DNA from: Aquiluna borgnonia
Lineage (GTDB): Bacteria > Actinomycetota > Actinomycetes > Actinomycetales > Microbacteriaceae
Assembly (NCBI RefSeq): GCF_013283855.1
Contig: NZ_CP054056.1
Location: 682,001 to 746,000 of the forward strand
Length of the DNA stretch: 64,000 nucleotides
Reading direction: 5' to 3'
The notes beneath the pieces are model-generated. The model was not told the DNA's origin. It saw only the letters and a list, made by a program, of their open reading frames with translations, and did no database searches. This document shows, piece after piece, positions 1 to 64,000 of the stretch (positions within the stretch are counted from its first letter, which is position 1; each line of letters begins with the position of its first letter). The position numbers and the translations under genes were made by a program.

Positions 1-1575
1 CTGCGGAACGCCCTAGCCGAAGAGGCAGGATTCACCAGAACCCTGGACACCGGACTGCAGGTGCTGTCTGAGGCGATCTCTCAAAGCGCAAAGGAGCTCT
101 CTGGGGAAGTTGCATTCCAACTTCACGACACCTTCGGATTCCCCATCGACCTAACGGTTGAAATTGCCGAGGAAAACGGTCTCGGAGTTGACAGAGCGAA
201 GTTTGACTTGCTCATGCAGGAGCAAAAGCAGCGAGCTAAGTCTGATGCGAAGGCAAAAAAGGTCGGCGGAGCAGGGCTCCAGGTCTATTCAGAGTTCCGC
301 GCCCTCGGCGAGACTCGATTCCTTGGTTACCAGTCCCTGGAAACTTCGGGTTCGGTTCTGGGACTTCTGCACGAGGGTGAATCGGTTTCTGCACTATCCC
401 AAGGTCAGCTCGGCGAGGTTTTCCTAGACCAGACCACGCTTTATGCGGAATCCGGTGGTCAGAGCGCCGATGCCGGATGGATTCGTGGCGATGGTTTTGA
501 GCTTGAGGTTCTGGATGTGCAAAAGCCCGTGAAGGGACTGTTTGCCCACCGAGTCAGGGTTACTCGCGGTCAAGTAGTAGTAGGCGCTGCCGCGCAGACT
601 CAAGTTGATGCGGACTGGAGACTCGGTGCCGCACAGGCTCACTCAGCCACCCACGTAGTTCACGCCGCCCTCAGGCAGGTGCTGGGACCAGAGGCCTTGC
701 AGTCCGGTTCGTTCAACAAACCCGGCTACATGCGGCTCGACTTCTCTTGGACCGCTGCACTTTCAGAGGAAACCAAAAGTGAAATTGAGGAGGTCTCTAA
801 CCTCGCAATACGCGCCGACCTCGCCGTTAGCGCCCAATTCATGAGCCTTCCCGAAGCCAAAAAATGGGGAGCGGTAGCACTGTTCGGCGAGACCTATGAC
901 GAAGAGGTTCGTGTTGTCCAAGTTGGTGGCCCCTGGTCAAGGGAGCTTTGCGGTGGAACACACGTGTCCAGATCCTCGCAAATTGGTCTGGTTTCCGTAA
1001 CTTCCGAATCTTCGGTCGGTTCGGGCTCCAGAAGAATCGAAGCATTGGTTGGGCTTGATGCGCTTCACTCGCTATCGGCTGAGAGAGATCTAGTGAGACG
1101 ACTTTCGGTCAATCTCAAGGCTCCGGTTGCTGAAGTCGAGGCAAGAATCATGTCCTCCCTGGAAGAGTTAAGGAGTGCTCAGCGCAGAATTGCAGAGCTG
1201 GAGTCCGCTCAAGCCCTCGCGCTCGCGCCGGCTCTGGTTACGACCGCAACCAAGATTGCGGGCCTAAATGTGGTTTCACAAGAACTTACAAATCCCATTT
1301 CTACTGATCAGCTAAGGGCTTTGACGCTTGAAGTCGCTAGGCAGCTGCCCGATTGTGTAGTGATTTTAGGTGCCTCGCTGGAAAAGCCCGTCGTCATGGT
1401 CTCCTCGTCTCAAAAAGCTCAGCAACAGGGCATTAGGGCGGGAGAGCTGGCAAAAGTAGCATCTGCTGTGCTGGGCGGTGGCGGCGGCGGCAAGGCTGAC
1501 TTCGCTCAGGGCGGTGGAGTCGATTCGGCCAAAATGTCTGCGGCCCTTCACGCTGCGGTCTCCGCAATCGGCTGA
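1..1575 (+). CDS. alaS: Alanyl-tRNA synthetase, C-terminal part (5' end outside window)
   Basis: Charges tRNA-Ala with alanine and edits mischarged Ser/Gly; cytoplasmic. The reading frame is open from base 1, so the gene starts upstream and only the last 524 codons are visible; the class II catalytic core is mostly outside. Seen: a DTFGFPIDLT stretch typical of the AlaRS post-catalytic region near codon 45, the editing-domain zinc motif HSATH (bases 640-654) paired with CGGTH (from base 949), and a C-terminal DHHA1-type domain with a Gly-rich GGGGGGKADFAQGGG run. The stop overlaps the ruvX start by one base (TGATG), suggesting coupled translation. The alaS-ruvX-mltG-aroE order is common in actinobacteria. 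The identification is secure. Confidence 0.97.
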   Translation: MRNALAEEAGFTRTLDTGLQVLSEAISQSAKELSGEVAFQLHDTFGFPIDLTVEIAEENGLGVDRAKFDLLMQEQKQRAKSDAKAKKVGGAGLQVYSEFRALGETRFLGYQSLETSGSVLGLLHEGESVSALSQGQLGEVFLDQTTLYAESGGQSADAGWIRGDGFELEVLDVQKPVKGLFAHRVRVTRGQVVVGAAAQTQVDADWRLGAAQAHSATHVVHAALRQVLGPEALQSGSFNKPGYMRLDFSWTAALSEETKSEIEEVSNLAIRADLAVSAQFMSLPEAKKWGAVALFGETYDEEVRVVQVGGPWSRELCGGTHVSRSSQIGLVSVTSESSVGSGSRRIEALVGLDALHSLSAERDLVRRLSVNLKAPVAEVEARIMSSLEELRSAQRRIAELESAQALALAPALVTTATKIAGLNVVSQELTNPISTDQLRALTLEVARQLPDCVVILGASLEKPVVMVSSSQKAQQQGIRAGELAKVASAVLGGGGGGKADFAQGGGVDSAKMSAALHAAVSAIG

Positions 1576-2000
1576 TGGCTTTTGTCGCGCTCGACGTTGG
1601 GGATGTCCGGATCGGGCTTGCCTTCAACCAAGGCGAACTAGTCCTTCCAAAAGAGGTCTTTCAAAATACTGAACCCGGGCTCGTCGCGCTCACGGAAGAC
1701 CTCACCAGGCTCAAACCCGAGGTTGTTTACGTGGGTCTTCCACTTAGTCTCTCCGGTGGGCACACTGCCTCGACATCAAAGGCGATAGAGTTTGCGCGCA
1801 AAATTCAAAACCTCGGCTTTACTGTTCGCCTTGTGGACGAGCGAATGACCACCAGGGGAGCGCAGGCAAAGCTGACGGCTGCAGGTAAATCAACAAGAGA
1901 TTCACGGTCCATCATCGATTCGGTTGCAGCTATGGCTATTCTCGAACTGGCTCTTGCCAATCCCCAGATAGGTTTAGCACTGGAGGATTTGGATGCTTGA
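1575..2000 (+). CDS. ruvX: RuvX/YqgF-family Holliday junction resolvase-like protein
   Basis: A 141-residue RNase H-fold protein of the YqgF/RuvX family, linked to 16S rRNA 5'-end processing and to Holliday junction resolution in different bacteria. Seen: N-terminal LDVGDVRIGLA with the family Asp at residue 7, VGLPLSLSG at about residue 54, and the late DERMTTRGA motif followed by a DSVAA segment carrying the last acidic residue. The start is the ATG overlapping the alaS stop. The 3' end overlaps mltG by 8 bases. Length is normal for the family. The biochemical role in this lineage is inferred from the family only. Confidence 0.9.
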   Translation: MAFVALDVGDVRIGLAFNQGELVLPKEVFQNTEPGLVALTEDLTRLKPEVVYVGLPLSLSGGHTASTSKAIEFARKIQNLGFTVRLVDERMTTRGAQAKLTAAGKSTRDSRSIIDSVAAMAILELALANPQIGLALEDLDA

Positions 2001-3066
2001 TGAGTTTGAAACCACTGCTGAAAGAGGCCGCAGGAAAGGACTGCTCATCGGAGTAGTTTCTGTGCTGGCGACTTTGGGCTTGATTGCTGGAGCATCGCTA
2101 ATCGCTTTCGACTCGGTCAAAGACTTTGTTTCTAGGTTTCAAGTCGAAGATTACGATGGCAGCGGTGGCCCGGAGGTATTGATAGTTATTGAAGCTGGAG
2201 ATGACGGGGCGGCCGTTGCACGAAAGCTAGTCGATGCCGATGTCATAAAGAGTTTCGATGCCATCTACCGCAGCATGCTCACCACAGAATTCACTATTTA
2301 CCCGGGAACATACCGCTTCCCCTCGCAAATCTCAGGGGCCAGGGCCCTGGAGATCCTTATAGCGGGTGAGAACCGAGTAACGGTTAGCACTACGATTCCA
2401 GAAGGCTTCCGTATCCGGGAGATTATTCCTCAGCTCGCAACTGACCTTGGCCTGAGTGAAGCTGACCTTGAAAATGAAATCCAAAAGGTCTTGGCCAGAT
2501 TGCCCGAGGAGGCTCCAAACGCCGAGGGATATCTATTTCCAGCCACATATACTTTTGATCCCGGCGTCACGGCAGAAATGGTTATTACTGCAATGGTGGA
2601 CCGTACCGAACAAGCGCTGGCAAAGTTCGACATGACTCTCAAACAGAGCCACGAAGTGATGACCCTTGCGGCCCTGATTCAGGTAGAGGCCAGACTGAAG
2701 GAGGATTTTTTCAAAGTCTCTAGGGTCTTCCAAAATCGACTGGAACTGGGCATGCTGCTGCAGTCGGATGCAACCGTGAGCTATGGCACCGGAGGCACTA
2801 CCGTCACAACGACGGATGCCCAACGCTCCGATGAGAACCCCTACAACACATATTTGTACCCCGGCCTACCCGCTGGTCCAATTTCAAACCCTGGGGAGTT
2901 GGCTATTGAAGCCGCACTAAGGCCGGCCGACGGCTCTTGGCTCTATTTCGTCACAGTGAACTTGAAAACTGGCGAGACTAAATTCAGCAATACCTGGTCA
3001 GAGCATGAGAAGGCCGCGCAAGAGTTTTACGCTTGGCTACGAGAGAATCCGGAGTGGAATGACTAG
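1993..3066 (+). CDS. mltG: Endolytic murein transglycosylase MltG (YceG-like)
   Basis: Cleaves nascent peptidoglycan strands at the outer face of the membrane and so sets glycan chain ends. The 357-residue protein has a short cytoplasmic N-terminus, one transmembrane helix at about residues 16-39, a LysM-like region, then the YceG catalytic domain. The predicted catalytic Glu is E232 in the stretch IQVEARL (the family usually has VEKE-like sequence here). The C-terminal hallmarks NTYLYPGLPAGPISNPG are intact. The start overlaps ruvX by 8 bases and the end overlaps aroE by 8 bases. The domain order and length fit MltG well. Confidence 0.93.
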   Translation: MLDEFETTAERGRRKGLLIGVVSVLATLGLIAGASLIAFDSVKDFVSRFQVEDYDGSGGPEVLIVIEAGDDGAAVARKLVDADVIKSFDAIYRSMLTTEFTIYPGTYRFPSQISGARALEILIAGENRVTVSTTIPEGFRIREIIPQLATDLGLSEADLENEIQKVLARLPEEAPNAEGYLFPATYTFDPGVTAEMVITAMVDRTEQALAKFDMTLKQSHEVMTLAALIQVEARLKEDFFKVSRVFQNRLELGMLLQSDATVSYGTGGTTVTTTDAQRSDENPYNTYLYPGLPAGPISNPGELAIEAALRPADGSWLYFVTVNLKTGETKFSNTWSEHEKAAQEFYAWLRENPEWND

Positions 3067-3847
3067 TCGTTTCGCCTTATTGGGAAGCCCAATTTCCCAC
3101 AGCAAATCTCCCGCGATCCACACCGCAGCCTTTAAAGCCATGGGCGTTGATGCTGCCTACGATTCCCAAGAGCTATCGGAACACCTAGCAGAATGGGTTC
3201 AGGGACTGCCGGACAGCTACCGGGGACTTTCTATAACAATGCCCCTAAAGGAACAAGCCTTAGCCCTAGCCGAGCGAGCAGACCCGATTGCAATTGCAAC
3301 AAACGCTGCCAACACCCTGGTGCGCACAAACACCGGTTGGGATGCCTACAACACCGATGTTTTTGGGATTCAGAGGTCAATTTCCCATTTGAAAGTGGCC
3401 AAGGCACTGGTACTGGGTTCGGGGGCTACTGCAAGAAGTGCCGTCGTGGCACTGCAAGAGTTAGGAATTGAAGTCAGCATCTGGGCCCGAAATTCTAAAA
3501 GCGCAAAAAACTTAGCCTTTGAATTTGAAGCTCTTGTGTGCGACGACATATCAACCGCAAAGACAGTGCCGCTAGTAATTTCCACACTTCCAGGTGGGGC
3601 CTTGGACGAGTACCTTGGTCAGCTTGAGAGCCCAAGCGGGGTTCTTCTCGATGTTGCCTACCATCCCTGGCCATCTAAGGCCGCCGAGCACTGGGGCATG
3701 AATTCGACCATTTCCGGCCTAGAAATGTTGATTTGGCAGGCCATTGGCCAGCAGCGACTTTTCAACGGAAATGCATTGGACGAGCCCTTGGAAGCCGAAA
3801 AAGAAGTGCTCTTGGCCATTCGTGCCGCCCTAGAGATGGCAAAATAG
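3059..3847 (+). CDS. aroE: Shikimate dehydrogenase
   Basis: Reduces 3-dehydroshikimate to shikimate with NADPH. The start chosen is the ATG overlapping the mltG stop (MTSRFALLGSPISHSK), because the frame remains open upstream only by chance and this gives the family N-terminus. Seen: SHSKSP substrate-binding motif at residues 13-18, catalytic Lys64 in ITMPLK, N85 and D100 in the NAANTL and NTD motifs, the nucleotide-binding LGSGATARS loop, and a C-terminal SGLEMLIWQ segment. Length is 262 residues, normal. It opens a shikimate block (aroE-C-K-B-Q) and is separated from aroC by 4 bases. Confidence 0.95.
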   Translation: MTSRFALLGSPISHSKSPAIHTAAFKAMGVDAAYDSQELSEHLAEWVQGLPDSYRGLSITMPLKEQALALAERADPIAIATNAANTLVRTNTGWDAYNTDVFGIQRSISHLKVAKALVLGSGATARSAVVALQELGIEVSIWARNSKSAKNLAFEFEALVCDDISTAKTVPLVISTLPGGALDEYLGQLESPSGVLLDVAYHPWPSKAAEHWGMNSTISGLEMLIWQAIGQQRLFNGNALDEPLEAEKEVLLAIRAALEMAK

Positions 3848-3851
3848 TTAG

Positions 3852-5048
3852 ATGCTGCGCTGGATAACTGCTGGAGAATCTCACGGACCCGAACTAATTG
3901 GTGTGCTGGAGGGGCTCCCCGCGGGTGTTCCCGTGCTTGCTGAAGACATTCAGGATGGCCTAGCCCGTCGCCGGCTCGGCTACGGCCGTGGCGCTCGAAT
4001 GAAGTTTGAGCAAGACGAGATTTCACTCTCTACCGGCATCCGCCACGGGCTGAGCCAAGGCGGTCCGATTGCTATTCGAATCGCAAATACTGAATGGCCC
4101 AAGTGGGAGACCGTCATGTCGGCAGCCCCTGTGGCCGCGGAGGATTTGACCGGTGCACGCGGTGCAGCGCTTACTCGACCAAGACCAGGTCACGCTGATT
4201 TCACCGGCATGCAGAAATACAACTTCGATGATGCCAGACCAGTTCTGGAAAGAGCCTCTGCCCGCGAGACCGCTACAAGAGTCGCGCTTGGACAGGTAGC
4301 AAAAAACTTTCTCAGAGAGCTCGGCATTGAGTTGGTTACCCACACTGTTGCCATCGGACCGGTTCAAAACACGAGCCTCGAGCTTCCAAAGCCTAGTGAC
4401 GTTGAGAAACTCGATACTGATCCGGTGAGATGCTTCGACAAAGAGGCAAGTGCTCAGATGGTTGCCGAAATTGATGACTGCCACTCATCGGGAGACACCA
4501 TCGGCGGCGTTACCGAGACCTTGGTTTACGGCTGCCCTCCAGGCATCGGTAGTTACGTGCATTCCGACAGAAGACTGGATGCCCAGCTTGCCGGGGCCAT
4601 CATGGGGATCCAAGCCATGAAGTCTGTGGAAATCGGTGATGGCATAGACACCACACGTAGGCGCGGGAGCGTTGCCCACGATGAGATGCTGCGTGAAGAC
4701 GGCGCCGTGCACCGCATCACAGACCGCGCCGGTGGCATTGAAGGCGGAATGTCAAACGGGGAAATTATTCGGGTGCGCGCGGGCATGAAACCGATTTCAA
4801 CTGTTCCGAGGGCCCTGCAGACCATCGACACGGCAACGGGCGATGCCACAACAGCACATCACCAACGTTCGGATGTCTGTGCGGTTCCAGCCGCCGGAGT
4901 TGTTGCCGAAGCAATGGTTGCACTGGTAATCGCCAATGCGGTCTTGGAAAAATTCGGTGGCGACAGCGTGGGTGAAACCAAGCGGAACATGGAAAGCTAC
5001 CTGGCCGCTATCCCCGAAACTCTTCGCTCCCGCATTGCCAGAGGCTAA
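3852..5048 (+). CDS. aroC: Chorismate synthase
   Basis: Makes chorismate from 5-enolpyruvylshikimate-3-phosphate using reduced FMN, the last common step of aromatic biosynthesis. The 398-residue product starts [15 protein letters not shown], the standard N-terminal signature, and keeps [11 protein letters not shown] and the [16 protein letters not shown] region near residue 335 that binds FMN and substrate. The start is an ATG 4 bases after the aroE stop with no strong ribosome-binding site, so coupling to aroE is likely. The stop shares one base with the aroK start (TAATG). No anomalies. Confidence 0.97.
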
Positions 5049-5536
5049 TGAAAACCCTGATACTGGTTGGTCCAATGGGTTCAGGGAAGACGACTCTGGG
5101 TAAAAGACTCGCGAAGGAGCTTGGTGTTCAATTCACGGACACCGACAAACTCGTTGCCAAAACCCACGGCTCGATTACGAAGATTTTTGAGGTACACGGC
5201 GAGCAGCACTTTCGCGACCTTGAACACATCGCCCTCACCGAAGCCATAAAAGCCGGGGGAGTCATCGCCACTGGAGGCGGAGTGGTCTTGAGACCAGAGA
5301 ATCTAGCGCTAATGAAGGGCCACTCGGTCGTGTTTTTAGATACGGCCGCCGAATTCGTGCTCGGAAAGATAAACCTGGAGAAACGACCACTGCTCAAGGA
5401 CAACCCTGAGCGCTGGCAGACCATTTACGATGAGCGCAAGAAGCTCTACGAAGAGGCGGCAACCGCAACTCTTTTCACCGGCGGAGCATCCGTTAAAGCG
5501 CTTATAAAACAACTGAAGGATTTGGTGGAACAGTGA
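5048..5536 (+). CDS. aroK: Shikimate kinase
   Basis: Phosphorylates shikimate at O3 with ATP. The 162-residue protein has a P-loop GPMGSGKTT (Lys14), the shikimate-contacting DTD at residues 31-33, the TGGGVV Walker-B-like turn, and a lid region with KRPLL carrying the arginine over the active site. The ATG overlaps the aroC stop by one base and the 3' end overlaps aroB by four (GTGA). In many bacteria aroK is fused to aroB; here they are separate but overlapping. Confidence 0.95.
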   Translation: MKTLILVGPMGSGKTTLGKRLAKELGVQFTDTDKLVAKTHGSITKIFEVHGEQHFRDLEHIALTEAIKAGGVIATGGGVVLRPENLALMKGHSVVFLDTAAEFVLGKINLEKRPLLKDNPERWQTIYDERKKLYEEAATATLFTGGASVKALIKQLKDLVEQ

Positions 5537-6564
5537 GTTCAGTAATCGGTAGGGGACTGCTATCAGAAGTATCGAAGAGCCTTGACGGGGTAAAAAAGGT
5601 ACTCATACTTCACCCGCAATCACTTTCAACGACCGCCATCGCCGTCCAGGAGGAGCTACGCAGTAAGGGCTTTGAGGCGCTGGTTGCTGAGGTGCCGAAC
5701 TCTGAGGATGCTAAGCGGATCGAGGTCGCAAGCTTCTGCTGGCAAATCATGGGTCAAGCAGACTTCCATCGAAACGATGCCGTGATTGGAATCGGCGGGG
5801 GTTCAACGACCGACCTTGCTGGATTCGTCGCTGCAACCTGGTTGCGCGGGGTTAGAAGTGTTTTGGTGCCAACCACCCTCCTTGGAATGGTAGACGCGGC
5901 CATCGGCGGTAAGACCGGAATCAATACCTCCGAGGGGAAAAACTTGGTTGGGGCATTTCACCTGCCGCACCGAGTAATCATTGACCTGGACACCCTCGAC
6001 ACGCTTCCTCGAAACGAACTGCTGGCCGGTATGGCAGAGGTCGTGAAATGTGGCTTCATTGAAGACCCCTGGATTCTGGATGCAGTAGAGAGCGAAGGTG
6101 CTCAAATTGACACCCACTCTGAGGTGTTCGAGGAACTGATTCGCAGGGCAGTTGCCATAAAAGAAAACGTCATCGCGGTTGATCTCAGGGATACCGGTAA
6201 TCGCGAATTTTTGAATTACGGTCACACCTTGGGGCATGCTATAGAGCACGCGGAGCGTTACAAATGGCGTCACGGAGCCGCAATCTCCATAGGAATGGTG
6301 TTTGCAGCCGAGCTCTCCATGCTCAGCGGAAAGTTAAAAGAGCATGAGGTCGAACGTCACCGCACTGTTCTTGGGTCACTGGGTCTTCCACTTACCTATC
6401 GAGCTGATCGCTGGGAGCAGCTGCTGGCGACAATGCAGCGTGACAAGAAGGCGCGTAGTGGGTCTTTGAGGTTCGTGGTACTGGATGCCATCGGCAAGCC
6501 AACGATGCTAAACGCACCAACTCCAGAGTTGGTATTCACGGCTTTTCAGGCGATTGTGGAATAG
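5533..6564 (+). CDS. aroB: 3-Dehydroquinate synthase
   Basis: Converts DAHP to 3-dehydroquinate; NAD and divalent metal dependent. A GTG start overlaps the aroK stop. The 343-residue protein carries the NAD-binding GIGGGSTTDLAGF, the VPTTLLGMVDAAIGGKTGIN block that forms the active-site floor, a metal-ligand Glu in GMAEVVKCG, and the metal-binding NYGHTLGHAIEH. All expected catalytic segments are present and length is typical for the bacterial monofunctional enzyme. Nine bases separate it from aroQ. Confidence 0.96.
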   Translation: MSSVIGRGLLSEVSKSLDGVKKVLILHPQSLSTTAIAVQEELRSKGFEALVAEVPNSEDAKRIEVASFCWQIMGQADFHRNDAVIGIGGGSTTDLAGFVAATWLRGVRSVLVPTTLLGMVDAAIGGKTGINTSEGKNLVGAFHLPHRVIIDLDTLDTLPRNELLAGMAEVVKCGFIEDPWILDAVESEGAQIDTHSEVFEELIRRAVAIKENVIAVDLRDTGNREFLNYGHTLGHAIEHAERYKWRHGAAISIGMVFAAELSMLSGKLKEHEVERHRTVLGSLGLPLTYRADRWEQLLATMQRDKKARSGSLRFVVLDAIGKPTMLNAPTPELVFTAFQAIVE

Positions 6565-6567
6565 CGT
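6562..6567 (+). promoter_or_regulatory. Possible -10 box of a leaderless aroQ transcript
   Basis: TAGCGT lies exactly at -12 to -7 from the aroQ ATG and begins with the aroB stop codon. No Shine-Dalgarno sequence is visible between aroB and aroQ. A TANNNT box at this spacing is how leaderless genes look in actinobacteria. No convincing -35. The position could also be chance, since one in 64 hexamers fits TANNNT. Confidence 0.35.
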
Positions 6568-6573
6568 TTAGCC

Positions 6574-7005
6574 ATGCGCAAAATTTACGTCCTCAATGGG
6601 CCAAACCTAAACATGTTGGGAGCCAGGGAACCTGAAGTTTACGGCCACCAAACTCTGGCGGACATTGAAGCCGCCATGCGCAAGGCCGCAGGCGGGGTTG
6701 AAATCGAATTTCACCAGTCGGCCAGCGAAGATGTTCTAATCGGGTTGATTCACAAGGCTTTCGGGGAGAAGGCAGACGTAATTCTGAACCCTGCCGCATT
6801 CACCCACTACTCGTATGCCCTACGAGATGCCTGCGCGATGCTCGCCTCCGTCGGCTCGAGGCTAATAGAGGTCCACATTTCAAACCCCCACAGCCGAGAA
6901 AGCTTTAGGCACAACAGCGTCATTTCAGGTGTGGCAACCGGAGTGATAGCGGGCTTTGGGGTTGATAGTTACCTTTTGGCACTCTCGCAGCTGACTCGCA
7001 ACTAG
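6574..7005 (+). CDS. aroQ: 3-Dehydroquinate dehydratase, type II
   Basis: Dehydrates 3-dehydroquinate to 3-dehydroshikimate. The 143-residue protein is the small dodecameric type II enzyme: N-terminal LNGPNLNMLGAREP holds the catalytic loop Arg (and the lid Tyr follows in EVYG), AFTHYSYALRDA binds substrate, and EVHISNPHSRESFRHNSV contains the catalytic His. The type I enzyme is unrelated and can be excluded. With aroB, aroE, aroK and aroC the block covers five of the seven shikimate steps; aroG/aroF and aroA are elsewhere. Confidence 0.96.
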   Translation: MRKIYVLNGPNLNMLGAREPEVYGHQTLADIEAAMRKAAGGVEIEFHQSASEDVLIGLIHKAFGEKADVILNPAAFTHYSYALRDACAMLASVGSRLIEVHISNPHSRESFRHNSVISGVATGVIAGFGVDSYLLALSQLTRN

Positions 7006-7032
7006 ACTCTTTCAGGTTTATCAAGGAGAAAA

Positions 7033-7596
7033 ATGGCAACCTCAAACGATCTAAAAAACGGCATGGTCCTCAACATCGAAAACCAACTCTGGTCGGTGAT
7101 TGAGTTCCAGCACGTGAAGCCGGGCAAGGGCCCCGCGTTTGTTAGAACGAAACTCCGTCACGTCCTCAGTGGCAAGGTCGTTGAGCGCACCTTCAACGCT
7201 GGTGTAAAGGTTGAAACCGCAACGGTTGATCGACGAGACATGCAGTACCTTTACAACGACGGCTCCGGTTTTGTCTTCATGGACAACACCACATACGACC
7301 AAATCACTATTTCGGCGGAAACCGTTGGTGAAGCGGCCAACTACATGCTCGAGAACCAGATGGCGACCGTCGCACTGCACGAGGGCGCTCCGCTTTACAT
7401 TGAACTTCCACCATCTGTGACTCTTGAGATCACCTACACCGAGCCTGGTCTTCAGGGAGATCGCTCCACTGGAGGAACTAAACCAGCGACCCTCGAGACC
7501 GGTTTCCAAATTCAAGTCCCTCTCTTCATCGAAAACAACACGCGCGTGAAGGTGGACACCAGAACCGGTGATTACCTCGGCCGAGTTACCGAATAG
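7033..7596 (+). CDS. efp: Elongation factor P with PGKGP loop
   Basis: Binds the ribosome between P and E sites and relieves stalling at polyproline. The 187-residue protein has three EF-P beta-barrel regions; the domain I loop reads [10 protein letters not shown] with Lys32 at its tip. The flanking prolines give the palindromic PGKGP motif described for an actinobacterial EF-P subfamily that works with an unmodified lysine (established knowledge). An AAGGAG ribosome-binding site precedes the ATG at good spacing. A TAGACT box overlapping the aroQ stop might be a weak promoter. nusB starts directly at the next base after the stop. Confidence 0.97.
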
Positions 7597-8016
7597 TTGA
7601 GCGCCCGGACCAAAGCGCGTAAGAGGGCCCTAGACGCTCTTTACGCGGCGGATGTGAGACAAGAGTCCGCAATGGATTTACTGAAGCAAACCGAGCAGCA
7701 GAGTCAAGACCGTCAAAACCAAGACGTCATTTTTGACTACGCCGAAATGCTCGTGACGGGATATCTCGAAAACGCCAACCAAATCGATACTGAGCTTCAG
7801 ATGTTGGCGGACAACTGGTCTATTGAGCGAATGCCTGCGGTTGATCGTGCACTTCTCAGACTGGGAGCGTGGGAGATCTTGCACAATTCCGAGGTTCCTA
7901 ACGAGGTCGCCATTGCGGAGGCAGTGGCCTTGGCAGGGGAGTACTCCACCGATGAGTCACCCAAATTTATAAATGGCGTTTTGGCACGGCTGGCCAAAGG
8001 CAGACAGGCGCTCTAG
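7597..8016 (+). CDS. nusB: Transcription antitermination factor NusB
   Basis: An RNA-binding all-helical protein that joins NusE/S10 at boxA during rRNA antitermination. The 139-residue product begins SARTKARKRALDALYAAD, the conserved basic first helix, and ends with the ESPKFINGVLARLA segment characteristic of NusB. The start is a TTG immediately after the efp stop with no convincing ribosome-binding site, so expression probably depends on efp translation. No upstream ATG exists in frame after the efp stop. Confidence 0.94.
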   Translation: MSARTKARKRALDALYAADVRQESAMDLLKQTEQQSQDRQNQDVIFDYAEMLVTGYLENANQIDTELQMLADNWSIERMPAVDRALLRLGAWEILHNSEVPNEVAIAEAVALAGEYSTDESPKFINGVLARLAKGRQAL

Positions 8017-8029
8017 CGACTGTTATGAT
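8001..8029 (+). promoter_or_regulatory. Probable promoter of the pyr operon
   Basis: CAGACA (8001-8006, four of six matches to TTGACA) is followed after 17 bases by TATGAT (8024-8029) with a TG one base upstream, an extended -10 form. Transcription would start near 8036, giving a leader of about 44 bases before the pyrR ATG. The -35 lies inside the end of nusB. Spacing and the -10 match make this the best-looking promoter in the window. Confidence 0.6.
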
Positions 8030-8041
8030 TTACCAAATTCA

Positions 8042-8072
8042 CCTTTAAATTCGTCCCGTGAGGCGAAGAAGG
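8042..8072 (+). promoter_or_regulatory. PyrR-binding leader hairpin overlapping the pyrR ribosome-binding site
   Basis: UCCCGUGAGGC (8054-8064) matches the core of the PyrR binding-loop consensus UCCNGNGAGGY known from pyr leaders. It sits in a hairpin: TTCG (8050-8053) pairs with CGAA (8064-8067), CC (8055-8056) with GG (8062-8063), and the lower stem CCTT (8042-8045) pairs with AAGG (8069-8072). That AAGG is the Shine-Dalgarno sequence of pyrR. No terminator follows, so PyrR bound with UMP would be expected to block translation rather than cause attenuation, as described in Mycobacterium smegmatis. The regulation is inferred; the sequence match is seen. Confidence 0.75.
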
Positions 8073-8079
8073 AAGCAAG

Positions 8080-8610
8080 ATGCAGGAAAGCGTCGTACTC
8101 GAGGCCCACGAGATTGAGAGGGCCCTGAGGCGTATTGCCCATGAAATTCTCGAGGCCGTTGAAGGCAATTCCGACCTTGTTCTCCTAGGAATTCCAACCC
8201 GGGGCAGATTTTTAGCTCAGCGGCTCGGCCAGCTATTAAAAGCCATCGACCCAGACTCAAAAATCGAGCTTGGCACGTTAGACATCACCATGTATCGGGA
8301 TGACTCTGTGGCTGCCGAGAGACTGATCCACACCACAGAAATTCCCGTGAGCGGGATTGCGGGCCGTGTCGTTATCCTCGTCGACGACGTGCTCTATTCA
8401 GGAAGAACAGTCCGGGCCGCGCTTGATGCCCTGAACGACTTCGGAAGACCCAGCCACGTGAAACTGGCCGTGCTGATAGACCGAGGCCATCGAGAACTGC
8501 CAATCAGGCCCGACTTTGTTGGCAAAAACCTTCCTACGTCCAAGTCAGAGCGGGTCCGCGTGAGTCTGAGTGAGATAGATGGTCAGGACCAGGTGGTGAT
8601 TTCAAAGTGA
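8080..8610 (+). CDS. pyrR: PyrR, pyrimidine operon RNA-binding regulator / uracil phosphoribosyltransferase
   Basis: Binds pyr mRNA leaders in a UMP-dependent way and usually has weak uracil phosphoribosyltransferase activity. The 176-residue protein has the type I PRPP-binding motif VILVDDVLYSGRT at about residues 101-113, the LGIPTRGR loop near residue 46, and YRDD in the flexible loop. It is the first gene of the pyr operon, with a matching RNA site just upstream, so autoregulation is likely. The ATG at 8080 lies eight bases after a GAAGGA ribosome-binding site. It overlaps pyrB by four bases. Confidence 0.95.
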   Translation: MQESVVLEAHEIERALRRIAHEILEAVEGNSDLVLLGIPTRGRFLAQRLGQLLKAIDPDSKIELGTLDITMYRDDSVAAERLIHTTEIPVSGIAGRVVILVDDVLYSGRTVRAALDALNDFGRPSHVKLAVLIDRGHRELPIRPDFVGKNLPTSKSERVRVSLSEIDGQDQVVISK

Positions 8611-9542
8611 GACACCTAACCTCAATTCGGGAACTGACCAGAGAGTCAGCCATCGCCTTGCTTGACAACGCCCAAGAGCTTGCGCAAGTTGGTGACCGAG
8701 AAGTCAAGAAACTCCCTGCACTACGTGGCAAAACCGTAGTGAATCTCTTCTTCGAAAACAGCACTCGAACCCGAATTAGTTTTGAGATTGCCGCTAAGCG
8801 CCTTAGCGCAGATGTCATAAACGTTTCGGCCGAGAGCTCCTCAGTTTCAAAGGGGGAGTCGCTCAAGGACACCGCGCAGACCCTGGAAGCTCTGGGGGCA
8901 GATGCGATTGTGCTGCGCCATCCAATGTCGGGTGCCCCCAAAATACTCGCCGCCCAGGGTTGGACCAAGGCCAGCATTGTGAATGCGGGTGATGGGTCTC
9001 ACGAGCATCCAACCCAGGCACTCCTGGACGCTCTTACCCTTCGGCAAGTAGCTGCATCCTCGACCGACTTGGCAGGGCTGAGGGTTTTGATTGTCGGAGA
9101 CATTCTGCACTCAAGGGTTGCCCGATCTAACATTTTGCTCTTGAACCTGCTGGGCGCAAATGTAGAGATCTGCGGACCAGAAGCACTGGTTCCCAGTGGA
9201 ATCGAGGAGCTCGGCGCAAGCATTTCGCATTCCTTTGACCAGGCTTTGGAGCGCAATCCCGATGCAGTGATGATGCTGCGGATCCAAAAGGAGCGCATGG
9301 ATGGTTCATACTTTGAATCCCCAGCGGCCTATGGCAGAGACTGGTCACTGAATTCCGAGCGGTTGTCAAAGCTTCGCCTAAACACCAAGATTCTTCACCC
9401 GGGCCCTATGAACCGAGGTTTGGAGATATCCGCAGAGGCTGCCGACGACTCACGCTCTCTAGTACTGAGGCAAGTAGCAAACGGGGTAGCCGTACGAATG
9501 GCCGTGCTGCACAACTGTCTAAGTTCAGGGGGTGAGTCATGA
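8607..9542 (+). CDS. pyrB: Aspartate carbamoyltransferase, catalytic subunit
   Basis: Joins carbamoyl phosphate and aspartate, the committed pyrimidine step. The 311-residue product has the carbamoyl-phosphate loop ENSTRTRISFE near residues 51-61, the RHP motif, and DGSHEHPTQALLD near residue 130. A GTG start overlaps the pyrR stop (GTGA), and the 3' end overlaps pyrC by four bases (ATGA). No regulatory subunit gene (pyrI) is nearby, as usual outside enterics and archaea. Family assignment is clear against ornithine carbamoyltransferase because of the HPTQALLD context and the operon. Confidence 0.96.
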   Translation: MRHLTSIRELTRESAIALLDNAQELAQVGDREVKKLPALRGKTVVNLFFENSTRTRISFEIAAKRLSADVINVSAESSSVSKGESLKDTAQTLEALGADAIVLRHPMSGAPKILAAQGWTKASIVNAGDGSHEHPTQALLDALTLRQVAASSTDLAGLRVLIVGDILHSRVARSNILLLNLLGANVEICGPEALVPSGIEELGASISHSFDQALERNPDAVMMLRIQKERMDGSYFESPAAYGRDWSLNSERLSKLRLNTKILHPGPMNRGLEISAEAADDSRSLVLRQVANGVAVRMAVLHNCLSSGGES

Positions 9543-10816
9543 AATCGGTTCTAAAAGGCGTCCAGTTACCAAACGGTAAAACAACAGACGTCACAATCGA
9601 AGGCACCACTATTGCCGCTATCGAATCAACCAGCGAGGCTGGTTTAGATTGCAGCGGCTTGATTGCCCTACCCGGATTCGTGGACGTCCACACTCACCTT
9701 CGAGAGCCAGGTTTTGAAGCCAGTGAGACCGTTTTGAGCGGAAGTCGCTCTGCCGCTGCGGGTGGCTACACAGCCGTCCTTGCGATGGCAAACACTGACC
9801 CCGTGACCGACAAAGCCGAAGTTGCCGAATTGGTTGCCAGACTTGGCGCTGAGTCAGGTTATTGCGAAGTTCAGCCCATAGGTTCTGTAACCAAGGGGCT
9901 CAGGGGTGCAGAGCTATCGGACCTTGAGGGACTAGCCAAATCCTCAGCCAAAGTTCGAATGTTCAGCGACGACGGAATGTGCGTCTTCGACGAGTCACTA
10001 ATGCGCGAAGCGCTAATTAGGGTCAAGGCATTTGACGGCGTGATTGCCCAGCACTCCCAGGATCCGCAACTCACAGTCGGGGCTCAGATGAACGAAGGTC
10101 CACTAGCTACCGAATTGGGTCTCAAGGGTTGGCCCGCCATTGCTGAGGAAGCAATCATAAAGCGGGATGCTCAGCTGGCCCTTGAAACGAATTCACGCTT
10201 GCACATTTGTCACCTGACGACCGCTGGTGCTGTCGAGGTTGTTCGGTGGGCAAAAGCCAAGGGGGCAAAAATAACCGCCGAGGTTACCCCGCACCACCTA
10301 TTGCTGACCGAAGAGTTGGTGCGGAGCTACGACCCCGTCTATAAGGTAAACCCACCACTGAGAAGGCAAGAAGATGCGCTGGCCCTGCAGGCGGCAGTTC
10401 TCGATGGAACCATCGACGTAATTGGAACCGATCACGCTCCGCACTCGGCTGAAAAGAAGCAGTGCGAGTGGCAAAACGCAGCCTTCGGGATGGTGGGCCT
10501 TGAGCACGCGGCATCGGTGCTGCAGCAAGTTCTGATCGAGAATGGGGGGCAAACCTGGGAGAGGTTCGCAGCTCTGATGAGCACAAAACCCGCTGAGATT
10601 GCAAGACTCACCGGCCAGGGAGAATTGCGAGTCGGTGCTGTGGCGAATTTAGCCTTAATAGACCCGAATGCTAGGCGCACCATCCAATTCCAAACGCACT
10701 CTAGGAGTCAAAATAACCCTTTCGCCAGGACAGTGCTTCCCGGAGCTGTGGTCCACACCATTTACAGAGGCAGGTTCACGGTTGTGAACCAGGAAGTTCA
10801 GGAACTAAATGGTTAG
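9539..10816 (+). CDS. pyrC: Dihydroorotase, class I
   Basis: Cyclises carbamoyl-aspartate to dihydroorotate in the amidohydrolase fold. The 425-residue length and sequence fit the class I (long) enzyme: the zinc-binding DVHTHLREPG (His51, His53), FSDDGMCV with the metal-bridging Asp typical of class I in place of a carbamylated Lys, and GTDHAPHS near the C-terminal third with the catalytic Asp. It overlaps pyrB by four bases and the following membrane-protein gene by eight. Class I enzymes often pair with PyrB, consistent with the overlap. Confidence 0.95.
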   Translation: MKSVLKGVQLPNGKTTDVTIEGTTIAAIESTSEAGLDCSGLIALPGFVDVHTHLREPGFEASETVLSGSRSAAAGGYTAVLAMANTDPVTDKAEVAELVARLGAESGYCEVQPIGSVTKGLRGAELSDLEGLAKSSAKVRMFSDDGMCVFDESLMREALIRVKAFDGVIAQHSQDPQLTVGAQMNEGPLATELGLKGWPAIAEEAIIKRDAQLALETNSRLHICHLTTAGAVEVVRWAKAKGAKITAEVTPHHLLLTEELVRSYDPVYKVNPPLRRQEDALALQAAVLDGTIDVIGTDHAPHSAEKKQCEWQNAAFGMVGLEHAASVLQQVLIENGGQTWERFAALMSTKPAEIARLTGQGELRVGAVANLALIDPNARRTIQFQTHSRSQNNPFARTVLPGAVVHTIYRGRFTVVNQEVQELNG

Positions 10817-11291
10817 GGAACTGATTGGCGCTGGAGCAATAGCCCTGGTTGCTTTGGTTGTGGTGCTGGTTTTCCTCTCGGTTAGATCCAAAACGCGCGC
10901 TCAAGAACAGTGGCTACCCAAACCACAGCCAGCCGTTCCCGGTGAGTCGATCGACGTCTTTTACGTCACAACCGTTTTCGCTGACCGCCCACTCGACCGA
11001 ATTTGGGCCTACGGCTTGGGCTACCGAGGCAAGGCCAGAGTAAACGCTGGTGCGGAGGGGATTTCTCTAGAGCGCGATGGGGAGCGCGGGTTCCTGATTC
11101 CTTCCCACGCGATAGTAAAAATCGGATCGGCAAGCGCAACCCTGGACAAGGGCGTCGAGCGCGATGGACTAACCAGCATCGAGTGGCAATTAGGAGAGGC
11201 AAGGGTCAGCACCATGCTTCGCTTCCAGTCCGCACAGCTGCGTAAGAGATTCAACGAACAGACAACAAGAGAAGGAGCCGTCAATGGATAA
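10809..11291 (+). CDS. Membrane-anchored protein of the pyr operon (Rv1382-like position)
   Basis: A 160-residue protein of unknown function. Residues 5-26 form one hydrophobic N-terminal helix (signal anchor), followed by a soluble domain of about 130 residues rich in beta-strand-like sequence with no catalytic motif I recognise. Mycobacterium tuberculosis has an export/membrane protein gene (Rv1382) at the same place between pyrC and carA, so this is probably its counterpart by position; similarity was not computed. It overlaps both neighbours by eight bases, so its synthesis is tied to PyrC and CarA. A pyrimidine-related or membrane-localising role is speculation. Confidence 0.75.
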
Positions 11292-12399
11292 AGCATTCCT
11301 AGTGCTAGAAAATGGAATGGTATTTGAGGGCGAGGCTTTTGGAAGTCGCGGGCAGACCCTGGGCGAGCTGGTTTTCGCAACCGGTATGACGGGCTACCAG
11401 GAAACAATCACTGACCCCTCCTACGCGGGACAAATTGTCGTGCAAACCGCACCGCACATCGGAATCGTCGGCACCAATTCACGGGATGAAGAGTCCTCTA
11501 GGATCTGGGTTGCCGGTTACGTGGTTCGGGAACCCTCCAGGATTTCTAGTAACTTCCGGGCCGAGCGCACACTCGTGGAGGACCTCGTTCAGCAAGGCGT
11601 GGTTGGCATCTCAAACGTTGACACCAGAGCTATCACGCTGGCTATTCGAGACGCTGGTGCCATGCGAGCCGGAGTCTTTTCCGGGGATGCAATTGCCCCG
11701 CTCGAAGTGCTCTTGGATCGGGTGAAGCAAGCGCCTGAAATGAAGGGCCAAAGCCTCAGCTCCCAGGTAACCGCAGCCTCGAGGTACACCATCGATGCGA
11801 TTGGGGAGCAGGTAGGTAAGGTTGCCATTCTTGATTTAGGAATTAAGAGATCAACACTTGAACACCTCTCCGAGCGCGGTTTAGAGGTTGAAGTTTTCCC
11901 AGCGGACTCTTCATCCAGTGAAATCTTGGCTGCAAAACCAGATGCTGTGTTCTTCTCAAACGGTCCGGGGGACCCCCAAGCATCCGGGGCTCAAGTTGAA
12001 ATGCTTCGCGAAGTGCTTCGGGCTGGAAAGCCATTCTTTGGTATCTGCTTCGGAAACCAGTTGTTGGGGCGGGCGCTTGGCTTCGACACCTACAAGCTTG
12101 CATTTGGACACCGTGGAATCAACCAGCCGGTAAGGCAATCCGCTACCGGTCGGGTTGAGGTTACCGCCCACAACCACGGCTTCGCCGTTGCCATTGACGG
12201 CGATGAGGCTGATTCTCCTCAGGGCTTCGGCAAGGTCCGAGTAAGTCACAGGGGTCTCAATGACGGTGTCGTAGAGGGGCTTGAGTGCCTCGATATTCCA
12301 GCATTCTCGGTTCAATACCACCCCGAAGCTGCGGCCGGTCCACACGATTCGCACTACCTATTCGACAAGTTCATTGCCCTAATCAAGGAGAGCAAGTAA
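11284..12399 (+). CDS. carA: Carbamoyl-phosphate synthase small (glutaminase) subunit
   Basis: Releases ammonia from glutamine and passes it through a tunnel to CarB. The 371-residue protein has an N-terminal CarA-specific domain ([21 protein letters not shown] region split across the first 50 residues) and a C-terminal class I glutamine amidotransferase domain with the nucleophile Cys in [10 protein letters not shown] and the QYHPEA motif holding catalytic His and Glu. An AAGGAG ribosome-binding site precedes the ATG. The stop shares one base with carB (TAATG). Confidence 0.97.
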
Positions 12400-15300
12400 T
12401 GCCAAAGCGCAGCGACATCAAATCCGTTTTGGTAATCGGATCTGGCCCAATCGTGATTGGGCAGGCATGTGAGTTCGACTACTCCGGCACTCAGGCTTGC
12501 CGAGTGCTCCGTGAGGAGGGAATTCGAGTAATCCTGATTAACTCAAACCCTGCCACCATCATGACCGACCCGGACTTTGCAGATGCAACCTATGTTGAGC
12601 CGATTACCCCAGAGGTAATCGAAGCAATCATCGAAAAGGAAAAGCCGGACGCAATTTTGCCGACGCTAGGTGGCCAGACCGCCCTGAATGCAGCGATGTC
12701 ACTCTATGAGCGTGGGTCGTTAGAGAAGTACGGGGTTGAACTAATCGGAGCCAAAGTCGAGGCCATTCGAGCTGGCGAGGATCGCCAGGCCTTCAAGCAG
12801 CTGGTGCTTGATGCCGGAGCAGATGTTGCAAAAAGCGCCATTGCACACAACATGGACGAGGTGTTGGCGGCAGCCGACCAGCTCGGCTACCCGCTGGTAG
12901 TGAGGCCAAGCTTCACGATGGGTGGACTTGGATCTGGTTTCGCCTACAACGAGACTGATCTCAGGAGGATTGCTGGAGCTGGAATTCAGGCATCGCCGAC
13001 CTCTGAGGTATTGCTCGAGGAGTCGATTCTTGGATGGAAAGAGTACGAACTCGAGATGATGCGCGACAAGAATGACAACACCGTTGTCGTCTGCTCTATC
13101 GAAAACTTTGACCCGGTTGGAGTCCACACCGGTGACTCGATAACCGTAGCCCCGGCCATGACTTTGACCGACCGCGAGTATCAAAACCTCCGGGACATCG
13201 GAATAGAAATTATTCGTGCGGTCGGTGTTGATACCGGCGGCTGCAACATTCAGTTCGCAGTTGACCCAGTCGATGGCCGTGTGATCGTGATCGAAATGAA
13301 CCCGAGAGTGTCGCGATCTTCGGCGCTGGCATCAAAGGCGACCGGCTTTCCAATTGCCAAGATTGCTGCAAAATTGGCTATTGGCTACACCCTCGATGAG
13401 ATTCCTAACGACATCACAGGCGTGACCCCCGCCTCCTTCGAACCAACGCTGGACTACATCGTGGTTAAGGCTCCGCGCTTTGCGTTTGAGAAATTCCCGG
13501 CGGCCGACCCAACACTCACGACAACCATGAAGAGTGTTGGCGAAGCAATGGCTATCGGGCGAACTTTCTCTCAGGCACTTCAGAAGGCGCTGAGATCACT
13601 TGAGAAGCGCGGCAGCTCCTTCCACTGGTCGGAGCAAGCCCTATCAGCTGAAGAGCTTCTAGAGAAAATCAAAACGCCAACAGATGAGCGCATCGTTCAG
13701 GTCCAGCAGGCACTTCGCCTAGGCGCCAGTGCGGAACAGGTCTTCGAGGCCACAAAGATTGACCCCTGGTTTATAGACCAGATAGTTCTAATCAATGAGG
13801 TTGCTGCTTGGATCACCGACCTTCCAGAACTTACCTTTGAAAATCTAAAACGAGCAAAGCAGCATGGCTTCTCGGACCACCAAATCGGGCAGCTGCGCGG
13901 AATGTCCGAGGCCGCGGTTAGGCAATTGCGCCATGAACTGAACCTTCGCCCGGTTTACAAAACCGTTGATACCTGCGCGGGGGAGTTTCCGGCTCTGACC
14001 CCCTACCACTACAGCTCCTATGAGCAGATGACAGAGGTTAGACCTTCAGATCGCAAGAAGGTGGTCATCCTTGGTTCGGGACCAAACCGTATTGGGCAGG
14101 GTGTCGAATTTGACTACTCCTGTGTCCATGCCGCGTTTGCTCTTCGCGACGCCGGTTACGAAACCATCATGATCAATTGCAATCCGGAGACCGTCTCAAC
14201 CGACTACGACACCTCAGACCGACTGTATTTTGAGCCGCTGACCCTAGAGGATGTCCTGGAGGTTATTCACGCTGAATCTCAGTCCGGAGAGCTTGTGGGC
14301 GTGATGGTGCAGCTCGGTGGGCAAACAGCGCTGGGTCTTGCCAAGGGCTTGCAGGCAGCTGGCATACCAATCTTGGGCACCTCACCGGAGTCAATTGACC
14401 AGGCTGAAGAACGTGGGCAGTTCCAACAGATTCTTGACCAGGCTGGACTTCTCGCACCCGCAAATGGAATAGCTACAAATTTGAGCGAAGCCACATTAGT
14501 TGCTAACCGAATTGGCTACCCGGTGTTGGTCCGGCCTTCATTTGTGCTGGGCGGAAGGGGAATGGAAATCGTCTACGACGAAAATTCACTCTCTGGCTAC
14601 TTCGACAGAATCGCGGGCCACGCACTGGTTGACGCTGAACACCCATTGCTGGTTGACAGATTCCTGGACGATGCCATCGAGATAGACATTGATGCCATAT
14701 TCGATGGGCATCAGCTTTATGTGGGCGGCGTAATGGAGCACATCGAGGAAGCTGGTATTCACTCCGGGGACTCAAGCTGCACACTGCCCCCAATCACCCT
14801 CAGTGACTCGCAGATTGAGCGGGTAGCAAGCGCAACCGAAAAGATCGCGCGCGGCCTGAATGTCAGGGGTCTGATCAACGTCCAGTTTGCTTTGGCATCG
14901 GATGTCCTCTATGTCCTGGAGGCAAACCCTAGAGCTTCGAGAACCGTGCCGTTTGTCTCCAAGGCACTTGGCATAACCCTCGCCAAGGCCGCCTCCCTAG
15001 TTATGGCTGGGCAAAGTATTGATGAGCTAATCAGTAATGGACAGCTTCCGAAAAGTGATGGCCGCAGCCTTCCCGCGGGAACTCCAATTTCGGTAAAAGA
15101 GGCGGTTTTACCGTTCAAGCGCTTCGCTACCAGAGACGGAAGATTCGTCGACTCGCTGCTCGGTCCAGAAATGCGTTCAACCGGCGAGGTCATGGGCATT
15201 GACGTTGACTTCCCAACTGCATTTGCTAAAAGTCAGGCGGGCGCCGGGTCAAGCCTTCCAATTTCAGGCACTGTATTCATCTCGGTGGCAGATCGGGACA

Positions 15301-15692
15301 AGCCACAGGCCCTGCTTCCGGTTCGAAGGTTGGCACAGCTTGGCTACCGAATCCTTGCCACCGCTGGAACCGCGAGAATGCTTGGCCGCCACGGCATCAC
15401 GGCCGAACAAGTTGTCAAGCACTCCCAGGCGGCCCAGAACGAGCGCTCGATTGTTGACATGATCAACGCGGGCGAGGTTGATGTTGTTGTGAACACCCCG
15501 AGCGGTGCCGATGCTAGAAGTGACGGGTACGAGATTCGCGCCGCCACCACGGCAGCTGATAAGCCGATATTCACCACCATCGCGCAGCTTGCCGCTGCTA
15601 TCGGGTCATTCGAAGTGATTCGCGAGGGTGGATTCAAAGTGAAGCCGCTCCAGGAGCACGCCGCCGATCGAAAGGCACTGATCGGTGGGTAA
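12399..15692 (+). CDS. carB: Carbamoyl-phosphate synthase large subunit
   Basis: Uses two ATP, bicarbonate and ammonia to form carbamoyl phosphate for pyrimidines and arginine. The 1097-residue protein shows the expected internal duplication: two ATP-grasp synthetase halves, each opened by a GSGP loop ([19 protein letters not shown] near residue 14 and [17 protein letters not shown] near residue 561), plus a C-terminal MGS-like allosteric domain. The frame is open 38 codons further upstream, but the ATG overlapping carA gives the conserved start [10 protein letters not shown] and follows AAGGAG. It overlaps pyrF by eight bases. Confidence 0.97.
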
Positions 15693-16491
15693 ATTTTCAG
15701 CAAGGCTCTCTCGATCAGTTGCAGAGTTCGGTCCGATTTGCCTCGGTATTGACCCCTCAGAGACTGAGCTTGGTAATTTTGACCTTCCTGATTCAGCGGC
15801 GGGTGCCAGGGAATACGGATTGCGCCTAGTCAACGCTGCAACCGGGCTCATCGGTATTGTGAAACCTCAGATTGGCTTCTTTGAGCGATTTGGCTCGCTT
15901 GGTTATCAAGCACTGGAGGAAGTAATCACGGCTGCGAGAGATGCGTCACTTCTAGTGATCGCGGATGCGAAGCGCGGAGACATTGGCACGACAATGCTCG
16001 GATATGCCCAGGGCTGGTTCGGAGACGACTCCCCGCTTCGATCAGACGCACTTACAGTTTCCGGCTACCTTGGTCCCTCATCGCTGGCGGAGACTCTTGA
16101 CCATGCCCTTGATGTCCAAGCTGGACTCTTTCTGCTCGCCGCCACCAGCAACCCCGAAGCCGGTGAGCTTCAAAAGGGGATGATTGGATCCCAGACCGTC
16201 GCATCTCGAGCGATCGAACTCGCCTCCGAGATTGGCAGGGGAGAAATAGGCGTTGTAATTGGCGCAACTCAAGATCTTGAGGAATTCGGCATCGGGCGAG
16301 TCAAAGAATCTGACATTGGAATCCCGATCCTGGCACCAGGATTTGGCGCCCAGGGGGCGTTGCTGGAGAACCTTGAGTCGATTTTTGGGGCCAGCAGCGG
16401 TCGAGTTATTGCAGCAATGTCCAGAGAGTTGACCAGAGGTGGGGCGGCTAAGTTGGTGCGAAACATCGAGAAGGCGAAGGAAAAACTGTGA
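15685..16491 (+). CDS. pyrF: Orotidine 5'-phosphate decarboxylase, type 2
   Basis: Decarboxylates OMP to UMP. The 268-residue product is of the longer type 2 group found in actinobacteria: CLGIDPSE near residue 19 and the catalytic [13 protein letters not shown] (Asp-x-Lys-x-x-Asp) near residues 91-103. The GTG start overlaps carB by eight bases. The next gene, gmk, overlaps by four bases; in mycobacteria the nucleoid protein gene mihF normally lies in between and is absent here. pyrD and pyrE are not in this operon. Confidence 0.93.
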
Positions 16492-17048
16492 GTCTGATTG
16501 TGCTGGCTGGCCCAGCAGGGGTCGGCAAAGGCAGTATCGTCCGCTGGATTTTAGAGAACCGAAATGATTTCACGGTATCTGTCTCGGCCACCACAAGAGA
16601 CCCGAGACCGGGAGAAGTAGATGGGGTTCACTACCACTTCGTAACGAACGACCAGTTCGAAAACCTAATGGCTGAGGGTCGAATGCTCGAATGGGCAAAG
16701 GTTCACGGCGCCAATTACTACGGCACAATGCGCGCTGAGCTAGAGAGGGCTGAGGCGGAAGATAAGCATCTCCTGCTGGAGATTGACCTTCAGGGTGCCA
16801 GGCAGGTGGCCCACCTGATGCCAAACGCCATTCAGATTTTCATCCACCCACCAAGCTTTGAAGAGCTGGAACGAAGGCTTCGTTCCAGGGCGACGGAGAC
16901 AGAATCCCAAATTCAAACTAGACTTGAGACAGCTCGCATGGAGTTAGCCAATGCGGGGGAGTTTCAATACCAGGTAATCAATGAGAATCTTGAGCAGTGC
17001 GCTCTTGAAATCCTCGGCCTGGTTAGATCACACGAAGGACAAAAATGA
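16488..17048 (+). CDS. gmk: Guanylate kinase
   Basis: Phosphorylates GMP to GDP. The 186-residue protein has P-loop GPAGVGKGS near residues 8-16, the GMP-binding [19 protein letters not shown] segment, [14 protein letters not shown], and [11 protein letters not shown]. No N-terminal extension (for instance a nucleoid-protein domain) is present. A GTG start overlaps pyrF. The 3' end overlaps rpoZ by four bases; the gmk-rpoZ pair is widely conserved and links guanine nucleotide supply with RNA polymerase. Confidence 0.96.
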
Positions 17049-17299
17049 GCGACAAGCTTCAGGGAATCGTAAACCCACCAATTGACGAGCTACTCAGCAA
17101 GGTCGGTTCCAACTATGAGCTCGTGATCTTCGCCTCGAAGCGTGCCAGACAGATCAACGAGTATTACAGTGCGCTCCACGAGGGAAGCCTGTTCAACTAC
17201 GTCGGCCCACTGGTTGACTCTTCGATTGACGACAAGCCCCTTAGCATCGCCCTGCACGAGGTCTACCAGGGCAAGCTGGTCAAAAAGAGCGCCAACTAG
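17045..17299 (+). CDS. rpoZ: RNA polymerase omega subunit
   Basis: A small subunit that wraps the beta-prime C-terminus and aids RNA polymerase assembly. The 84-residue protein has the family signature [15 protein letters not shown] at about residues 28-42, a NPPIDELL N-terminus, and [10 protein letters not shown] near the C-terminus. It overlaps gmk by four bases (ATGA) and is followed six bases later by coaBC, the usual actinobacterial order gmk-rpoZ-coaBC-metK. Confidence 0.95.
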
Positions 17300-17305
17300 C
17301 AACAC

Positions 17306-18448
17306 ATGAGAATTCTGCTTGGCATCACCGGCGGAATTGCTGCCTATAAGGCCGCGAACCTGATTCGCGGATTTTCCGAGTTGGGCCACGAGGTTACTGC
17401 CGTCCCGACGGAGAACGCACTTAGGTTCATTGGTAAACCAACCCTCGAGGCGCTTTCAGGTCACCCGGTTGAAACCGACATGTATGTCGATGTCGATATG
17501 GTAAGACACGTCGAACTTGGTCAGCAAGCAGACCTGATTGTCATTGCCCCCGCTACCGCATCCTTCATCGCTCGGCTAGCTGCGGGCATTGCGGATGATT
17601 TGCTGCTCAATGCGGTATTAGCCTCGAAGGCACCAGTCGTCCTGGCACCCGCGATGCACACCGAGATGTGGCAAAACTCAGCAACCCGAGCAAACATTGA
17701 GACTCTTGCCCAAAGGGGAATTCGGGTATTGGAACCGAGCTCAGGAAGGCTGACCGGAGCGGATTCGGGACCAGGAAGGCTTCCTGAGACCAACGAGATC
17801 ATTAGCTTCGCCCTATCGGGCGGACTGCTCAATGGAAAGCGCGTTCTCATCACCGCAGGTGGGACCAGGGAACCGATTGACGCTGTGCGCTACATTGGCA
17901 ACTCGTCATCCGGGCGGATGGGCATAGAGCTGGCAAGGGCGGCTCGGGATATGGGTGCCGCGGTGACGTTAGTTGCGGCAAACATCGAACTTCCGCTACC
18001 CCCAGGAATTGAAATTATTCGAGTCTCTAGCGTTGACGAGTTAGAGCTGGCGATGGAGCGAGAAGCGGATCTGCTAGTCATGGCAGCCGCTGTTTCAGAT
18101 TTTAAGGTAGCCAACCCCCACCCTGGAAAGCTCAAGCGATCGGCCGGATTGACGCTTGAATTGAAACCAACAAAAGACCTGGTCGCAAACTACGCGGCCA
18201 AGCATCAAAAAGCCTGCAAGGTGGCTTTTGCGCTAGCCGAAGAGTCTGATGAGCGTCTGATTGAAATCAGCAGGCAGAAACTTTGGGACAAAGGCGTAAA
18301 CGTTGTAATCGGGAACTCATTTGACTCGCTGGCCTCTTCTCAGACCGAGGTGCAGTTTGTAACAGACTCGAGCTCGGTATGTCTCACCGGCAGCAAATCA
18401 GAGGTCAGCGTAAAGATCTTGGAGCTTGTCGCACCGCTGGTGAAATGA
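17306..18448 (+). CDS. coaBC: Bifunctional phosphopantothenoylcysteine decarboxylase / synthetase
   Basis: Couples cysteine to phosphopantothenate (CTP-dependent, CoaB) and decarboxylates the product (FMN-dependent, CoaC) in coenzyme A synthesis. The 380-residue protein has an N-terminal flavoprotein domain with TGGIAAYKAANLIRGF and PAMHTEMW (the PAMN-type motif; the H form is common in actinobacteria), and a C-terminal CoaB domain starting ITAGGTREPIDAVRYIGN and containing KLKRS and KPTKDLVA, which contact CTP and phosphopantothenate. Length and domain order are standard. Confidence 0.95.
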   Translation: MRILLGITGGIAAYKAANLIRGFSELGHEVTAVPTENALRFIGKPTLEALSGHPVETDMYVDVDMVRHVELGQQADLIVIAPATASFIARLAAGIADDLLLNAVLASKAPVVLAPAMHTEMWQNSATRANIETLAQRGIRVLEPSSGRLTGADSGPGRLPETNEIISFALSGGLLNGKRVLITAGGTREPIDAVRYIGNSSSGRMGIELARAARDMGAAVTLVAANIELPLPPGIEIIRVSSVDELELAMEREADLLVMAAAVSDFKVANPHPGKLKRSAGLTLELKPTKDLVANYAAKHQKACKVAFALAEESDERLIEISRQKLWDKGVNVVIGNSFDSLASSQTEVQFVTDSSSVCLTGSKSEVSVKILELVAPLVK

Positions 18449-18458
18449 GGCTCTGGGC

Positions 18459-18464
18459 TAAACT
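18459..18464 (+). promoter_or_regulatory. Possible -10 box of a leaderless metK transcript
   Basis: TAAACT occupies -12 to -7 relative to the metK ATG, so transcription would begin at the A of the start codon. The 22-base gap after coaBC has no Shine-Dalgarno sequence. No good -35 is visible. Placement matches the leaderless signature of actinobacteria. Confidence 0.45.
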
Positions 18465-18470
18465 TTCCCC

Positions 18471-19658
18471 ATGACGCTACGCACATTTACCTCTGAATCG
18501 GTCACTGAAGGCCACCCCGACAAAATCTGCGATCAAATCTCAGATACCATCCTGGACGCGATGTTGGAACAAGATCCGCAAGCTCGCGTTGCAGTTGAGA
18601 CCCTAGTAACCACCGGCTTGGTTCACGTTGCCGGTGAGGTCACCACCAGTGGATATGTTGAGATACCACAGCTGGTTCGCCAGAAGATCTTAGACATTGG
18701 CTATAACTCATCCGAGATTGGTTTTGATGGAAACTCCTGCGGAGTTTCGATTTCAATCGGAGCCCAATCGCCAGACATCGCCTCCGGAGTTGACTCGGCG
18801 CTCGAGATCAGGGGCGGTTCGGCAGATTCGGATAACCAGCTCGGTGCTGGAGACCAGGGAATGATGTTTGGTTATGCAACCAACGAGTCCTCCGTGCTAA
18901 TGCCGACTCCGATTTTGCTCTCCCACCGCATCACCGAAAAGCTCAGTGCCGTAAGACGCGAGCTCAACAACTCCGTTCTAAGGCCTGACGGGAAGGCTCA
19001 GGTGTCAGTCGTTTATGACGGCCACACACCGGTTGCAATCGATACCGTAGTGCTCTCCACGCAGCACCACCAGGATGTGACTCAGGATGACCTCGCGGCA
19101 TTGCTCCTGGAGCGAGTTATTGGACCGGTGCTGGGTGAATCAGGTCTTGACGCCAGCAATACGAAGTACTTCATCAACCCCTCTGGGCGCTTCGTAATTG
19201 GAGGCCCACAAGGAGATGCTGGCCTAACAGGAAGAAAAATCATCGTCGACACCTATGGTGGCATGGCCAGACACGGCGGAGGGGCATTTAGCGGCAAGGA
19301 TCCCTCAAAGGTCGATCGTTCTGCTGCCTACGCCATGCGCTGGGTTGCCAAGAACGTGGTTGCCGCTGGGCTTGCGGATCGCGCTGAAATCCAGGTCGCC
19401 TATGCCATCGGCGTTGCAAAGCCGGTCGCGGTGTTCGTCGAGACCTTTGGAACCGAGAAGGTTGAAACTGCCGCCATTGAGCGGGCAATTGCCGCGGTAT
19501 TTGACCTCAGACCTGCAGCCATAATTCGTGACTTAGACCTTCGTCGCCCGATCTATGCCAAGACAGCTGCCTACGGACATTTTGGCAGGGAGTTGGCTGA
19601 GTTCACCTGGGAAAAAACCGACCGCGCAGCTGCGCTAGCCGAGGCTGCAGGTCGCTAA
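18471..19658 (+). CDS. metK: S-adenosylmethionine synthetase
   Basis: Forms S-adenosylmethionine from methionine and ATP. The 395-residue protein has the three-fold repeated MAT architecture with [16 protein letters not shown] near the start, [12 protein letters not shown] at about residue 125, and [19 protein letters not shown] near residue 267, covering the ATP, metal and methionine sites. It starts [17 protein letters not shown]. The stop directly abuts the priA ATG. The absence of a ribosome-binding site and the TAAACT box suggest leaderless expression. Confidence 0.97.
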
Positions 19659-21503
19659 ATGTCTCGCTTTGCGCGGGTGGTGGTGGAGTCGGATCTCATT
19701 CAACTTGATAGAGAATTCGATTTCATCATCCCCGACGCACTTCAAGACAAGGTCAAACTGGGATCAAGGGTTCAGTTCCCGCTGGGCAGACTCAAAAAGT
19801 TGCAAACCGGTTTTGTCACTCAAATTCTGCAGGCCAGCTCCTTCGCTGCCTCAGAGCTGACCGGAATTATCGGTGACCAACCACCCACCAACCAAGAGGT
19901 CCTGGACTTCACCAAAAAGGCAGCCCTCAGGCAGTGCGTGGCTCACGGCGAAGTTCTGAAACTTGCGGTCCCAGATTTCATGCCGCGCACACTGGTGCCC
20001 GAGCTTTCCAGGGGCGAGCTTCCTCAAGTCACTTTTCCCAAACTGCCAGGTGCAGAGAAACGGGCTGCTCGAAGTGCAATTCTTAGCTCCGCTAGGCACG
20101 TTTCCCACGAGGGGCTCAGATTCCCCGATTGGTGCTGGCTCCTGGTTGAGGCTGCCCATAAAAAATTGCAGTCTGGAAAATCATCCATTCTGATTCTTCC
20201 CGAGCAAGATCAGATTTCGCAGTTACGCGACCTCTTTATCGCTGTGGGGCTTGGTTCGTGGCTTCGCAGCTACGGCCTTGGAACTAAAAAGTCCGATCGC
20301 TTCATTCAGCACCAGCAGATTCTGGCCAGTGACGAGGTAATAGCAATCGGGACCCGAACAGCCATTTATGCCCCGGTTACTAAATTGGGGCTGATAGCCA
20401 TTTTTGACGATGGTGACGAGTCACTCAGGGAACAAGGGTCGCCCCACACCCACGCTCGAGAACTTGCAATGATTAGGGCTTCGAATTCAACCGAGCTGAT
20501 GTTCGTCGCCAACTACCGAACCGCCGAGGTGCAGCGCCTAGTAGAAATCGGATTCCTAAAAGACTCGGCAATAACCTTGCCGCCGCCACGGCTCTCCTTC
20601 ACTCAACCAGGCTCAAGGCTCGATGCCGCCGCGTTTAGAGTGATCCGAGACGCGCTAGACACTGGTCCGGTGCTAATGCTCGTGCCGCGGAAGGGTTCAT
20701 CGGCTTCGCTATTCTGTGCCGGATGCGGATCTAGGGTCCGTTGCCAGAGCTGCCGCGGCCCAGTCTGGGAGCCAACGACAGGCAACCATCAGTGTCGACT
20801 TTGCAGCAGATTCGCTTTCGGTTGTGGGGAGTGCGGATCCAGTCAGGTGAGGCTTGGGCGCACAGGAACCGCGCGTTCTGTCACCGAAATTGGTAAGGCT
20901 TTCCCAGGAACGCAGATTTCGGAATCGACTCAGGAAGTCAAACCGGGTCGCATAAAGAGTAAAAACCATATCGTGATTGCCACGCCGGGTTCCGCACCCA
21001 GGACTCGGGATGGCTATCAGGCGGTCTTGGTCCTGGATCCTGATGTCTGGCTTTCAATCCCGAGCCTAAGAGCGGAACAGAATGCAATTCGCGACTGGAT
21101 GGAGGCCTTTGAGCTGCTCTCGGACACGGGTCGAGGCCTAATAGTTGGAATCGATCAGCATCTGGGGCAGGCAATTGCGCTGGGGCAGCATCGCCAGCTC
21201 GCATCAACAAGCCTCACCGACCTTGGCCAGCTCAAGCTTCCACCTGCCACTCGCATCGCTTCGCTCGAGTCAGAAGCACAAGGATTGCAGGAGCTGCTCA
21301 CCCAACTAACCGAGCTCGGGGCAACCGTTCTCAACAGCGACATGTCTGACCCAGCCAAAGCCTTGATCCGGTTCAGCTATAACTCTGGACCGGAGATAGC
21401 CCAGGCCATCAGGGCTACAGCCCTAAAAACGAATACTCGACTCGTTGCGGGATCTAAGCGGCGAGGCCTAAAGGTGGTCATGGATGATCCCACTGCACTG
21501 TAG
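19659..21503 (+). CDS. priA: PriA-like primosomal protein N', helicase motifs lost
   Basis: A 614-residue homologue of the replication-restart protein PriA. The N-terminal 3'-DNA-end-binding domain is recognisable (residues 1-100). The P-loop expected before the helicase core is absent (the region reads SSILILPEQDQ) and the DEEH box is replaced by DDGDES, so ATP-driven unwinding is unlikely. The zinc-binding Cys pairs remain: CAGC, CQSC, CRLC and CGEC between about residues 352 and 390. Degenerate PriA at this place between metK and fmt is known across actinobacteria; it may act as a structural loader or DNA-binding factor. Confidence 0.9.
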   Translation: MSRFARVVVESDLIQLDREFDFIIPDALQDKVKLGSRVQFPLGRLKKLQTGFVTQILQASSFAASELTGIIGDQPPTNQEVLDFTKKAALRQCVAHGEVLKLAVPDFMPRTLVPELSRGELPQVTFPKLPGAEKRAARSAILSSARHVSHEGLRFPDWCWLLVEAAHKKLQSGKSSILILPEQDQISQLRDLFIAVGLGSWLRSYGLGTKKSDRFIQHQQILASDEVIAIGTRTAIYAPVTKLGLIAIFDDGDESLREQGSPHTHARELAMIRASNSTELMFVANYRTAEVQRLVEIGFLKDSAITLPPPRLSFTQPGSRLDAAAFRVIRDALDTGPVLMLVPRKGSSASLFCAGCGSRVRCQSCRGPVWEPTTGNHQCRLCSRFAFGCGECGSSQVRLGRTGTARSVTEIGKAFPGTQISESTQEVKPGRIKSKNHIVIATPGSAPRTRDGYQAVLVLDPDVWLSIPSLRAEQNAIRDWMEAFELLSDTGRGLIVGIDQHLGQAIALGQHRQLASTSLTDLGQLKLPPATRIASLESEAQGLQELLTQLTELGATVLNSDMSDPAKALIRFSYNSGPEIAQAIRATALKTNTRLVAGSKRRGLKVVMDDPTAL

Positions 21504-21515
21504 GTTTAGCTGGCC

Positions 21516-22421
21516 ATGAGACTCTTTTTTGCTGGGACCCCAGCTAACGCTGCCTTGGCTCTTGAGCATCTTGTAGGGCAGCACGAAATCGTCGGCGTCT
21601 TGACTCGCGAGGACGCTGCCGTGGGGCGCAAGAAAGTGATGACGCCCTCTCCCGTTGCACAATCAGCTGAAAAGCTCGGCCTGCACATCATCAAGGCGAA
21701 TCGGGTGACTGAGGCCGTTGTCCAAGAAGTTGTCAGCCTCAATCCAAATCTCGGGCTGGTGATCGCTTACGGCGGCATGATCCCGAAGACGCTTTTGGAT
21801 CAGCTCGAATTCTGGAACCTTCACTTCAGCATTCTGCCCATGTGGCGCGGGGCGACCCCGCTTCAGCACTCGATCATGCACGGCACGAAGACCGGGGTGA
21901 GCCTATTCCGTCTTGATCAGGGGCTCGACACCGGCGACCTGGTGGGAACTGCAGAGCTTGTTCTTGGCGGCAACGAGAGCACTGCGCAAGCTTTGCCAAG
22001 ATTTACTCTGGCTGGGTTGGAGCTTTTTCAGAGGGTGACGTCGGAGCCAGTGAACTACATGCCGCAGCAGGGTGGTACAAGCTACGCGCCGAAATTCACT
22101 CGTCAGGACGCCAGGCTCTCACTGAGTGACAGTGCCGATCAGCTGCACCGAAAAGTTTTAGCCTTCAATCCCGAGCCCGTTGCATGGCTGGAATGTGGTG
22201 GCGAGCCGATCCGAATATTCGAAACGCGAAGCCTGGGGGCAACGGATTGGACTACTGGCGAGCACAGGCCCGGGCGGGTAACGGTAAGCGGTGGGAAAGT
22301 CCTCCTTGAATGCGCCAACGGTACTCAACTCGAGCTGCTTCTGGTTCAACCGGCGGGTAAAAACATCATGAGGGCGGGGGATTGGTTCAGGGGGCAAACG
22401 ACAGAGGTGAAATTTGTCTAA
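21516..22421 (+). CDS. fmt: Methionyl-tRNA formyltransferase
   Basis: Formylates initiator Met-tRNA with 10-formyl-THF. The 301-residue protein has an N-terminal formyltransferase Rossmann domain starting MRLFFAGTP, the catalytic NLHFSILPMWRGATPLQ stretch (Asn and His, with SILP in place of the common SLLP) near residues 109-125, and the LDTGDL motif with the catalytic Asp, followed by a C-terminal OB-fold tRNA-binding domain. Twelve bases separate it from priA; TAGGTT in that gap ends ten bases before the ATG and might be a weak -10. It overlaps rsmB by eight bases. Confidence 0.96.
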   Translation: MRLFFAGTPANAALALEHLVGQHEIVGVLTREDAAVGRKKVMTPSPVAQSAEKLGLHIIKANRVTEAVVQEVVSLNPNLGLVIAYGGMIPKTLLDQLEFWNLHFSILPMWRGATPLQHSIMHGTKTGVSLFRLDQGLDTGDLVGTAELVLGGNESTAQALPRFTLAGLELFQRVTSEPVNYMPQQGGTSYAPKFTRQDARLSLSDSADQLHRKVLAFNPEPVAWLECGGEPIRIFETRSLGATDWTTGEHRPGRVTVSGGKVLLECANGTQLELLLVQPAGKNIMRAGDWFRGQTTEVKFV

Positions 22422-23733
22422 TCCACGTCAGGTCGCGCTCGATCTTCTCCTTCGAGTCGAGGAGACCGACAGTTACATCAACCTGCTGCTGTCCTCGGTC
22501 CTTGAGAAATCCGGACTACCCGAGATCGACCGCGGGCTGGTGCAGGAACTCAGCTACGGAGCCCTGAGGTGGCAACTGCAGTATGACGAGTTCATTAACC
22601 TTCTGACTCCGGGAAAGGTTCTCTCGGCAAAGGTGCGAATTTCCCTAAGGCTTGGGTTGCATCAGCTTTTCCGGATGCGGGTGCCCGCCCACGCGGCAAT
22701 CCATGAGACCGTAGAGATGGTAAAGCGTTTTGAGCGCAGTGCTGCGGGTCTGGTAAATGCCGTTCTAAGGAACTGCGATCGCGCAGGTTTCGATTCTCTG
22801 CTCGGGCAGGTTACGGAAAATAAGCCAGCCATTGAAGTGATGGCAATCACTCATTCGCATCCAAAATGGGTTGTTACCGCATTGATCAGCGCCTTGGAAC
22901 TGGATGGCAAGGGCGGGGAGATTGAACAGCTGTTGATCGCCAACAACGATACCCCGGAGATCAATCTTGCCGCCCTACCAGGTTCGAATGCCCAACAAGC
23001 GCTCCTAGAGCTCGGCCTAACTCCTGGGGACGCATCGCCAATTTCATTCATCGCCCACGGAAATCCTGAACCTCTCCTCGCCACACCCGGGGTCAGGGTT
23101 CAGGATCAGGGCTCGCAGCTGGTCGCCCTAGCTCTTCTTGCGGTAGGGGATAAATCGGGCAGCTGGTTAGACATGTGCTCTGGGCCAGGCGGTAAGTCTG
23201 CGCTATTGCAAGCTGGAATTGCTGAGCAGGGCGGACTGCTCGACTGCCTCGAACCAGCTCCTCATCGAGCTGAGTTGGTAAGGCAGGCGCTGAACCCCAA
23301 GCTGCAGGCGAACGTGATTGTTGGCTATGGGCAAGAGGCAAAGCAAAACAGCTACGACGCAATTCTGCTTGACGCCCCGTGCAGTGGATTGGGTTCGGTG
23401 CGCAGGAAACCCGAGTCGCGCTGGCGCAAAACTCCAGAGCAACTTGCCAATCTCACCAAGATCCAGGCAGAGCTGCTTGAGGCAGCGGTATTAGCCCTCA
23501 AATCCGGGGGTTACCTGCTCTACTCAACCTGCTCACCGATAGTCGTCGAAACCAACACGCAGGTGAAATTGATTCTGGATAGGCACCCTGAGCTAGAGCT
23601 TGAGAATGCCAATCAGGTACTGAACGGGATCAATCCCTCGTTGCAGCTTCCCAGCGGAAGAAAAACAGCTCAGCTCTGGACTCACCTGCACACCACGGAC
23701 GCCATGTTCATGGCGCTAATTCGCAAGAAGTAG
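22414..23733 (+). CDS. rsmB: 16S rRNA (cytosine-967) methyltransferase RsmB/Sun
   Basis: Methylates C967 of 16S rRNA. The 439-residue protein has an N-terminal NusB-like RNA-binding domain (about residues 1-135) and a C-terminal SAM-dependent methyltransferase with DMCSGPGGKSALL for SAM, LLDAPCSGLGSVRRKPE with the release Cys, and the nucleophile Cys in LYSTCSP. The TTG start at 22414 is supported by AGAGGTGA four bases upstream and overlaps the fmt stop by eight bases. The stop TAG begins a TAGGCT box that may serve rpe. Confidence 0.93.
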   Translation: MSNPRQVALDLLLRVEETDSYINLLLSSVLEKSGLPEIDRGLVQELSYGALRWQLQYDEFINLLTPGKVLSAKVRISLRLGLHQLFRMRVPAHAAIHETVEMVKRFERSAAGLVNAVLRNCDRAGFDSLLGQVTENKPAIEVMAITHSHPKWVVTALISALELDGKGGEIEQLLIANNDTPEINLAALPGSNAQQALLELGLTPGDASPISFIAHGNPEPLLATPGVRVQDQGSQLVALALLAVGDKSGSWLDMCSGPGGKSALLQAGIAEQGGLLDCLEPAPHRAELVRQALNPKLQANVIVGYGQEAKQNSYDAILLDAPCSGLGSVRRKPESRWRKTPEQLANLTKIQAELLEAAVLALKSGGYLLYSTCSPIVVETNTQVKLILDRHPELELENANQVLNGINPSLQLPSGRKTAQLWTHLHTTDAMFMALIRKK

Positions 23734-23736
23734 GCT
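23731..23736 (+). promoter_or_regulatory. Possible -10 box of a leaderless rpe transcript
   Basis: TAGGCT lies at -12 to -7 from the rpe ATG and starts with the rsmB stop codon. The nine-base gap lacks a Shine-Dalgarno sequence. This is the same arrangement seen before aroQ. Confidence 0.4.
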
Positions 23737-23742
23737 GGACGC

Positions 23743-24399
23743 ATGAGCATTCATCCGTCAATACTGAGCGCAGATTTTGCGAATTTGCAGGCAGAGCTTG
23801 AAAGTATTGCTTCGGCTGATGCAGCACATGTTGACGTAATGGACAACCACTTCGTTCCCAATTTGACCCTTGGGCTCCCGATCGTTCAGCGTCTTCAGGA
23901 AGTCTCGAAGATTCCGCTGGATGTTCACCTGATGATTGATGACCCAGATCACTGGGTCCCAAAGTACGCCGAGCTTGGGGTGGACTCAGTGACTTTTCAC
24001 CTGGAGGCCGCCAAGGATCCATTGGCTTTGACGAGAACGCTTCGATCCATCGGTGCTCAAGCTGCCATCGCCATCAAACCGGGAACGCCCGTTACTGATG
24101 TCGTTGAACTGCTTCCGGAGATAGACATGTTGCTGGTGATGACCGTGGAGCCTGGATTTGGTGGCCAAAAGTTGATTTCGGAAACTCTCGCCAAGATTGT
24201 CCAGGCGCGAAGCGAGATTCGAAAGCGAGGCCTAACAATTGCGCTGCAGGTGGATGGCGGAGTCACGGAATCCAACATCAGTGAACTTGCAGAGCTAGGA
24301 GCAGATTGCTTCGTCGCCGGATCGGCCGTGTTCAATTTTGAAAATCGTGCACTGCAAATCAGTAAGCTTCGGGAGCTTTCTGGCTCTCATTCTCACTAG
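23743..24399 (+). CDS. rpe: Ribulose-phosphate 3-epimerase
   Basis: Interconverts ribulose 5-phosphate and xylulose 5-phosphate in the pentose-phosphate pathway. The 218-residue TIM-barrel protein begins with the conserved SILSADFANL, has the metal and catalytic segments HVDVMDNHFVPNLTLG and VHLMI, the MTVEPGFGGQ motif, and QVDGGV near residue 167. It sits away from the pentose-phosphate operon at the far end of the window, which is usual in this group. The 3' end is followed by an 18-base gap and hisE. Confidence 0.96.
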   Translation: MSIHPSILSADFANLQAELESIASADAAHVDVMDNHFVPNLTLGLPIVQRLQEVSKIPLDVHLMIDDPDHWVPKYAELGVDSVTFHLEAAKDPLALTRTLRSIGAQAAIAIKPGTPVTDVVELLPEIDMLLVMTVEPGFGGQKLISETLAKIVQARSEIRKRGLTIALQVDGGVTESNISELAELGADCFVAGSAVFNFENRALQISKLRELSGSHSH

Positions 24400-24404
24400 C
24401 CCAG

Positions 24405-24410
24405 TAACCT
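24405..24410 (+). promoter_or_regulatory. Possible -10 box upstream of hisE
   Basis: TAACCT ends eight bases before the hisE ATG, one base further than the strict leaderless spacing. No Shine-Dalgarno sequence lies in the rpe-hisE gap. It could be the promoter of the hisE-to-trpA run; no -35 is evident. Confidence 0.35.
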
Positions 24411-24417
24411 ATACCCC

Positions 24418-24681
24418 ATGAAATCCTTTGATCAGCTCTTTGAAGAGCTTCTCCAGCGCAACGAGGAGCGTCCAGTTGGGTCACGCTCCACGGAACTGCT
24501 GGAGCAGGGAGTTCATGCGATTGGGAAAAAGATTGTTGAAGAGGCCGCTGAGGTTTGGATGGCTGCCGAGCACGAGTCGGACGAACAGCTTGCGCTTGAG
24601 GCGTCTCAGTTGATTTACCACCTCCAGTTGATTTTGATTTCTAGGGGTATTCCACTTTCCAAGGTAGAGGAGAAGCTCTAG
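24418..24681 (+). CDS. hisE: Phosphoribosyl-ATP pyrophosphatase
   Basis: Hydrolyses PR-ATP to PR-AMP, second step of histidine synthesis. The 87-residue protein is of the MazG-like all-alpha HisE family: a [26 protein letters not shown]-type core is visible at residues 22-47, where the two Glu of EEAAEV bind magnesium, followed by [16 protein letters not shown]. The stop shares one base with the hisG GTG. HisE and HisI are separate proteins here rather than the fused HisIE of enterics. Confidence 0.95.
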
Positions 24682-25523
24682 TGCTTAGAGTTGCTGTCCC
24701 AAACAAGGGCATTTTGTCGGATTCAGCGGTCTCCATGCTCAAGGAGGCTGGATATGCAACCCGCCGAGACTCTGCCGAGCTGCACCTGGTTGATCAGGAG
24801 AACCAGATTGAGTTCTTCTATCTCCGCCCCCGAGACATCGCCACCTACGTCGGCTCAGGCTCCTTGGACGTTGGCCTGACCGGCCTTGACCTGCTGCACG
24901 ATTCTCAGTCGAGGGCCGTTGAGGTGGCAGATCTTGGATTTGGTGGTTCGACTTTCAGGTTTGCTGCCCCCGAGGGGTCGAGCTTTCGCGAGCTTTCAGA
25001 TTTAGCGGGAAAGCGACTTGCTACCGCTTATCCAAATTTGATCTCTGATTACCTGGCCAGCCACGGGGTCAGCGTCGAAATAGTGAAACTGGACGGTGCC
25101 GTTGAATCCGCCGTTCGACTCGGCGTTGCAGATGCCGTTGCCGACGTGGTCTCGACCGGAAACACCCTGCGCAAGGCTGGGCTGGCAATTTTCGGTCCGG
25201 TAATTCTCAAATCAACCGCTCGGCTTATTGCAGCTCCGGGAAAAACTGAGCTGGCATCCAAGCTCCTTCGCAGACTCCAGGGCGTGATAGTGGCTCGAGA
25301 GTACGTAATTTTTGATTACGACTGTCCCGTTGACCTTATTGAGAGGGCGTCGCAAGTCACCCCAGGGATTGAATCCCCGACTATTTCGCCGCTTGCCGAC
25401 AAAAACTGGGTTGCAGTGCGAGCCCTAGTCAAGGCGGAGCAGACGAATCAGGTTATGGACCAGCTTTATGAGCTTGGAGCGAGAGCGATTTTGGTTTCGG
25501 CTATCCACGCCGCGAGGATCTAG
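24681..25523 (+). CDS. hisG: ATP phosphoribosyltransferase, long form
   Basis: Catalyses the first, feedback-inhibited step of histidine synthesis from ATP and PRPP. The 280-residue length indicates the long hexameric form with a C-terminal ACT-like histidine-binding domain (about residues 205-280), so HisZ is not needed. Seen: [15 protein letters not shown] at the N-terminus, VGLTGLDLL near residue 70, and the PRPP loop [17 protein letters not shown]. The GTG start overlaps hisE by one base; the stop overlaps hisF by one base (TAGTG). Confidence 0.95.
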
Positions 25524-26278
25524 TGAGCGCAATCAGGGTAATTCCATGTCTCGACGTGGCAGATGGGCGCGTAGTCAAGGGCGTCAATTTTGAAAATCTG
25601 CGCGACAGCGGCGACCCAATAGAGCTTGCGTCTCGTTACTACGAGGCTGGAGCTGACGAGATAACGTTTCTAGATGTTGCTGCCACGGTTGAAAACCGTT
25701 CTACTATGCACGCAGTGGTCACAGCTTGCGCCGAACAGGTATTCATTCCACTGACAGTTGGTGGTGGGATACGCGAACTTTCCGATGTGAGCAAACTCTT
25801 GGCAGTTGGCGCCGACAAGGTGTCGGTGGGTTCGGCCGGCATAGCAAACCCCAAACTGCTATCGGAAATTGCCCAAGAGCACGGAAATCAGGTGTTAGTC
25901 ATCTCGCTCGACCTGAAGCGAGCTGACACAAAATCTGGTTTCGGGGTCACCAGCCACGGTGGGCGGCGGCTAACTGAACTTGACGCGTTCGAGTGGGTAA
26001 CCCAGGTTCAGGGACTTGGCGCTGGAGAACTGCTTGTGAACAGCATCGATGCGGATGGCACCAGGGATGGCTTTGATCTGGAGCTAATTGAAAAGGTGCG
26101 AGCCATCTCTTCGGTTCCAATCATTGCCTCCGGCGGAGCCGGAACCGTGGATCACTTTGTTGAGGCCGCCCAGGCTGGTGCCGACGCGCTGCTGGCAGCA
26201 AGCGTTTTTCACGAACAGGTAATCTCAATCGCACAGGTCAAACAGGCACTTCGTGCGCAGGGAATTGAGGTTCGATGA
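25523..26278 (+). CDS. hisF: Imidazole glycerol phosphate synthase, cyclase subunit
   Basis: Uses PRFAR and ammonia from HisH to make imidazole glycerol phosphate and AICAR. The 251-residue half-barrel pair begins [16 protein letters not shown] with catalytic Asp11 and Lys19 region, and carries the second catalytic Asp in [13 protein letters not shown]. Both phosphate-binding loops (GGGIREL and ASGGAGT) are intact. Its partner hisH is not in the window. GTG start; overlaps hisI by four bases. Confidence 0.96.
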
Positions 26279-26595
26279 GATTGCTTGAAATTGCAGAGGT
26301 TCGCTTCAACGATGCTGGACTTGTTCCAGTTGTGGTGCAGCAGCATAATTCAGGCAAAGTACTGATGCTGGCCTGGGCTAACGCGGAAACCCTCAGGGAA
26401 TCTATTGAGCTAGGTGAAATGGTCTATTTCTCGAGATCTAGAAACGAGCGCTGGCACAAGGGGGAGACCAGCGGAAATACCCAGCGGATTGTTGACCTAA
26501 GCCTTGACTGCGACGGGGATACCGTTCTAGCGATCGTAGATTCCCACGGTCCCGCCTGCCACAACGGCACCGAAACCTGCTTTGAGGAGCACTGA
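26275..26595 (+). CDS. hisI: Phosphoribosyl-AMP cyclohydrolase
   Basis: Opens the adenine ring of PR-AMP, third step of histidine synthesis. The 106-residue protein has the family core [28 protein letters not shown], the metal-binding DCDGD, and the zinc-ligand pattern [13 protein letters not shown] near the end. It is the last his gene before trp genes; the stop shares one base with trpE (TGATG), so histidine and tryptophan genes are translationally linked. Confidence 0.96.
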
Positions 26596-28079
26596 TGCTG
26601 AGTTTTGAGCAGGTTTCCGAACTTAGTGCGAGCTACAACGTCATTCCGCTGACCAATAAGCTATTCTCCGGAACCGAAACGCCCTTGGGCATTTACCAAA
26701 AACTTTGCGGAGAGCGGCCCAACACTTTTTTGCTGGAATCCGCAGAGCAGGGCGTATGGGCGCGCTATTCGTTTATCGGAGTTCGATCCCGCGGGCAGCT
26801 AATAGCCTCTGAGACCAGGGCGCACTGGAATTCCAGCGAGGTTGCAACGCCAGAGGGGACGCTACCGGGCGAACCGCTGGAAGCCCTCGAATATTTGCAG
26901 CAGGCATGGAAATCTGCCCCAGCAGGATTTCCGCTCAATTCGGGTTTAGTCGGTTTCGTGAGCTGGGGGGCGGTAAATCTTCTGGAGAATCTGCCAGCCC
27001 CAAAGCCTAGAGACTATGAAATCCCGCTTTACGCGTTCAATCAGTTCTCCGAATTAGTGGTTATGGACCACAAAACCGCCGAGCTGATTTTGGTTAGCGT
27101 CATATTTGTCGATGATAAAGACCTCCACGCTAAGTATCTTGAGGCAACCAAGAACCTCGAGAATCTTGAGGCTGAGCTCAGGAAGCCAACCCTTTCGATG
27201 ATCTCGGAGCCCAGCTGGCCCTCACCGAATGTGGTCAAGCGAACTGAGCCCAAAGATTTCCTAGATCAAGTCGAGCGAGCCAAGCACCATGTTCGCCTTG
27301 GAGATGTGTTCCAGGTGGTCATCTCTCAGCGTTTCGACCAGGTGATTACTGCCGACGCGACAGAGGTATATCAGGCCATGCGAGCGGTAAACCCAAGCCC
27401 TTACATGTATTTGACGCGTTGGGAAGATCAGGGCGGGCGTTTCGAGATCGTTGGATCGTCGCCGGAGGCTCTGGTCAAGGTCACCGATGGCAAGGCCATA
27501 ACCCATCCAATTGCTGGTTCCAGACCCCGGGGCGAGGATGCCACCGCCGACAATGCTCTGGCAGATGAACTATTGAATGACGCGAAAGAGCGCAGCGAAC
27601 ACCTGATGCTGGTCGACCTGGCTCGAAATGACCTTTTGAAAGTATGCGAACCGCAGTCCCTGCGAGTGACAGAGTTCATGCAAATCCACAGGTTCAGCCA
27701 CATCATGCACCTGGTTTCAACCGTGGAGGGTCAAATGAGAGCGGGACTTGGGCCCGTAGCCGCGCTGCGAGCAACGTTCCCGGCCGGAACCCTATCGGGA
27801 GCCCCAAAACCTCGGGCCCTTGAGATCATCCATGATCTTGAGCCCGCCTATCGAGGACTATTCGGTGGAGTGGTTGGCTACTTCGACTTTGAGGGTAACT
27901 CCGATCTGGCAATAGCAATCCGCACCGCTCTAATCAGAGATGGCGTGGCCCATGTGCAGGCTGGCGCGGGCATTGTGCTCGATTCCATCCCAGCGTCGGA
28001 ATACGCCGAGACGGAGGCAAAGGCGGCAGTTGTGCTCAAAACCGTAGCCGCAGCGAATGCGATGCACGTTGAAAGCTAG
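26595..28079 (+). CDS. trpE: Anthranilate synthase component I
   Basis: Converts chorismate (with ammonia from the TrpG subunit) to anthranilate. The 494-residue protein has the tryptophan feedback-site element FLLESAEQG at about residue 45, the chorismate-binding C-terminal domain with HPIAGSRPRG, HLMLVDLARND, FPAGTLSGAPKPRA and the final YRGLFGGVVGY. The LLES element suggests feedback control by tryptophan. trpG/trpD are not adjacent. It overlaps the next membrane-protein gene by 23 bases if the upstream ATG of that gene is used. Confidence 0.95.
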   Translation: MLSFEQVSELSASYNVIPLTNKLFSGTETPLGIYQKLCGERPNTFLLESAEQGVWARYSFIGVRSRGQLIASETRAHWNSSEVATPEGTLPGEPLEALEYLQQAWKSAPAGFPLNSGLVGFVSWGAVNLLENLPAPKPRDYEIPLYAFNQFSELVVMDHKTAELILVSVIFVDDKDLHAKYLEATKNLENLEAELRKPTLSMISEPSWPSPNVVKRTEPKDFLDQVERAKHHVRLGDVFQVVISQRFDQVITADATEVYQAMRAVNPSPYMYLTRWEDQGGRFEIVGSSPEALVKVTDGKAITHPIAGSRPRGEDATADNALADELLNDAKERSEHLMLVDLARNDLLKVCEPQSLRVTEFMQIHRFSHIMHLVSTVEGQMRAGLGPVAALRATFPAGTLSGAPKPRALEIIHDLEPAYRGLFGGVVGYFDFEGNSDLAIAIRTALIRDGVAHVQAGAGIVLDSIPASEYAETEAKAAVVLKTVAAANAMHVES

Positions 28080-28554
28080 GTCATTTGCGGCAGCTGGTCT
28101 GGTGGCGACCTGGTGGATCACGGTCAACCTCAGCTGGGTAATCGTTGGTGAACGAGAACTAACCGGTGCCCAGCTAGCCCCACTGGCCAATTTAGTTCCA
28201 GGCATTGCCATCACAGCCCTGCTGATTTCCCTTTACGGCAAGGCGGTGCGGTTGTTATTCGTGCTCTCCGGTGCCGCACTGATTGCGTTGGGCACGTGGA
28301 TACTTGCCACTAACTGGAGCGAACAGCCGGCGGTAATCACAATCCTCGAGGAGCTATCTGGCGTTCTAAATGCCGATCAGCACGCAGCGGGAGTTTATGT
28401 TGAACAACTGACGGCAAGCTACCTAAGTGGCGTGCTGGCCGTGATCGCGGGAGCACTGATTTTAATTTTTGGGCTGAGAAGACCTGGTCTTTCAGTTAGG
28501 CCAGAGCGTGAGAGAGTTGAAGATAACCGCTCGCTGTGGGATGAACAGACCTAG
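28057..28554 (+). CDS. Trp biosynthesis-associated membrane protein
   Basis: A 165-residue membrane protein of the Trp-operon-associated family that lies between trpE and trpC in many actinobacteria; its function is unknown. Hydropathy by eye gives four helices: about residues 9-29 (cytoplasmic start KARSF), 44-58, 64-86 and 121-140, with a basic, charged C-terminal tail. The start is uncertain: ATG at 28057 overlaps trpE by 23 bases, while TTG at 28069 would overlap by 11; neither has a clear ribosome-binding site. Identification rests on position, size and topology. Confidence 0.8.
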   Translation: MRCTLKARSFAAAGLVATWWITVNLSWVIVGERELTGAQLAPLANLVPGIAITALLISLYGKAVRLLFVLSGAALIALGTWILATNWSEQPAVITILEELSGVLNADQHAAGVYVEQLTASYLSGVLAVIAGALILIFGLRRPGLSVRPERERVEDNRSLWDEQT

Positions 28555-28590
28555 GCTCTTGGTAAGCTTTTTGAGTCGAAAGAGAAGAAC

Positions 28591-28812
28591 ATGACACAGC
28601 ACAGCGACCCCGGCCACGGAAACTCGGTAGCCTCCTGGACCACCGTAATCATCATTCTGGTGGCATTCACCGTCGGCACTTTCTTCTTCTTCCTGGACAA
28701 CGCTGCGATGGTCTGGGCTTCAGCCGGACTGGTAGTTGTTGGCCTAATCGCAGGCTGGGCCCTAAAGCAAGCCGGATACGGTGTTGGCGGTAAGCACACC
28801 AAAGCGCACTAG
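28591..28812 (+). CDS. Small HGxxPAAW-like membrane protein (DUF6704 type)
   Basis: A 73-residue protein with two predicted transmembrane helices at about residues 18-36 and 41-60 and a His/Lys-rich C-terminus. The N-terminal GHGNSVASWTTV resembles the HGxxPAAWTxV motif of a small actinobacterial family found next to trpC, with S-V-A-S replacing the usual P-A-A positions. AGAGAAG gives a ribosome-binding site eight bases before the ATG. The stop shares one base with the trpC GTG. Function unknown; position suggests a link with tryptophan synthesis or simply operon hitch-hiking. Confidence 0.75.
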   Translation: MTQHSDPGHGNSVASWTTVIIILVAFTVGTFFFFLDNAAMVWASAGLVVVGLIAGWALKQAGYGVGGKHTKAH

Positions 28813-29585
28813 TGCTCGAAGGTCTATTTGAGCAGGCCAGACTGGCCAGTGAGCGCCGAGCGACTTCGGTAAGCGCTTCACAACTAGAGCAGAGAATTTC
28901 GGCACTCAAGCCCCCCGTCGACGCATACCTTGCACTTGCACCAGCGAAGCAAATCAAGTTGATTGCAGAAATCAAACGACGCTCACCTTCAAAGGGTTTT
29001 CTGGCTGACATTCCAAGTGCCGCGGATCAGGCTCTTAGATACCAAGACTTCGGAGCTCACGCAATCTCAGTTTTGACCGAAGAATCTGGCTTTGGTGGTC
29101 GCTTAGAAGACTTGGAGCTGGCTTCAAAGGCGGTTGAAATACCACTCCTTCGCAAGGACTTCATCAGCAACGAGTATCAAATTTTGGAGGCAAGGGCCAA
29201 TGGCGCAGATTTTGTGCTCTTGATTCTGGCCTGGCTGTCAGCTTCGAAATTCAAAGAACTATTCGATTTCGCCCACAGCCTAGGTCTAGGGGTGCTTGTT
29301 GAAACCCACACCCTTGAAGAAATAGACATCGCGAATCAAGCGGGGGCGAGGCTAATTGGTATAAACACCCGCAATCTAGAGACGTTTGCCACCGACATTG
29401 GACTGTTTGAAAAAATGGCTGGTCGACTCAACCCCGACGCCATCAAAGTTGCTGAATCGGCGGTGCGCGATGTGCAGGATGTGATCCGCTATCGCTCCGC
29501 TGGGGCGGATGCGGTTTTGGTGGGAGAGGCTTTGGTCAAGGGGGATCCTTCGGTTCTGATCCCTGAATTTGTATCCGTTACGTAG
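28812..29585 (+). CDS. trpC: Indole-3-glycerol phosphate synthase
   Basis: Closes the indole ring, forming indole-3-glycerol phosphate from CdRP. The 257-residue TIM barrel contains LIAEIKRRSPSKG with the catalytic Glu and Lys at about residues 55-67, SVLTEESGFGG, LLRKDFI with the second catalytic Lys, and LIGINTRNLETF. It is monofunctional, not fused to trpF; in many actinobacteria the isomerase step is carried out by HisA/PriA, which is outside this window. GTG start overlapping the upstream stop (TAGTG). Confidence 0.96.
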   Translation: MLEGLFEQARLASERRATSVSASQLEQRISALKPPVDAYLALAPAKQIKLIAEIKRRSPSKGFLADIPSAADQALRYQDFGAHAISVLTEESGFGGRLEDLELASKAVEIPLLRKDFISNEYQILEARANGADFVLLILAWLSASKFKELFDFAHSLGLGVLVETHTLEEIDIANQAGARLIGINTRNLETFATDIGLFEKMAGRLNPDAIKVAESAVRDVQDVIRYRSAGADAVLVGEALVKGDPSVLIPEFVSVT

Positions 29586-29594
29586 GATTTACCA

Positions 29595-30800
29595 ATGCAA
29601 ACAAATCTTCGAGACGTGGCAGGCCCGTACTTTGGTGAATTTGGCGGGCGATTTGTCGCGGAACCGCTGATTGCGGCGCTGGACCAACTCGAAGCAACCT
29701 ACCTTCACGCCAAGTCTGACCCGGCTTTCATTTCGGAACTTGCGGAGCTTCACCGCACCTACACAGGAAGGCCCTCAATCATCACTGAGGCTCCGAAGTT
29801 TGCTGCGCAGTTCGGAGACCTCAGGGTCTTTCTAAAGCGAGAAGACCTAAACCACACCGGTAGCCACAAGATCAACAACGTCATGGGGCAGGCCCTGCTT
29901 GCTAAGCGCATGGGTAAAAAGCGCATCATCGCCGAAACTGGGGCGGGTCAGCACGGTGTCGCTTCCGCAACCGCAGCAGCCTTCTTTGGGCTTGACTGCG
30001 TGGTTTACATGGGCGAGATTGACACTGAGCGTCAGGCGCTGAATGTTGCACGAATGAAGCTCCTCGGTGCCGAGGTAATCCCAGTCACCACGGGGTCGAG
30101 AACCCTCAAGGATGCCATTAACGAGGCCCTTAGAGACTGGGTTGCCAACGTGGAAACCACCCACTATCTGCTCGGCACAGTTGCCGGTCCCCACCCCTTC
30201 CCAACCATGGTTCGTGACTTCCACTCTGTAATTGGCATCGAATCGCGTGCTCAGATGCTCGAAATGACTGGCCGATTGCCCGATGCTGTTGCTGCTTGCG
30301 TCGGCGGCGGATCCAATGCCATCGGCATCTTCCACCCGTTTTTGGACGATGAGAACGTGCAGCTTTGGGGATTTGAGGCAGCTGGGGATGGCGTTGACAC
30401 TCCCAAGCATGCCGCGACCCTGAGCAAGGGTCGTCCGGGAGTGCTCCACGGAGCACGCAGCTACATGCTGCAGGACGAGGATGGGCAGACCATGGAATCC
30501 CACTCCATCTCAGCCGGCCTGGACTATCCAGGTGTTGGACCTGAGCACTCCTGGCTAAAGGACCTTGGGCGTGCAAAGTATTTCGGTATAACCGATGCGC
30601 AGGCCATGAACGCCATGCGACTACTTGCGCAAACTGAGGGCATAATTCCGGCAATCGAGACCGCGCATGCCCTGGCTGGAGTTTCACACCTGTCAGACGT
30701 TTTGCCAGCTGGCGCGCACATTTTGATCAACCTCTCTGGTCGCGGGGATAAAGACATGGAAACCGCTGGTCGCTACTTTGGCCTGCTGGAGGAGAAGTAA
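29595..30800 (+). CDS. trpB: Tryptophan synthase beta chain
   Basis: Condenses indole and serine to tryptophan with PLP. The 401-residue protein has the PLP lysine in [10 protein letters not shown] at about residues 86-95, GAGQHGVA, the phosphate-binding [10 protein letters not shown], and the C-terminal SGRGDKD that contacts PLP. It is the standard TrpB1 type, consistent with an adjacent trpA. The ATG is preceded by TAGGAT, which reads as AGGA ribosome-binding site but also fits a -10 box. The stop shares one base with trpA. Confidence 0.97.
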
Positions 30801-31579
30801 TGCAGTCGGTTCAGCAGGTCCTTGAGCAAAACTCAGCCACCGGCCGAGGCTCACTGATTGGATATTTCCCAGCCGGCTACCCAAGCGTTCAGGATTCGGT
30901 TGATGCCCTAGTTGCAATGGCGGAAAACGGGTGTGACGTATTGGAAGTTGGCGTTCCCTACTCTGATCCCGTGATGGACGGCCTTGTCATCCAGCAGGCA
31001 ACGGAAAAGGCGCTGGCTAACGGATTCAAACTCCGTCAACTCTTCGATGTTGTGAAAGGTGTTCGAGCTAAGACAGATGTGCCGATGCTCGTGATGTCCT
31101 ACTGGAACCCAGTGCTCTCCTACGGGGTTGAGAAATTTGCCGAAGACCTAAAAGACTCGGGTGCCCAGGGAATCATCACGCCTGACCTAATCCCGGACGA
31201 AGCGGGAGAGTGGATTGAGGTGAGCGACCAGCTGGGTCTAGACCGAGTGTTCCTGGTCGCGCCCTCCAGTTCAGAGAAGCGCGTAAGCAACAACTCTGCA
31301 GCATCCAGGGGCTTTGTCTACTCGGTATCCACCATGGGTATCACAGGTGAGCGAGCAGAGCTTGACCGCCTGGCCCGGGAGGTCGTGGGCAGAGTCCAGC
31401 AATCCGGCTCCACCCCTACCTGCGTCGGGGTTGGAATTTCCACTGCCGAGCAGGTTCGCGAGGTAAACAGCTATTCAAGTGGTGCCATCGTGGGCACCGC
31501 CTTCGTGCGCGCCTACGAGCAGGGTGGTGTCCATGCCCTTGCAGAAAAGGCACGTGAATTGGCCGGCGGATTAGGATAA
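30800..31579 (+). CDS. trpA: Tryptophan synthase alpha chain
   Basis: Releases indole from indole-3-glycerol phosphate and channels it to TrpB. The 259-residue barrel has the catalytic Glu in LEVGVPYSDPVMDG together with the catalytic Asp in the same stretch at about residues 48-61, YWNPVLSYG, and the phosphate-binding GVGISTAEQ. It overlaps trpB by one base, keeping the two subunits in step. Four bases separate it from lgt, an order also seen in mycobacteria. Confidence 0.97.
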   Translation: MQSVQQVLEQNSATGRGSLIGYFPAGYPSVQDSVDALVAMAENGCDVLEVGVPYSDPVMDGLVIQQATEKALANGFKLRQLFDVVKGVRAKTDVPMLVMSYWNPVLSYGVEKFAEDLKDSGAQGIITPDLIPDEAGEWIEVSDQLGLDRVFLVAPSSSEKRVSNNSAASRGFVYSVSTMGITGERAELDRLAREVVGRVQQSGSTPTCVGVGISTAEQVREVNSYSSGAIVGTAFVRAYEQGGVHALAEKARELAGGLG

Positions 31580-31583
31580 CCAA

Positions 31584-32474
31584 GTGCACTTTCTGACAAG
31601 CATTCCCTCACCCGAAATCAGTTTCATTGACCTGGGTCCGGTGCGTATTCATTTTTATGCGCTGTTTATCCTGACCGGAATCGTCATCTCAAGCTTTCTG
31701 GCCGACTCCAGGTTGCACGCCAGGGGAGCACAGCGGGGAGTGTTCCTTGACATTGCGCTTTGGGCTGTGCCGGCGGGAATTTTAGGTGGTCGCTTCTACC
31801 ACGTGATCACCCACCCTAAGGATTACTTCTATGAGGGCGCCGACCTATTGGCAACCCTAAGAATCTGGGAAGGTGGGATGGCAATTTACGGTGCCGTGCT
31901 TTTTGGAGCCGTGGGTGCATGGTGGGGAGCCAAGCAAGCAGGTATCAGGTTCTGGCCGGTTGCAGACGCCGTGGCACCAGGCCTACTGATTGCCCAGGGA
32001 ATCGGTCGATTGGGAAACTACTTCAATCAGGAGCTTTTTGGAGTTCCGACTACTTTTTGGTGGGGGCTTGAGATCCCAAGCGATAACCCTGCGTACCCTG
32101 CAGGGCTTCCCGAGGGTTTGACCTTCCACCCAACTTTTGCGTACGAAATGATCTGGAACCTCAGTGCTGCACTGATCCTTATTTACCTGGGTAAGCGCTT
32201 CACTCTGCAGTGGGGTAAACAAATTGCCCTCTACCTCGTGTTCTATTCGTTAGGAAGACTTTGGATAGAAAGTATCCGAATTGACCCAAGTGAGATTATC
32301 CTTGGACTACGAGTAAACATCTGGTCAGCGTTGATCGGAATCGCCATTGGAGTGATCCTCTTCTGGGTTCAAAGTCGCCGCCACCCTGGCCTGGAACCCG
32401 ACATTTGGCTCAAAGGCAGAAACCCTGCCGAATCAGAGCCAACTCAACCGGCTGAAGAGAAAGCTCAGGCCTAA
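31584..32474 (+). CDS. lgt: Prolipoprotein diacylglyceryl transferase
   Basis: Transfers diacylglycerol from phosphatidylglycerol to the lipobox cysteine of prelipoproteins, in the cytoplasmic membrane. The 296-residue protein has about seven transmembrane helices, the early HFYALFILTGI segment, GGRFYHVITHP with an essential His region, and the Lgt signature IGRLGNYFNQELFG near residue 139 with the catalytic Arg. A hydrophilic tail of about 30 residues ends the protein. GTG start preceded by TAGGAT (AGGA ribosome-binding site). lgt follows trpA in many actinobacteria. Confidence 0.96.
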   Translation: MHFLTSIPSPEISFIDLGPVRIHFYALFILTGIVISSFLADSRLHARGAQRGVFLDIALWAVPAGILGGRFYHVITHPKDYFYEGADLLATLRIWEGGMAIYGAVLFGAVGAWWGAKQAGIRFWPVADAVAPGLLIAQGIGRLGNYFNQELFGVPTTFWWGLEIPSDNPAYPAGLPEGLTFHPTFAYEMIWNLSAALILIYLGKRFTLQWGKQIALYLVFYSLGRLWIESIRIDPSEIILGLRVNIWSALIGIAIGVILFWVQSRRHPGLEPDIWLKGRNPAESEPTQPAEEKAQA

Positions 32475-32537
32475 ACTCTTTCCACCACCCTAAAGGGCCA
32501 AAGACGTCCCCTATTGATGAAGTTCGACAGGAGACTA

Positions 32538-35500
32538 ATGCCCGCACTCAGTCCTTTCCAGCGCTTTAGCGCAGGTCCCGAAGCTGTTGGTCTATACGAC
32601 CCAACAGCTGAAAAGGATGCCTGTGGTTTGGCGATGGTTGCGACGCTTCGCGGAAGTGCCGGTCACGACATTGTTGAAATGGCTTTGAGCTCCCTTAGGA
32701 ACCTTGAGCACCGCGGAGCCGTTGGTTCTGATGCCGGCACCGGTGATGGTGCGGGAATTCTTTCTCAGATGCCAGACAGATTTCTACGCAGAGTGGTCGA
32801 TTTTGAACTACCGCCAATGGGTCAGTACGGAGCGGGTTTGGTCTTTCTGGAGGAAAACTCCAAGGCAAAAGACAAAGTTGCACTTGAGCAGCTAGCCGCA
32901 GCCGAGAACCTAAAGGTACTCGGCTGGCGCACCCCTCCCACGCGTCCTGAGGTATTGGGCGACTTGGCTCGCGCGGCTATGCCAGTAATCGAGCAGGTTT
33001 TTGTGATGGGAGCTTCGGGGGAGAAGGACCTGGAACTTGAGCGCAAGCTCTTTAGGCTGCGCAAGCGCAGTGAGCGGGAAATTGGCCTCTACCACCCATC
33101 GCTTTCTTACCGGACCATGGTCTACAAGGGCATGGTCACAACCCTGCAGCTGGAGCCGTTCTACCCGGACCTCTCAGAGCCAGACTTTGAGTCACAGCTG
33201 GCCCTGGTTCACTCAAGGTTCTCAACTAACACGTTCCCATCTTGGCCCCTTGCGCACCCATTTAGGTTTATCGCCCACAACGGTGAGATCAACACCGTGA
33301 AGGGGAACGCGAACTGGATGGCTGCCCGAGAATCCCAACTTGAAAGCGAAGTTCTGGGCAACATCGACCAGCTGAAGCCGATTGTCACCCGAGGTGCCTC
33401 CGATTCAGCAACCTTTGATGAGGTGCTGGAGCTGCTGGTGCTTTCTGGCAGATCGCTTCCGCACGCCATGATGATGATGATTCCCGGAGCCTGGGAGAAG
33501 CAGCTCGATCTCGACCCTAAGGTTAGGGACTTCTACGAGTACCACTCGATGATCATGGAGCCATGGGATGGACCTGCGGCAGTTATTTTCACTGACGGTT
33601 CGACCGTTGGGGCAACCCTCGACCGCAATGGGCTTCGCCCAGGTCGCTTCGTGGTTACCGAAGATGGCTTCGTTATTCTCGCCTCTGAAATTGGTGTGGC
33701 AAACATTCCAGCCGACAAGATCGTCCGCAAAGGCCGCCTGCAGCCAGGAAAGATGTTCCTGATTGATACCAAGGCCGGCCAGATTATCGAAGACGAGCAG
33801 ATCAAGAGCGAGATCGCAGCTCAAGAGCCCTGGGGTGAGTGGCTCGAAGAGAACATGATCAATCTCCGTGACCTTCCAGAGCGCGAGCACATTCGCTACT
33901 CGAGCTCATCGGTAAACCGCAGGCAGCGAGTCTTTGGCTACACCGAGGAGGACCTGAAGGAATTTATCGGGCCAATGGCACGCGCGGGGCAGGAGCCGAT
34001 TGGTGCAATGGGAACCGACACCCCAATTGCGGCCATTTCCGAGCGTCCTAGGTTGCTGTTTGATTACTTCACTCAGCAGTTTGCTCAGGTGACTAACCCT
34101 CCGCTTGACGCTATTCGCGAGGAGGTGGTCACTTCGATGACCGCTTCCATCGGTCCGGTTCCAAACCTGCTGGATGCCACCCCCGAGCATGCCAAGCAGC
34201 TGGTGATGGACTTCCCGATTCTGACCAATGACGAACTCGCCAGAATCAAGCACATTGACCGAGCCAACAATATTGGTAAAGCGGTCACAATCTCTTGCCT
34301 TTACCGCGTGGATGACGGCGCGGAATCGCTCGAGGCACGACTCGCTGAAATGGCTGTCGAGGTTGATGAGGCACTTGATGCCGGAGCCACCTTCATCATC
34401 CTCTCGGACCGCGATTCCAACCGCGAACTCGCGCCAATTCCGTCGCTACTTTCTCTCAGCAGCGTTCACCACCACCTGATCAGGCAGGGCACCAGACTCC
34501 GCGCCGGATTGGTCGTGGAGTGTGGCGATGCCAGAGACGTTCACCACGCGGCAACTTTGATTGGCTACGGCGCCTCTGCAATCAACCCCTACCTCGCCCT
34601 GGAAACAGCCGAGGACATGGTTGTCAAAGGCTTGATCACTGGAATCACACCGGAGCGCAGCAGCAAAAACATGGTCAAGGCCATGGGCAAGGGTGTCCTG
34701 AAGGTCATGAGCAAGATGGGTATCTCTACCGTTGCCTCTTACGCCGGTGCTCAGTGCTTTGAAATCATTGGCCTAAGCCAGGACCTAGTGGATAAGTACT
34801 TCACCGGCACTACCACAAAGCTGGGTGGAGTTGGGCTCGAAATCCTGCACCACGAGATTGAAAAGCGTCACCGTGCCGCCTATCCGGTAGAAGGGGCGAC
34901 CAAGATTCACCTTCCCCTTGAGGTTGGTGGTGAAATGAAGTGGCGCCGAGAGGGGCCGCCGCACCTTTTCAACCCGGAGACAATTTTCAAGCTGCAGCAC
35001 TCCACGAAGCAGAAGCGCTATGACATTTTCAAGGAGTACACCAAGGCGGTTGACGACCAGTCTGAGCGCCTAATGACCATTCGCGGTCTTTTTGAATTCA
35101 AAAAGACCCGTCCTTCCATCTCTATCGACGAGGTCGAGCCAATCTCCGAGATCGTAAAACGCTTTTCCACCGGCGCCATGTCGATGGGTGCCATCAGCCC
35201 GGAGGCACACGAGGTTTTGGCAATCGCCATGAACCGCATCGGTGCCAAGAGCAACACCGGAGAGGGTGGCGAATCCGTCGAAAGACTTCTAGACCGTAAC
35301 CGCCGCAGCGCTGTGAAGCAGGTTGCATCCGGCAGGTTCGGTGTCACCTCGATGTACCTGACACATGCGGATGACATTCAGATCAAGATGGCCCAGGGAG
35401 CCAAGCCGGGCGAAGGTGGCCAACTTCCTCCGCACAAGGTCTACCCGTGGATCGCTGACCTGAGACATTCAACCCCTGGTGTCGGATTAATCTCTCCACC

Positions 35501-37088
35501 CCCGCACCACGACATCTACTCGATTGAGGACCTCAAGCAGCTGATCTTCGACCTGAAGCGAGCCAATCGCTCCGCCAGGGTGCACGTGAAACTGGTTTCG
35601 CAGTTTGGCGTAGGCACGGTTGCAGCCGGTGTGGCGAAAGCCAAGGCGGATGTTGTGCTGATCTCCGGGCACGACGGCGGCACCGGTGCAAGTCCGCTGA
35701 ACTCCCTCAAGCACGCCGGAACCCCGTGGGAGCTTGGCCTTGCGGAGGCGCAGCAGACGCTGCTGTTGAATGGCTTGCGCGATCGAATCGTGGTCCAGGT
35801 CGATGGTTCCATGAAGACCGGTCGCGACGTTGTGATTGCGGCACTGCTGGGTGCTGAGGAATATGGTTTTGCCACCGCTCCGCTAGTGGTTGAGGGCTGC
35901 ATCCTGATGCGCGTGTGCCACCTTGACACCTGCCCGGTTGGTGTTGCCACTCAGAACCCTGAGTTGCGAGCAAGATTTCAGGGTCAGGCGGACCACGTGG
36001 TTAATTTCTTTGAGTTCTTGGCTCAAGAGGTGCGTGAGCACCTCGCCGAGCTGGGCTTCCGAAGTCTTGAAGAGGCCATTGGACATGTCGAATTGCTCGA
36101 TGTGAATCGAGCCGTGAAGCACTTCAAGGCTGATGGCTTGGACCTGACTCCAATTTTTGCTGCTAAGGACATGGACCTTACACAGAACCTAAAGAACACC
36201 ACGGTTCAAGATCATGAGCTTGAAGAGCACTTTGACTTTCCGCTGCTACAGGTTGCTGAGCCTGCCCTGAAGCACGCCCAGTCAGTTGTGATTGATCGAG
36301 TGATAAACAACACCAACCAGGCGATTGGCACCATGCTTGGAAACGAGCTGACCAAGCGCTGGGGCGAGCAGGGGCTCAACCCGGGAACTTTGACCCTGAA
36401 CCTCGTTGGTTCTGCTGGACAGTCGCTAGGCGGCTTTGTCCCCAGGGGAATCACTATCAATGTTCAGGGCGACTGCAACGACTATGTCGGTAAGGGATTG
36501 TCCGGAGGAACCATCACCGTTCGCCCCGAAACCAGCGCTGGTTTCGTTGCCGCGGAGAATGTAATTGCCGGAAACGTGATTGGCTACGGGGCGACCTCAG
36601 GTCAAATCTTCCTAAATGGCGTTGTCGGTGAGCGCTTCCTGGTCCGAAACTCAGGTGCCGAGGCGGTAGTTGAGGGAGTGGGCGACCACGCCTTGGAGTA
36701 CATGACCGGTGGTAGGGCCGTAATCCTCGGCCGCACCGGCATCAACCTCGGTGCGGGCATGTCCGGTGGCATCGCTTACGTCTACAAGCTCTCAGAGGCC
36801 AGGGTCAACCGCGAAGCATTGCAGAGTGGGGAGCTCACTTTAGCGGCCCTGGATTCAACCGACGCTGCCGAACTGAGGGGCCTGATTGAGGCCCATGTGT
36901 TGGCAACCGACAGCACGAGGGCCAAGGCTCTTCTGCAAAACTTCGATGCCGAGCTGGTGAACTTCGTAAAGGTGATGCCGCGCGACTACGCAAAGGTGTT
37001 GGAAATCCAGAGAAACGCGACCGAGCTGGGCATTGAGCTGGACGGCGAAGAGGTCTGGACTCAGATTTTGGAGGTGACAGGTGGCTGA
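32538..37088 (+). CDS. gltB: Glutamate synthase (NADPH) large subunit
   Basis: Makes glutamate from glutamine and 2-oxoglutarate. The 1516-residue protein has an N-terminal class II glutaminase domain whose nucleophile Cys29 ([10 protein letters not shown]) is exposed after propeptide removal, a central domain, the FMN-binding synthase domain with GEGGES and [11 protein letters not shown], a 3Fe-4S cluster motif [13 protein letters not shown] preceded by a further Cys, and a C-terminal beta-helix GXGXG domain. The ATG at 32538 is chosen because AGGAG lies four bases upstream; TTG 32514 and ATG 32517 in frame lack one. The 63-base gap after lgt holds a TAAACT box (32472-32477). It overlaps gltD by eight bases. 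Confidence 0.96.
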
Positions 37089-38538
37089 TCCACGTGGATT
37101 TCTGAAGGTTACCGAGCGAGAGACCGCTCCCAGAAGACCGGTACCGGTTCGCATCAAAGACTGGAAAGAGGTCTACGCCGAGCGCAACTCTGAGGTCGTT
37201 CAGCGTCAGGCTGGACGCTGCATGGACTGCGGTATTCCGTTCTGCCACCAGGGCTGCCCGCTTGGAAACCTAATTCCCGAGTGGAACGACCTAACCCATC
37301 GGGGTAGAGGCCGTGAGGCTATCGATCGCCTACACGCCACCAACAACTTCCCGGAATTCACCGGAAGACTTTGCCCAGCCCCCTGCGAGAGTGCTTGCGT
37401 GCTCGGTATCAACCAGCCGGCAGTCACCATCAAGGAAATTGAAGTTTCGATTATTGACGATGCTTTTGATGCAGGTTACGTAACCCCTTCGGTTCCAGAG
37501 CGCTTGACCGGAAAAACCGTGGCCGTCGTCGGTTCTGGCCCAGCCGGACTGGCAGCGGCGCAGCAGCTTACGCGCGCTGGCCACACGGTGGCTGTCTTCG
37601 AGCGCGATGACCGAATCGGCGGTCTACTTCGCTACGGCATTCCAGATTTCAAAATGGAAAAGCACCACATTGACCGACGCATAGCGCAGATGGAGGCTGA
37701 GGGCACTCGTTTCCGCCCGGGAACCAACATCGGTGTCGACATCAGCTGGGAAGAACTCAGGATTCGCTACGATGCAGTGCTGATTGCTACCGGTGCGATG
37801 GTTCCAAGAGACCTAAAGGTAGTCGGCAGAGAGCTAAACGGCGTTCACTTCGCAATGGAATTTCTTACGCAGGCAAACCAGGTGGTTGCCGGAGATTCCG
37901 TAAGCGGTCAAATTTCAGCCGAGGGAAAGCACGTGATCATCCTCGGCGGCGGCGACACGGGTGCAGACTGCCTAGGCACTGCGACCAGGCAGGGCGCGCT
38001 GAGCGTCACGACCCTCGCCATTGGAAAGCAGCCGCCTGAGGAGCGCACCAGCGATCAGCCCTGGCCCATGATGCCAAGCCTGTTTGAGGTAGCAAGTGCC
38101 CACGAGGAGTTCGGTGAGCGCAAGTACCTTCATTCCACCGTGGAATTCGTTGGCGAGAACGGTCAGCTCACCGGTTTGAAAGTTGCGGACACGGAGTTTG
38201 TGGACGGGAAGCGACTACCCAAGCCCGGCACCGAGAGGGTCTTGCCGGCCGACCTCGTTTTCCTCGCCCTTGGCTTCACCGGGGTCGAGTCCCAAGAATT
38301 AACTTCCCAGTTACACGTCCCGATTGATTCTCGGGGTAATGTTTCGAGGGATGGTCGGTATGCCGTGGCGGATGGAGTATTTGCTGCTGGAGATGCCGGC
38401 CGAGGCCAGTCGCTGATTGTATGGGCGATTGCCGAGGGTCGCGCCGCTGCTGCCGCGATTGACGAGTATCTCGAAGGCGAGACTGAGCTTCCATTCCCTG
38501 TGAAGCCAACTGATAGGCCAATTTCGGTCTACAGCTAA
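37081..38538 (+). CDS. gltD: Glutamate synthase (NADPH) small subunit
   Basis: Feeds electrons from NADPH through FAD and 4Fe-4S clusters to GltB. The 485-residue protein has the N-terminal cluster cysteines [17 protein letters not shown] at about residues 48-64 and CPAPCESAC near residue 100, an FAD-binding [15 protein letters not shown], an NADPH-binding [11 protein letters not shown], and [16 protein letters not shown] near the C-terminus. GTG start overlaps gltB by eight bases. Together the pair forms the standard bacterial GOGAT, the main ammonia-assimilation route with glutamine synthetase. Confidence 0.96.
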
Positions 38539-38564
38539 CCAATTGAAAAGGTAAGTAGTTATAA

Positions 38565-40007
38565 ATGAGACGCGCCAAAATTGTGGCAACTTTCGGCCCT
38601 GCCGTGGCTGATTACGACAAAGCTCGAGCAATTATCGAAGCAGGTGTGGATGTGGCTCGCATGAACCTCAGCCACGGCTCACACGAGGTTCACGAAGGGG
38701 TCTACGCAACCATTCGAAAGGCTGCCAGCGACGTTGGTAAGCCGGTGGGAATCCTGGTAGACCTGCAGGGGCCAAAGATTCGCCTGGGAAGATTTGCAGA
38801 GGACAAGGTTATCCTTGCCAACGGCGCTACTTTCAAGATCACCACGGATGACATTCAGGGTGACGTGAACATTTGCTCCACTACATACAAAGGTTTGCCT
38901 GGCGATGTGAAGCCGGGAGACCAGCTGCTTATCGATGATGGCCGAATTGGCTTACGAGCAACCGCAGTGGATGCGACGACTGTGACCTGCGTGGTTGAGG
39001 TTGGCGGTCCGGTTTCAAACAACAAAGGCATCAACCTTCCCGGTGTTGCGGTGAACGTGCCAGCACTGTCAGAGAAGGACGAGGATGACCTGCGCTGGGC
39101 TCTGAAGCTCGGTGCCGACATGATCGCTCTCAGCTTTGTCAGAAACGCCAAGGACATCGTTCGAGTTCACGAAATCATGGCCGAGGAGGGACGTTTTGTT
39201 CCGACCATCGCCAAGATTGAAAAGCCCCAGGCAGTCGACGCCCTGGAAGAAATCGTTGACGCCTTTGACGGTGTGATGGTCGCTCGAGGCGACCTGGGTG
39301 TTGAACTGCCGCTTGAGCAGGTGCCACTGGTACAGAAGCGAGCGGTAGAGCTATCGCGTCGCTGGGCGAAGCCGGTCATTGTCGCCACCCAGATGCTGGA
39401 AACCATGATTTCAGCCTCAAGACCTACCCGTGCAGAGGCCTCTGACGTTGCCAACGCTGTGCTGGACGGTGCCGATGCACTGATGCTCTCCGGCGAGACG
39501 TCGGTGGGAGAGTACCCAATCGAAACCGTCCAAACCATGGCGCGCATTATTGAGTCCACTGAGGAAAATGGACTAGAGCGTATTCCATCGCTTGGCACCA
39601 AGCCCCACACCCACTCCGGTGCGGTCGTGCGCGCAGCGCTGGAAATCGCAGAGCTGCTGGGCTCCAAGTACGTCTGTGTTTTTACCGAGTCTGGTGACAC
39701 CCTCCGACGAGTCTCAAGACTGCGCTCTCGAGTACCGGTCTTGGCCTTCACGCCAAATGAGGAAGTCCGTCGCAAGCTTGCGCTGGTTTGGGGTGCAACC
39801 ACCTTTATCGCCGAGCACGTAAAGCACACCGATGACATGATCAAGCAGGTTGACGAACTTGTGCTAGCCAGCGGCAAATGCCGGGTTGGCGATGAGGTTG
39901 TGATTGTTGCTGGTTCCCCTCCGGGAATCCCAGGATCAACCAACAGCCTAAGAGTTCACCGAGTGGGAGACGCGGTTCACCGCGCAGCTCCCGGCTACGG
40001 AAACTAG
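38565..40007 (+). CDS. pyk: Pyruvate kinase
   Basis: Transfers phosphate from phosphoenolpyruvate to ADP, last step of glycolysis. The 480-residue protein begins MRRAKIVATFGPA (the more common form is ATLGPA), has the substrate Arg in ARMNLSHG, IEKPQAVDALEEI with the catalytic Lys, ARGDLGVELP, the MLETMISASRPTRAEASDVANAV signature, and a C-terminal allosteric domain. AAAAGG lies somewhat far (13 bases) before the ATG. It is the last gene of the 39-gene plus-strand run and is followed by a strong terminator. Confidence 0.97.
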   Translation: MRRAKIVATFGPAVADYDKARAIIEAGVDVARMNLSHGSHEVHEGVYATIRKAASDVGKPVGILVDLQGPKIRLGRFAEDKVILANGATFKITTDDIQGDVNICSTTYKGLPGDVKPGDQLLIDDGRIGLRATAVDATTVTCVVEVGGPVSNNKGINLPGVAVNVPALSEKDEDDLRWALKLGADMIALSFVRNAKDIVRVHEIMAEEGRFVPTIAKIEKPQAVDALEEIVDAFDGVMVARGDLGVELPLEQVPLVQKRAVELSRRWAKPVIVATQMLETMISASRPTRAEASDVANAVLDGADALMLSGETSVGEYPIETVQTMARIIESTEENGLERIPSLGTKPHTHSGAVVRAALEIAELLGSKYVCVFTESGDTLRRVSRLRSRVPVLAFTPNEEVRRKLALVWGATTFIAEHVKHTDDMIKQVDELVLASGKCRVGDEVVIVAGSPPGIPGSTNSLRVHRVGDAVHRAAPGYGN

Positions 40008-40021
40008 TCTTCAAAAAGCAC

Positions 40022-40048
40022 AAAAGCGGTGGGTGACCACCGCTTTTT
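40022..40048. terminator. Bidirectional intrinsic terminator between pyk and tRNA-Leu
   Basis: An 11-base-pair stem (AAAAGCGGTGG, 40022-40032, with CCACCGCTTTT, 40037-40047) encloses the tetraloop GTGA. The T-run after the right arm ends pyk transcripts; the A-run before the left arm becomes a U-run on the minus strand and would end the tRNA-Leu transcript seven bases after its 3' end. Confidence 0.9.
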
Positions 40049-40054
40049 GCTTTG

Positions 40055-40136
40055 TACCGAGAGTGGGACTCGAACCCACACGCCCAGGGGACATCGCATT
40101 TTGAGTGCGACGCGTCTACCATTCCGCCATCCCGGC
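40055..40136 (-). tRNA. tRNA-Leu (anticodon CAA)
   Basis: Read on the minus strand, GCCGGGA pairs with TCTCGGT to form the acceptor stem (two G-U pairs) with discriminator A. The anticodon stem TCGCA/TGCGA encloses loop CTCAAAA, giving anticodon CAA, which reads UUG codons. A long variable arm with a CCC/GGG stem and a GTGGG-TTCGAGT-CCCAC T-arm confirm a class II leucine tRNA. CCA is not encoded. It lies between the pyk terminator and the pdtaR promoter and is transcribed opposite to both. Confidence 0.95.
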
Positions 40137-40146
40137 AAGCCCTCAA

Positions 40147-40152
40147 ATTCTA
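40147..40152 (-). promoter_or_regulatory. Probable -10 box of the tRNA-Leu gene
   Basis: On the minus strand TAGAAT lies 11 bases before the tRNA 5' end, so transcription would start four or so bases upstream of the mature tRNA. The -35 region falls across the 16-base palindrome at 40154-40169 and does not match consensus. Confidence 0.45.
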
Positions 40153-40153
40153 G

Positions 40154-40169
40154 TGCAGTTTCAACTGCA
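40154..40169. promoter_or_regulatory. Palindrome between tRNA-Leu and pdtaR promoters, possible operator
   Basis: TGCAGTT-TC-AACTGCA is a perfect inverted repeat of two 7-base arms. It lies between the outward-facing -10 boxes of tRNA-Leu (minus) and pdtaR (plus), covering both -35 regions, where a dimeric regulator could affect both genes. No U-run follows, so it is not an intrinsic terminator. The binding protein is unknown. Confidence 0.4.
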
Positions 40170-40174
40170 GGTTA

Positions 40175-40180
40175 TAAAGT
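40175..40180 (+). promoter_or_regulatory. -10 box of leaderless pdtaR
   Basis: TAAAGT lies exactly at -12 to -7 from the pdtaR ATG. The gene is isolated between a divergent tRNA and a convergent gene, so it needs its own promoter here, and there is no Shine-Dalgarno sequence. Both facts support leaderless transcription. Confidence 0.6.
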
Positions 40181-40186
40181 TGTCCA

Positions 40187-40768
40187 ATGGCAGAAGCGCT
40201 CAAGGTTGTAGTAGTCGAAGACGAAGGTCTAATTCGCATGGACGTGGTCGCCACGCTCCAAGAGGCCGGTTACCAGGTAATCGGTGAGGGCGCAGACGGT
40301 GAAGAGGCTATCCGCTTGGCGACCGAGCTGGAGCCCGACCTAATTGTGATGGACATCAAGATGCCCAAACTCGATGGCATCTCCGCCGCTGAGAAGATAG
40401 CGGAGCTTAAGATTCCAGTCGTGCTACTGACCGCCTTTTCCCAATCGGAGCTAGTGACCAGGGCAGCGGAGGCCGGAGCCATGGCCTATGTCACCAAACC
40501 CTTCAAGCCAACCGATCTCTTGCCAGCCATACAAATTGCCCTTTCGCGGCATGAGGAGCTGGTTTCTCTTGAAACTGAAATTGCAGATCTTCAGGACCGC
40601 TTAGAAACCAGAAAGCTTATGGATCGGGCCAAGGGCCTGCTGCAGTCAAAGATGCAGCTCACCGAACCTGATGCCTTCCGCTGGATACAGAAAGCCTCGA
40701 TGGACCGCAGGCTAACGATGGCTCAGGTGGCAAAAACTGTCATTGAGCAACTGGGGGAGAAGCAGTAG
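40187..40768 (+). CDS. pdtaR: Response regulator with ANTAR RNA-binding domain (PdtaR-like)
   Basis: A two-component regulator that probably acts on RNA by antitermination. The 193-residue protein has an N-terminal receiver domain (residues 5-118) with acidic pocket E11-D12, phosphoacceptor Asp56 in VMDIKMP, and the conserved Lys in YVTKPF; a short coiled-coil linker; and a C-terminal ANTAR domain (about residues 133-190) containing LMDRAKGLLQ and a late Met-Ala-Val pattern. In Mycobacterium tuberculosis the counterpart PdtaR (Rv1626) lies close to polA too. No histidine kinase (PdtaS) is in the window. Only six bases separate its stop from the converging thioesterase gene. Confidence 0.92.
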   Translation: MAEALKVVVVEDEGLIRMDVVATLQEAGYQVIGEGADGEEAIRLATELEPDLIVMDIKMPKLDGISAAEKIAELKIPVVLLTAFSQSELVTRAAEAGAMAYVTKPFKPTDLLPAIQIALSRHEELVSLETEIADLQDRLETRKLMDRAKGLLQSKMQLTEPDAFRWIQKASMDRRLTMAQVAKTVIEQLGEKQ

Positions 40769-40774
40769 CCTTCC

Positions 40775-41200
40775 CTACTTTGCCCTGAGATAGTTAGTGA
40801 TCCTCACAGTGGAGAGCAACCTGCCCGACTCGTCAGTCATTTTTATCTCGTGGGTGGTCAAAGTCTTTCCTAGCTTGACCGCGGTACATGTGCCAGTGAC
40901 CACTCCCTCGGAGATTGACGCGTGGTGAGAGGCGTTTAGTTCAATCCCCACGGCATAGCCCCAGGGGTGGGCATGGACATTAGCGGCAAAACTCCCCAGT
41001 GATTCCGCCAGGACAACATGCGCTCCGCCGTGCAGAATCCCAATCGGTTGAGTGTTTCCCGCCACCGGCATGGTCGCTACGGCGCGTTCCGCGCTTAGCT
41101 CAACTAGCTTTATGCCCATCGAATCCGCGAGAGCACCCAGCCCACGCTGTTTCATTAGCTCGAGTGCGGTATCCGATGCGTTGATGCTGTTTTCGGTCAC
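40775..41200 (-). CDS. Hotdog-fold acyl-CoA thioesterase (PaaI/YdiI-like)
   Basis: A 141-residue hotdog-fold protein, likely hydrolysing acyl- or aromatic acyl-CoA esters. Seen: PIGILHGGAHVVLAES, the HGG motif with the family acidic residue a few positions on, typical of PaaI/menaquinone-type thioesterases, and GIELNASHHAS. The start chosen is GTG at 41200, giving MTENSINAS, since AAAGGA stands eight bases upstream; extending to 41236 would run into the polA start. The substrate cannot be told from sequence; a DHNA-CoA role in menaquinone synthesis is one possibility. Thioesterase genes beside polA are common in actinobacteria. Confidence 0.85.
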   Translation of the reverse strand: MTENSINASDTALELMKQRGLGALADSMGIKLVELSAERAVATMPVAGNTQPIGILHGGAHVVLAESLGSFAANVHAHPWGYAVGIELNASHHASISEGVVTGTCTAVKLGKTLTTHEIKMTDESGRLLSTVRITNYLRAK

Positions 41201-41221
41201 GAGTGGAATCCTTTTGCGAAG

Positions 41222-41228
41222 TAGGCTA
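41222..41228. promoter_or_regulatory. Overlapping divergent -10 boxes for polA and the thioesterase gene
   Basis: TAGGCTA reads as TAGGCT on the plus strand (41222-41227, -13 to -8 from the polA ATG) and TAGCCT on the minus strand (41228 to 41223). Both fit TANNNT. Plus-strand use gives an almost leaderless polA mRNA; minus-strand use starts near 41216 and keeps the AAAGGA site for the thioesterase. No -35 boxes are obvious. Confidence 0.4.
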
Positions 41229-41234
41229 GCGGGC

Positions 41235-43922
41235 ATGAGCTCTGGTGAAAAGCCTACCCTTCTGCTAATTGACGGGCACTCCCTGGCATTTCGTGCCTTC
41301 TACGCACTGAGCCCAGACAACTTCAAAAACTCGGCCGGGCAACACACCAATGCCGTCCACGGTTTTATCTCCATGATGCTCAACATATTGGAGCTCGAGA
41401 AACCCACTCACCTCTGCGTCGCGTTTGATGTCTCCAGGGAAAGCTTCAGAACTAAGGAGCTCCCGGAATACAAAGGAACTCGGGGAGAGACTCCGGAGGA
41501 GTTCATCGGCCAGACCGAGCTCTTGGTTGAGGCACTAACTGCCATGAACATCGTCAGTGTCTCAAGAGAGAACTACGAGGCCGATGATCTGATCGCCTCC
41601 CTCTCTGTTGCCGGGGAAAAGGCAGGTATGGAAGTTTTGGTAGTCTCCGGAGATCGGGACACCTTTCAGTTAATCACTGAGAAAGTCACGATTCTTTACC
41701 CGGTCAAGGGAGTGCTAAACCTGGCGCGTATGGACGACGCCGCGGTCCTTGAGAAGTACGGAGTTCACGCCAGGCAATACCCCGAACTTGCCGCCCTTGT
41801 GGGGGAGACCTCCGACAACCTAAAAGGTATTCCAGGGGTTGGTCCTAAAACCGCAGCCAAATGGATCCAAGAATTTGGATCACTTGAGGCGATTTTGCAA
41901 AATGCCGAGCAGATTCCAGGCAAGGTTGGGAATTCGCTCCGCGAAAATGCTGAACTCGCTGTTCGCAACCGACGGCTCAACCACCTGCTCAGGGATCTTG
42001 AATTTGATTTCACGCTCGAGGATTTGGAGCTAGGTCCTGTCAATGAGGACGCGGTTAGTGAAAGCTTCGCCAAGCTAAGTTTCCGGACGCTGCTCACCAG
42101 AGTGCTCAAGCTCAGGGGCACCAATGGATCGCAGCACAAAGTTATTTCCGCCAAGGTCATGCACGAGGAATCTGACCACACTTCTGTAATTGATGCCCCC
42201 GCTGCCGCAACCAGCGCTGTTATCGCAGACCTACCGACGGAGCCGATTCCATCTGAGCTGGCCGACTTGGTAAGCATCGAGCGACTCATCGGCTCAGGCG
42301 ATTGCTGTGTTCACGTTGAAATCGCGGATTCAAAAGTTGTCGGCCTCGGGGCTGCAACGCTCTCCAAGCGTCTGCAGTGGAATGGGGAGGGGAACCCTGA
42401 TCCACTTCTTGAGACCGGCGGATTTGGAACTTGGGACTACAAAATGCTCTCGAGAAACCTTGCTGGGATTGGAATTTCTTTGGGTCCAATCACAAATGAC
42501 CCGCTGCTTAGCTGCTACCTGATAGATCCCCTTTCCAAAGACCTAAACCCAGACGCTCAAATTCGACAGCACGCCGGCATAGACATCGTGCGTCAGGATC
42601 CGAACGAACTGCTTTCCCAGAGCGATCCCTCCCTAGACGCCTGGATTTACTCCGTGCTGGTTGCTGTCACCTGCCCTCAGCTCGAGGCTGAGGGATCTCT
42701 GGCGGTTTACCGAGATATCGAACTTCCCGCCTCGGCAGTTCTGGCGAAAATGGAGCAGCTGGGCATTGCGGTTGACAGGGATTACCTGGAAACCCAGTTT
42801 CAAGAGCTGGACGCAGAGGTGGCGAAGGTGGCTCAGGAGGCCTACGCCATCATTGGCCACGAGGTGAATCTGGCCAGCCCCAAGCAGTTGCAGACGGTTT
42901 TATTTGAAGAACTGGGAATGGTTGGTACCAGAAGCGTAAAAACGGGTTTTTCCACCAATGCCGAGGCGCTGGCCACTCTTTATGAGCAGACCGAGCATCC
43001 GTTTTTAGAGCGACTGCTGGCGCACCGTGACGCGACTAAGTTGCGCCAGATGGCGGAGACTCTGATCAAATCAATTGAGAAAGATGGTCGAATCCACACC
43101 AGCTACTCTCAGGTAGGCACCTCCACGGGCCGACTCAGCAGTGAAAACCCGAACCTGCAAAACATCCCCATCCGCTCAGCAAGAGGTCAAAAACTTCGCG
43201 GTGCGTTCATTGCAGGAGCAGGCTTCGAGACCCTGCTTACGGCGGACTACTCACAAATCGAACTGCGCATCATGGCACACATGTCTCAGGATGCTGGATT
43301 GATTGAGGCTTTCAACGCGGGGGAGGACCTGCATAACTTTGTAGGGTCAAGGCTTTACGACGTCGCTCCCGATCAGGTAACACCGGATATGAGGGCCAAA
43401 GTCAAGGCCATGAGCTATGGTCTCGCTTACGGGCTCAGCGACTTTGGCTTAGCCCGTCAACTGCGCATCGATAAACGTGAGGCCAAGCAGCTCATGGAAG
43501 ACTACTTCTCGCGCTTTGGTGGCATCAAAACCTATCTAGACCAGGTGGTCCAGCGAGCCAAGACCCTCGGCTACACCACAACTATTTACGGCCGTCGCAG
43601 ACCATTTCCGGACCTAAACTCCAAGATTTTCCAGCTCCGGGAAAACGCCAGGCGAGCGGCCCTAAACGCGCCGATGCAAGGCACCGCTGCTGACATCATG
43701 AAAATCGCCATGGTGAACGTTGCCAAGGCGATGGATCAGGCAGGACTTAGGTCCCAGCTGCTCCTGCAGGTACACGACGAACTCGTGTTTGCGGTCTACC
43801 CCGGGGAGCTTGAAACCCTAAAGCAGTTGGCAGTGACGCAGCTTGGCCAGGTTGTGAAGCTATCGGTTCCCCTTGATGTCCACATTGGAGTCGGGGCCAA
43901 CTGGGAGCTAGCAGGCCACTAG
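41235..43922 (+). CDS. polA: DNA polymerase I
   Basis: Fills repair gaps and removes RNA primers. The frame is open for 61 codons upstream, but that stretch is antisense to the thioesterase gene; ATG 41235 gives the normal MSSGEKPTLLLIDGHSLAFRAFY start. The 895-residue protein has a 5' nuclease domain (about 1-300), a 3'-5' exonuclease-like domain with its DxE site degenerate (VHVEIADSK), and the polymerase domain with motif A DYSQIELR, motif B KAMSYGLAYG and motif C VHDELV. Tyr728 replaces the Phe of E. coli Pol I, a form known from mycobacteria to accept dideoxynucleotides. Proofreading is probably lost. Confidence 0.96.
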   Translation: MSSGEKPTLLLIDGHSLAFRAFYALSPDNFKNSAGQHTNAVHGFISMMLNILELEKPTHLCVAFDVSRESFRTKELPEYKGTRGETPEEFIGQTELLVEALTAMNIVSVSRENYEADDLIASLSVAGEKAGMEVLVVSGDRDTFQLITEKVTILYPVKGVLNLARMDDAAVLEKYGVHARQYPELAALVGETSDNLKGIPGVGPKTAAKWIQEFGSLEAILQNAEQIPGKVGNSLRENAELAVRNRRLNHLLRDLEFDFTLEDLELGPVNEDAVSESFAKLSFRTLLTRVLKLRGTNGSQHKVISAKVMHEESDHTSVIDAPAAATSAVIADLPTEPIPSELADLVSIERLIGSGDCCVHVEIADSKVVGLGAATLSKRLQWNGEGNPDPLLETGGFGTWDYKMLSRNLAGIGISLGPITNDPLLSCYLIDPLSKDLNPDAQIRQHAGIDIVRQDPNELLSQSDPSLDAWIYSVLVAVTCPQLEAEGSLAVYRDIELPASAVLAKMEQLGIAVDRDYLETQFQELDAEVAKVAQEAYAIIGHEVNLASPKQLQTVLFEELGMVGTRSVKTGFSTNAEALATLYEQTEHPFLERLLAHRDATKLRQMAETLIKSIEKDGRIHTSYSQVGTSTGRLSSENPNLQNIPIRSARGQKLRGAFIAGAGFETLLTADYSQIELRIMAHMSQDAGLIEAFNAGEDLHNFVGSRLYDVAPDQVTPDMRAKVKAMSYGLAYGLSDFGLARQLRIDKREAKQLMEDYFSRFGGIKTYLDQVVQRAKTLGYTTTIYGRRRPFPDLNSKIFQLRENARRAALNAPMQGTAADIMKIAMVNVAKAMDQAGLRSQLLLQVHDELVFAVYPGELETLKQLAVTQLGQVVKLSVPLDVHIGVGANWELAGH

Positions 43923-44045
43923 AAATACCTGTAAGCTTGCGCGGGTGCCTTCTGGCATCAAATCCCTGTCCGATTGCTGGGCAAACCTGCGCTGAAACAA
44001 TGGTTTTGCACGGCCCGAGAAAACAAAAGTGGAGTACCCACGTTC

Positions 44046-45500
44046 ATGGCAACTAAGAAGACCGCAACAAAGCAAATCGCAGTAAACGACATTGGCTCAG
44101 CAGAAGACTTCCTAAAAGCGGTCGAAGCAACTCTAAAGTTTTTCAACGACGGAGACCTGATCTCCGGAACCATCGTGAAGATTGACCGCGATGAGGTTCT
44201 AGTAGACGTTGGCTACAAAACCGAAGGTGTTATCCCGGTTCGCGAACTTTCCATCCGTCAGGATGCAGATCCAAACGACATCGTCAAGGTTGGCGATGCA
44301 ATCGAGGCCCTTGTTCTTCAGAAGGAAGACAAAGAAGGCCGCCTAATCCTTTCCAAGAAGCGTGCCCAGTACGAGCGCGCCTGGGGCGACGTTGAGAAGA
44401 TCAAGGAAGCCGATGGCGTGGTCAAGGGAACCGTTATTGAGGTTGTCAAGGGCGGTGTCATCGTGGACATCGGTCTGCGTGGCTTCCTACCTGCCTCACT
44501 AATCGAGCTCCGCCGCGTTCGCGACCTGGGCCCATACCTGGGCACCGAAGTTGAGGCTAAGATCCTTGAGCTCGACAAGAACCGCAACAACGTTGTTCTC
44601 TCTCGCCGCGCTCTTCTAGAGCAGAGCCAGACCGCAAACCGCACCACCTTCTTGAACGACTTGGTCAAGGGACAGGTTCGCACCGGTGTGGTTTCCTCCA
44701 TCGTGAACTTCGGTGCCTTCATTGACCTCGGTGGCGTTGACGGCCTAGTCCACGTTTCAGAGTTGAGCTGGAAGCACATCGAGCACGCCAGCGAGGTTGT
44801 CGAGGTTGGCCAAGAGGTAACCGTTGAGGTTCTCGAGGTAGACAACGACCGTGAGCGCGTCTCACTGTCCCTCAAGGCAACTCAGGAAGACCCATGGCAG
44901 CTGTTCGCTCGCACCCACGCGATCGGCCAGTACATCCCAGGCAAGGTCACCAAGATCGTTCCATTCGGTGCATTCGTTCGCGTAGCGGACGGCATCGAGG
45001 GCTTGGTCCACATCTCCGAGCTCTCCTCGAAGCACGTGGAGCACGCTGACCAGGTTGTAGCGGTGAACCAGGACGTCTTCGTCAAGCTCATCGACATCGA
45101 CCTCGAGCGTCGTCGCATTTCGCTCTCGCTAAAGCAGGCCTTGGACGAGGTTGACCCAGAAGGCAACGATTTCAACCCAGTCCTCTACGGCATGAGCGCC
45201 GACTACGACGAGAACGGCAACTACCGCTACCCAGAGGGCTTCGACCCAGCCACCAACGAGTGGAAGGCAGGCTTCGAGGAAGCCCGCGCCAAGTGGGAGG
45301 CTGAGTACGCCGAGGCTCACGTTCGCTGGGAGACCCACAAGTCCCAGGTCAAAGCAACTCGCGAGCAGTTGGCAACCTTGCCGGACAACGCTCCAGCCCA
45401 GGAGCCAACTGCTTCTGCTGGTGCAGCTTCAAGCGAGGGAACCTTGGCTTCGGACGAGTCGCTTGCCGCTCTTCGCGACAAGCTAGCTGGCGACAAGTAA
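44046..45500 (+). CDS. rpsA: 30S ribosomal protein S1
   Basis: Binds mRNA on the 30S subunit. The start at ATG 44046 (MATKKTATKQIAVNDIGSAEDF) agrees with the family; 24 upstream in-frame codons are not S1-like. The 484-residue protein has four S1 OB-fold repeats at about residues 35-105, 120-190, 208-278 and 295-365, the last two with near-identical GFGAF and GLVHxSELS segments, then an acidic, Ala/Glu-rich tail. Third positions are markedly richer in C than in neighbours, as expected for high expression. A GGAG lies 12 bases upstream. The 123-base gap after polA probably holds its promoter, but I cannot place it. Confidence 0.96.
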   Translation: MATKKTATKQIAVNDIGSAEDFLKAVEATLKFFNDGDLISGTIVKIDRDEVLVDVGYKTEGVIPVRELSIRQDADPNDIVKVGDAIEALVLQKEDKEGRLILSKKRAQYERAWGDVEKIKEADGVVKGTVIEVVKGGVIVDIGLRGFLPASLIELRRVRDLGPYLGTEVEAKILELDKNRNNVVLSRRALLEQSQTANRTTFLNDLVKGQVRTGVVSSIVNFGAFIDLGGVDGLVHVSELSWKHIEHASEVVEVGQEVTVEVLEVDNDRERVSLSLKATQEDPWQLFARTHAIGQYIPGKVTKIVPFGAFVRVADGIEGLVHISELSSKHVEHADQVVAVNQDVFVKLIDIDLERRRISLSLKQALDEVDPEGNDFNPVLYGMSADYDENGNYRYPEGFDPATNEWKAGFEEARAKWEAEYAEAHVRWETHKSQVKATREQLATLPDNAPAQEPTASAGAASSEGTLASDESLAALRDKLAGDK

Positions 45501-45512
45501 GTTCAAAACCTG

Positions 45513-45542
45513 AAACGGGGGTGCGAGAGCACCCCCGTTTTT
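45513..45542 (+). terminator. Intrinsic terminator of rpsA
   Basis: A 12-base-pair stem (AAACGGGGGTGC with GCACCCCCGTTT) closed by a GAGA tetraloop is followed by a run of five T. It starts 12 bases after the rpsA stop. The T-run ends five bases before the -10 box proposed for coaE. Confidence 0.92.
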
Positions 45543-45546
45543 CGTT

Positions 45547-45552
45547 TATCCT
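45547..45552 (+). promoter_or_regulatory. -10 box of leaderless coaE
   Basis: TATCCT lies at -12 to -7 from the coaE GTG, directly after the rpsA terminator. Because the terminator cuts off upstream transcription, coaE needs its own promoter, and no ribosome-binding site precedes the GTG. The -35 position would fall inside the terminator hairpin. Confidence 0.6.
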
Positions 45553-45558
45553 TAGCCC

Positions 45559-46137
45559 GTGCTAATAGCTCTCACCGGTGGTATCGGATCAGGTAAGTCA
45601 ACCGTGGCCCGGCGCTGGGTGGAGCTCGGTGCCACCGAGATTGACGCGGACGTTTTGGCGAGGGATGTAGTCGCTCCAGGAACAAAAGGCTTGGCACTGG
45701 TGGTTGAGGCGTTTGGGTCTAAAATCCTGAGCCCTGATGGATCTCTAAATCGAGCCGCGCTAGCCGAAATTGCCTTCTCATCTGAGGGCAATCGAAAGAA
45801 ATTGGAGAGTATTTTGCACCCGCTCATCCAAGAGGCCGCCCAGAAAATCATCTCAACCCAGTCAGGACCTGTGGTCTACACCATTCCACTTTTTGTTGAA
45901 TCAAATTCTCCACTCAAGTTTGATGCGGTTGTGACTATCAGCTGTCCCGAGCAGGTTCGAATTGATCGCCTGGTTCGAGACCGGGGAATGGCCTGGGAGC
46001 AGGCGCTGGCGAGGGTGAAGGCTCAGGCAACGGATGCTCAGCGTGAAGCTGTTTCGGATCACGTTATTGACTCAAACTGTGACCTCAACGAACTGATCAG
46101 TCGGGCCGATCGCGTGTTCGCAGAACTGGTTGCCTGA
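45559..46137 (+). CDS. coaE: Dephospho-CoA kinase
   Basis: Adds the 3'-phosphate in the last step of coenzyme A synthesis. The 192-residue protein begins [17 protein letters not shown] (P-loop at residues 7-14), has a [13 protein letters not shown] substrate-binding stretch, the HPLI motif and a lid with RDRGM. GTG start 17 bases after the rpsA terminator. coaE follows rpsA in many actinobacteria. The 3' end is four bases before the uvrB ATG. No C-terminal UPF0157 domain, which mycobacterial CoaE carries, is present. Confidence 0.95.
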
Positions 46138-46141
46138 ACGC

Positions 46142-48208
46142 ATGGATCCTCAGGCGAAACCTTTCAGAGTAGTAAGCCCATATCAACCCTCGGGTGATCA
46201 GCCAAAGGCAATAAAGGAACTCGCCGAGCGCATTCGGGCGGGCGAGCGAGACGTTGTTCTACTTGGGGCCACCGGTACTGGTAAATCAGCAACTACCGCT
46301 TGGCTAATAGAAGAACTCCAGCGACCAACCTTGGTTATTGCCCACAACAAAACCTTGGCGGCCCAGTTGGCCAGCGAACTGCGAGAGATGTTTCCGGAAA
46401 ACGCAGTTGAGTATTTCGTGAGCTACTACGACTACTACCAGCCAGAGGCTTACGTCCCTCAAACCGACACCTTCATTGAGAAGGACTCGACCATCAACGA
46501 GGAGGTTGAGCGACTTCGCTACTCGGCAACCATGTCCCTGCTATCAAGACGAGACGTGATTGTGGTGGCGACCGTGTCCTGCATCTACGGCCTGGGGGCT
46601 CCAAAGGAGTACTTAGCGCAGTCCCTTCCACTTCAAGTTGGTCAGCGCATCGACCGGGATGAGTTGATTAGGGCGCTGGTTCAAATCCAGTACCAGCGAA
46701 ATGACATTGAATTCACCCGAGGAAATTTCAGGGTAAAGGGCGACACGGTTGAAGTGATTGCCGTCTACGACGAGGAAGCCACTCGCATCGAATTCTTTGG
46801 GGATGAGATTGAAAAGATCTACCGAATCCATCCGCTGACCGGGGAAATCTTGATGGAGCGCGATTCGGTGGCCATCTACCCAGCCTCTTACTATGTCGCT
46901 CCCGCCGAGCGGATGGGGCAAGCCATTGAGGCAATCGAAGAGGAGCTCGAGGTTCGCTACCGAGAGTTTGAGCAGCAGGGCAAACTTCTAGAGGCTCAGC
47001 GCATCAAGATGCGAACAACTTTTGACCTCGAGATGATCAGGGAGCTCGGCTTTTGCTCCGGCATTGAAAACTACTCGCGACACATCGATGTCAGGGCCGT
47101 TGGAGAGCCGCCAGCCTGCCTGCTGGACTATTTCCCCGAGGACTTTCTCACCGTGGTGGATGAGTCTCACGTAACAATCCCGCAGATTGGGGCCATGTTC
47201 AACGGCGATTCTTCAAGAAAGCGCACCCTCGTTGAGCATGGCTTTCGTCTACCCTCAGCTTTGGATAACAGACCACTGCGATTCGAAGAGTTTTTAGAGC
47301 GGACCGGTCAAACCCTTTACCTCTCAGCGACACCAAGCAAGTATGAACTTGAGAAATCCGACGGAGTGGTGGAGCAGATCATTCGACCCACCGGTCTGGT
47401 CGATCCCCAAATCGTTGTGAAGCCAGCCAAGGGCCAGATTGATGACCTGCTGGAGGAGATCAAACTCCGCACCGAAAAAGACGAGCGAGTGCTCGTGACA
47501 ACCCTAACCAAGCGTCTGGCTGAGGAGGTGACGGATTACTTCACCGAGATGGGAGTTCGGGTCAGGTATTTACACTCTGACGTTGACACGCTGCGAAGGG
47601 TCGAGCTGCTGCGTGAGCTGCGTCAGGGAATCTTCGACGTCCTAGTCGGCATCAATCTGCTTCGAGAGGGACTAGACCTACCTGAGGTATCGCTGGTTGC
47701 AATTTTAGATGCCGATAAAGAGGGCTTCCTGCGATCCACCACATCACTCATCCAAACCATTGGCCGCGCGGCAAGAAACGTGAACGGCGAAGTTCATATG
47801 TATGCCGACAAGATAACCGCTTCAATGGCTCGGGCCATCGACGAGACGAACCGCAGGCGCGAAAAACAGGTTGCCTACAACACTGCTAACGGCATTGATC
47901 CGCAGCCGCTTCGCAAAAAGATTGCTGACATCACCGACCAGCTGATGCGCGAGGAATTAGACACGGAAACCCTGCTCGAGGAGCTCAAAAAGGAGCCAAA
48001 ACGCAAAGTTGGCAGCGTCCCGATGCGCGGTCGGACCAACATTGGATCCATGGGATCAAAGGCCCTTCTCGACACCATCCTGGAGCTTGATGTTCAGATG
48101 AAGGCTGCTGCTGGTGCTCTCCAATTTGAACTTGCGGCCAGAATTCGCGACGAGATTTCAGAGTTGAAAAAAGAGCTGCGTCAAATTGAAGCAGCCGGTC
48201 ACGCATAG
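46142..48208 (+). CDS. uvrB: Excinuclease ABC subunit B
   Basis: Damage-verifying helicase-like subunit of nucleotide excision repair. The 688-residue protein (ATG at 46142; a TTG four codons upstream overlaps coaE and is less likely) has the Walker A GATGTGKS (Lys48), the aromatic beta-hairpin region [12 protein letters not shown] that inserts between DNA strands, DESHVTIPQ (motif II), TLTKRLAEE and QTIGRAARN (motif VI), and a C-terminal UVR domain (about residues 640-680) that binds UvrC. It is followed by uvrA and uvrC in one run. Confidence 0.97.
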
Positions 48209-48217
48209 GATTCTCAA

Positions 48218-51067
48218 GTGAGCATACAAACCCCAGCAGGCGCCAAATTGTCCATCAAGGGCGCCAGAGTTCACAACCTCAAGAACCTCAACCTTGAGAT
48301 CCCAAGAGATGCCCTTATTGTTTTCACGGGACTATCTGGATCTGGGAAGTCCTCGCTTGCCTTCGACACGATTTTTGCGGAGGGTCAGCGCCGGTACGTT
48401 GAGTCACTCAGTGCCTATGCCAGGCAGTTTTTGGGGCAGGTTGACAGGCCTGACGTTGATTTCATCGAGGGTCTCAGCCCAGCTGTTTCCATCGACCAGA
48501 AGTCCACCAACCGAAACCCTCGCTCCACGGTTGGAACCATCACGGAGATCCACGACTACCTGAGGTTGCTCTGGGCGAGAATTGGCGTCCCGCACTGCCA
48601 CCAGTGTGGTGAGGTGATCTCCAAACAGACTCCGCAGGCCATCGTCGATCAACTACTGCAGCTTCCCGAGGGGACCCGCTTTCAGCTGCTCTCGCCGATC
48701 ATTCAGCAGAAAAAGGGTGAGTTTCAAGACCTGTTTGCCTCGCTGCAATCCCAGGGTTACGCCCGAGCAGTGGTCGACGGCGAAACCGTAATTCTTGCCG
48801 AGGCAAAACCCCTCAAGAAGTCTTTCAAGCACGACATCTCGGTTGTCGTGGATCGACTGGCCATTAAGTCAGATATCGGCTCCCGCCTGACGGACTCTGT
48901 GGAGACCGCTCTGAAGCTGGCCGATGGCAGGGTGGTGGTTGACTTTGTCGACCAGGGGACTCAGAGAACCTTCTCCGAACGACTCTCATGCCCAAACGAG
49001 CACGAGATTGTCCTCACAGAGATCGAGCCGCGAACTTTCAGCTTCAATGCTCCATTTGGTGCCTGCCCCGACTGCTCGGGGCTTGGAACCAAGATGGCGG
49101 TTGATTCCGAACTGGTAATCGGCGACCCGGGTGCCAGTATCAACGAGGGTGTGATTTTGCCCTGGTCAACTCAAGGCAAGGGTCTCTACAGCTACTTCAC
49201 GCGACTGCTGGATGGGCTCACCAAGGACCTCGATTTTTCTCTCGACACCCCCTGGGAGAAACTGGGCGAAGAGACTCAGGCAGCCATCCTGCACGGCAAC
49301 GACTTCGAGGTTCAGGTCAAGTGGCGCTCGAAGTACGGGCGCGAAATGCGCTACACCTCTGGGTTTGAAGGTGTGCTTCCATACGTGGAGCGCCGCTATC
49401 TTGAGGCTGACTCGGATTGGGCCAGGGGTAAGTGGTCAGAGTTTCTCAGGGAGATACCCTGCCCCGCCTGTGAGGGCGCCCGCCTGAGGGCTGAGGTGCT
49501 GGCGGTCAAGGTTCACGGCGCATCAATCCACGATGTCGCTCAGATGAGCCTTGGAAACAGCTACAAATTTTTTGAGCAATTGGAACTGAGTGAACGTGAG
49601 GCCACGATTGCAGCCCAGGTTCTGCGAGAAATCAGAGCCAGGCTCGAATTCCTTTTGGCAGTCGGGCTGGACTACCTCTCGCTCGAGCGAGCAGCCGGTT
49701 CGCTATCGGGTGGCGAAGCGCAGCGCATTCGCCTTGCAACCCAAATCGGCGCCGGCCTAACCGGCGTCCTCTATGTTCTCGATGAGCCGTCTATCGGCCT
49801 GCACCAGCGCGATAACCTCAGGTTGATTGAGACTCTGGTCAGGCTCAAGAACCTAGGAAACACCTTGATTGTGGTGGAGCATGACGAGGACACCATCAAG
49901 ACTGCGGACTGGTTGGTAGATATCGGCCCAGGTGCCGGGCTCAACGGTGGAGAAGTGGTTCACTCCGGAAGCTATAAGGACATCTTGAAGAACAATAGGT
50001 CGATCACCGGGGACTACCTCGCGGGAAGAATCAAAATCGAAACGCCTCAAAAGCGCCGCAAAGTAGATAAAACTCGCAAGATCAAAGTTGTCGGAGCTCG
50101 GGAAAATAACCTGCGAAGCGTCGACGTTGAGTTTCCGCTCGGTGTCATGACGGCCGTCACCGGAGTTTCTGGCTCTGGAAAGTCTTCGCTTGTGAATGAC
50201 GTGCTCTACGAGGTCCTGGCAAACAAGCTAAATGGAGCAAAGGGTGTGGCAGGTAAGCACACCCGTATTGAGGGGCTGGAGCAGTTAGACAAGGTCGTGC
50301 ACGTTGACCAGGCGCCGATTGGAAGAACTCCAAGATCAAATCCAGCCACCTACACCGGCGTCTTTGACCACGTTAGAAAACTGTTCGCCGAGACTCCCGA
50401 GGCAAAAGTTCGCGGCTACCAGCAGGGCAGATTCTCCTTCAATGTCAAGGGCGGCAGGTGCGAAACCTGCGCAGGTGACGGCACAATCCGAATTGAAATG
50501 AACTTCCTGCCAGATGTCTACGTGATGTGTGAGGACTGCAAGGGGGCTCGGTACAACCGAGAGACGCTTCAAGTGCGCTACAAGGGCAAGTCAATCGGAG
50601 ATGTGCTGAACATGCCAATCAGCGAAGCGGCTGAGTTTTTTGCGCCGATAAATTCCATCGCTCGATTCCTGAACACTCTTGTGGACGTGGGTCTTGGCTA
50701 TGTAACACTTGGGCAAAGTGCCACAACCCTCTCCGGGGGTGAGGCGCAGCGCGTCAAACTGGCTACCGAACTGCAGCGCCGGTCAACCGGAAAGACCATC
50801 TACGTCCTGGACGAACCAACCACGGGATTGCACTTCGAAGATGTTCGTAAGCTCCTGCTGGTCCTTTCAGGGCTGGTAGACAAGGGCAACACGGTAATTG
50901 TCATCGAGCACAACCTCGATGTGATTCGATGCGCCGACTGGGTTATCGACATGGGACCCGAGGGCGGCTCGGGAGGCGGTCTGGTGATTGCCGAGGGCAC
51001 CCCGGAGCAAATTGCCAAGGTGCCGCAGTCCCACACCGGCAAATTCTTGGCGGAACTTCTGGGCTGA
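48218..51067 (+). CDS. uvrA: Excinuclease ABC subunit A
   Basis: Damage-sensing ATPase that loads UvrB. The 949-residue protein has two ABC modules: Walker [13 protein letters not shown] near residue 37 and GVSGSGKSS near residue 648, ABC signatures [14 protein letters not shown] and [15 protein letters not shown], and zinc-finger cysteines ([17 protein letters not shown] with CEDCKGA). GTG start with AGGA seven bases upstream; the same bases read TAGGAT at -12 to -7, so a leaderless start cannot be excluded. One base separates its stop from uvrC. Confidence 0.97.
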
Positions 51068-51068
51068 A

Positions 51069-53846
51069 ATGGCCAATGAACTCAGTTTCCGCCCGGCAAC
51101 CGGTGAGATACCCACCCAACCGGGGGTCTACCGCTTTCTAGATTCCGATGGGCGCGTGCTTTATGTCGGAAAGGCTAAGAACCTCAGGGCAAGGCTCTCC
51201 AATTACTTTGGTCCGCTGAATTCGCTGCACGAGCGCACCCAGCGGATGTTGCTCAGCGCCAGCGATGTGAAGTGGACGATTGTCGACTCTGAGTTTGAAG
51301 CTCTGCAGCTCGAGTTCATGTGGATCAAGGAGTTTGATCCGCCGTTCAACGTTCGCTTCAAAGATGACAAGAGTTACCCGTATCTTGCGATCAGCGTCAG
51401 TGACGAGGTCCCACGAACTTTCATTACCCGCCGAAAGGACATGCGCGGGGTTAGGTACCTCGGCCCCTACACCCAATCCTGGGCGATCAGGGAGACTCTC
51501 GACACCCTGCTCAAGGTTTATCCGGTTCGAAGCTGCTCCTCGGGCACCTATGAAAGGGCCAAGCGACAGGGTAGGCCCTGCCTCCTGGCAGAAATCGGGA
51601 AGTGCTCAGCGCCTTGCGTAGACCGGATAGCAAAAGCCGACCACAAGGCCCTGGCCAAACGCCTGGGAGATTTTCTTGCCAGTGGCAACGAGACTTACAT
51701 CGAAGAACTTCGCGGTCGAATGGCAATCGCCTCAGAGACCCAGAACTATGAGCTCGCTGCTCAGTATCGGGACGATGTTTCGGCCCTGGAGAAGGTTTTG
51801 GAGAGATCCGCACTGGTGTTTGCAGATCACACCGATGCTGATTTGCTGGCTATCTCCCGGGATGAGCTAAGCGCTGCCGTCTCCATCTTCATCATTCGCG
51901 GTGGCCGAATTCGAGGAAATCGCTCAATGGTGGTCGACCTAGAGCTTGACCGCAGCAATGAAGAGCTGATCGAGTACCTGATTCAGGAGCTCTACACCAA
52001 GGGAAAGCGCGGCCCAGAGGCGGAAATCCCGAAACAGCTGCTGGTGCCGGTGCTTCCAACTGACCAAGAGCAGCTCCAGCAGTGGCTAAGTAAGCTTCGC
52101 GGCTCCAAGGTTGACATTTCCGTCCCATCGCGAGGAGATAAAGCCAAATTGCTTGGCACGGCAACTAAGAATGCCGAACAGGCCCTTCACAGCTACAAGC
52201 TAAAGCGCAGCAGTGACTTCACAGCCAGGGCCGACGCGTTAGCCGGGATCCAAAAAGCGCTCCGCATGGCGAACGCTCCGCTGAGAATAGAGTGCTTTGA
52301 CATCTCTCACCTTGGCGGGACCGGGACTGTTGGCTCAATGGTGGTCTTTGAGGATGGGCTTCCTAAAAAGGACCACTACAGGCGATTTAATTTGGAAACC
52401 GCAGACGACACCGAGTCCATTTATCAAGTTCTACTTCGCAGGCTGAAGTACCTAACCCAGGAGCAAAGCGAGAAATTTAGCTATCGACCGTCCTTGCTTT
52501 TGATTGACGGTGGCTTACCCCAGCGAAATGCCGCCCTTAGAGCGGTTGAGGAACTTGGCATCACCGGGGTAACGGTTGCAACCCTTGCGAAGCGACTTGA
52601 AGAGATTTATGTCTCTGGTCAGGATTACCCGCTTATCCTCCCGAGAACCAGCGAGGAGCTGTTTCTACTGCAGCGCATTCGCGACGAGGCTCACAGGTTC
52701 GCAATCACCGCCCAGCGGGCAAGTAGATCAAAATCCATCTCAAGCCAGCTCTTAGAAATCGATGGGCTGGGGGAGATGCGGGCGAGACTGCTGATCCGTA
52801 AGTTCGGTTCGCTCAAGCGAATTCGGTTAGCCTCGGTTGAGGAAATCGCTCAGCTTCCAGGATTTGGTCCAAAATTAGCTTCGGTTGTCCACAGTTCACT
52901 TGCGGAAACCGAAATTGTAACGCGCGCGACACGCCGAAGGACTAACCTTGTACCTCAAGTGATCAGGGGAGCCATGGACAGCGCTAGAAAGCCAGAACTG
53001 CTGGTTGTCACCGGCATGTCGGGTGCTGGACGCTCGACCGTGGGAAACGCCCTGGAAGACCAGGGTTGGTACGTAATTGACAACCTCCCACCGCAGCTTT
53101 TGGGTCCGATCAGTGACCTGTTTTCACTCAGCAAGGCGACCCTCCCGAGAATTGCAGTGATCATTGACGTCAGGGGAGGCGAGTTCTTCAACGACCTTCT
53201 GGCAAACCTGAGTGCACTCAGGGAGCGCGACATAAATGTCCAACTGCTATTTCTCGAGGCCAGCGACGCAGCCCTCGTGAAGCGTTTTGAGTCGGTCCGC
53301 AGACCACACCCACTCCAGGGCGAGGGGACCATTGTTGATGGAATTGCCGCGGAGCGACACGAACTGCTGACCCTTCGAGAGAGCGCTGATATTGTCTTTG
53401 ACACCACAGAGCTCAATGTTCACCAATTGACGAACCGAGTATCAGATGCGTTTGCGTCCACCGCACGCGGCCTTCGGATCAACGTCATGAGCTTTGGTTT
53501 CAAGTACGGCATTCCTGCAGACGCTGACCTGGTAGTTGATGCCAGGTTTATCCCAAATCCGCACTGGCAAGAGGAGCTTCGGGCTAAGACCGGAAATGAC
53601 CATGAGGTTGCCGGCTACGTTCTGGCCCAGCCAGGGGTTGCAGAATTCATTGAAAATTACACCGCAGCCTTGAGGGTTGTGCTGAATGGCTATCGGACAG
53701 AGAATAAAAAATTCGCGACCATCGCCATCGGCTGCACCGGAGGCAAGCACCGCTCAGTTGCACTGAGCAACAAAATCGCTGAAATTATCAGCCAGGAGCA
53801 AGACGTCAAGGTTTCGGTCAAGCACCGCGACCTGGGTAGAGAGTAA
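51069..53846 (+). CDS. uvrC-rapZ: UvrC-RapZ fusion protein
   Basis: One uninterrupted 925-codon frame joins two proteins that are normally separate neighbours. Residues 1-610 are UvrC, the dual-incision nuclease of excision repair: GIY-YIG domain (GVYRF at 19-23, LYVGKAKN), UVR motif at about 205-240, RNase H-like domain with [11 protein letters not shown] near 405-415 and LLIDGG, then two HhH motifs at about 560-610. An Arg-rich linker (about 612-640) leads into RapZ (about 640-925): P-loop-like GMSGAGRS at 649-656, [10 protein letters not shown], and CTGGKHRS at 889-896. ATG 52974 (Met636) matches the usual RapZ start and has AGGGGA close upstream, so RapZ may also be made alone. RapZ senses GlcN6P and adapts RNase E in E. 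coli; its actinobacterial role is unclear. A lost stop through sequencing error cannot be excluded. Confidence 0.9.
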
Positions 53847-53848
53847 AA

Positions 53849-54829
53849 GTGGCACTTACACAGGCAATTAAGGAAGAGCTCGCGAGAGCACCACTGGGCA
53901 AAGGCCTAGAACGGGCCGCGGAACTGGCAACGATTTTGCGTTTTTGCGGGGGATTGCATCTGATTTCGGGGCGCATCGCGATTGAGGTGGAGCTGGACAG
54001 CTCTGCGCTCGCTAGAAGGATCTCCAGGGCCATCCTCGAGCTCTACGGGATCCACTCCGAGCTTTCCGTCGTTTCCATGGGCGGGCTTCGTAAATCAAGC
54101 GGTTACCAAATTCGAGTTCTCAAGGAGGGTGAGCTGCTTGCCCGCCAAACCGGATTGATTGACAATCGCGGTCGCCCAGTTAGAGGCTTGCCCGCCACCC
54201 TGGTTAGCTCCACGCTGGATGAGGCTAAAGCAATCATGCGCGGGGCGTTTCTGGCCCACGGCACCCTCACTGATCCGGGACGCTCCACATCACTGGAAAT
54301 TACCGCCCCCGGCAATGAGTCGGCTATGGCGCTGGTCGGTGTTGCCCGAAGATTGGGCGTGACCGCTAAGGCTCGAGAGGTTAGAAACGTTTATCGGGTG
54401 GTTGTGCGCGACGGAGAGGGAATCACAGAACTTCTCAAGCAGATGGGATGTACCGACCAGGTTCAGAAGTGGGAAGAGCTGCGAAACCGTCGGGAAGTCA
54501 GGGGAGTGGCCAACCGTTTGGCCAACTTCGACGATGCAAACCTTCGTAGGAGCGCGCAGGCGGCAGTGGCCGCAGGAGCCAGGGTCGCCAGGGCACTGGA
54601 GATCCTGGGCGAGGATGCGCCAGAGCACCTGCGGTATGCAGGCGCCCTTCGGCTTCAGCACCGCGATGCCTCGCTAGACGAGCTGGGAAGACTTGCCGAG
54701 CCTCCGATGACCAAAGATGCCATAGCCGGTCGAATCAGAAGACTGCTGGCCACCGCAGACCGAAAAGCACAGGAAATGGGAATTCCCGACACTGAAAGTG
54801 CGATTACAGATTTACTGGATGAAAACTAA
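53849..54829 (+). CDS. whiA: WhiA, sporulation/cell-division transcription regulator
   Basis: A DNA-binding protein conserved in Gram-positives; in Streptomyces it drives cell-division genes with WhiB. The 326-residue protein has an N-terminal LAGLIDADG-like domain (about 80-215) with [15 protein letters not shown] and a C-terminal helix-turn-helix domain (about 240-325) containing [25 protein letters not shown] start two bases after the rapZ stop. In mycobacteria yvcK lies between rapZ and whiA; it is absent here. In a non-sporulating cell the target is probably division genes. Confidence 0.95.
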
Positions 54830-54838
54830 GGACCCAAG

Positions 54839-55456
54839 ATGACCTACACCCTGCCTGAACTCAACTACGACTACTCCGCGCTCGAGCCACACATCTCTGC
54901 TCGCATCATGGAGCTTCACCACTCGAAGCACCACGCCGCCTATGTGGCGGGAGCAAACGCCGCGCTAGACGCGATGGCTCAGGCACGAGCCGAGAATAAC
55001 TTTGCAAATCTCCCCAAACTGGAGAAGGACCTGGCTTTCAATTTGGGCGGACACACAAACCACTCGGTTTTCTGGAAAAACCTCGCTCCTGCAGGTGGTG
55101 AAGCCACCGGTGAGCTGCACGCTGCACTGGTTGAGTACTTTGGTTCCTACGACGCCTTCAAGGCACACTTCACCGCAGCCGCTATGGGCATCCAGGGGTC
55201 TGGATGGGCCTACCTGGCGTGGGACTCGATCGGAAACCGAATGATTATCGGGCAGCTCTACGATCAGCAGGGCAACCTTGCCATCGGCACCCTTCCACTA
55301 TTGATGCTTGACATGTGGGAGCACGCGTTTTACCTCGATTACCAGAATGTGAAGGCCGACTACGTCAAGGCTTTCTGGAACATCGTGAACTGGGAAGACG
55401 TGGCAGCAAGGTTTGCTTCGGTGAAGGTGGTTTCGCGCTCCCTGCTGCTAGGCTAG
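54839..55456 (+). CDS. sodA: Superoxide dismutase, Fe/Mn family
   Basis: Dismutates superoxide; cytoplasmic or, in some actinobacteria, released without a signal peptide. No signal peptide is visible in this 205-residue protein. Metal ligands: His27 in ELHHSKHH, His in HTNHSVFW, and Asp and His in DMWEHAFYLDY. Gln143 stands in QLYDQQ where the iron enzyme of Mycobacterium tuberculosis has His (YDHQ), which hints at manganese use. AAGGA overlapping the whiA stop forms the ribosome-binding site. The last dozen residues differ from the usual C-terminus. Confidence 0.94.
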   Translation: MTYTLPELNYDYSALEPHISARIMELHHSKHHAAYVAGANAALDAMAQARAENNFANLPKLEKDLAFNLGGHTNHSVFWKNLAPAGGEATGELHAALVEYFGSYDAFKAHFTAAAMGIQGSGWAYLAWDSIGNRMIIGQLYDQQGNLAIGTLPLLMLDMWEHAFYLDYQNVKADYVKAFWNIVNWEDVAARFASVKVVSRSLLLG

Positions 55457-56520
<1,064 letters not shown>

Positions 56521-56521
<1 letters not shown>

Positions 56522-57729
56522 TGCTTCGCTCGCTAACAAATGCCGGGAATCTTGCCGGCAAGCGCGTGATTTTGCGTTGCGATCTGAACGTTCCTCTAAA
56601 AGACGGAGAGATCACAGACGACGGTCGAATCCGGGCATCGCTACCCACCATCAAGTACCTGGTCGATGCCGGCGCCCGAGTCGTAGTTTGCTCACACCTC
56701 GGAAGGCCAGAGGGCACTCCGGACGCAAAGTACTCGCTGGCTCCGGTTGCAGAGCGCCTCGAGGAGCTCTTGGGGCAGCCTGTGGTTTTCGCTGGCGACA
56801 CTGTCGGACACCAGGCCACAGCAGCAGTCAAAACCTTGGGTGACGGTGGCGTGTGTCTAATCGAAAACCTAAGGTTCAATGCTGGCGAAGCTTCGAAGGA
56901 CGCCGGTGAGCGAGCTGCCTTCGCGGCCGAACTGGCCGAACTGGGTGAGGTGCTGATTTCAGATGGTTTCGGCGTCGTTCACCGCAAGCAAGCTTCGGTC
57001 TACGAGCTGGCGAGGCTAATTCCGGCATTTGCTGGTCTACTGATCGAAGCTGAACTAAAGGTATTGAAGCAACTCACTGAGGCTCCTGAGCGCCCCTACA
57101 CCGTGGTGCTGGGTGGCTCAAAGGTGTCAGACAAACTCGGAGTCCTAGGGCACCTGCTGCCAAAAGTTGACCGATTGGTGATCGGAGGCGGAATGGTCTT
57201 CACGGTTCTTGCCGCCTTGGGTCACAGCGTTGGAAAGAGCCTGCTCGAAGCCGACCAAATTGAGACCGTTGGTAAGTTCCTGAACCAGGCAAGGGAATTG
57301 GGCGTGGAGGTTGTGCTGCCCACCGACATAGTGGTTGCAGAGAAATTTGCCCCCGATGCAGCCTTTGAAGTTCTTCCCGCTGACCAAATTGAGAGTTCAA
57401 GCTTTCGAGCAACTGGCATCGGTCTCGACATCGGCCCAGTTAGCGCTGAGGCATTTGCGGAAGCCGTTGCCAGCAGTGCAACTGTGTTCTGGAATGGACC
57501 CATGGGCGTCTTCGAATTCCAAAACTTTGCAGGCGGAACTCGGGCTGTGGCTCAGGCTTTAACTGAGGTTCAGGGTCTGGCAGTTGTGGGCGGCGGAGAC
57601 TCCGCAGCCGCTGTCAGGGCACTCGGCTTCGATGAGACGGCCTTCGGGCACATCTCTACCGGCGGTGGAGCATCTTTGGAATACCTTGAGGGTAAGCAGC
57701 TACCTGGACTGGAGGTCCTAAATGACTAA
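56521..57729 (+). CDS. pgk: Phosphoglycerate kinase
   Basis: Makes ATP from 1,3-bisphosphoglycerate. The 402-residue two-lobed protein has the substrate-binding [13 protein letters not shown] and CSHLGRPEG in the N-lobe, the hinge-side [13 protein letters not shown], and nucleotide-binding NGPMGVFE and GGGDSAAAV in the C-lobe. ATG overlaps the gap stop by one base (TAATG); the 3' end overlaps tpiA by eight bases. Confidence 0.97.
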
Positions 57730-58504
57730 GCGGATTCCGCTAATTGCTGGCAACTGGAAGATGAACCTAGACCATCTGCAGGCTATCGCTCTGGTCCAGA
57801 AACTTAGCTGGACTCTGAGTGATGCAGGCCACGAATACAGTTCGGCTGAGGTTGCGGTCTTTCCACCGTTCACTGACCTCAGAAGTGTTCAGACTCTGAT
57901 TGAAGCTGAGAAGTTTGAGGTTGTCCTGGGTGCCCAGGATTTGTCAAAGCATGATTCTGGAGCCTTTACGGGGGAGATCTCGGGCGCCTTCCTATCAAAG
58001 TTGGGTTGCAAGTTCGTCCTCATTGGTCACAGTGAGCGCAGGCAGTATCACTCGGAAACTGATGAGACGGTCCAGGCTAAGGTAGCGGCAGCTTGGAAAC
58101 ACGGTCTGGTGCCAATCATTTGCGTTGGGGAGACTCTCGAAGAGCTCGAGACCCAGGGTCAAGCTGCGGTCCCAGTAGCTCAGACCATCGCTGCACTTTC
58201 TGGACACGAAACCCTTGGCGAGTTTGTAATTGCCTACGAGCCGGTGTGGGCTATCGGGACCGGTAAGGTAGCGACCCCGCTCGAGGCAGAGAGCGTTGCA
58301 AAGGCAATTCGAGCTGCAATCACCGAGAACTTCGGTGCCGAGAGTGGACAGAGCAGAATTCTCTACGGCGGATCAGTCAAAGCCAACAACGTCGCAGGCT
58401 TCCTCGCCTCCGGTGAAGTTGATGGGGTTCTGGTCGGTGGAGCAAGCCTGGATGCCGAGGAATTTGCTGGCATCGCGCGCTTTCAGAAGCACATAGTTCT
58501 ATAA
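57722..58504 (+). CDS. tpiA: Triosephosphate isomerase
   Basis: Interconverts dihydroxyacetone phosphate and glyceraldehyde 3-phosphate. The 260-residue TIM barrel has the catalytic Lys in AGNWKMN (Lys13), catalytic His in IGHSERR, and catalytic Glu in [11 protein letters not shown] with the mobile loop, plus the phosphate-binding LYGGSVK. Overlaps pgk by eight bases. Thirty-eight bases separate it from secG. Confidence 0.97.
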
Positions 58505-58505
58505 T
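58500..58505 (+). promoter_or_regulatory. Possible -10 box upstream of secG-rbpA
   Basis: A consensus TATAAT overlaps the tpiA stop codon. Transcription would start near 58512, leaving a leader of about 30 bases that contains the AAGGA ribosome-binding site of secG. A -35 at the right spacing is not evident. Confidence 0.4.
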
Positions 58506-58542
58506 TTGACGAGCGCTTCACGCCCGAACTAAGGATTCCCTC

Positions 58543-58791
58543 ATGGCTGTACTACAAACCGCACTATTGGTGCTGCTGGCTATCACCAGCGTGCTGCTGA
58601 TTTTGCTAATCCTGCTCCACAAGGGTCGCGGTGGTGGCGTTGCAGACATGTTCGGTGGTGGGGTGACCAGCACCATGAGCTCCTCAGGTGTTGCAGAGCG
58701 AAACTTGAACCGCATCACAATCGTCTTGGGCCTGATCTGGGTAGTGGTCATCATCATTCTTGGCCTGTTCACTCGTTTTGGCTGGGCCTGA
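58543..58791 (+). CDS. secG: Preprotein translocase subunit SecG
   Basis: Small accessory subunit of the SecYEG channel in the cytoplasmic membrane. The 82-residue protein has two transmembrane helices at about residues 3-24 and 57-78, joined by a glycine-rich cytoplasmic loop with the family signature LLHKGRGGGVADMFGGG. AAGGA lies seven bases before the ATG. It follows tpiA, as in many actinobacteria, and its stop shares one base with rbpA. Confidence 0.95.
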   Translation: MAVLQTALLVLLAITSVLLILLILLHKGRGGGVADMFGGGVTSTMSSSGVAERNLNRITIVLGLIWVVVIIILGLFTRFGWA

Positions 58792-59168
58792 TGTCGAACT
58801 CCTCATCAATTAGAGGCGCTCGCGTTGGCGCGGGGCCAATGGGGGAGCAGGATCGCGGCCACCACGTTCAGCGCGTAGCTCGAAACTTCTACTGCTCCAA
58901 CAACCACGAATCTGTGCAGTTTTTCGCGGCAACCGTAAATGACGTTGACGTACCAATTGAGATAGATTGCCCTCACTGCGGCCTACCAGCCGGCATGGAT
59001 AAGGCAAACCCTCCACAGGTTGCAAAAATCGAACCGTACAAGACTCATCTTGCCTACGTCAAAGAGCGCAGAAGCGATGATGAGGCCTCACAGATTCTTG
59101 ATGAGGCCCTTCAGGCAATTCGTGAGCGCCGTGAGCGCGCCGCTGCAGCGGCTAAAGCCCGCGGCTAA
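58791..59168 (+). CDS. rbpA: RNA polymerase-binding protein RbpA
   Basis: An actinobacterial transcription factor that binds the principal sigma factor and RNA polymerase and stabilises open complexes. The 125-residue protein has the flexible N-terminal tail with RGARVG, a core domain with paired Cys (YCSNNH and CPHCG) where many RbpA proteins bind zinc, the basic linker, and a C-terminal sigma-interacting segment with KTHLAYVKERRSDDEA followed by an Arg/Ala-rich helix. Overlaps secG by one base. Its last 17 bases overlap the tail of pgl on the other strand. Confidence 0.93.
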   Translation: MSNSSSIRGARVGAGPMGEQDRGHHVQRVARNFYCSNNHESVQFFAATVNDVDVPIEIDCPHCGLPAGMDKANPPQVAKIEPYKTHLAYVKERRSDDEASQILDEALQAIRERRERAAAAAKARG

Positions 59169-59850
59169 TTTCAGAATCTACGTACCAGCGAGTCAATTCC
59201 AGCCCGCCGACCATCGCTGCGGGCAAATCACAGTCAGCCTTTGCGATCGCGCACTGAGCAGCCTCGCGCTTAGCCTCACCCGAAGCTAGAAAAAAGACAG
59301 CCCGGGAGCGATTTAACGCACCATAAGAGAGCGACAACCGCTGGGAGGGTGGCTTGGGCGAGGCGTGCTCGGCAACAACCCAGCTAACCGCGTGAGACTT
59401 GTCTGGAAAAAGGGAAGCCACGTGACCATCTGGGCCCATACCAAGCAGCACCAGGTCAAAACACGGCAGGGGGCTTTCGATGCCTCCAAACTCGGCCTCT
59501 AGCTCCCGAGACATGGCATCAGCGGCGGCGTCCACCGGGCGACCGGTGGCCGGAAACCTCCTCAGATTGAAGTTGGCAAGCTCCGGCCATGCTTCCAAGG
59601 CCTGGTATTCATTCCTGTCCGCGTGGTCAAGGGGGACAAATCTCTCGTCCCCGACCATAATCTCTATTTTTTCCAATGGCAGCCCAAGCTTTCTGAGGTC
59701 ACTCAGGATCTGGATACCTAGGGTGCCACCGGTGATCACCAGTCTTGCCTTACCGCGCTCCGCTATGGCTTCCAACAGAATCTGCTCTGCATCCTGGGCG
59801 GCCTTTGCGGTGAGCTCCTGGTTGTTTGAAAAGCTATTGACTTCAATCAC
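59152..59850 (-). CDS. pgl: 6-Phosphogluconolactonase
   Basis: Hydrolyses 6-phosphogluconolactone to 6-phosphogluconate. The 232-residue protein is of the NagB/DevB-like fold with TGGTLGIQILSDL near residue 40, GDERFVPLDHADRNE near residue 67 and LLGMGPDGHVASLFP near residue 134, all active-site elements. GTG start overlaps the opcA stop by four bases. It is last in the tal-pgi-zwf-opcA-pgl operon; its stop lies inside the end of the converging rbpA. Confidence 0.95.
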   Translation of the reverse strand: MIEVNSFSNNQELTAKAAQDAEQILLEAIAERGKARLVITGGTLGIQILSDLRKLGLPLEKIEIMVGDERFVPLDHADRNEYQALEAWPELANFNLRRFPATGRPVDAAADAMSRELEAEFGGIESPLPCFDLVLLGMGPDGHVASLFPDKSHAVSWVVAEHASPKPPSQRLSLSYGALNRSRAVFFLASGEAKREAAQCAIAKADCDLPAAMVGGLELTRWYVDSEISRGL

Positions 59851-60767
59851 TTGGCAAACCCTTGGGTCAGCACGCGGCCAAAGGTCTCATCCTCGCCCAA
59901 AAAGCGCATGTCTTCAACCAGGCAGTCCTGGTTTGAGCGACGTGGCAACAGGACTGATGAGTGTGGGGCATCGACCTGATCGATGTGGGCCACTTCTTCA
60001 CGCCTGACCAGCTTTAGCTCTCCTGAATCGAAGGAAATCACCACGCCAGCGATGCCCTCGACGTTTACTCCATCGAGTGTGTGTTCGACGTTCACCCTGA
60101 CCTTGAGGCTGAGCTCGAGCCACTTTGCAAGTAGCTCGGTGCTCGGGGATAAATCGGACCCAATGACAGTGACGGCCTGCACTATTCTGTGAAGGTGCTG
60201 GTCAAATAGGGCGGCAAGCTGGGCTCTCCACAACGTGATTCTGGTCCATGCCATGTCGCCGTCACCGGGCCGGTAGTGCTTGGCCAAATTTCTCAAGAAT
60301 TCAATCGGCTCTGGCTGCTCGGCGGAGTCGACTATTCGGCGGGTAGCAATTTTGCCAATTGCAGTACTGCTTGGATTCGAGCCGCAGACTGCCGGCCACC
60401 AGGCAACTACGGGAGCATCCGGCAACAGCAACCCAGTCACCAGTGATTCCGCGTTATTTGCCGCTTGGCCATGGGCCCGGAGGATTACCACCTCAGATGC
60501 TCCGGCGTCTCCGCCGACTCTGATTTCCGCATCGAGCCTAGACTCGGCCAGCTGAGCGCCGTCGTCGTCGGCTAGAACGATGATCCTCGAGGGGTGGGCG
60601 CGAGACGCGCTATTGGCCGCCTCGACAGCCTCCTCGATGTGGGCAAAGTCTGTCTCAATCAGCAGGGTGAGAACCCTACCCAGAGCGACAACCCCACCTG
60701 ATTCTCGTAGCTCCTGAAGACGCTTACCGATCTGACTGGAGGTGGTATTTGGAAGGTTTACGATCAT
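59847..60767 (-). CDS. opcA: OpcA, glucose-6-phosphate dehydrogenase assembly protein
   Basis: Needed for full activity of Zwf in actinobacteria and cyanobacteria. The 306-residue protein starts MIVNLPNTTSSQIGKRL; ATG 60767 is preferred over TTG 60779 because GGAGG lies six bases upstream and it overlaps the zwf stop by four bases (ATGA). Seen: SRIIVLADDD, LLLPDAPVVAWWPA and GDMAWTRITLWRAQLAAL, typical OpcA segments. It always accompanies zwf in this group and controls the redox-sensitive dehydrogenase. Confidence 0.94.
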   Translation of the reverse strand: MIVNLPNTTSSQIGKRLQELRESGGVVALGRVLTLLIETDFAHIEEAVEAANSASRAHPSRIIVLADDDGAQLAESRLDAEIRVGGDAGASEVVILRAHGQAANNAESLVTGLLLPDAPVVAWWPAVCGSNPSSTAIGKIATRRIVDSAEQPEPIEFLRNLAKHYRPGDGDMAWTRITLWRAQLAALFDQHLHRIVQAVTVIGSDLSPSTELLAKWLELSLKVRVNVEHTLDGVNVEGIAGVVISFDSGELKLVRREEVAHIDQVDAPHSSVLLPRRSNQDCLVEDMRFLGEDETFGRVLTQGFAK

Positions 60768-62284
60768 GGTCGCCTCCAAGCTCTGCCGTCAATTGAAAGC
60801 ATTGCGTGAGCGGAGAGTGGGCCCCAACTTCCAGGAGCATACTGCTCAGGCTTCCCGTGCTGTTCCCAGAACTTGACGATCGGGTCAAGAATTTCCCAGC
60901 TGAGCTCAACCTCGCGCTGGCGCGGGAACAACGGTGGCTCGCCCAGCAGGACGTCCAAGATCAGTCGCTCATAGGCCTCAGGGGAGTCTTCGGTAAATGC
61001 ATGTCCGTAACCAAAGTCCATGGTGACATCTCGCACCTGCATGGCTGGACCTGGAACCTTGGATCCGAATCTCATGGTCACGCCCTCGTCGGGCTGCACC
61101 CTGATTACCAGGGCATTCTCCCCGAGCAGAGTAGTTTGATTTTCGGCAAAAAGCTGCTGCGGTGCGCGCTTGAAAACCACGGCAATCTCGGTAACTCGGC
61201 GCCCAAGGCGCTTTCCAGCACGCAGGTAGAACGGTGTTCCGTTCCAGCGCTCATTCGCCACATCGAGGCGCATCGCCGCGAAAGTCTCGGTAACGGACAC
61301 CGGGCTAATACCCTCTTCGCTCAAGAATCCCAGAACCTCAGCTCCGCCCTGCCAGCCACCGGAGTATTGACCGCGAGCGGTGTGCTGTGAGAGGTCATTG
61401 GGCAGCTCGACAGCGGCCAAAACCTTTTCTTTTTCAGCGCGTAGATCGGCGGCATCAAAACTTGCAGGTTGCTCCATGGCGGTCAGAGCCAAAAGCTGCA
61501 AAAGGTGATTTTGAATTACGTCTCGAGCGGCACCGATGCCGTCGTAGTATCCGGCGCGACCTCCGATTCCAATGTCCTCGGCCATGGTGATTTGAACATG
61601 GTCTATGTACTTCGAGTTCCAGATCGGTTCAAACATTTGATTGGCGAACCGCAGAGCAAGAATGTTCTGAACCGTCTCCTTGCCGAGGTAGTGGTCAATG
61701 CGGAAGACCGAATCCTCTGGGAAAACTCGCTGAACCACAGCATTTAGCTCTTTGGCTGTCTCTAGGTCGGAGCCAAATGGCTTCTCGATAACAACCCGCC
61801 TAAATTGCCCCGGTAACCCTTGGGTGAGCCCGGCTTGCTCCAGCTGGTTTACCACCAGCGGAAAATCACGGGGAGGGATGGAGAGGTAGAAGGCGTGATT
61901 ACCCGCGGTTCCACGCTCTCGATCTAGCTCATCAACCGTCTGTCGCAACCTGGCAAACGCCTCTGGGTCATCGTGCCTGCCAGAAACGAAGCGAATCCCC
62001 TTGGAAAGCTGATTCCAGACATCTTCAGACCACTCGGTTCTCGCGTGAGATCGAACCGCATCGTGAACAATCTGCTCGAAGTCCTGCCCAGTCCAGTCCC
62101 TTCGGGCAAATCCAACCAGTGAGAAGGCTGGCGGAAGCAGGCCACGATTGGCCAAATCGTAGATAGCTGGCAGGAGTTTCTTGCGTGATAGGTCGCCGGT
62201 GACACCGAACATAATTAGGCCGCTTGGGCCTGCAATCTTGTGGAGTCTGCGGTCGAAAGAATCCCTGAGCGGGTTGGTTTGCAC
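60764..62284 (-). CDS. zwf: Glucose-6-phosphate 1-dehydrogenase
   Basis: Oxidises glucose 6-phosphate, entry to the oxidative pentose-phosphate pathway and a main NADPH source. The 506-residue protein has the nucleotide-binding MFGVTGDLSRKKLLPAIY loop near residue 26, VIEKPFGSDL, and the active-site signature RIDHYLGKETVQN near residue 195. GTG start shares one base with the pgi stop (TAGTG). It overlaps opcA by four bases. Length and motifs are standard for the NADP enzyme. Confidence 0.97.
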   Translation of the reverse strand: MQTNPLRDSFDRRLHKIAGPSGLIMFGVTGDLSRKKLLPAIYDLANRGLLPPAFSLVGFARRDWTGQDFEQIVHDAVRSHARTEWSEDVWNQLSKGIRFVSGRHDDPEAFARLRQTVDELDRERGTAGNHAFYLSIPPRDFPLVVNQLEQAGLTQGLPGQFRRVVIEKPFGSDLETAKELNAVVQRVFPEDSVFRIDHYLGKETVQNILALRFANQMFEPIWNSKYIDHVQITMAEDIGIGGRAGYYDGIGAARDVIQNHLLQLLALTAMEQPASFDAADLRAEKEKVLAAVELPNDLSQHTARGQYSGGWQGGAEVLGFLSEEGISPVSVTETFAAMRLDVANERWNGTPFYLRAGKRLGRRVTEIAVVFKRAPQQLFAENQTTLLGENALVIRVQPDEGVTMRFGSKVPGPAMQVRDVTMDFGYGHAFTEDSPEAYERLILDVLLGEPPLFPRQREVELSWEILDPIVKFWEQHGKPEQYAPGSWGPLSAHAMLSIDGRAWRRP

Positions 62285-63858
62285 TATCCGAGCACCTTTT
62301 TCAACTGCTCAAGACCGCTCAGTGGTTCTGAAAATCTAAGGCTCAGCACGGGCAGATTGTTGTCCAACAGCACCTGGGCGTCCCCAGCTGCCTGGGCGGC
62401 AATTAGTGTTCCAAAGGTAAAAGGTCGACCCTCGATCTCGAGGTCGTGCCCATGTTCTCCAGTGATCTGAAGGAAGACACCCTGTCTGGGGCCACCCTTG
62501 TGATACTGACCCGTCGAGTGCAGGAACCTTGGCCCCCAACCAAATGTCACTGGTCGGCCGCTTACTTTTGCCAGCAGATCTCGCAGCTGTTCAAACTGTG
62601 GATACTCCGCACGATTCAGGTAGGTGTGGACTGAAATGTAGCTCTGCTCACCAACCTTGTCCAACAGGCTCTGCACTGCAGCGGCCAGCGTGTCACCCTG
62701 TACGTCAAAGCCGTAACTGGTCACTGCGACCCCTTCAACCGCAAAGTCCGCTGCCTTGGCAGCGACGGGAGAGTCCAGCAGTGCGCGAGCGGCAATCTTT
62801 GCGCTCTCGACGTTTGGCTGGTCAAAGGGATTGATGCCCTGAAGGTAGCCGGCTATTACCGTGGCATACTCCCAAAGCAAAAATAGCTCTCCGAGGGAGC
62901 CTTCAAATGCGGCATCCTCAGAACCAGAAATTTCCGCTGCAAAACTGATTGACAGAGTGTCAGCCGGAATATTTGCGAGCTCCGGAGCGCTCTTGGTAAC
63001 AACAACCGGCAACACACCTTTTTGCTCTTTTCCGGTCGATTCGGCAACCAGCTGCTCGGCCCAGTCACCAAATCCACCAAGCTGATCGGTTTCGATTAGG
63101 AACTTGTCCTTGAAGCCCTGAGGGCTTGGTGTTTTAGCCAGCAGCGCTCCCAGCCAGAGGCCGGGGTTGTCCAGTGAATCAGAACCTAGAGTGCTGGAAA
63201 TTTGCTGGGCAGCTGCAAGCAGTCCCGCAATATCTGCTCCGGCTAATCCCGAGGGGACAATGCCAAATGCAGTCAGCGCGCTGTAACGTCCGCCAACGTT
63301 TGGATCTGCATTGAAGACTCGGTAGCCCGCTTCTCGGGAAGCTTGGTCCAGTGGCGAACCGGGATCGGTGACGATGACAATTCGATCCGTTGGTGAGATT
63401 CCGTTTGCTCGAAAGGCTGTTTCAAAGGCCCGTTTTTGACTGTCGGTCTCTACCGTCGACCCAGACTTCGAAGAGACTACGACCGCGGTTTTCTCTAGGC
63501 TTGTCAGAGCTGCCGCCACCTGATCTGGAGCGGTAGAGTCTAGGACTACGAGCTCGACCCCAGCAGTCTTGGTGATTACCTCTGGCGCGAGAGAGCTTCC
63601 ACCCATACCGCAAAGCACGAATCTGCTGATGCCCTGGTTCCGAAATTCATCTCTAAGTTCGAGAATTTCTGGTATCAGGGCAACGGAATCCTGTGCGGAG
63701 GTTACCCATCCGAGGCGTATTGAGGCCTCGGACTCAGCGGCCGGCCCCCAGAGTGTGTGGTCCTTGGCAGCGATTCTCGAAGCAATGTTTTGCTCGACCA
63801 GTGATTCAACGACAGCCGTCAGGGCGGCGTGGTTGCGGGTAGCTAACTCAAACTTCAC
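62284..63858 (-). CDS. pgi: Glucose-6-phosphate isomerase (Tal-Pgi-fusion type)
   Basis: Interconverts glucose 6-phosphate and fructose 6-phosphate. The 524-residue SIS-fold protein has [15 protein letters not shown] near residue 81, [11 protein letters not shown] near residue 133, [19 protein letters not shown] near residue 193, and a late [11 protein letters not shown]. This [10 protein letters not shown] variety resembles the isomerase half of bifunctional transaldolase/isomerase proteins rather than the E. coli enzyme with GIGGSDLGP. The GTG start overlaps the tal stop by four bases, fitting a split version of that fusion. Confidence 0.88.
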
Positions 63859-64000
63859 TTAGCTGCCTCCAGGGCAGCGGCCACGAGGTCCACCAACTCG
63901 CCCCAGGAGACAATGAATTTTTCAACGCCCTCTTTTTCCAACAGGGCGGTTACCTCGTTGAAATCAACTCCGGCCGACTCCAGTTCGGCCAAAAACTCGT
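63855..64000 (-). CDS. tal: Transaldolase, C-terminal end (rest outside window)
   Basis: Only the last 48 codons are in the window. The translated tail contains [28 protein letters not shown] and ends ALEAAK, matching the actinobacterial transaldolase C-terminus that closes over the active site. Its stop overlaps the pgi GTG by four bases. It is upstream of pgi in a pentose-phosphate operon that probably starts with tkt outside the window. The fragment alone cannot show catalytic residues. Confidence 0.88.

Follow-up and report, generated by a model that had tools for sequence, protein, structure and literature searches.

In the actinobacterial gene cluster described in the available part of PMC4255298, uvrC, rapZ, yvcK and whiA lie in this order and are followed by gap, pgk and tpi. 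In Streptomyces, the accessible text of PMC3781837 presents ftsZ as a target of WhiA and whiA itself as autoregulated, and it places one WhiA-autoregulated promoter, whiAp2, just inside the gene located upstream of whiA. The same source gives GACAC, in either orientation, as the core of the WhiA site in Streptomyces venezuelae. The RapZ protein of E. coli is a tetramer, for which oligomer formation and the binding of ligand or RNA are reported in the part of PMC5737377 that was available.

Here we describe a locus at which uvrC and rapZ occupy one open frame. It is contained in a stretch of 64,000 nucleotides, referred to below as the window, which was taken from a genome of one contig (1,362,706 bases, 99.74% complete) belonging to an Aquiluna-like genus of the Microbacteriaceae.

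Results

One open frame encodes complete UvrC and RapZ

Reading of the sequence from the ATG at 51069 to the TAA that ends at 53846 revealed no intervening stop. This corresponds to a single frame of 925 codons, as claimed in an earlier note on this DNA, which had been made from the letters alone. The genes in and around this frame, all on the forward strand, are the following.

46130..48208, + strand: uvrB (NCBIfam TIGR00631 and NF003673), upstream in the same gene run
48218..51067, + strand: uvrA (NCBIfam TIGR00630), its stop one base before the uvrC ATG at 51069
51069..52904, + strand: UvrC part of the fused gene, residues 1-612, with GIY-YIG, UVR, RNase H-like and HhH regions (Pfam, NCBIfam)
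52974..53846, + strand: rapZ from its free start, Met636 of the fused frame, with complete N and C domains (Pfam, NCBIfam)
53849..54829, + strand: whiA (TIGR00647, 310.2 bits against a cut-off of 44.1), directly 3' of rapZ with no yvcK between

The statement of the same note that both proteins are complete was borne out by the order of the Pfam domains and by scores above the NCBIfam cut-offs. The UvrC match covers residues 1-614 (NF001824, 855.6 bits against an equivalog cut-off of 451) and the RapZ match residues 644-922 (NF003828, 341.9 bits against an equivalog cut-off of 244). In the UvrC half, Pfam placed GIY-YIG at 18-91, UVR at 209-242, the RNase H domains at 256-375 and 395-546 and the HhH motifs within 560-612, and in the RapZ half it placed the N domain (PF03668) at 643-797 and the C domain (PF22740) at 803-922. 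Both halves are thus complete, and the occurrence of two whole conserved proteins in one frame is far beyond chance. Alignment to 2nrt_A indicated that the DISHL, DGG and HRFA stretches of the UvrC C-terminal nuclease, which we take to be catalytic, are kept, and the RapZ half aligned to the solved chain 5o5q_A with its active-site stretches kept. When the whole fused protein was searched against its own genome (G000, E <= 0.001), a single match was obtained, hence no additional copy of uvrC or rapZ.

A structure model of the fused protein displayed two folded halves with a tether between them. The last helix of the HhH region extends to about residue 622, the linker has a pLDDT of about 31-33, with values below 50 at residues 618-639, and at a pTM of 0.43 the relative placement of the UvrC and RapZ halves is not predicted. 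The linker is Arg-rich and, according to the model, predicted to be disordered.

From 46130 to 54829, uvrB, uvrA, uvrC-rapZ and whiA are closely packed in a single run. Located 3' of whiA is a superoxide dismutase-like gene (174 bits, under the model cut-off of 363), and 3' of the latter are putative gap, pgk and tpi genes, assigned by eye from length, order and sequence. The yvcK/CofD family (PF01933) was found in none of the 22 genus genomes (G000-G021), and the same model responded in 10 of 14 control genomes.

The linker is a translated spacer that carries a candidate promoter

The segment joining the two halves was compared with the corresponding spacer in the genus. Of 22 genus genomes, 20 contain both genes, that of the window included; G007 and G019 (55% and 77% complete), which yielded neither a uvrC nor a rapZ locus, are excluded from the genus counts. 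The following features were recognized in the window.

52905..52973, + strand: linker, residues 613-635, the old uvrC-rapZ spacer, now translated (alignment with the 19 genus relatives)
52921..52928, + strand: (CG)4 tract (sequence and spacer comparison)
52926..52939, + strand: conserved 14-mer GCGACACGCCGAAG, WhiA-box-like, with a GACAC core (genus comparison)
52943..52948, + strand: TAACCT, presumed -10 hexamer of a rapZ-whiA promoter, conserved with the box
52965..52970, + strand: AGGGGA, presumed ribosome-binding site of rapZ (sequence)

Alignment of the spacers located the block GCGACACGCCGAAG-NNN-TAACCT at a distance of 42-49 nt upstream of the rapZ ATG. The block is exact in the window and has 0-1 mismatch at the rapZ locus in 19 of the 20 genus genomes, the only exception being L014, where it is degenerate with 5 mismatches; shuffled upstream stretches differ from it by about 6 mismatches on average. 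The rapZ ATG occupies the identical aligned place in all 20 genomes and is preceded by GGGG in 18 of them (L020 has GAGGG and L013 none). At a tolerance of up to 3 mismatches, a 24-mer holding the block has a single occurrence in the window's genome. Weak box-plus-hexamer matches, also with up to 3 mismatches, were not enriched in this genome (23 against 33 in the reversed control), so that only near-exact sites carry weight. Scanning of the junction for sigma-70 promoters gave no consensus promoter, and a terminator scan reported no terminator-like site inside 52905-52973.

A GACAC core thus stands upstream of a likely WhiA target, as it would in a WhiA-bound promoter. From this box we infer binding of WhiA, and the block would then represent a WhiA-controlled promoter of rapZ-whiA. 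The Arg-rich linker described in the earlier note does exist, and it proved to be translated spacer with a conserved WhiA-like box and -10 hexamer; it is Arg-rich because the block, read as codons, gives part of its sequence. The internal start proposed there, Met636 at ATG 52974 with AGGGGA at 52965-52970, was confirmed in position and is usable for RapZ. Taken together, the conserved element, the ATG and the ribosome-binding site make the idea of two products stronger than the earlier note had it, and this one gene probably gives both a fused protein and an ordinary RapZ.

Variants of the element were noticed in several relatives. The KACHI24 genome (L007/L240/L260, G006) carries the exact 14-mer twice before rapZ, 27 bp apart, and the second copy runs into the ribosome-binding region. 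In L010, L015, L017 and L019, the TAA within the presumed -10 hexamer serves as the uvrC stop, so that stop codon and promoter share bases.

The WhiA-like box occurs at other sites in the genus

A search of the 22 genus genomes with the 14-mer, allowing at most 1 mismatch, yielded 37 matches, as opposed to 10 with the reversed control. Twenty of the 37 are the rapZ sites, KACHI24 being counted twice, and 17 are other sites. Eight of these 17 were inspected: 3 are located before ftsZ, two of them identical in sequence, and 5 before a MerR-type gene, both gene names being assigned by eye. In the window's own genome, a second near-exact site precedes a MerR-type gene. Sites before ftsZ or the MerR-type regulator are L259, L261, L262, L254-L258 and G000:C1:834770. 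As judged from these sequences, the presence of the box before ftsZ and the MerR-type gene suggests a small WhiA regulon.

Five loci of a nearby genus, g11, were read by eye (L197, L198, L200, L201 and L203). There the box stands in inverted orientation (CTTCGGCGTGTCGC or a close variant) before TAGACT or TAGAAT, upstream of rapZ, as may be the case for a protein-binding site. A forward copy of the box is also present in L200, and a near copy occurs downstream in L203. For g102, a second nearby genus (L202, L215 and L225), inspection by eye found no box before rapZ.

The fusion is limited to one species among those examined

The earlier note had raised the same fusion in sister species as a point to look for. 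That it is common to them was rejected, since none of the 19 genus relatives with both genes carries it; in these, the uvrC stop lies 27-67 nt ahead of the rapZ ATG. In a set of 80 named loci, uvrC and rapZ are close on one strand in 69, of which 13 are genus genomes again, and fused in none, and both genes were found in 18 of 20 further regions, with no fusion. The first search gave ten loci from the family and order, none of them fused, and no fusion occurs in two further sets, of 35 loci (window apart) and of 7 loci, several of which are genomes already counted. In 299 family and 149 phylum genomes, every uvrC-to-RapZ match among those listed, window apart, has at least one stop, the matches counted being those that continue into RapZ and start no later than residue 30 of the slice. 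Candidates with a long frame were discarded because uvrC stops before rapZ (G024, G030, G038, G045, G057, G066, G120, G228, G343, G377, G412, G425, G429 and G441). In agreement with the earlier note, which knew of no description of this architecture, the papers listed for uvrC/rapZ and for UvrC fusions mention no UvrC-RapZ fusion in their titles or abstract starts.

The nearest relatives share about 79% protein identity with the window's genome. In trees of each half, the window lies beside L002-L006 (supports 99/99 and 95/90). Its end branch is 0.17 for UvrC and 0.17 for RapZ, which is ordinary in both trees, so that a pseudogene or relaxed evolution is not supported. A broken rapZ was observed in one relative, L015 (G002, a metagenome assembly), in which a frame change leaves an open frame of 152 aa, either through error or as a pseudogene.

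Small indels in the spacer offer two possible routes to the fusion

On the spacer sequences, indels at the (CG)4 tract or just upstream would determine if the frame is closed by a stop or continues into rapZ. L010, L015, L017 and L019 have already lost the early uvrC stop, and their uvrC ends at the hexamer TAA, which indicates that UvrC tolerates a longer tail. Between the UvrC domain and the block, the window has one base fewer than L015, and the distance from block to ATG is 46 nt in both. Starting from L015, L017 or L019, loss of one base upstream would be enough to avoid the TAA and enter rapZ in frame. The window also has an out-of-frame TAA at 52918-52920 beside the (CG)4 tract, so that a KACHI24-like layout followed by compensating indels is a possible origin as well; our analysis ranks neither of these candidate routes above the other.

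Loss of one stop codon, the event suggested in the earlier note, is not enough by itself, because a KACHI24-like start needs compensating changes. The fusion of neighbouring genes proposed there is upheld, while the simple route to it is replaced by small indels which, as seen in the spacers, shift the stops. Spacer lengths of 90, 91, 93, 102 and 123 were taken from the end of one tblastn match to the start of the next and depend on the match ends, the frame and the stop positions being the firmer measure.

Discussion

A probable fusion of operon neighbours with a surviving internal promoter

We consider it probable that the locus represents a species-level fusion of operon neighbours, near-neutral in effect, in which the internal promoter survived and free RapZ is still made. 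The fusion itself is probably real, young and incidental. Small indels in the uvrC-rapZ spacer would have put the uvrC stop out of frame, and ribosomes on the long uvrC transcript would then pass through translated promoter DNA into RapZ, producing a UvrC-RapZ protein of ~100 kDa. RNA polymerase would also start inside the gene, near TAACCT and under the control of WhiA, and translation from ATG 52974 would give free RapZ, then WhiA. The fusion is probably recent and near-neutral, and the cell would tolerate it because free RapZ continues to be produced. Since a flexible linker leaves both halves foldable, we propose that the fused protein works as UvrC and carries a tethered RapZ. As RapZ of E. 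coli forms tetramers (PMC5737377, in its available part), the fusion could join mixed RapZ oligomers, which might be hindered by the tether.

An assembly or sequencing indel would account for the frame in another manner: the true base count would differ, uvrC would end at the hexamer TAA or earlier, and there would be no fusion. The restriction of the fusion to one genome, a spacer one base off that of six relatives, the (CG)4 tract in the junction and the existence of frame breaks in assemblies of relatives, such as that of rapZ in L015, are all compatible with such an error. However, the genome is a single contig and 99.74% complete, and the longest single-base run in 52881-52980 is 4. Moreover, a comparison of the 64-kb window against 120 kb of KACHI24 gave 78 matching KACHI24 frames, which cover 61,766 bases of the window, and not one of them was split into two nearby frames, internal stops in this comparison being taken as upstream extensions of stop-to-stop frames or as antisense frames. 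Since no gene was split, we regard an indel as unlikely, though possible at the junction itself. We also give a low probability to a real frame whose fused product is unimportant, being cleaved in the linker or made at trace level, while clipped UvrC and promoter-made RapZ suffice. An Arg-rich linker predicted to be disordered would agree with this, as would the kept RapZ start and promoter-like element, but the terminator scan reported no terminator-like site inside 52905-52973.

The intact halves with their ordinary branch lengths, together with the tetrameric state of E. coli RapZ given in the available part of PMC5737377, could also be read in favour of a selected bifunctional enzyme, in which the joining of excision repair to RapZ would have created a novel regulated function, such as oligomerisation driven by RapZ or a UvrC that senses nucleotides. 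Such an enzyme appears very improbable, the fusion being present in one species only among those examined and the linker being explained as translated spacer and promoter DNA. With two products made from two promoters, the WhiA-controlled one doubling as linker coding sequence, we would equally hardly expect the fused form, a UvrC tethered to the RapZ oligomer, to be a bifunctional protein maintained by selection that couples excision repair to cell-envelope nucleotide sensing.

With the near-neutral fusion of operon neighbours as the preferred reading, the locus appears to offer a snapshot of such neighbours fusing in a compact genome while the downstream gene keeps its own promoter. Regulatory DNA would have become a protein linker with the promoter sequence kept. 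If expressed, the fused protein would be a natural test of UvrC with a large C-terminal partner and of RapZ oligomers with a tethered member. The Aquiluna-like genus is a freshwater one and presumably non-sporulating. Within it, the locus also draws attention to a WhiA-like box upstream of rapZ-whiA and of ftsZ.

Comparison with known systems

As a UvrC protein (excinuclease ABC subunit C), the first half has all domains in order and scores above the equivalog cut-off, the difference being that its frame continues without a stop into RapZ. Likewise, the second half has both domains of RapZ, as known from SCO1952 of Streptomyces and Rv1421 of M. tuberculosis, above the equivalog cut-off, and the gene keeps its own start and the promoter-like element conserved in the genus. 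In contrast to these proteins, it is in addition encoded as the C-terminal portion of a fusion with UvrC, and yvcK, the usual neighbour of rapZ, is absent from the window's genome. With respect to the actinobacterial cluster as presented in the available part of PMC4255298, the order of the remaining genes is the same, whereas in the window uvrC and rapZ are fused, yvcK is lost, uvrB and uvrA are directly upstream, and a superoxide dismutase-like gene lies between whiA and gap. The closest parallel to the regulatory arrangement is whiAp2, as far as it is described in the accessible text of PMC3781837. The box of the window differs in that it precedes rapZ, that the coding frame around it runs on into the gene that follows, and that its binding by WhiA is a prediction. 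Both systems have in common a GACAC-type box located inside the upstream coding frame and feeding whiA.
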